From a virus, in IMG/VR virus record IMGVR_UViG_3300009412_000043, positions 1-22,967 of that record: 22,967 nt of DNA; one strand, written 5' to 3'. The stretch's first letter is position 1. The number at the start of each line of letters is the position of its first letter. This document shows positions 1-22,967 of the stretch, piece by piece. A program made the position numbers and the translations under genes. The notes below the pieces were generated by a model. It worked only from the letters and a program-made list of their open reading frames with translations. It ran no database searches and had not been told where the DNA came from.

Positions 1-117
1 CAGCTCGCCGCGCCAGGCGAGCCAGCCCAGGATCACCGGCAGGGCAAAGACCGACCGGAAGAACACCGCCTCGCCGGGCGGCACATCCTGCGAGGTGGCC
101 TTGATCAGCGCCGCCAT
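1..117 (-). pseudogene. EamA/DMT-family transporter fragment (bacterial chromosome)
   Basis: Read on the minus strand from position 117, this stretch gives 39 codons without a stop and continues off the left edge. The peptide contains IKATSQDVPPGEAVFFR followed by a hydrophobic segment and WLAWRGEL. This is the loop and second membrane helix seen near the N-terminus of EamA (drug/metabolite transporter) inner-membrane proteins. Family members have a first membrane helix just before this motif. Here the upstream in-frame codons read hydrophilic residues (RRLHGLEIV) that belong to the phage DNA, so the transporter is truncated at its 5' side. It does not resemble a phage gene. It is either flanking host chromosome, transduced or recombined host DNA, or an assembly chimera. 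Confidence 0.75.
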
Positions 118-123
118 GACGAT
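118..123. other. Probable host/phage junction
   Basis: To the left the minus strand codes for a bacterial transporter. From about 121 the plus strand codes for the phage helicase (DLE, then PPEFLID). The change falls within a few bases of 118-123. The plus-strand frame of the helicase stays open to base 1, but that part is antisense to the transporter, so it is probably not genuine helicase sequence. Confidence 0.55.
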
Positions 124-132
124 CTCGAGACC

Positions 133-1155
133 ATGCAGCCGCCGGAGTTCCTCATAGATCGCTACATCCCCGAGCATGGCTTCGGGATCCTGTTCGGGGC
201 CCCCGGCAGCAAGAAGAGCTTCATAGCTCTCGATATGGCCCTGTCCCTCGCCTACGGCCTGCCGGACTGGCACGGCGACCCCGTCTTGCAGAGAGAGGGA
301 CGTGGCGGCGTCCTCTACATCGCCGGCGAGGGCGCTTCGGGGTTCCAGGCCCGCGTCGCGGCGTGGAAGCACGGACGCCTGCTGCCCGACGGCAAGGCCC
401 CCGACATCAAGTTCCTGTTCCAGCCTGTCAACTTCATGCGCGTCGAGGACATCCTGCGCCTCAAGGAGACGGTCAAGGATCACCACCCCGGCCCCCTGTC
501 CTTGATCGTGGTCGACACGGTCTCGCGCTCGATCCCGGGCGCAGACGAGAACCTTCAGAAGGACATGACGGTCTTCGTCTCGGCCTGTGACGCGCTGCGC
601 GCTGCGACGGGGGCTTTCGTGCTGGGCATCCATCACGCGTCCAAGGCCGGTGAGATGCGAGGCTCGACGGTGTTCCTCGGCCAGGCCGACGTGGTGCTGC
701 GCACGGGCACGAAGAAGGGTAGCCCGATCGTGAGCCTGCATTGCGAGAAGATGAAGGAGGCCCCCGACGGCTGGCACGACACCTACCGCATGGACGTCGT
801 GGACCTCGGGGACGAGCGCACGTCGCTGAAGCCGGAGCGCGTGGACGCGACGGACGTCGAGGCGCGCAGGCTCACGCAGGAGCAGCAGCAGGCCGTTCTC
901 GACGCCATGCAGGCCGCGTGGGAGGCGGGTACGCCTTGGGCGGCTGCGGCGCAGGCAAAGGAGCGCTACGCCCCGCGCAAGATCGCGCAGATGCTGGGCA
1001 TGCCCGCGGAGGACGCCACGGGCTATCTGGACCTCTGGGCCATGCAGGGCCTGATCGACGTGGCCGTGCGCGACGCTGGCTCGAAGCTCAAGGGCTACAG
1101 GGTGCTCGGCCGGCTGGACGAGACGCAAGAGGGACGCGAGGGGGTGTTCGGATGA
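133..1155 (+). CDS. RepA-like AAA/RecA-fold helicase ATPase, 5'-truncated
   Basis: This is a DNA-unwinding or replication ATPase of the plasmid RepA/DnaB-like group. Residues 22-29 (GAPGSKKS) form the Walker A loop. Residues around 122-128 (SLIVVDTVS) form Walker B. The stretch GIHHASKAGEMRGS and following matches the conserved HH...RGS sensor region of phage and plasmid RepA-type ATPases. The C-terminal third looks like a winged-helix or linker region. In relatives, a DLE-x-x-PPEWL motif precedes the ATPase and further residues lie before it. Here DLETMQPPEFL is present, but what lies upstream is transporter DNA, so the true start is probably missing. The ATG at 133 is only the first in-frame one and has no clear ribosome site. 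The end overlaps the next start as ATGA. Confidence 0.8.
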   Translation: MQPPEFLIDRYIPEHGFGILFGAPGSKKSFIALDMALSLAYGLPDWHGDPVLQREGRGGVLYIAGEGASGFQARVAAWKHGRLLPDGKAPDIKFLFQPVNFMRVEDILRLKETVKDHHPGPLSLIVVDTVSRSIPGADENLQKDMTVFVSACDALRAATGAFVLGIHHASKAGEMRGSTVFLGQADVVLRTGTKKGSPIVSLHCEKMKEAPDGWHDTYRMDVVDLGDERTSLKPERVDATDVEARRLTQEQQQAVLDAMQAAWEAGTPWAAAAQAKERYAPRKIAQMLGMPAEDATGYLDLWAMQGLIDVAVRDAGSKLKGYRVLGRLDETQEGREGVFG

Positions 1156-1679
1156 CGACGGGCATGGGCGGTCACCAGAAAGCGGGGCGTGGCATGCGCG
1201 TATGGCTGACGCCGCCGTGGCTGATAGAGAAGCTCGGGCCGTTTGATCTGGACCCCTGCTACTCCGAGCCTCGGCCCTGGCCGACGGCGGCGAGGCATTA
1301 CGGCGAGTCGGACTGCTGCGGGCTGGGCGGCCTTCACCTGCCCTGGAACGGCCTCGTCTGGTGCAACCCGCCCTATGACAAGCACGCGGAGGCGTGGCTG
1401 GCGCGGTGCGCCGATCACGGCAACGCCATCACTCTCATATTCGCGCGGACGGAGACATCCGCCTTTCACCGGCAGGTCTGGCAGCGCGCCGACGCCGTTT
1501 TCTTTTTCCGCAATCGCCTGACCTTTCACGCGGCAGACGGCACGAAAGCCAAGGCCAACGGAGGCGCGCCCTCGGTGCTGGTCTGCTACGGCACCACGGC
1601 AGTCGAACGCGTGGAACGCGCGCATCTGTCCGGACGCATGGTTCACCTCCACAACGCGCAGGAAGGGGTGTTCGGATGA
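1141..1679 (+). repeat. Gene-border direct repeat pair bracketing the methyltransferase gene
   Basis: The 15 bases GGGGTGTTCGGATGA occur at 1141-1155 and again at 1665-1679. Each copy holds the last codons of the upstream gene (GVFG), its TGA, a G-rich ribosome site and the ATG of the next gene. The methyltransferase gene is therefore enclosed exactly by two copies. Recombination between them would remove it and leave the helicase and HTH genes coupled as before. Confidence 0.8.
1152..1679 (+). CDS. Phage DNA N-6-adenine methyltransferase (Dam-like)
   Basis: The 175-residue product transfers a methyl group from S-adenosylmethionine to adenine N6 in DNA. The sequence has the short phage Dam-type layout: WLTPPWLIEKLGPFDLDPC at about residues 18-36 and the catalytic NPPY motif at 72-75. 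A later segment resembles the family's substrate-binding part (FARTETSAFHRQVW, then FFFRNRLTFH). The start at 1152 overlaps the helicase stop by four bases (ATGA), indicating translational coupling. Likely roles are protection of phage DNA from host restriction or regulation of replication; the target site cannot be read from sequence. The gene is bracketed by a 15-base direct repeat, see the separate repeat entry. Confidence 0.88.
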   Translation: MTTGMGGHQKAGRGMRVWLTPPWLIEKLGPFDLDPCYSEPRPWPTAARHYGESDCCGLGGLHLPWNGLVWCNPPYDKHAEAWLARCADHGNAITLIFARTETSAFHRQVWQRADAVFFFRNRLTFHAADGTKAKANGGAPSVLVCYGTTAVERVERAHLSGRMVHLHNAQEGVFG

Positions 1680-1888
1680 TGGACGACGAGCCTCTCAGGG
1701 CCCTTGCCCGCAAATGCGCACGCGCCAACCTCAGCCTGCGCGATGCACGGGCCCTGTTCCTGGCCCTCTATGCCGCTGATGCCCTCATGCTCGAGGGTGG
1801 CGATCGCAGGGCCGCCGCGGCGCGCACGAAGCAGAGCATCGACACACTGAACGGGCGCCGCAAGGCGGTCGAGGACGAATTCGAATAG
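1676..1888 (+). CDS. Small Fis-like helix-turn-helix protein
   Basis: This is a 70-residue protein starting at the ATG that overlaps the methyltransferase stop; a second ATG follows directly at 1679. The C-terminal half (ALYAADALMLEGGDRRAAAA, then an S-x-DTLN-x-RRK segment) has the spacing of a Fis-type helix-turn-helix: a first helix, GG-D/N-R-x-x-A-A turn, then a recognition helix rich in T, L and R. The family assignment is my inference from this pattern. It would be a DNA-binding regulator or nucleoid-type factor of the replication block. It is the last gene of its unit, with a terminator about 30 bases downstream. Confidence 0.55.
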   Translation: MMDDEPLRALARKCARANLSLRDARALFLALYAADALMLEGGDRRAAAARTKQSIDTLNGRRKAVEDEFE

Positions 1889-1917
1889 CGGGCCTCTCCA
1901 AGGGGCCGGATCGTGGG

Positions 1918-1952
1918 AAAAGGGCGCTTCGCAGGGGGCGCCCTTTTCGTTT
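1918..1952 (+). terminator. Intrinsic terminator after the replication genes
   Basis: A perfect 10-bp stem (AAAAGGGCGC at 1918-1927 with its complement at 1938-1947) has a 10-base loop and is followed by a T-rich tail, CTTTTCGTTT. It closes the plus-strand unit ending at 1888 and points into the non-coding repeat region. Confidence 0.85.
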
Positions 1953-2082
1953 GCCGGTGTACTAAATGTCTAATCGGGGTGGTACGGACGGGTCGGGCGC
2001 GTCGGTTTTTCGAGAACGGGAGGGGCAAATTCGCTTGTACGTTTTGTAGAATTGTTAGGGCGATTAGGGCTTAAATCTTCTA

Positions 2083-2245
2083 CGGAAGTTTGCGGAAGTC
2101 TTGCGGAAGTTCGGAAGTCGCATGTGTAACCCATTGAAATCATTGAATAACGGAAGTTGCCGCGGAAGTCTGCGGAAGTACGGAAGTTGGGGGTATAAGC
2201 CATTGAAATCATTGGCGGAGGTTAGGTCTGCGGAAGTACGGAAGT
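2083..2245. repeat. Iteron-like array of CGGAAGT (ten copies)
   Basis: Exact CGGAAGT starts at 2083, 2093, 2104, 2112, 2151, 2163, 2173, 2181, 2231 and 2239, with a degenerate CGGAGGT at 2216. All copies are in the same direction. Each of three clusters ends in a tight pair spaced by one base (CGGAAGT-N-CGGAAGT at 2104, 2173 and 2231). Several copies are spaced 10-11 bases apart, about one helical turn. Such arrays are typical of initiator or replication-protein binding sites. Confidence 0.8.
2132..2214. repeat. 14-base direct repeat CATTGAAATCATTG
   Basis: Exact copies lie at 2132-2145 and 2201-2214, 69 bases apart. Each follows an iteron cluster at the same distance, so iteron cluster plus 14-mer forms a partly duplicated unit of about 69 bases. 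The repeat is A+T rich in a G+C-rich genome. Confidence 0.85.
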
Positions 2246-2671
2246 TAACCCTCCCCTACGGGGAGCGGGGCGGCGCTGCGCGCCTGCCTTTGGGCCGGTT
2301 CCCGCCCGCCCCGTGTTGGGAGCAAGCGGGCTGCTAGGATTTTTATAGCCCCCTACCCTTTGGACTTTTTGTAAACGCCTTTTACGGATTTCGGGAAAAC
2401 GGCACAGATCCGGAATTAGGGGAGGCCAAATCACAGGGGCGTGCAGGCGCCCGGGTCGGGGGTTGCGCGCCGCGCCCGTCGACGGGAGTGCAGGCGCGCC
2501 GGGGACGTGTGGGGACATGCTCGAGGTGTGGGCGGGATGCGCAGGAGGCCGGTTTTCCGGGCCGGCACGGCACCGAGTCGACTGTTTCGGCGGGTAGGGG
2601 TGCCGACGGGCCGAGATGCGCACCAGAGGGCCGTTTTTCGGGGTGTTTCGGGTGCGGGCCCCTCTGGAATG

Positions 2672-2700
2672 AGAAAAGGCGCCGCGGGGTGCGACGCCTT
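2672..2700 (-). terminator. Intrinsic terminator of the minus-strand cluster
   Basis: On the minus strand, AAGGCGTCGC pairs with GCGGCGCCTT (10 bp with one G-T wobble, loop ACCCC) and a TTTTCTC tail follows. It lies 27 bases after the stop of the last minus-strand gene and points into the iteron region. Confidence 0.8.
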
Positions 2701-2726
2701 GACGGGGTGCGGGGGCGTTTCGGTTG

Positions 2727-3179
2727 TCAGGTGCGGGCCGCGCATTGCGTTGCAAACTCTGCGCGCTGCGCCGCCCAATACTCCATCATGTCTGGCCGGT
2801 CCTGACGTGTCGCGCCAGTCGGCACCAGCTGCGCCAGGCGGAGAGGGAGTTCCATCTGGACAATATCCGCAAAGGGCGTTTCGCCATCGGGCCAGATGTA
2901 GTGATTCCATTTGCCGGAAAATTCGTTGGCGCCGATCGGTGCAAATTGCGGCGCCGCAAATTTGGAATGCACGTTGATCCCGCGGCGGCAGACGTCCAGG
3001 TGCAGCCAGGAAACCTTGCCACGTTTGGTTTCAAAGTTCTCGAGGCGCCATGAGAATTCGCCAGGGGTGAGTTCGTCCGGGGTCAGCGTGACGGGAATCC
3101 CGAGGGTGTCAGTCGCCAGTTCGGACACAAGGGCCGCAATTTTCTTGCGTTTCGCGATTGTCGAAAGTTCGTCGGGCAT
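2727..3179 (-). CDS. Hypothetical protein, 150 aa, last gene of the minus-strand cluster
   Basis: No family was recognised. The N-terminus is a short basic helix (IAKRKKIAALVSEL). A middle part rich in W, F and Y follows (GEFSWRLENFE, VSWLHLDVC, SGKWNHYIWPDGE), suggesting a small folded alpha/beta domain. The C-terminus is helical and polar. No signal peptide or membrane segment is visible. The start at 3179 is supported by an AAAGAGGA ribosome site that lies in the last codons of the preceding tiny gene, four bases after whose stop it begins. A terminator follows at 2672-2700. By position it is probably an early or accessory phage protein; no function is claimed. Confidence 0.75.
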   Translation of the reverse strand: MPDELSTIAKRKKIAALVSELATDTLGIPVTLTPDELTPGEFSWRLENFETKRGKVSWLHLDVCRRGINVHSKFAAPQFAPIGANEFSGKWNHYIWPDGETPFADIVQMELPLRLAQLVPTGATRQDRPDMMEYWAAQRAEFATQCAART

Positions 3180-3183
3180 GGGT

Positions 3184-3306
3184 TCAATCCTCTTTCTGCA
3201 GGAAGGAGATAAGGGCGCCCAAGATCCGCTCGAGGATCAGGGCGGGTAAGGCGATGGCAATGACGCAAAGCAGCATCGCCAAGGCCAGGAGGACGGCGAT
3301 AGTCAT
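3184..3306 (-). CDS. Tiny membrane protein, 40 aa
   Basis: This short frame reads MTIAVLLALAMLLCVIAIAL followed by PALILERILGALISFLQKED. Residues 3-24 form one strongly hydrophobic membrane helix. The rest could be an amphipathic helix ending in a charged tail. Its ATG overlaps the stop of the upstream 212-residue gene by four bases (ATGA), and its last codons carry the ribosome site of the downstream gene. Such coupling on both sides supports a real gene despite its size. Its function is unknown; small phage membrane proteins often act on the host envelope or in exclusion of other phages, but nothing in the sequence decides this. Confidence 0.65.
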   Translation of the reverse strand: MTIAVLLALAMLLCVIAIALPALILERILGALISFLQKED

Positions 3307-3941
3307 CGCAGCGTGTCCAGAGCTGCCGCGAGGCAATCGCGAGTCATGAAACAGCCGGAAACCCAGAGTGCAGACCCGTTGCGTTCACCCGTCGCGGCAG
3401 ACCATGTGAAATCGCATTGCGCGAGGAAAGCCGGGCCGTCCGCGTGGTAGGTGCGGTTTTCTTCGCGGCGCCGCGGGTTGTCACAGGAAAATCGAGTCGC
3501 CAGGTCGCGATGCCAAGGGCCGGCGTTCCAGTGCGCGGATTCTAGAGTCACGCGGATCCGGGCCAAGGATCCATCCGACAGCGTCGCCAGCATCGCGAAA
3601 ATCGCGGTGGGCGAAAGCCGGATCGAATGGTTGAATTCAACCCAGGCGTATGTGTCCGAAACAAGCGTTTCGGACGTGTCGCTTTCTTCGTATTCCCCGC
3701 GAACACATGGCGCGTAGGGCTTGCGCCTGACCACATAGGCTGGCGCGCTGTCGTAGGCGTCGAACGTGGTTAAAACGTCGTCCCACGTGTTCGCCTTGTA
3801 CGATAGCCAGACGGAGTCACGCTGCGGGCAAATCGTAGGCGCCCTGTCCACTTCGGGCAGGATCCCGCAGATTGCAATTTCATGCTCGATTCGGGCGATG
3901 TCGCGGGCCGCCTTGTCGCGGATTTCTTGAATGGTTTTCAT
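3303..3941 (-). CDS. Hypothetical protein, 212 aa
   Basis: This is the largest product of the minus-strand cluster, and its family was not recognised. The N-terminus (residues 1-27) is a charged helix (IQEIRDKAARDIARIEHEI). It is followed by a mixed domain with several cysteines (C25, C39 and others) and many aromatic residues. No Walker, nuclease or helix-turn-helix motif is evident, nor any membrane segment. The start at 3941 has a good ribosome site (GAAGGA, about eight bases upstream). The stop overlaps the start of the tiny membrane protein gene. It is likely soluble and expressed with the rest of the cluster. Confidence 0.75.
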   Translation of the reverse strand: MKTIQEIRDKAARDIARIEHEIAICGILPEVDRAPTICPQRDSVWLSYKANTWDDVLTTFDAYDSAPAYVVRRKPYAPCVRGEYEESDTSETLVSDTYAWVEFNHSIRLSPTAIFAMLATLSDGSLARIRVTLESAHWNAGPWHRDLATRFSCDNPRRREENRTYHADGPAFLAQCDFTWSAATGERNGSALWVSGCFMTRDCLAAALDTLR

Positions 3942-3979
3942 CGGTTTTGTCCTTCTGTGTCAGGTGATAAATCAGACGT

Positions 3980-4249
3980 TCAAGCTGTGCAGATAGAGCC
4001 TTCAGCGAATTGATAGAGAGGGCCATGAAGCCCGGAGGGCATCGGTTTGAACCTTTCTCTTTTGATGCGGTCGGAGTCCGCTAACAGCACCATTTCTGCG
4101 CGCTGGATTTCCGCGAGACGGGAGCCACTGCTGACTCTTTTCATAGCGTCGATGTGCCGGAACAGCGCGCGGATGGCGTCGTTTTTTGTGCGAGCTTTGC
4201 AGTGGAATACGCGGCGCCCCTTGGGCCCGATAAATACGCGATAGGGCAT
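3980..4249 (-). CDS. Hypothetical basic protein, 89 aa
   Basis: This is a small protein rich in lysine and arginine, especially at its N-terminus (MPYRVFIGPKGRRVFHCKAR) and around residues 78-85 from the far end of the helical middle (DRIKRERFKP). The first 20 residues suggest a beta-hairpin, followed by a helix (NDAIRALFRHIDAMKRV). This could bind nucleic acid, but no known family was recognised. The start at 4249 uses AAAGG about eight bases upstream, inside a 17-base border sequence identical to the one before the neighbouring 79-residue gene. Confidence 0.65.
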   Translation of the reverse strand: MPYRVFIGPKGRRVFHCKARTKNDAIRALFRHIDAMKRVSSGSRLAEIQRAEMVLLADSDRIKRERFKPMPSGLHGPLYQFAEGSICTA

Positions 4250-4514
4250 GGTTCAGCCTTTCAGAGGTACGGATCCAGCACGGAAAGCCAGACTTCGCGT
4301 GTCAGCTTTTCGGGATGAAGGGTTTCGGCGGTGTCGAATTCTTCGCGGATGTCCGAGGCATCATTTCCGTCCATCCACAGGGTGCGCATGGGGCTATTGA
4401 GATCCCCGAAATTGAAGGCATATGCGGCGCCGTTGCCGAAGGACGTCACGCGAAGTCTTTCCGCGCCCTGTCCCGAGTCATGGATGTCAATTTGTTTCAT
4501 GGTTCAGCCTTTCA
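4247..4514 (-). repeat. 17-base gene-border repeat bracketing the 79-aa gene
   Basis: On the minus strand TGAAAGGCTGAACCATG occurs at 4498-4514 and 4247-4263. Each copy contains the upstream gene's TGA, an AAAGG ribosome site and the next ATG. The gene at 4261-4500 lies exactly between the two copies. Confidence 0.85.
4261..4500 (-). CDS. Hypothetical acidic protein, 79 aa
   Basis: This acidic small protein (KQIDIHDSGQGAERLRVTSF at the N-terminus, then NFGDLNSPMRTLWMDGNDAS and a helical C-terminus ending in WLSVLDPYL) was not recognised. The pattern of alternating hydrophobic residues near the N-terminus suggests beta strands followed by helices. It has no membrane segment. The start at 4500 follows the stop of the preceding membrane protein by 11 bases and uses the ribosome site in the shared 17-base border repeat. 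Its exact bracketing by that repeat suggests it is a replaceable cassette. Confidence 0.7.
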   Translation of the reverse strand: MKQIDIHDSGQGAERLRVTSFGNGAAYAFNFGDLNSPMRTLWMDGNDASDIREEFDTAETLHPEKLTREVWLSVLDPYL

Positions 4515-4661
4515 AAGTCCAAGAGCATGACCCGCCACAAGGGCAAGCCAGAGCAGGGCGAGGAGGGAAACGACGCCTAGAACGTCGCCAAGGATTTGCG
4601 GGAGATGGCGCAAGGCGCGGGCCAGTCTTCTATCGCGTGCGGCACGGGGAGCGTGTTTCAT
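4512..4661 (-). CDS. Small membrane protein, 49 aa
   Basis: The start chosen is the ATG at 4661, which overlaps the stop of the upstream gene (ATGA); longer in-frame starts would run far into that gene. The first 20 residues are very basic (KHAPRAARDRRLARALRH). Residues about 28-48 (LGVVSLLALLWLALVAGHAL) form one membrane helix that ends at the C-terminus. The arginine-rich side should stay in the cytoplasm, giving a tail-anchored layout. No family was recognised. It is the second of three tiny membrane proteins in this cluster. Confidence 0.65.
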   Translation of the reverse strand: MKHAPRAARDRRLARALRHLPQILGDVLGVVSLLALLWLALVAGHALGL

Positions 4662-4924
4662 TCCCGATTCACCTTTTCCGCGCATTCCGTCACCGGAACG
4701 TACAAGGCGAGATCCGCGCATACTGCGTCGACGTCATCCGCCTGCAGGTGCGCGATGGCATCCCGGACGCGACGCGAGAGTCGCATTGCCGCGTGATAAG
4801 CGGATTCCGAAGAGGTGACTCGGGCGTGCTGTTCATGCGACGCAAGGCGCAACGCCAGCATATCCAGCAACGCAGGCTTGTCCTTGCGCATGGCGTCCGA
4901 GATGACTTTGCGGGGGGCGATCAT
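4658..4924 (-). CDS. Hypothetical helical protein, 88 aa
   Basis: The start at 4924 (MIAPRKVISDAM) was preferred over an upstream ATG because it overlaps the stop of the preceding gene as ATGA and follows a GGAAAGGCGG ribosome site. The product looks all-helical: DKPALLDMLALRLASHEQHA, then a helix around YHAAMRLSRRVRDAIAHLQ and a final acidic helix. There is no membrane segment. No family was recognised. It is probably soluble and possibly binds a partner protein through its helices. Confidence 0.68.
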   Translation of the reverse strand: MIAPRKVISDAMRKDKPALLDMLALRLASHEQHARVTSSESAYHAAMRLSRRVRDAIAHLQADDVDAVCADLALYVPVTECAEKVNRE

Positions 4925-5100
4925 GCGGCACCGCCTTTCCGCGCGGCGCGCGCCTCGGATTCCGCTATCCAACGGCGCGCATTTTCACGGCCGGTTTCGC
5001 GCGCCTTTTCGATTTGAGAGTCGAACGTCACCAGCATGTAGATGGCGTTCGCCAGCATGGCGACGCACAGGGCGAGGAGGAGAATAAGCGCCGTGGTCAT
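4921..5100 (-). CDS. Small membrane protein with coiled tail, 59 aa
   Basis: The start at 5100 overlaps the upstream stop (ATGA). Residues 3-25 (TALILLLALCVAMLANAIYM and following) form one N-terminal membrane helix. Residues 29-55 are a charged helix (QIEKARETGRENARRW and on), probably a cytoplasmic coiled segment. The protein ends in KGGAA, the same five residues that end its upstream neighbour, because both C-termini are encoded by the shared border repeat. Its function is unknown. The layout (single anchor plus charged helix) is common in small phage membrane proteins. Confidence 0.68.
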   Translation of the reverse strand: MTTALILLLALCVAMLANAIYMLVTFDSQIEKARETGRENARRWIAESEARAARKGGAA

Positions 5101-5116
5101 GCTGCACCGCCTTTCC
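4921..5116 (-). repeat. 20-base gene-border repeat bracketing the 59-aa membrane gene
   Basis: The plus-strand stretches at 4921-4940 and 5097-5116 are identical in 19 of 20 positions. On the minus strand each encodes the C-terminal residues KGGAA of one gene, its TGA, and the overlapping ATG of the next, with the GGAAAGGCGG ribosome site inside the coding end. The gene at 4921-5100 is bounded by the two copies. Confidence 0.85.
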
Positions 5117-5246
5117 AGTTCAGCCCTTCCCAGCTTGCGAGGCAGTCGCGCTGATACTGCGCGAGATTTTCGGCATCCTTGCGGCGTTCTTCTGCCCTGT
5201 GGGCATTGTGCCAACGCGCGAGGGCTTGTCTTTCTTGATCGTCCAT
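5097..5246 (-). CDS. Hypothetical helical protein, 49 aa
   Basis: This short gene begins at the ATG at 5246 behind a clear AAAGGAAAG ribosome site. The product begins MDDQERQALARWHNAHRAEE and continues as a charged helix to a W-containing end with KGGAA. It would be a single long soluble helix. Its stop overlaps the next start (ATGA). No family was recognised. The ribosome site, the coupling and the shared C-terminal border sequence support it as real despite its length. Confidence 0.62.
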   Translation of the reverse strand: MDDQERQALARWHNAHRAEERRKDAENLAQYQRDCLASWEGLNWKGGAA

Positions 5247-5276
5247 TGTGGCTTTCCTTTCGGGTTGTGACGCGCC

Positions 5277-5417
5277 TTAGCGGCGCGCCGTTTCTGCTTT
5301 GAGGCGCATTTCTGCGGCGCGCCGTTCCGTCATTTCCGCTGCTTCGTTGCGGCCCTTTGCGCGATGCTTCGCGGCCATGCTGTCCAGCCAGTTCGCGAGA
5401 TCCAGGTAAGCTTGCAT
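5277..5417 (-). CDS. Hypothetical helical protein, 46 aa, first gene of the minus-strand cluster
   Basis: The start at 5417 was chosen because a strong AAGGAAGGA ribosome site lies six to eight bases upstream; an in-frame ATG further upstream at 5480 has none. The product (MQAYLDLANWLDSMAAKHRA, then charged residues ending TARR) looks like one helical hairpin rich in A, E, K and R. No family was recognised. As the first gene behind the divergent control region, it is probably the earliest product of the cluster. Confidence 0.62.
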   Translation of the reverse strand: MQAYLDLANWLDSMAAKHRAKGRNEAAEMTERRAAEMRLKAETARR

Positions 5418-5577
5418 GTTGGTTCCTTCCTTTTGTCTGTCCCGAATGTATGTCGTTTGTATGTCAGATGCAAGAGGCAATGGGCGACAAAATGGATAAG
5501 TTAAGTTGATGATAGAATGCTGTTGCTATAGGTTTTTCTTATCGCAACGGACGCTTAGCCTTGGAAAGGATGCTGTC
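5418..5577. promoter_or_regulatory. Divergent control region between the accessory cluster and the terminase small-subunit gene
   Basis: Minus strand: TTGCAT (5468-5473) and TACATT (5445-5450) are 17 bases apart and could be weak -35 and -10 boxes. The heptamer GTATGTC occurs at 5448-5454 and 5459-5465, 11 bases apart, overlapping these boxes as an operator might. Plus strand: TTGATG (5506-5511) and TATAGG (5527-5532) have a short 15-base spacer, and TAGAAT lies at 5513-5518. The element TTTGT (5456) to ACAAAATG (5487), with 26 bases between, also occurs upstream of the scaffold gene. Individual promoter calls are weak. Confidence 0.4.
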
Positions 5578-6033
5578 GTGCCGCTTAAAGATGGGACCAT
5601 GACTCGGGGTGAAATGGCCTTTATACAGGCATATGCAGGGACAAATGACCGCGAAAAGGCTGAAAAGCAGGCCAAAATCGCGCCAGGTACGGGATACAGG
5701 CTTTTGGCCCGTCTGGAGGTGCAACGCGAGATCAACCGCCAGGAGCGCGGGAGGATGCTCGAGCTTTTGCACCTGTCGAACGAATGGGCGCTCAAGGTCA
5801 TGCGCGACGCGAAGAAGCCCGACACGATCAAGCGGGACATTGCGCGCGAGGTCTGGAAACTCACGCTAGGCGCAGACGCGTCCAGCGGTACCGAGGCCAA
5901 AGAGCCGCACGAAATGACAGCCGACGAGCTGTCGGCGGAGCTCGACAGGCTGATGAAGGCGCGCGACGCCTTGGCCGAAAATGCAAAGGACGTGACGCCT
6001 TCGGATGGCCAGGACGGCACGCCCTTCGACTAG
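5578..6033 (+). CDS. Terminase small subunit (probable)
   Basis: The 151-residue product would recognise phage DNA and load the large terminase for packaging. The N-terminal part (MTRGEMAFIQAYAGTNDREK, then a helix with GTGYRLLARLEVQREINR) matches the helix-turn-helix DNA-binding domain of small terminases. A helical oligomerisation core and an acidic, flexible C-terminus (DELSAELDRLMKARDALAEN) follow. The GTG at 5578 was chosen because GGAAAGGA stands seven bases upstream; the ATG at 5599 is an alternative. The large subunit gene is 7.3 kb away, which is an unusual separation. Assignment rests on domain pattern and context. Confidence 0.7.
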   Translation: MPLKDGTMTRGEMAFIQAYAGTNDREKAEKQAKIAPGTGYRLLARLEVQREINRQERGRMLELLHLSNEWALKVMRDAKKPDTIKRDIAREVWKLTLGADASSGTEAKEPHEMTADELSAELDRLMKARDALAENAKDVTPSDGQDGTPFD

Positions 6034-6343
6034 GTGCGTGCGCAATGTTGCGCACTATGCAACGCGAATAGCCATATAAATAAGGGCAATGGACTGTAAA
6101 GGTGTTACAGTCGTGTGGTGCTAACGCCTTCGGTGGGCGTACCCGGCCCCCGGGTATAGTCCGAATTCCCAGCGAAAGCGGGTGCCCCCTGTTCGCAGAA
6201 ATTTGTGCCCCGAAAAACCTTTTCGACCTTTTGTCCGTCGAGGTTGAGCGCTGTCAGGCGACAGCCAAGGCGTTAAGGTGAAAAGGCCGGAGAGCGCGCC
6301 AACGCTCCCCGGCTGAAAAGCCACCTCGCGATAGGAGCGCGCG
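6034..6343. other. Hairpin-rich non-coding spacer
   Basis: The 310 bases between the terminase small-subunit and HNH genes carry no convincing gene. Six stem-loops follow one another: 6038-6055 (8 bp, loop TG), 6092-6112 (GACTGTAA with complement, loop of 5), 6140-6156 (7 bp, loop CCC), 6211-6225 (CGAAAA-ACC-TTTTCG), 6250-6265 (GCTGTC-AGGC-GACAGC) and 6286-6313 (10 of 11 pairs, loop of 6). Candidates are a packaging (pac/cos) site, operators or a structured RNA. Packaging sites often lie in or near the small terminase gene in other phages. Confidence 0.6.
6279..6314 (-). terminator. Terminator-like hairpin, minus-strand orientation
   Basis: Read on the minus strand, the 11-position stem 6286-6313 (one mismatch) is followed by CCTTTTC. 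On the plus strand the hairpin has no T-run after it. It could stop antisense transcription entering from the late genes, or simply be part of the structured spacer. Confidence 0.4.
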
Positions 6344-6919
6344 ATGACCAGACGAGACCTACCACCTATCCAGTTTCTCCGCGAGTGCTTTCGCCTCGAT
6401 CCGAACACGGGCCTTCTCTACTGGCGAGAACGCCCGGAGCATCATTTCGCAACACCGGCCCACGCGCGAGGGTGGAACCGCAGACATGCGGGCGCGGAGG
6501 TGTATCTGTACATGGACAGGGCCGGTTACGGACACGTCGAGATGTACCCAAACGGCAAGAAGGCCAAGTGGCCTGCGCACCGGATCGTTTTTGCTCTGTC
6601 TACAGGTAACGACCCGGATCGAGTCGACCACCGGGACTGCGACCCCTCCAACAACCGGCCCAACAATCTCCGCGCTGCGACGGGGCTGCAGAACCGCTGG
6701 AACGCGCCCGGGTGGCACAAAAACACGCTCCCGAAAGGTGTTCACTACGAACGCGGACGTTTCTACGCCAAGGCCCGTCCCCCGAGGAGCAAAAGCGCCT
6801 TGTCCCTGGGTGGGTTCGCCACTCCCGCCGCGGCGCACGCAGCCTGGTGCGAATGGGCACGAGACGTGCACGGCGAATTCTTCAACCCCGGGCCCTTGAA
6901 GTTGACGGTCTTCGACTAG
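6344..6919 (+). CDS. HNH endonuclease with AP2 DNA-binding domain
   Basis: This is a 191-residue free-standing homing-type endonuclease. Residues about 75-120 form the HNH_3-type nuclease domain: H79 in WPAHRIVFAL, then the VDHRDCDPSNNRPNNLR core with D95, H96 and N103/N104/N108. Residues about 131-180 (KGVHYERGRFYAKARP and on to WCEWARDVHGEF) form an AP2-type DNA-binding domain. The start at 6344 has AGGA about nine bases upstream. The gene stands alone between the hairpin-rich spacer and the late promoter, typical of a selfish insertion. No split gene around it is evident, so it does not appear to be inside an intron. A role in packaging-end processing, known for some HNH proteins encoded near terminases, is also possible. 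Confidence 0.88.
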   Translation: MTRRDLPPIQFLRECFRLDPNTGLLYWRERPEHHFATPAHARGWNRRHAGAEVYLYMDRAGYGHVEMYPNGKKAKWPAHRIVFALSTGNDPDRVDHRDCDPSNNRPNNLRAATGLQNRWNAPGWHKNTLPKGVHYERGRFYAKARPPRSKSALSLGGFATPAAAHAAWCEWARDVHGEFFNPGPLKLTVFD

Positions 6920-6922
6920 CCC

Positions 6923-6951
6923 TTGACGAACCGCGTCGGCTGACGTAGCCT
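6923..6951 (+). promoter_or_regulatory. Candidate late promoter upstream of a terminator
   Basis: TTGACG (6923-6928, 5 of 6 to the sigma-70 -35 box) is followed after exactly 17 bases by TAGCCT (6946-6951, a weak -10). A transcript from here would run about 90 bases before meeting the terminator ending near 7047. That order resembles the antiterminated late promoters of lambdoid phages. Confidence 0.45.
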
Positions 6952-6994
6952 GACACCCTCACTACTGAGAACCGACCTCTTCCCAGGTCCACTG

Positions 6995-7047
6995 GCCCCC
7001 GCACAGATCAATCCCTTCCCCGGGCCTGTCGCGGGGGCTTCCTTTTG
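6995..7047 (+). terminator. Intrinsic terminator before the tailspike gene
   Basis: GCCCCCGC (6995-7002) pairs with GCGGGGGC (7031-7038). The stem extends by ACAG/CTGT past one bulged base, and the tail is TTCCTTTTGT. It separates the HNH gene and the candidate promoter from the late structural genes. Confidence 0.75.
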
Positions 7048-7084
7048 TCTGATTTGTCGTCTATTGTTTGGCGACATATCAGAC
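7047..7084. promoter_or_regulatory. Large inverted repeat, probable operator or late-promoter element
   Basis: GTCTGATTTGTCG (7047-7059) and CGACATATCAGAC (7072-7084) are complementary in 12 of 13 positions, with 12 bases between. The repeat lies after the terminator and ends 16 bases before the tailspike ATG. Inside it, TTGTCG and TATCAG are 17 bases apart and could be weak promoter boxes. Confidence 0.65.
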
Positions 7085-7100
7085 GCTGGGGCCCGCTTTT

Positions 7101-9587
7101 ATGGAAACGAAATCGCTGATCGTTCGTGACAAGGCGGGGAACGTCGATCCGAATGCGGAAGTGACCGTGACGCTTTTCGGGACGACGACGCTGGCGGAGG
7201 TGTTCGACGCAGACGACCTTCCGACGACCAATCCCGTGCCGGCGGATGGAAACGGCAATGTCGAATTCAAGGCTGCGAACGGGTTCTACACGCTGACCGT
7301 GACGACGAGTAGCAGCGTGCCTCCTTCAACCCCCCTCCTCCGCGCCAAGTTCTTCGACTTCAACGACGTCGAGGTTAGCGCGATCGCGCTGGACGTGACG
7401 GACGACCCCACGGCCACGTATACGCCCGAAGAGAACACGATCGTGTTCGGGATTCCGCGGGGTTCGGATGAAGCCGCGGATATCTCGACGTCCGGAGGCT
7501 CGGATGTACAGGCCGATCTGGACGACCTCGAGACGCTCACCCGGCCCTATGAAACCCGCGAAGCCTTCGTCGCCGCAGATCCGGACGTGGAAAGCGGTAC
7601 AGTCGCGTTTGCCGAGGGCCTCGGATACCGCAAGAACAGCACATTTTCGCTGCCGGGGCTGAACAACTGGCGTCCCCTCAACAACGTGCTGGACATTCGC
7701 CAGTGCGGCAGCACCTCCGCGCTTTCGAGCGACTTCGCGGGCATCTTCGAACAGGCCTGCGAGGACGCCGGGGCGGAAAAGTGGAAGCTGAACGTGTCCG
7801 CCAAGGAGGATGGCTCGCCATACGAGCCGGTATTCATCGACCACACTCTGACGAGCGACCTGCGGATCAATTTCGAAGAGACGGCGCTGTGGATGCCGCA
7901 GACCAATTTCGAGCATTTCACCGTCACCGCGGGCAACCTGTCCGGCCCTTTCGTCACCAGCACGGATATCCGCGAGTGGGGGTATGAACCGAGCAACCAG
8001 ACGGGCCTGGTCTACGGCTTTGTGCGTGCTGACGGCACCACGGAGGGGAACATCACGCCCGGCAACATCACCGTGGACGACAACGGCGGCGCCGGGCCCT
8101 ACAGCTTCGTTTTGGCGACGCCTTTGAACGCTGGTGACACGTTTATCATCGCGGGTCGCAAGCAGGCGTTGCGGTTCAAGTCGACCTTGGGCGCAGGGCG
8201 CAGAGTCACGGCCTCGGGCTACCTCAAGGTCGACATCACGCGACAAGGGTACGTCCTCGCACAGTCCACCGGCGGCGGCCTGTCCTCCAACAACGTCGAC
8301 TTTTTCCAGTTCAAAGGGACGCTCGACGTCAGAGGTGTCGGCTACGGATCGCCGTCTCTGAGCAAGCGCGGCGACAGCGGTTTCGTGCCGCTCGGCTACT
8401 ACTACTGCGAGATCGGCACGATTCTGGGTTACGGGCTCAATGACCTCCCCCTCTACGCTGGAGGCGGCGCAGACTTCGAAGGCGAGGATCGGCACGATGA
8501 TGACGGTCTCGGTCTGGTCGTCGGCCATATCCGGGCTGAGCGGTGCCAGAACGCGGGCAAGATCGTGCGCGAAAACGAGATGGCGAAGATCAGGTCGGTC
8601 CACTGTATCGAGTGCCTTAACGGATGGCTTCACGGGCTGACGGGAAGTGTGCCCACGGGTGGCGGTCTTCACATTGAAAGCCTGCAAGCGATCCGCATGG
8701 GGCGGCGCGTCATTGATTGGGGCGACGCCAACCCGGTGACAGGAGCGTACTTCGGTAACGTGTCGTGCCGCGATATCGGATACGACCCCAACGGCGTGGC
8801 TGAAGACGGGGCGGCGGCTGTCTTCATGAGCTCGAGCGCGGGGCTTGTTATCGGCAACCTCGATTTGGGCTTCCGTGATTGGGAGCCACCTGCGGGCGTC
8901 CCGGCCGTGCGCGTGGCTGGCGAGGGGAATTGGGGCAACCGGATCAACGGCGGCACCGTGCGGAACTTCGACGTCGGCATCGACACAACGGGTGGCAGCA
9001 CCAACGACGTGGGCGACTATTTCAAGCTGACGATGAAGGACGTCGCGCAGCCGCTTGACCTGGGCGGCACCGGTCGCACGGATTACGACCTCCAGATCAT
9101 CACCGATACGGCAGGCACGCTATCGGTCGAGCGGATCCAGAGCATCTACACGCCGATCCAGGAGGCAACCGCCACGTTCCTGCTCAACGCCCCCGCGGGC
9201 ACACCGACATACAACTATATCGGTGATCAGGAGATTTCGTACCGTCAGATTTTGAACCAGATGTTCTTCCAACTGCGGCTGAACGTCCAGGTGACGCACT
9301 CCGAGAGCGGGAGACAGATACGCCTGCCGCTGCCCTTCACCGTCAACTCTCCCATCGGAGAGACGCAGCCCGTCACCATGGGGCGCCCTTCGGGCTTTAC
9401 CTTGCCTTCGACCGGGGCCGGAACGGATGCGGTCGAGTTCTACGCAGAGGCGCCTGATGGGCAGGATTTCCTGCGGCTTGGGTACGTTACCGCCGCGGGC
9501 ACCAACGTCATCATGACATCTGACCAGATCGCCAGCGGATCGACGCTGCGGATCGAGATTTCCGGCTGGGTGCCGGTGGCCGAGTAG
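7101..9587 (+). CDS. Tailspike / receptor-binding protein
   Basis: This is a large secreted-type virion protein of 828 residues from the ATG at 7101. The first 70 residues (IVRDKAGNVDPNAEVTVTLF and on to NGFYTLTV) look like the N-terminal virion-binding domain seen on phage tail proteins. From about residue 130 there is a linker, then a GYRKNSTFSLPG segment and a long series of short beta strands typical of a pectate-lyase-like beta-helix. This would bind or cut surface polysaccharide. The last 120 residues form a separate beta-rich domain, probably for trimerisation or binding. A TTG at 7068 would add 11 residues, but it has no ribosome site and falls inside the inverted repeat; the ATG has only a weak TGGGG. 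The stop overlaps the next GTG by one base. Confidence 0.78.
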   Translation: METKSLIVRDKAGNVDPNAEVTVTLFGTTTLAEVFDADDLPTTNPVPADGNGNVEFKAANGFYTLTVTTSSSVPPSTPLLRAKFFDFNDVEVSAIALDVTDDPTATYTPEENTIVFGIPRGSDEAADISTSGGSDVQADLDDLETLTRPYETREAFVAADPDVESGTVAFAEGLGYRKNSTFSLPGLNNWRPLNNVLDIRQCGSTSALSSDFAGIFEQACEDAGAEKWKLNVSAKEDGSPYEPVFIDHTLTSDLRINFEETALWMPQTNFEHFTVTAGNLSGPFVTSTDIREWGYEPSNQTGLVYGFVRADGTTEGNITPGNITVDDNGGAGPYSFVLATPLNAGDTFIIAGRKQALRFKSTLGAGRRVTASGYLKVDITRQGYVLAQSTGGGLSSNNVDFFQFKGTLDVRGVGYGSPSLSKRGDSGFVPLGYYYCEIGTILGYGLNDLPLYAGGGADFEGEDRHDDDGLGLVVGHIRAERCQNAGKIVRENEMAKIRSVHCIECLNGWLHGLTGSVPTGGGLHIESLQAIRMGRRVIDWGDANPVTGAYFGNVSCRDIGYDPNGVAEDGAAAVFMSSSAGLVIGNLDLGFRDWEPPAGVPAVRVAGEGNWGNRINGGTVRNFDVGIDTTGGSTNDVGDYFKLTMKDVAQPLDLGGTGRTDYDLQIITDTAGTLSVERIQSIYTPIQEATATFLLNAPAGTPTYNYIGDQEISYRQILNQMFFQLRLNVQVTHSESGRQIRLPLPFTVNSPIGETQPVTMGRPSGFTLPSTGAGTDAVEFYAEAPDGQDFLRLGYVTAAGTNVIMTSDQIASGSTLRIEISGWVPVAE

Positions 9588-9802
9588 TGGACTGGACCAC
9601 GATCATATCCGAGATCGGCGGCGGCCTGCCGGCCGTTGTGATCGTTGGGCTGGCGGTGGCGCTCTGGCATGAGCGCAAGCGGGGAAACGAGGTCACGGAT
9701 GGCCGACTGGCTGACCAGAAGGAACACACCGCGCAGATCCTCGAGGCCACCCGCACGCTCGACTCCGCGATCCGCGCATTGGAAGGGGCCCGCCGTGGTT
9801 GA
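9587..9802 (+). CDS. Small membrane protein with coiled tail, lysis-cassette candidate holin
   Basis: This 71-residue protein starts at a GTG that shares one base with the tailspike stop. Residues 11-27 (GGLPAVVIVGLAVALWH) form a single membrane helix, followed by KR positive charges. The rest is a helical, heptad-like cytoplasmic part (HTAQILEATRTLDSAIRALE). Its place directly ahead of a membrane protein, amidase and spanins suggests a holin or a lysis regulator. The layout alone does not separate these, and no specific holin family was recognised. Confidence 0.62.
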   Translation: MDWTTIISEIGGGLPAVVIVGLAVALWHERKRGNEVTDGRLADQKEHTAQILEATRTLDSAIRALEGARRG

Positions 9803-9953
9803 TTGGACGCGCTTCATCCCCAGCAAGAAGAAGCCGGACCCCTCTGTCACGGCAAAGAAGCCTCTGCGGGAGGCGCAAAACCACCTGGCCGAAAAGCGTC
9901 TCGCCCTCGAGAGGCTGGTCGAACAAATGCAGGAGGCTCGCCAGGATGGTTGA
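9795..9953 (+). CDS. Hypothetical 52-aa charged protein in the lysis cassette
   Basis: The start is the GTG at 9795, eight bases before the end of the upstream gene, behind GGAAGGGG. The product is basic at the N-terminus (FIPSKKKPDPSVTAKKPLRE) and then forms one charged helix (HLAEKRLALERLVEQMQEAR). No membrane segment is present. It overlaps both neighbours by eight bases, so all three are probably translated together. Its function is unknown. Confidence 0.6.
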   Translation: MVDWTRFIPSKKKPDPSVTAKKPLREAQNHLAEKRLALERLVEQMQEARQDG

Positions 9954-10374
9954 CCCGAATACGATTACGTCCATCCCCGCGGTTGGGGCCATGATGCTGG
10001 TGCTGCGAGGCTTGGCGCCGTTCTGGTTTCGCAGGAACGCCGGGCCGCTGCACTCCTTCACGCTGGGCCTCTCCTGGGTCACCGGCGTGTTCCTCCTGAG
10101 GACCCTCTATTGGGGCACCATGCGCGGTGTCGTCGTCGCGATCGACCCAGCGCTCTGGGCGTCGTGGAGCGCCTTTGTCGACGGGCCGGACTGGATCAAC
10201 GCGGGTTTCAACACCGGCCTGATCATCGGCAGCTACTACATCCTGCGCGCCCTGCACGAGACCATCCCGCCAGACGAGCGCGACCGCTGGTCGATCCTGT
10301 CCTCCCCCTTCTATCCGGGCGGCATGTGCGTCGTGCGGCTTGGGCGTGCTCTCAATCTGAAAAGGAAACAGTGA
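9946..10374 (+). CDS. Multi-pass membrane protein, candidate holin
   Basis: The 142-residue product has three likely membrane segments: about residues 6-27 (TITSIPAVGAMMLVLRGLAP), 35-60 (LHSFTLGLSWVTGVFLLRTL) and 83-104 (WINAGFNTGLIIGSYYILRA). A charged C-terminus ends in RALNLKRKQ. It precedes the endolysin gene, whose start overlaps its stop. A holin that forms membrane lesions and releases the amidase is the best guess from context. The 142-residue length is longer than many holins, and the family was not recognised. Confidence 0.65.
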   Translation: MVDPNTITSIPAVGAMMLVLRGLAPFWFRRNAGPLHSFTLGLSWVTGVFLLRTLYWGTMRGVVVAIDPALWASWSAFVDGPDWINAGFNTGLIIGSYYILRALHETIPPDERDRWSILSSPFYPGGMCVVRLGRALNLKRKQ

Positions 10375-10823
10375 TGATCTTCCAAGGCTCCAAGCAGTAT
10401 CCCGTCACCGAAGTGGTCCTGCATACCTCTGCCACCCCGGCCGGTTGGTGGATCGGAAAGACCGTTCACCAGATGGTTGACGAGATCGACCACTGGCACA
10501 AAGGCAACGGCTGGCGAGGTATCGGGTATCACCGCGTATTCGCACCGGATGGCAGCATCGGCATCGGCCGCAGCATCTACGACATCGGCGCCCACGTCGC
10601 CGGCCACAACCGCGGCACCATCGGCATCTGCATGGTTCCCACGGCCTGGGTCGACCGGATCGGCAAGCCCGAGGATTTCTACACGGACGTGCAGATCGAG
10701 GCGGTGCGCGCCTACATCCGCGAGTTGGCCGGGCTGACCGCGATCTCCAAGGTGTCCGGCCACAACGACTATGCCAACAAACTCTGCCCGGGCTTCAAGG
10801 TGCAGACCGAGGACTGGCTGTGA
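10374..10823 (+). CDS. Endolysin: N-acetylmuramoyl-L-alanine amidase, T7-lysozyme type
   Basis: This enzyme cuts the amide bond between muramic acid and the peptide in the cell wall. The 149 residues form one Amidase_2 domain. The expected zinc and catalytic positions of T7 lysozyme are present: H17 (VVLHTSATP), Y52 (GIGYHRVF), H130, K136 and C138 (GHNDYANKLCPGF). The H-x5-K-x-C spacing equals that of T7. No signal peptide is visible, so it needs a holin for release. AAAGGA seven bases upstream supports the ATG at 10374. Spanin genes follow. T7 lysozyme also inhibits its RNA polymerase, but nothing here shows such a role. Confidence 0.92.
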   Translation: MIFQGSKQYPVTEVVLHTSATPAGWWIGKTVHQMVDEIDHWHKGNGWRGIGYHRVFAPDGSIGIGRSIYDIGAHVAGHNRGTIGICMVPTAWVDRIGKPEDFYTDVQIEAVRAYIRELAGLTAISKVSGHNDYANKLCPGFKVQTEDWL

Positions 10824-11149
10824 TCCGCAACGCCCTCACCGTCGCCCTGTGCGCCGCTCTGGGGCTGTCCGGTGCTCTCGGGTGGCTCTGGTGGGCGGCC
10901 AAAGCCCGGAACGACGCGCTGGTGGCCCAGAACGCCGACCTGCAGCGGTCAGTGATGGTCCTGCGGGCGGCAGAGGCTCAGGCGGCAGAGGCCCACGCTG
11001 TGGCTAAGGCCGCCGCGGCGCGCTGGGAGCGTCGGGCCGCCGAGATCCAGCAGACGCTCAACACCCTGACGGAAGGAATCGAAGATGCGCCCCTTGATCC
11101 TGATCTCGCTGATCGCATTAACCAGTTGCGGACCAGAGACCCGGACTGA
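10820..11149 (+). CDS. Rz: Inner-membrane spanin (Rz-like)
   Basis: This 109-residue protein starts at GTG 10820, overlapping the endolysin stop. Residues 5-26 (ALTVALCAALGLSGALGWLWW) make one membrane anchor. Residues 30-90 form a long, alanine-rich coiled coil (DLQRSVMVLRAAEAQAAEAH and on), as in i-spanins that reach through the periplasm. The end overlaps the lipoprotein gene in another frame by 65 bases. This overlap, together with the position after the endolysin, is characteristic of Rz/Rz1 pairs that fuse inner and outer membranes in the last step of lysis. Confidence 0.85.
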   Translation: MIRNALTVALCAALGLSGALGWLWWAAKARNDALVAQNADLQRSVMVLRAAEAQAAEAHAVAKAAAARWERRAAEIQQTLNTLTEGIEDAPLDPDLADRINQLRTRDPD

Positions 11150-11324
11150 ATACGTCCAGGTCAAGACGACGATCCCGCCCGAGCTGCTACGGCCGGCGCC
11201 GATCAGCGACCGCAAGGTATCGACCGTCAACGAGCTCGCCGCCCTGGCAACCGAGCACCTTCGATCGGCCGAGCAAGCCAATAGCCAGATCGCCGCCATC
11301 GCAGAGATCGTCGGCCCACAGTAA
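11085..11324 (+). CDS. Rz1: Outer-membrane lipoprotein spanin (Rz1-like)
   Basis: This 79-residue protein starts within the Rz-like gene in a different frame. MRPLILISLIALTSC is a lipoprotein signal peptide, with lipobox LTSC and Cys15 as the modified residue. The mature part contains a short proline-containing region (TTIPPELLRPAPIS) and a helical end, as in o-spanins. It would be anchored in the outer membrane and pair with the Rz-like protein. AAGGAA lies about eight bases upstream of the ATG. Confidence 0.85.
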   Translation: MRPLILISLIALTSCGPETRTEYVQVKTTIPPELLRPAPISDRKVSTVNELAALATEHLRSAEQANSQIAAIAEIVGPQ

Positions 11325-11330
11325 GGCGGC

Positions 11331-11375
11331 TCGACTGCGTCCGTTTTGTAGGATATAACAGCAGACAAACACGAC
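11331..11375 (+). promoter_or_regulatory. Candidate promoter and dyad upstream of the tail-fibre/terminase operon
   Basis: TCGACT (11331-11336) and TATAAC (11354-11359) are 17 bases apart, 4 of 6 and 5 of 6 matches to sigma-70 boxes. The same gap holds the dyad GTC-CGT-TTTGT (11339-11349) and ACAAA-CAC-GAC (11365-11375), separated by 15 bases. A near-identical left arm, GTCCG-N-TTTGTA, precedes the scaffold gene. Confidence 0.5.
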
Positions 11376-11390
11376 AGGATCCGCATCGCC

Positions 11391-12491
11391 ATGGCCTACC
11401 CCGACCCCCCGGAGCGCGAAACGTCGTTCCTCGCTTTTCAACAAAGCCAGGGTGACAACTCTTTCCCCGGCCAGCAGCTTGACGTCGATCTGAACAATAT
11501 CGTCGCGACCATCACGGCAATTCTGTTGTTTCAGCAGGGCGTCATGCGGTCGGACGGGAGACTCCAGAACGGTGTCGTGACGCGGGAAAGCCTTGCCTCC
11601 GATATCACTCTGGGGTTCGGGGCGCCGACAGTCTGGGAAACCGGTGTCAGCTATGTCGTTCCCGATACGGTTTTCGAGGGCAGCGCGTTTTACATCTGCA
11701 TCGACGCGCACACCTCGGGGGCTGATTTCGACGACGACTTGGCCTCGGGGCGCTGGGCTTTGCTTGTCGATTTTGCGCCCGTGGGTTCCCTTCTGGCCAG
11801 CAACAACCTCTCCGACTTGCCCGACGTACCCACGGCCAGGACCAATCTGGGACTCGGGTCCGTCGCCGTCGAAAACACGGTCCCTCTGACGAAGGGCGGT
11901 TCGGGCGCCACGACGGCGACAGGCGCGCGCGCAAACTTCGGTCTCGGCGCCGTTGCTATCGAGAACGTCGTACCGGTCACGAAAGGCGGTTCCGGCGCCA
12001 CGACACCGGCCTCGGCGCGCAACAATTTCGGTCTCGGTTCCGTCGCCACCGAGAACGTCGTACCTGTCACGAAAGGCGGTTCGGGGGCCACGACGGCCGC
12101 TGACGCGCGGACGGCGTTCGGGGTCTCCCTGGCCACCGAAGCCCAGGCCCGTGCGGGCAACCTCAACCTGACGACATCGCTCATGACGCCGCTGCGGACG
12201 GCGGACGCGATCGAGGCGCAGACCCTCGGGTTTGATCAGACGTGGCAGGATGTGAGCGGATCGCGCACACACAGCACCAGCTACCAGAATGCCACAGGCA
12301 AGCCCATCATGGTTTCGATCTACCGGGCAGGCAACGGCGTCCCCACGCAAGTCAGCGCGAACAATGTGGATTGGGTCAGCATTGCCTCGGGGGTGAACGT
12401 CGGGGACCACCAGTTCGTGGTGCCGCCGGGTCACTACTACCGGATAAACGGCAACCCAAGCGTAATCTACATCTGGGCGGAGCTGAGATGA
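11391..12491 (+). CDS. Tail-fibre protein with three 30-residue repeats
   Basis: This is a 366-residue virion protein. Residues about 10-75 (SFLAFQQSQGDNSFPGQQLD, then LQNGVVT) are related to the N-terminus of the next gene product and probably attach to the tail hub. Residues 140-238 contain the phage fibre motif NLSDLPDVPTARTNLGLG and three near-identical repeats of the TVPLTKGGSGATT type. A segment with LMTPLRTADAIEAQ follows, then a C-terminal beta domain (from about 285) that likely contacts the receptor. The ATG at 11391 has AGGA at a long spacing of 11 bases. The stop overlaps the next start (ATGA). Confidence 0.8.
   Translation: MAYPDPPERETSFLAFQQSQGDNSFPGQQLDVDLNNIVATITAILLFQQGVMRSDGRLQNGVVTRESLASDITLGFGAPTVWETGVSYVVPDTVFEGSAFYICIDAHTSGADFDDDLASGRWALLVDFAPVGSLLASNNLSDLPDVPTARTNLGLGSVAVENTVPLTKGGSGATTATGARANFGLGAVAIENVVPVTKGGSGATTPASARNNFGLGSVATENVVPVTKGGSGATTAADARTAFGVSLATEAQARAGNLNLTTSLMTPLRTADAIEAQTLGFDQTWQDVSGSRTHSTSYQNATGKPIMVSIYRAGNGVPTQVSANNVDWVSIASGVNVGDHQFVVPPGHYYRINGNPSVIYIWAELR
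11835..12104 (+). repeat. Three tandem 90-base repeats in the tail-fibre gene
   Basis: Units at 11835-11924, 11925-12014 and 12015-12104 each encode 30 residues: A-R-x-N-(L/F)-GLG-(S/A)-VA, then EN-x-VP-(L/V)-TKGGSGATT. The DNA is close to identical between units, so copy number could change by slippage or recombination. Confidence 0.9.
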
Positions 12492-13339
12492 CCTACACGC
12501 CTCAATTCGATTTCGCGGGCTACCAGGCCACGTCTCCGGCCAAGCCTCTGCCCGGATCATGGGTCGATGCAGAACTTGCCGCGATCCAAGCGTTCCTCGA
12601 CACGCTCTCGGCGTACATCGACGACGTTCGCCGGGCCGATAGCAACCTGCAGAACGGAATTGTAACCTGGGACGCGCTGACAGACGAGGTCAAGGAGGCG
12701 ATACGACCCACGGGCAACCTCGTGTCGGTCGAGAATATTTTCGACTCGCTGTCGATCAACGGCATTCTCGTGCCAGATATCAATCCGGAGGCTTTCGCCA
12801 CTCAGGTCGAAGCGGCCGCCGGCGTGGCCAACGACCGGCTCATGACTCCTTTGCGAACGGCGCAGGCGCTATCGGCCTTGCGCGCCTTTGCGACGCAGGC
12901 ACAGGCCGAAGCGGGCACCAACGCCACGACAGTGCTCTCGCCGCTGCGCGGGTCCGAAATGCTGGACACGCTTCGCGCCTTTGCGACGCAGGCACAGGCC
13001 GAGGCAGGCACCGATGCCGCGACAGTGCTCTCGCCGCTGCGCGGGGCCGACCAGGTGCGCGCTCTGCGACGGGCGGTGACAGGGTCGGGAACGCTCACCT
13101 GGGGCGCCATCGGTGCCGCCGCTTCCGCTACGCAGGCCGTGGCCGTCAGCGGCGCGGTTGTCGGGGATCGCGTCACCGTCGGGCTCCCTGCTTCTGGCAT
13201 TGACGCGGGCATCCTCCCGACGGCGTGGGTTAGCAGCGCCGGCACGATCACGGTACGGCTGACCAACATCACGGCTTCGCCCATCACGCCTTACGCAGGG
13301 GCCGCCACGTACATGGGCCTGACGGCCATCGGGTTCTAG
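12488..13339 (+). CDS. Second tail-fibre protein
   Basis: The 283-residue product starts at the ATG overlapping the previous stop. Its N-terminus (FDFAGYQATSPAKPLPGSWV, D-A-E-L, then RRADSNLQNGIVT) matches the N-terminal domain of the preceding fibre in spacing and key residues, suggesting two paralogous fibres with a common anchor. The middle has phage fibre motifs of the ATQAQAEAGT...VLSPLRG type, two copies of 31 residues. The last 90 residues are a beta-rich tip rich in G, T and V. It probably shares a tail position with, or sits next to, the first fibre. Confidence 0.77.
   Translation: MTYTPQFDFAGYQATSPAKPLPGSWVDAELAAIQAFLDTLSAYIDDVRRADSNLQNGIVTWDALTDEVKEAIRPTGNLVSVENIFDSLSINGILVPDINPEAFATQVEAAAGVANDRLMTPLRTAQALSALRAFATQAQAEAGTNATTVLSPLRGSEMLDTLRAFATQAQAEAGTDAATVLSPLRGADQVRALRRAVTGSGTLTWGAIGAAASATQAVAVSGAVVGDRVTVGLPASGIDAGILPTAWVSSAGTITVRLTNITASPITPYAGAATYMGLTAIGF
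12878..13063 (+). repeat. Two tandem 93-base repeats in the second tail-fibre gene
   Basis: Units 12878-12970 and 12971-13063 each encode LRAFATQAQAEAGT, a short variable part and VLSPLRG. A weaker related unit precedes them (FATQVEAAAG...LMTPLRT), which is also similar to the end of the first fibre. Confidence 0.88.
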
Positions 13340-13349
13340 GGGAGCGTGG

Positions 13350-14948
13350 ATGCCTAGAAAGGTCGAGGATCAGGAGCTTCATGACCTTGATCGCCAGATC
13401 AGCCTGCTCACGCGGCAGACGCTGGCCGCGAAAGCGCGCGAGTCCCTCATGCCGTTCATCAAGTTCACCATGCCGGACCCCGCCAATCCCAGCGACCCAG
13501 AGGCCACGCGCTACGACAACGCGCGGCACCACGACGCTATTGCGGCGGCGGTGGAGGCGGTGGTCGACGGCGACATCCAGTTCCTGATCCTCACCGTCCC
13601 GCCCAGGCATGGCAAAAGCGAAATCGTCTCGCGCCGCCTGCCCGCGTGGTTCCTCGGCCGGTTCCCGGATCAGAATGTGGTCGTGGCCACCTACAACGAC
13701 GATTTCGCCAAGGACTTTGGCGCAGATGTTCGCAGCATCATGACGTCGCACCAGTACCGCCAGATTTTCCCGCGGGTGAAGCTGCAGCGCGGCGGGACAG
13801 CCAAGGACCGGCTGCAGACAGTCGAGGGCGGCATGGCGACGTTTGTCGGCGTGGGCGGCTCACTGACCGGGCGCGGCGCGCACATGCTGATCGTCGACGA
13901 CGTCATAAAGAGCTACGAGGACGCCCGATCGCAGAGTTTCCGGGACCGGGCCTGGAACTGGTTCACGAAGGTGGCGATGACGCGCCGGATGGGCAAGAAG
14001 CTGGTCATCATCACGTTCACGCGCTGGCATACCGACGACATCATAGGTCGGCTCACCGACCCCGAGAACGAACATTACAACCGGGCCATCGCCAAGAAGA
14101 TCAAGATCATCGACCTGCCGGCAATCGCGCGGGACGACGATCCCCTGGGCCGGGCGCCCGGCGAGGTGCTTTGGCCGGAGTGGTACGACCGCGAGTTCCT
14201 CGAGGAGCAGCGGGGCATCGACCCGCTGGGCTTCGAGTCGCTCTACCAGCAGCGCCCCACCGTGGCAGACGGCATCCTGTTTCGACGTGAGCACGTCCAG
14301 TGGTATGGGCCCGACGAGTCGATGCCGACGCCGGACATGCAGGATCTGCGCATATATTGCGCCTCGGATCACGCGGTATCGACGGCGCAACGCGCCGACA
14401 AGACCTGTCTGCTCAAGGTCGGCCTGGACCGGCAGAACAACATCTTCATCCTCGACTGCTGGTGGCAGAAGGCGTCCACGGATCGCGTGGTCGAGGCCAT
14501 GCTCGACATGGGCGGCGGGCAACACAGGCCGCTGGTTTGGTGGGCGGAGAAGGGCCACATTTCAAAGTCGATCGGGCCGTTCCTGCGCAAGCGGATGCTC
14601 GAGTCGGGCAAGTTCTTCAGCGTCAGCGAGGTCACGCCCGCCGGCGACAAGGAACAGCGCGCGCAGTCGATCTCGGCGCGCATGGCGATGGGCCACGTCT
14701 ACTGGCCCCGCAACAAGGTCTGGGCCAACGCGGCGATCGAGGAGCTCCTGGCTTTCCCCAACGGTCTGCACGACGATTTCGTGGACGCCTTCGCCTACAT
14801 CGGTCTTGGACTTGGTGGCATGTTTCCGGTAGGAAATAGCGACCGACACCGCAAGACAGAACCCCGCTACGGGACGCTCGGGTGGGTCAAGCAGCAACAG
14901 CGGCAGGACGATCGAGCGCGTCGCGCCGAAGCCTACGGGGGCTTTTGA
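13350..14948 (+). CDS. terL: Terminase large subunit
   Basis: This is the packaging ATPase and nuclease, 532 residues. The ATPase domain has Walker A PPRHGKS at 84-90, Walker B MLIVDD at 179-184 and a coupling-type stretch VIITFTRWHTDDIIGRL. The C-terminal RNase H-like nuclease domain shows acidic positions in YCASDHAVS, in a WWAEKG segment and in GLHDDFVDAFAY near residue 485. Length and motifs are those of a full-length protein. GGGGAG stands before the ATG at 13350. The stop shares a base with the portal start. The small subunit is not adjacent but at 5578. Confidence 0.93.
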   Translation: MPRKVEDQELHDLDRQISLLTRQTLAAKARESLMPFIKFTMPDPANPSDPEATRYDNARHHDAIAAAVEAVVDGDIQFLILTVPPRHGKSEIVSRRLPAWFLGRFPDQNVVVATYNDDFAKDFGADVRSIMTSHQYRQIFPRVKLQRGGTAKDRLQTVEGGMATFVGVGGSLTGRGAHMLIVDDVIKSYEDARSQSFRDRAWNWFTKVAMTRRMGKKLVIITFTRWHTDDIIGRLTDPENEHYNRAIAKKIKIIDLPAIARDDDPLGRAPGEVLWPEWYDREFLEEQRGIDPLGFESLYQQRPTVADGILFRREHVQWYGPDESMPTPDMQDLRIYCASDHAVSTAQRADKTCLLKVGLDRQNNIFILDCWWQKASTDRVVEAMLDMGGGQHRPLVWWAEKGHISKSIGPFLRKRMLESGKFFSVSEVTPAGDKEQRAQSISARMAMGHVYWPRNKVWANAAIEELLAFPNGLHDDFVDAFAYIGLGLGGMFPVGNSDRHRKTEPRYGTLGWVKQQQRQDDRARRAEAYGGF

Positions 14949-17062
14949 TGGACGACGAGAACATGGTGATGGAGGGCGGAGAGGTCTCTGCCGAGACGCC
15001 GCGTCAGCCCACCGAGGGTGAGCGAAAACTCGCGGAGGAGATGCAGACCCGGATCCGGGCGGACAAGGCGTTTCACAAGAAAGCCTTCGATCAGATGCGG
15101 GAAGACCAGGCTATCGCACGGCGCGGAGCCAAGGAGGCCTGGATCGACGCGGGCAGCTATGTGGCCAACATCACCGGGCGGCATATCCAGCAGCTTGTTT
15201 CCGCCCTCTACGCCAAGAACCCCAAGGCGATTGCGCGCCGCCGGGAGCGTCTCGACTTCGCGATCTGGGATGAAACCATGCCGCCGCTCATGGAGGCGAT
15301 GCAGATCGCCATGAAGGCAATGCAGGCCCCGCGAGACCCGACAACGGGGCTGACGCCCGCGCTGTTCGACCCGCAGGCGCAAAGCGCTGTGGCGCTCGTG
15401 CAGGATTACCAGGCCGGGATGCAGGCCCGTGAGCAGATCGAGCGCATCGGCAAGACGCTGGAACTGGTGTTCGACTATTTCACCAAGGAGCAGACGCCCG
15501 TCGATTTCAAGACGTCGATGAAAAAGGTGGTGCGCCGCGCCGCCACGTCCGGCGTGGGCTACGTCAAGCTGGGTTTCCAGCGCGAATACGACCAGGATCC
15601 CGAGATTTCCGATCGCCTGGCGGATTTCACGAGACAGATGCAGCATATCGACCGGCTGCTCGAGGAGACACGGGGCTCGGAGGAGCGTGGCGACGCCGAG
15701 GCCCGGCGGGAAGAACTGCGCCTCGCGATGGCGTCGCTGCAGGAACAGCAGTTCGTGCTGCTGCGCGAGGGTCTGGTGTTCGATTTCCCGGCGAGTACCC
15801 GCGTCATCCCCGACAAGCTGTGCCGCAGTTTGGTCGGCTTCGAAGGGGCCCGGCACGTCACGGTCGAGTACCTCTACACCGTCGACGAGGTGAAGGAGGT
15901 GTTCGGCGTCGACCTGAGTGCCGCAAAGTACCGCAAGCACTCGCCGGACGGGTCCACGGTCGACTCGTACCAGACCGAGATGGACCTGGGCGACGGCAAG
16001 TCGGGCAAGGATCTCGTCTGCATCTGGGAGTTCTTCGACAAGCCGTCCGGCAACGTCTACTACCTGGCGGATGGCTATGAAGGATACCTGCGGCCGCCCG
16101 CGGCGCCCGACGTCTACGTCGAGGATTTCTGGCCGGTCTACGCGCTCGTGTTTAACGAGGACGAGGACGAGGACGAGAAGGCCCTGTTCCCCGTCTCGGA
16201 CGTCACGGCGATCCGCGACATGCAGATGGATTACAACCGCGCGCGTCAGGGGCGCCGCGAACATCGCAAGTTCGCTCGACCGCGCATGGTTTCTCGGACA
16301 GGCCTGCTTGACGACGTGAGCAAGGCCGCGCTTGGCCGCGCCGAGCCCTTTAGCGTCACCGAGTTGGATTTCGACGGTGACGACATCCGCAAGGTGCTGC
16401 AGCCCGTCGCCGTGCCGGGTGTAGACCCCAACCTGTACGAGACCGGTGAGACCATGCAGGATCTGCAGCTGGTCTCCGGGTCGCAGGAGGCACAGTTCGG
16501 TGCCGTGTCGAAGGCCACGGCCACGGAATCGGCCATTGCCGACGGCAGCCGCATGTCGAGCGTGGAGAGCAAGGTCGACGACCTCGACGCGTTCCTGACG
16601 CGACTCGCCAAGGCCGGGGGCCAGATTCTCTTGCAGGAGATGTCCGAAGAGTCCGTTCGGGACATCGCGGGCCCGGGCGCCGTCTGGCCCAAGATGACGC
16701 TCGATCAGGTCGTCAAGGAGGTCTACCTCGAGATCGAGGCCGGGTCGTCCGGCAAGCCCAACCAAGCCGCCGAGGTCAAGAAGTGGCGCGAGATGCTGCC
16801 CTTCCTCGTGCAGATGCCCGGAATCAGCCCGGAATGGCTGGCGCGGGAGAGTCTGCGGCGCCTCGACGATCGCATGGACCTCACCGACGCCTTGACGGAG
16901 GGCTTGCCTTCCATCGTGCAGATGAACGCCGCGCGGCAACCCTCACCGGCTGATCCGGCCAACGCGCCGAACCAGCAAGGAGCCGAGGGGGGCAACCAGA
17001 CGCCGCGGGGTCAGCAGGCGCCGGAGGGGACTGACGCGCCTATGGGCAACAACCAGGTCTAG
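14948..17062 (+). CDS. Portal protein
   Basis: The 704-residue product forms the dodecameric head-vertex ring through which DNA passes. It follows the large terminase directly and has the size and mostly helical layout of podovirus portals: a helical clip/stem region early (MPPLMEAMQIAMKAMQAPRD), a charged coiled segment around 220-270, and the mixed wing domain. An acidic run near residue 400 (NEDEDEDEKALFPVSD) and a Q/N/P-rich tail (from about 660) stand out. Identification rests on position and overall pattern. Confidence 0.85.
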   Translation: MDDENMVMEGGEVSAETPRQPTEGERKLAEEMQTRIRADKAFHKKAFDQMREDQAIARRGAKEAWIDAGSYVANITGRHIQQLVSALYAKNPKAIARRRERLDFAIWDETMPPLMEAMQIAMKAMQAPRDPTTGLTPALFDPQAQSAVALVQDYQAGMQAREQIERIGKTLELVFDYFTKEQTPVDFKTSMKKVVRRAATSGVGYVKLGFQREYDQDPEISDRLADFTRQMQHIDRLLEETRGSEERGDAEARREELRLAMASLQEQQFVLLREGLVFDFPASTRVIPDKLCRSLVGFEGARHVTVEYLYTVDEVKEVFGVDLSAAKYRKHSPDGSTVDSYQTEMDLGDGKSGKDLVCIWEFFDKPSGNVYYLADGYEGYLRPPAAPDVYVEDFWPVYALVFNEDEDEDEKALFPVSDVTAIRDMQMDYNRARQGRREHRKFARPRMVSRTGLLDDVSKAALGRAEPFSVTELDFDGDDIRKVLQPVAVPGVDPNLYETGETMQDLQLVSGSQEAQFGAVSKATATESAIADGSRMSSVESKVDDLDAFLTRLAKAGGQILLQEMSEESVRDIAGPGAVWPKMTLDQVVKEVYLEIEAGSSGKPNQAAEVKKWREMLPFLVQMPGISPEWLARESLRRLDDRMDLTDALTEGLPSIVQMNAARQPSPADPANAPNQQGAEGGNQTPRGQQAPEGTDAPMGNNQV

Positions 17063-17067
17063 CGGTT

Positions 17068-17114
17068 GTCCGGTTTGTATTGCACTGTCGGCTGACATCG
17101 TGCTACAAAATGTC
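17068..17114 (+). promoter_or_regulatory. Dyad and candidate promoter before the scaffold/capsid genes
   Basis: The gap 17063-17136 contains GTC-CGG-TTTGTA (17068-17079) and an outer/inner symmetric dyad: TTTGTA-N6-TGTC-N4-GACA-N6-TACAAA at 17074-17109. CTGACA (17092-17097) and TGCAAT (17115-17120) are 17 bases apart and could serve as promoter boxes. This is one of very few non-coding gaps in the late block and precedes the genes needed in highest amount. Confidence 0.5.
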
Positions 17115-17136
17115 TGCAATCACTTTGGAGGTCCGA

Positions 17137-18132
17137 ATGGGCGATCAAAATTCGGACGCGCTTTCGCCCGGCGAGTCCAACCTCGAAGCACAGGACGGAT
17201 CTGAGGAGTCTCAGGTCGAACAGCAAGGCGAGGACACGTCCGCCCCCGCCAACACAGGCGAAACTCCCTCGCTCCTCGACGTGGTTCGTTCCGCGGTCCC
17301 CGAAGAGGAAGCCGAAGAAACTCCGGAATCGCCGGCCGGTCAGGAAAACAGCGACACACCGTCCACCGACGAAGACACTGACGCCGAAAAAGCCGAGGGC
17401 CAGCAGCCCCCGGACGACGAAGATTTCACGGACGTTCCGTTCCACAAGCACCCCCGCTTTCAGAAGCTGGTGCAGCAGCGGAACACCTATCGTGAAGGGC
17501 ACCGCCAGTTCGAAACCGTGCAGAACTACCTGCGCGACAACGGGCTGACCGGGCAAGACGCGGCCGACGCGCTGCGGATTCAAGCCCTGCTGAAGTCCGA
17601 CCCCCAGAAAGCCTGGGCCGAACTGAAGCCCGTCGTCCAGAAGCTGCTCGTGTCCGCGGGCGAAGTGCTTCCCCAGGATCTGCAAGAGCAGGTCCGCAAT
17701 GGCCACATGACCAAAGCCGCCGCGCTGGAAGTCAGTCGGGCGCGGGCAACCCAGACCGGGTACAGCCAGCGGGAGGAGCAGACCGCGCAGCGGCAGCAGG
17801 AGCAGCAGCGTGCGCAGCACGCGGCATCGCTTCAGCAGGCAGCTGCCAGTTGGGAAATGTCCATGCGGGCCAACCCGCAGAACGAGTTCGACGCGAAGCA
17901 GGAGGCTCTCACGAAAGAGATCCTGTATCTGCAGCGGCTCGAGGGAATCCCCAGCGATGCGGCAGGTGTTCAGACAATGCTGCAAAAGGCGTGGGGCAAC
18001 GTGGCGAAGGCCACGGCGAAGCCCGCGCCCCGGCCCGCAAAGTCTCCGGTGGTGGGAGGACGTGCCGCTGGTGGAAACCAGCAACTCGCCCCGAAATCCA
18101 TTCTCGAAATCGTGGAAAACGGCGGCGGGTGA
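17137..18132 (+). CDS. Capsid scaffolding protein (probable)
   Basis: The start at 17137 (MGDQNSDALSPGE) has GGAGG six bases upstream; an in-frame ATG at 17080 falls in the control region and lacks one. The 331-residue product is very acidic and disordered for its first 120 residues (runs of E, D, S and P). It is helical and Q-rich in the middle and C-terminal half (REEQTAQRQQEQQRAQH), and has a basic end (AKATAKPAPRPAKSP). This acidic, coiled profile and its place between portal and capsid genes are typical of podovirus scaffolds, which guide capsid assembly and then leave. Confidence 0.8.
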   Translation: MGDQNSDALSPGESNLEAQDGSEESQVEQQGEDTSAPANTGETPSLLDVVRSAVPEEEAEETPESPAGQENSDTPSTDEDTDAEKAEGQQPPDDEDFTDVPFHKHPRFQKLVQQRNTYREGHRQFETVQNYLRDNGLTGQDAADALRIQALLKSDPQKAWAELKPVVQKLLVSAGEVLPQDLQEQVRNGHMTKAAALEVSRARATQTGYSQREEQTAQRQQEQQRAQHAASLQQAAASWEMSMRANPQNEFDAKQEALTKEILYLQRLEGIPSDAAGVQTMLQKAWGNVAKATAKPAPRPAKSPVVGGRAAGGNQQLAPKSILEIVENGGG

Positions 18133-18152
18133 CAAGGCACTAGGAGAGAACC

Positions 18153-19244
18153 ATGCCTTTTACCGCTGCAGAACTCGCGAACATCGCGAACTCCACCCTC
18201 GACTACTATGTCGGCAAGGGTGAAGTCTACACGAACGCCGTCCAGATGAAGCCCATGATGCGGGCCTTTGACGCCAACGCCGGGACGTTCCCGGGCGGCA
18301 AGGGAAGCATCTCGACCGCCGTCAAGAAAGGCGACGGGGGCCTGTCGCTCTCGGGCTACACCCACGACGACCAGGTGACGTATGGCAACCCGACGCCCAC
18401 CAAACGGCTCGAGTTCCCCTGGAAGGAGCATCACATCGGCATGGGCCTGACCCACACCGAGCTCAAGACCGATGGCATCACCGTCGTGGAGAACGGTGCG
18501 GACCAAAGCACCTCGGCCAAGGATGGCCGCGAGCAGTTCGCCTTGGCGAACCTTCTCGAGGAGAAGGTCGAGGTGATGAACGAGGACTACGCCGTGAGCT
18601 GGGACTCGCTGATCCACGGGGACGGCACCTCGGACACCAAGGCGCTGGCCGGCATCCAGGCGTTCATCCTCGCCAACCCGGCGCTGGGCACCACGGGCGG
18701 CCTCAACCGCACCACGACGACCTGGTGGCGCAACCGGGCGGCCACCGCTGCTGCCAACGCCGCCGGCACCGGCGCGAACGCGGTGACATCGGCCGTGGCC
18801 AACGGCGGTGCGCTCTTGCAGTTCCTGCAAAAGGAATTCCGCCAGCTGCGTCGTTTCGCGACCGGTTCGCCGCGCCACATGTGCTTCGCCGGCTCGGACT
18901 TCCTCGACGCGATGGAGACCGAACTGCGGGCCAACGGCAACTACTCGGACTCGGGCTGGCGTGACCGGGGCTCCGTCAACGGCGGCATGAACACCGACGC
19001 GGGCGTCCCGTTCAAGACCTGGAACTTCGTCTACGATCCGACTCTCGACGACCTCAGTCTCGCCAAGCGGGCCTACGTCATCGACATGAACGCGATCAAG
19101 CTCTACTACATGCAGGGCGAGAAGATGAAGAAGGCCAACCCGGCCCGTCCCTACGACCGGTACGTCATGTACCGCGGCATGACCACCACGGCGGTCATGG
19201 GGGCGCGTCAGCTCAACACCTCCGCAGTCTACGACATCGCGTAA
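18153..19244 (+). CDS. Major capsid protein
   Basis: The 363-residue shell protein starts behind AGGAGAG. It begins MPFTAAELANIANSTLDYYV and has features of the P22-like/HK97-fold podovirus capsids: an early glycine-rich part, a long helix (EQFALANLLEEKVEVMNEDY), a central A/G/T-rich domain, and a conserved C-terminal stretch (AIKLYYMQGEKMKKANPARP). Position after the scaffold and strong codon bias fit. A stable hairpin follows in the short gap before the next gene. Confidence 0.87.
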   Translation: MPFTAAELANIANSTLDYYVGKGEVYTNAVQMKPMMRAFDANAGTFPGGKGSISTAVKKGDGGLSLSGYTHDDQVTYGNPTPTKRLEFPWKEHHIGMGLTHTELKTDGITVVENGADQSTSAKDGREQFALANLLEEKVEVMNEDYAVSWDSLIHGDGTSDTKALAGIQAFILANPALGTTGGLNRTTTTWWRNRAATAAANAAGTGANAVTSAVANGGALLQFLQKEFRQLRRFATGSPRHMCFAGSDFLDAMETELRANGNYSDSGWRDRGSVNGGMNTDAGVPFKTWNFVYDPTLDDLSLAKRAYVIDMNAIKLYYMQGEKMKKANPARPYDRYVMYRGMTTTAVMGARQLNTSAVYDIA

Positions 19245-19253
19245 GCCGACACG

Positions 19254-19273
19254 GCGGGGCCTCCGGGCCCCGC
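19254..19273 (+). terminator. UNCG-tetraloop hairpin after the capsid gene
   Basis: GCGGGGCC-TCCG-GGCCCCGC is a perfect 8-bp stem with a C(UCCG)G loop, a member of the very stable UNCG tetraloops. No T-run follows, so it is more likely a partial terminator or mRNA-stabilising end for the capsid message than a full terminator. Confidence 0.6.
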
Positions 19274-19301
19274 TCAACCATCCATTGCAAGGAGAAACAC
19301 C

Positions 19302-19730
19302 ATGTCCTTCGTGACAACCTCCATCGTGCTGGCGTCGGCAGTCGCAGACGAAGGCACCGTGACCGTGGCTTACCCGGCCGGGACCAACCAGGCCTACTTC
19401 ACCGGGGCCAACGCTTCGTCTGACGGTCTGGCCATCATCGACGAAAACGACGTCTACGCCGAGGGCGATCCGGGTATCGGCCTGTCCTACGGCGGGTCGA
19501 ACATCACTTTGACCAACGACACGGGCGTGACCTGGCCCGCCGGGGCCACCGTGCGGGTGCAGCTGGGTCGCGCGGGGGTGGACGCCCCCGCGTTCCAGGC
19601 AGGACCGGCCATCGACGACGCCGCCACGCGCGGCGCGTCCTATGTGCAGGCGGAGGCCAACGCCACCGTCGCCACCGTGAACGAGATCCTCGTCGCTATG
19701 CGCGCGGCAGGAATCATCGCGTCCTCGTAG
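19302..19730 (+). CDS. Probable head decoration / capsid-associated protein
   Basis: The 142-residue product starts behind AAGGAGA. The first 95 residues are beta-rich and G/T/N-rich (VAYPAGTNQAYFTGANASSD), compatible with a decoration or fibre-base domain. The end is a helix (ATVATVNEILVAMRAAGIIA) like that at the C-terminus of many phage head-fibre or decoration proteins. It lies directly after the capsid gene, and identical-core hairpins stand on both sides of it. No family is certain. Confidence 0.6.
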   Translation: MSFVTTSIVLASAVADEGTVTVAYPAGTNQAYFTGANASSDGLAIIDENDVYAEGDPGIGLSYGGSNITLTNDTGVTWPAGATVRVQLGRAGVDAPAFQAGPAIDDAATRGASYVQAEANATVATVNEILVAMRAAGIIASS

Positions 19731-19748
19731 GCTCAGGCTTGCGCTTCT

Positions 19749-19768
19749 GAGAGGCCTCCGGGCCTCTC
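19749..19768 (+). terminator. Second UNCG-tetraloop hairpin
   Basis: GAGAGGCC-TCCG-GGCCTCTC is a perfect 8-bp stem with the same GGCC-TCCG-GGCC core as the hairpin at 19254. It lies between the decoration-like gene and the next gene and has no T-run. Confidence 0.6.
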
Positions 19769-19793
19769 TGCCAAACCCCGAAAGGATAGAGAC

Positions 19794-20033
19794 ATGACCA
19801 AAGGCGAATACCGTGTCGGGATTTCGTTCAACCCGAGCAGCAACCCCCTCGTAGACGAGATCAAGGCCAAGGCGGCCGCGCTGATCGATCTCGTGGAATC
19901 CATTCCGTCGGATCGAACCTCCGAAGTCGGGAACGAACGGGGCCGTCTGAAAGCCCTCGCGCAGACCGACATCGAGACCGCTGCGATGCATGCGGTGAAA
20001 GCCGCGACGAAACGTGCGCCGGAGGAGGTGTGA
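19794..20033 (+). CDS. Probable Acb2/Tad1-type hairpin protein (cyclic-nucleotide sponge)
   Basis: This 79-residue protein has two helices. Its N-terminal YRVGISFNPS is followed by DEIKAKAAALIDLVES, and then the second helix RLKALAQTDIETAAMHAVKA. This pattern (I-K-x-x-A-x-x-L-I, a short turn, then R-L-x-A-L-A-x-T-x-I-E-x-A-A-M-x-A-V-K-A) matches phage proteins annotated with the Acb2/Tad1 hairpin domain. Acb2 proteins bind cyclic oligonucleotides and block CBASS, and some also block Thoeris signals. The match is from memory of the family pattern, not from a search. AAAGGA stands before the ATG. Other phages also carry such genes within structural modules. Confidence 0.55.
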   Translation: MTKGEYRVGISFNPSSNPLVDEIKAKAAALIDLVESIPSDRTSEVGNERGRLKALAQTDIETAAMHAVKAATKRAPEEV

Positions 20034-20034
20034 C

Positions 20035-20451
20035 ATGCAGACTGCAACCGTCCTGATCGCCCTTGGCGGGGATCGCAACAACACCGTGCCGAAACAGGTC
20101 ACAGCCGCTGAAATTCCAGTGCTGATGGCGATCCACGGCGGCGACGCCGTGTTTGACATCGAGCCGGGCGACGACGCCGACGTCTCCCCGCACGAGGAAC
20201 TCGACCGCCTCAGTGCGACGTATCGGGCCAAGAACGACGACAACCAGCCGATCGTCTCGACGGTCTACGCGGGCCGGGGCGCCCCGATGCCGCAGACGCT
20301 CGAGGATCTCCGGCTGCCCGACGACCTCTACAAGGCCACCAGCCGCGCCAAGCCCTCGGCTGCCGAGAAGCCCAAGCGGCAGAAGGCCCCTGCGTCGAAG
20401 CCCAAGGCCCCAACGACGGAAGAGCCGGCGTCTACGAACGTGATGGAGTGA
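20035..20451 (+). CDS. Hypothetical protein of the head-tail region, 138 aa
   Basis: The start at 20035 (MQTATVLIALGGDRNN) has GGAGGAGG upstream, inside the end of the previous gene. The first 90 residues look like a small alpha/beta domain (TVPKQVTAAEIPVLMAIHGG). The last 50 are a disordered K/P/A-rich tail (KPKRQKAPASKPKAPTTEEP). Similar proteins stand between capsid and adaptor genes in related podoviruses, but the function is not known to me. Confidence 0.68.
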   Translation: MQTATVLIALGGDRNNTVPKQVTAAEIPVLMAIHGGDAVFDIEPGDDADVSPHEELDRLSATYRAKNDDNQPIVSTVYAGRGAPMPQTLEDLRLPDDLYKATSRAKPSAAEKPKRQKAPASKPKAPTTEEPASTNVME

Positions 20452-20455
20452 CCTC

Positions 20456-21199
20456 TTGGCCCGCAACGTCTCCCTGCTGAAGCTGCTCACCGACTTGCGG
20501 GCCGAAACCCGCACGTCGAGCAATCCCGCGCACAATGCTGGCGCCCGGGACATGCAGGTGCAGCTTCTGCAGCGGACTCAGGAGTGGCTCTACGACGAGC
20601 ATGATTGGGCCTTCTTGCGGGTCGAGCGGTACACCGATCTTCAAGCCGGTCAGCGGTATTATGCGCCGCCGAGCGACATGGATATCGACCGAGTCGAGCG
20701 TCTCGACGTTCGGTGGGGCCAGGATTGGCTCAAGCTTCACTACGGCATCGAGAACTCCCACCTGGCGCTGTATGACAGCGACCTCGACGTTCGGTCGTGG
20801 CCAGTCACGCGGTGGGAGATATACGAGGGCGAGCAGATCGAAATGTGGCCCATCCCCGCTAACGACGGGGATCGTTACCTCAATCCGTCGTCAACTTCGA
20901 TCGAGGGGCGGCTGCGCTTCACGGGCATCCGCAACCTACGGCCTCTGGTCGACGACGAGGATCGCGCGGATCTCGACGACAGGCTGATCGTCCTCTACGC
21001 CGCCGCGGAGATGCTGCAGGCCGATGGGGCCAAGGACGCGGAGTCGAAAGCCTCCGCCGCCCGGGCCCGGCTGAAAAGCATCCGCGGGAACATGAGCAAG
21101 GTGAAGTCCTTCCAGTTGTTTGGCGCGGGTGAACCCGAGACGGAGAAGCGTCGGCCCTACATCCCGTCCGTGCATTATCGGGATCGGGAGACCGGCTGA
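20456..21199 (+). CDS. Head-tail adaptor (P22 gp4 / SU10-adaptor-like)
   Basis: The 247-residue protein starts at a TTG, supported by GGAG seven bases upstream and the absence of a suitable ATG. The helical N-terminus (LLKLLTDLRAETRTSSNPAH, then a QLLQRTQEWLYDEHDW helix) matches the start of podovirus adaptors that dock under the portal. A beta-rich middle and a C-terminal helical, basic end follow. It would form the upper tail ring. Its stop shares one base with the next start. Confidence 0.72.
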   Translation: MARNVSLLKLLTDLRAETRTSSNPAHNAGARDMQVQLLQRTQEWLYDEHDWAFLRVERYTDLQAGQRYYAPPSDMDIDRVERLDVRWGQDWLKLHYGIENSHLALYDSDLDVRSWPVTRWEIYEGEQIEMWPIPANDGDRYLNPSSTSIEGRLRFTGIRNLRPLVDDEDRADLDDRLIVLYAAAEMLQADGAKDAESKASAARARLKSIRGNMSKVKSFQLFGAGEPETEKRRPYIPSVHYRDRETG

Positions 21200-22641
21200 T
21201 GGGCACGATCTGGGTCCGCAGCTTCTCCGGCGGGCTGGACGTTCGCCGGATCGCGGAAACCTCGGCAGGCGGCACGCTTCTTCTCGGCCGGGACGGGCAC
21301 ATCAACCGCGGCGAGGAGTTCGAGCAGCGCAGCACCTTCCAGCAGCAGTACGTTCTGCCCTTGGGAACGACGAAAGGCTTCGCTGGCACACCGGCCGGTA
21401 TTTTCGTCTTCGGCCACCAAGCCAGCCAGACGGGCATCCCCGCCGGGGTCAGCTACCAGCAGATCGCCGCCCCTTCCGGCGCCGCGCTCGTCGCCGTGCC
21501 GTATGCGACTCTCTATCAGGGCAAGCTGCTGGTGTTGGGTGAGTTTGCGGACGGGACGACCTACGTCTTCTATGATGGCACGCGCGTTTCGGACGTCAAC
21601 GCCCCGCCCAACGCCAACCCTCTCGACGTCCCGACCGCGCTGCTGACCTACAGGCAGAAGGCCTTCGTCACGGCCGGCGCGTCGCTATACAACAGCGCGA
21701 TCCTCGACCCCCTCGACTTCGGGGCCGGGTCGGGCGTGGGCACGGCCGTGATCGACATGTCGACCCATGCCGAGGGCGCCGAGGCGCTGACAGGCATCGC
21801 CCGCTACGACGATTTCGCAGCGATCTTCAGCCGAAATGTGATCCAGATATGGTTTCTCGACCCGGACCCGGCACTCTCCCGTCAGGTCCAGGTGCTCAAC
21901 AACACCGGCGCGCTGGCGCCGCGCAGCATCACACAGTTTGGTGACGGCGACGTGTTCTACCTCGACCGGTCGGGCGTCCGAAGTCTTCGGGCCCGGGACA
22001 GCAGCAACAGCGCCGCGACGACCGATATCGGCAGCGCCATCGACCCCCTGCTGCGCGGCTATCTGGACGACGCGGACCCGTCCGTCATGCGCGCGGCGCA
22101 AGGTCTGATCGAGCCGCGTGACGGCAGGTTCTGGCTTCTGCTCGGCGGCACGATATACGTCCTCAGTTTTTTCCGGGCGTCCAAGGTGAGCGCCTGGACG
22201 ACGTATGAACCGGGTTTCACCGTGGACAGCATGTTTGTCCGCGACGAGGTGGTCTGGCTGCGCTCCGGCGATACGCTCTACACCTTTGGCGACATCAACG
22301 GGGCCCCGGTCTACGACAGCAGCGTGCAGGCCGAGTGCTGGCTGCCCTACCTCGACGCCGACCAGCCGTTCCGGGGCAAGAACCTCGAGGCCGTCGATGC
22401 CGCGCTGCGCGGTGAGTGGGAGATCCGCATCGGCATGGACCTGGCGGCGCCGGAGGTCTCGGACCTCGTGGCGCGGGTCGACGCGACGACCTACAACCAG
22501 CAGCGCATCCGAACGCGGGGCAAGGCCACGCATTTCAGCCTCCGGTTCAAGGCAAGGGCCCCTGCGTCGCCCACTGCGCCGGCGATTATCTCGTCATGCG
22601 TGATGCATTTCGAGCGCGATGCGCAGGAGGACAGCGGATGA
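21199..22641 (+). CDS. Tail nozzle / P22 gp10-like tail-closure protein
   Basis: The 480-residue product lies right after the adaptor gene. Its sequence is a run of short beta strands with recurring Y-V-F-Y, I-W-F-L and W-L-L-L-type strands. This is consistent with the beta-propeller-like nozzle proteins that extend the short tail and to which fibres attach. Segments such as RYDDFAAIFSRNVIQIWFL and GDTLYTFGDINGAPVYDSS fit propeller blades. No catalytic motif is seen. The start is coupled to the adaptor stop; the end overlaps the next gene as ATGA. Confidence 0.72.
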   Translation: MGTIWVRSFSGGLDVRRIAETSAGGTLLLGRDGHINRGEEFEQRSTFQQQYVLPLGTTKGFAGTPAGIFVFGHQASQTGIPAGVSYQQIAAPSGAALVAVPYATLYQGKLLVLGEFADGTTYVFYDGTRVSDVNAPPNANPLDVPTALLTYRQKAFVTAGASLYNSAILDPLDFGAGSGVGTAVIDMSTHAEGAEALTGIARYDDFAAIFSRNVIQIWFLDPDPALSRQVQVLNNTGALAPRSITQFGDGDVFYLDRSGVRSLRARDSSNSAATTDIGSAIDPLLRGYLDDADPSVMRAAQGLIEPRDGRFWLLLGGTIYVLSFFRASKVSAWTTYEPGFTVDSMFVRDEVVWLRSGDTLYTFGDINGAPVYDSSVQAECWLPYLDADQPFRGKNLEAVDAALRGEWEIRIGMDLAAPEVSDLVARVDATTYNQQRIRTRGKATHFSLRFKARAPASPTAPAIISSCVMHFERDAQEDSG

Positions 22642-22967
22642 TCGGGGTCCGACTCGTTCTCGATCGGGACGAAGACGCAATCATGGACCTCTTCGCGCTG
22701 CACGCCGCCGAGTTCGGCGCGCACCTTGGCTTTGACCCGGAAACGGCCCGGGCGTGTCTGCACCAGTCGCTCGACGTCGGCAGCCCGGTCTGCTTCGTCG
22801 CGGAGGAAGACGGCGCGCTTCTGGGCTACATCACGGGTCGGATCTGCGGCTACACTTTCACGACTGGCCATTTCGTCCAGCATGAGTTATTATTTGTCCG
22901 ACCCGAAAAGCGCGGCACTCGGGCGGCCGTCAAGCTGATAGACGAGTTTATCCGGTGGGGTTCCACG
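22638..22967 (+). CDS. GNAT-family N-acetyltransferase, partial
   Basis: This gene starts in an ATGA overlap with the nozzle gene and runs off the window after 110 codons. The visible part has the GNAT layout: an N-terminal helix-strand region, a strand with VCFVAEEDGALLGYITGR, then motif A, FVRPEKRGTRAAVKLIDEFI. The R-x-x-x-A-A segment would bind acetyl-CoA phosphate. It would transfer an acetyl group to an unknown amine. Acetyltransferases are known within podovirus tail and internal-protein modules, where their substrates are mostly unknown. Confidence 0.85.
   Translation, partial: MIGVRLVLDRDEDAIMDLFALHAAEFGAHLGFDPETARACLHQSLDVGSPVCFVAEEDGALLGYITGRICGYTFTTGHFVQHELLFVRPEKRGTRAAVKLIDEFIRWGST

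Follow-up and report, generated by a model that had tools for sequence, protein, structure and literature searches.

Why should a methyltransferase gene in a virus begin and end with the same short piece of DNA? In the window (the whole stretch analyzed, which is 22,967 bases long and probably a fragment of a virus genome), the sequence GGGGTGTTCGGATGA occurs at positions 1141-1155 and again at 1665-1679, and these copies form the two borders of the gene. The sequence-only reading that had drawn attention to this 15-base direct repeat also held that each copy contains the end of one gene, its stop codon, a ribosome site, and the next start codon, and both observations were confirmed. When extended by one codon, the copies (1138-1155 and 1662-1679) are identical at 17 of 18 bases, with GAG/GAA as the sole mismatch. 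The bases flanking these 18 nucleotides do not match each other. The features at this locus are as follows.

1-1155, plus strand: 3′ part of an AAA helicase (helicase/primase) gene; the reading frame is open at the contig start and runs from an ATG at 133 (PF13481, E=4.7e-32).
1138-1155, plus strand: repeat copy 1, with EGVFG code, Shine-Dalgarno-like GAGGGGG, and an ATGA overlap with the methyltransferase start.
1152-1679, plus strand: predicted Dam-type N6-adenine methyltransferase, 175 amino acids, ending ...NAQEGVFG (PF05869, E=4.1e-9; phrog_111, E=1.5e-32).
1662-1679, plus strand: repeat copy 2, with EGVFG code, Shine-Dalgarno-like GAAGGGG, and an ATGA overlap with the start of the next open reading frame (ORF).
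1676-1888, plus strand: ORF of 70 amino acids, translationally coupled to the methyltransferase gene, with no known family match.

Copy 1 carries the last five helicase codons and the stop (GAG GGG GTG TTC GGA TGA, or EGVFG-stop), and the methyltransferase gene starts at 1152. Copy 2 carries the EGVFG codons and stop of the methyltransferase gene, and the ATG of the next ORF is at 1676. Four of the five EGVFG codons are identical between the two gene ends. The exact 15-mer occurs just twice in 1.2 Mb of relatives, and the window repeat is therefore far beyond chance. Both of these occurrences are the 3′ end of an unrelated gene, namely a RusA gene in G030 and a gene for a GapR-like protein in a Rhodopseudomonas prophage. 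We consider it probable that the repeat is the code of a docking tip that is common to the DNA-processing proteins of this phage and is bound by a putative receptor.

The methyltransferase assignment comes from the profile matches (36.8 bits to PF05869, for which the curated cut-off is 28.1) and from a catalytic NPPY motif (WCNPPYDK) whose NPP is invariant in 37 homologs, and the activity is thus a predicted one. Family homology stops before the EGVFG tip, and the homologs lack such an end. In a structure model with a mean pLDDT of 85.6, residues 169-175 fall below 50 and are disordered. A fold search with this model gave no PDB match at E<=0.001. The proposal that the gene is a movable insertion is supported, since a close homolog is present in none of 30 related records and noncoding DNA follows the helicase gene in the closest relatives, where the methyltransferase gene and the following ORF are both absent. 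A remote homolog (31% identity) resides at another place in G006. Searches of viral contigs likewise found no close relative of the methyltransferase and no relative of the 70-amino-acid ORF.

Orthologs of the helicase reveal what is conserved at this border. Homologs in relatives have open frames of about 600-830 amino acids with a conserved C-terminal end, and orthologs with 45-52% identity end in [DE][GD][IV]F[GASD] or close variants. The ends include DGVFG, DGIFG, DGIFA, GGIFS, EDIFG, EEIFT, and SEGIFD, their codons differ, and all three stop codons are used. Directly 3′ of the helicase end in these relatives is noncoding DNA with no coupled gene. In the window, noncoding DNA just after the helicase operon (2099-2246) holds TGCGGAAGT(A/T)CGGAAGTT repeats, and relatives have tandem repeats of other motifs (GGCGAGGGTT, GTACGGAAGTT) immediately after the stop of the helicase gene. 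The repeats at 2099-2246 are iteron-like and possibly mark an origin region.

Many unrelated proteins carry the same kind of end. The pattern [IVL]F[GASTDEKNQ] is C-terminal in 101 of 602 proteins from 12 genomes, where about 2.4 are expected from the rate at other C-terminal offsets (0.39%); these counts come from heuristic gene calls in the unannotated relatives and from non-independent samples, as are proteins of related phages. The preferred form is [GD][IV]F[GDAE], and ORF ends in the census of relatives include EGVFG, EGIFG, DDVFA, TDIFA, QDVFG, and similar sequences. Family searches identified the bearers as a RusA-like resolvase, a Gp2.5/Enc34-like single-stranded DNA-binding protein (SSB), a GapR-like DNA-binding protein, an Rv2179c-like exonuclease, N6/N4 and C5 DNA methyltransferases, another DNA methyltransferase family, a Holliday junction resolvase, and a TerS-like protein. 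Rhizobium phage RHph_N65, which was annotated by its depositors, has the tip on 13 of 67 proteins, with 13 of 46 early genes versus 1 of 23 structural genes carrying it (p=0.017). No known C-terminal motif shared among phage proteins was found in the open-access literature, subscription papers being outside this search.

Some other C-terminal patterns were seen. In the 12 genomes, [IVL]F-x is likewise overrepresented at a position 9 residues upstream of the C-terminus (11 versus about 2.4 expected). Phenylalanine is the last residue of 18 of the 602 proteins, largely in a ...GGF class; a conserved ...GGF-stop is found at the end of TerL in the window (14931-14948) and in TerL of relatives, and is another shared pattern with a terminal Phe. 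A conserved small protein (L263, 31679-32002, and its L246 homolog) ends VEGVPA or VDSVPA, which may be a variant of the tip in which Pro replaces Phe.

The window itself has four tip-like ends (two EGVFG, TVFD, and TPFD). It spans just the 3′ end of the replication region. The two tip-like ends outside the repeat belong to the following genes.

5578-6033, plus strand: probable small terminase subunit, ending ...DGTPFD (tip variant), judged from its position before the HNH and TerL genes and from the TerS-like proteins of relatives.
6344-6919, plus strand: HNH endonuclease, ending ...LTVFD (tip; phrog_99, E=5.5e-35).

The protein encoded at 5578-6033 itself has no PHROG match, and the TerS-like proteins of relatives end in the tip. 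A terminase 100% identical to that of the window is present on a 10,356-base contig from another metagenome (L083), and thus the same virus was present in a second sample. This contig ends short of the repeat.

The tip is an added module, and homologs outside this phage group lack it. In the clade, RusA has the C-terminal sequence ...VTPI-TDEEGVFG, whereas homologs with 57% identity from other phages terminate at ...VTPLA, and the loci of these tipless homologs have no tips. In the ortholog sets of RusA, the GapR-like protein, the exonuclease, and TerS, almost every member from a genome with the replication module described below has the tip, and the linker that precedes it differs in length and sequence among members. 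Acidity and disorder propensity are both higher in the 14 residues upstream of the tip than in other proteins, with a net acidity of +0.96 versus -0.30 (p=2e-9).

The distribution of tips follows a replication module, and follows neither the virion genes nor the helicase. This module comprises a DUF2800 nuclease, a Gp2.5-like SSB, a family-A DNA polymerase (PolA), and an SNF2 helicase, and tips are present in 22 genomes that have it. Two genomes with a related helicase and no module (G009 and G011) have zero tips by the strict pattern, whereas EBPR siphovirus 2, in which the module is present and the virion genes are unrelated, has 11-12. The count is low in some module genomes, such as G018 with 5 by the loose pattern. 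In module genomes with PolA, the SSB ends GAxGLFG and the helicase ends [IV]F[GASDE]. A single PolA query gave no match among genome contigs, and an alignment query led to two independent prophages, one in Rhodopseudomonas pseudopalustris with tips on 10 of 88 ORFs and one in Nitratireductor soli with tips on 8 of 101. Far relatives of the module (phages of Streptococcus, Brevibacterium, Microcystis, Bacteroides, and Elizabethkingia) have SSBs with different ends, have 0-1 tip, and exhibit no clear shared alternative. One environmental podovirus has an SSB that ends DDLFN and three further tips.

Two polymerase ends were also noted. PolA of the tip-bearing phages (L263, 23194-25452, and relatives) has a conserved basic GKRYRK[DE] tail. 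In addition, a protein of Nitratireductor soli (L374) matches the Y-family polymerase profile PF11799, is probably ImuB, and ends HGVFA, similar to the phage tip. This end possibly hints at a host partner, and it is likewise possibly due to chance.

Tips also vary by genome. The residue before the Phe (position -3) is V in all 12 tips of EBPR siphovirus 2. It is V in 11 tips and I in 1 of G007, and I in 9 and V in 0 of G005, which has the same GC content. A is favored at this position in G018, G022, G023, and G028. Unrelated proteins encoded by the same genome agree at this position more often than predicted by a null corrected for composition (p=0.0002, z=9.7). Because the match goes beyond composition, it points to one common receptor, and these dialects are most simply read as the mark of a common receptor that varies from one phage or host to another. 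Neither gene trees nor single alignment columns of PolA, SSB, DUF2800, and SNF2 gave convincing clustering by, or covariation with, the dialects, and therefore a phage-encoded receptor is a candidate at most. Among the 12 families tested, column 48 of SNF2 reached p=0.05 and one column of a tail protein reached p=0.01, and neither was accepted as evidence.

These data are consistent with the following scheme. Many unrelated DNA-transaction proteins in this phage group carry a tip with the consensus [GD]-[I/V/A]-F-[G/D/A/E]-COOH, and this tip would act as a docking peptide for one common receptor. Docking might gather the helicase, SSB, resolvase, nucleases, methyltransferases, and terminase at replicating phage DNA, and a newly acquired enzyme, such as the Dam methyltransferase, could join the set by carrying the tip. 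Candidates for the receptor are the phage polymerase (as in T7) and the host sliding clamp. Where an ATGA-coupled gene terminates in the tip, the tip codons also contain the Shine-Dalgarno sequence of the next gene. The near-identity of the 18 bases at both borders would thus result from the same peptide, a Shine-Dalgarno sequence within its codons, and the ATGA overlap.

This view has to be weighed against explanations in which DNA rather than peptide is the conserved entity. It had been suggested that the repeats are recombination joints at which a single gene is inserted, deleted, or swapped while its neighbors remain undisturbed, and that the same design is seen twice more in the window. 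Indeed, the methyltransferase gene is missing at this place in relatives, where helicase orthologs end exactly here, and two more pairs of neighboring small genes share repeats with sequences nearly absent elsewhere, as listed here.

4247-4266, minus strand: start-region repeat, downstream copy, at the start of an 89-amino-acid ORF; stop, AAAGG, spacer, and ATG; 19 of 20 bases match 4498-4517.
4498-4517, minus strand: start-region repeat, upstream copy, at the start of a 79-amino-acid ORF; stop, AAAGG, spacer, and ATG.
4921-4940, minus strand: junction repeat KGGAA-stop/ATGA, downstream copy, with a start at 4924; 19 of 20 bases match 5097-5116.
5097-5116, minus strand: junction repeat KGGAA-stop/ATGA, upstream copy, with a start at 5100.

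Across 4247-4517 and 4921-5116, 18-19 of 20 bases before the starts are common to neighboring small genes. Both pairs exist as described, but their design differs: they have no Phe tips, the first pair shares no coding sequence beyond the stop, and both contain AAAGG and are almost unique to the window (the 4247/4498 sequence was not found in relatives). They are local duplications of start regions, unlike the EGVFG repeat. Outside the window, start regions are alike (>=15/20) in 8 of 513 neighbor pairs versus 17 of 9301 non-neighbor pairs (p=2.6e-5). Because of this 8.7-fold neighbor excess, a weak form of the joint idea survives, in which start regions are duplicated between neighbors. For the methyltransferase pair, a conserved protein tail is the better explanation. 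This tail is kept where no gene follows, it occurs on many unrelated proteins, and its codons are free to vary. Where two tips have the same amino acid, its codons match in 52.9% of within-genome comparisons versus 55.1% of between-genome comparisons, and because there is no within-genome excess, the DNA identity needs no duplication. Junctions that are identical or match at 17 of 18 nucleotides also end unrelated genes of different phages, and on this result together with the codon test, a recombination joint was rejected as the main cause. Neither a deletion nor an exchange at the repeat was observed, and a helicase-J-g3 intermediate was not found. We therefore regard joints as an improbable account of the repeat.

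A stronger contender is that the DNA coding for the methyltransferase tip is a copy of the helicase end, made by a 3′-end duplication upon insertion, akin to a target-site duplication. The four identical codons fit this history, as does the fact that the helicase copy is ancestral judging by its orthologs whereas methyltransferase homologs have no tip. However, the flanks of the 18 nucleotides are unlike, and copying is not needed because, in other genomes, EGVFG with near-identical codons also arose on RusA and on methyltransferases. Perhaps one should grant this origin about one chance in four, and it is in any case compatible with a docking function. Far less credible is that a Shine-Dalgarno sequence, spacer, and ATGA are conserved for translational coupling, with EGVFG as an in-frame by-product in the manner of the cluster K sequences discussed below. 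A copy does hold GAAGGGG and ATGA, several tips end GGATGA, and 1.2 Mb of module genomes contain 12 copies of GGRGTNTTCGGATGA. But 55 of 88 tips have no ATGA end, many have no Shine-Dalgarno sequence in their codons (e.g., GCGACCGACATATTCGACTGA), noncoding DNA follows the helicase tips, and the SSB and TerS tips are apart from the next start, with amino acids rather than bases conserved. It is also conceivable, if unlikely, that the tip serves instead as a degron at the C-terminus or as a sorting signal (for turnover, packaging, or a phage-specific compartment) and not a replisome docking element, given that it is C-terminal, disordered, and common to unrelated proteins. Its bearers, however, include an SSB and a helicase, which should be stable and abundant, and the enrichment in early over structural genes of RHph_N65 noted above speaks against either role.

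Thus, a docking tip remains our preferred reading of the repeat. A broader proposal, which we favor by a slight degree over its negation, is that the tip works as an address code at the C-terminus: a single receptor would read a tip of 3-4 residues on every DNA-handling protein, the genome dialects (I-, V-, and A-type) would drift, and foreign enzymes would join the replication factory via the tip. If true, the tip names members of the phage replication assembly from sequence alone, including proteins with no assigned function. The concerted change of tips within a genome would likewise be a natural covariation experiment for finding the receptor. More generally, a short repeat that borders a gene can encode protein instead of acting as a DNA joint.

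Several known systems resemble this tip, and we claim membership in none of them. The bacterial SSB also ends in a tip (DDDIPF), where one protein bears the tip and many partners read it. An acidic stretch with hydrophobic C-terminal residues is found in both cases, and host SSBs end DDEIPF or DDDIPF. However, Phe is last there and second-last here (in 101 of 101 tips, by definition of the pattern), and there are many bearers here versus one there; membership was therefore rejected. The beta-clamp binding motif, Q-phi-x-[L/M]-[F/L] (PMC11139829), is likewise a short linear motif that has a key Phe and occurs on a range of unrelated DNA enzymes. Its position 4 is Leu or Met, whereas Ile, Val, or Ala is found here. 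The strict motif appears in 2 of 101 tips (QIDLF) and Q-x-x-phi-F, with Gln at position 1, in 8 of 101, and the tip was rejected as a clamp motif because most tips lack the defining combination of Gln at position 1 and an aliphatic residue at position 2. The start-associated sequences of cluster K mycobacteriophages are short repeats at gene starts with a Shine-Dalgarno sequence and are conserved as DNA before start codons (PMC3203893). Here, a C-terminal peptide is conserved while its codons vary, rather than bases whatever the frame, and tips that exist without a downstream gene rule out a start-associated DNA signal.

The best functional analogy is provided by the T7 replisome, in which helicase tails dock on basic patches of the polymerase (PMC12593628) and SSBs of the T7 type bear acidic C-terminal tails (PMC5686142). 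The phages examined here differ in that 5-13 proteins per genome have the tip, including methyltransferases, resolvase, and terminase, and in that Phe is second-last. Docking of gp4 and gp2.5 on the gp5 polymerase is known for T7, whereas here the polymerase is a candidate receptor for which no covariation with the dialects was found. Nevertheless, as in T7, the same tail is found on the SSB and the replicative helicase of one phage, a family-A polymerase is present, and the tails are acidic and disordered.
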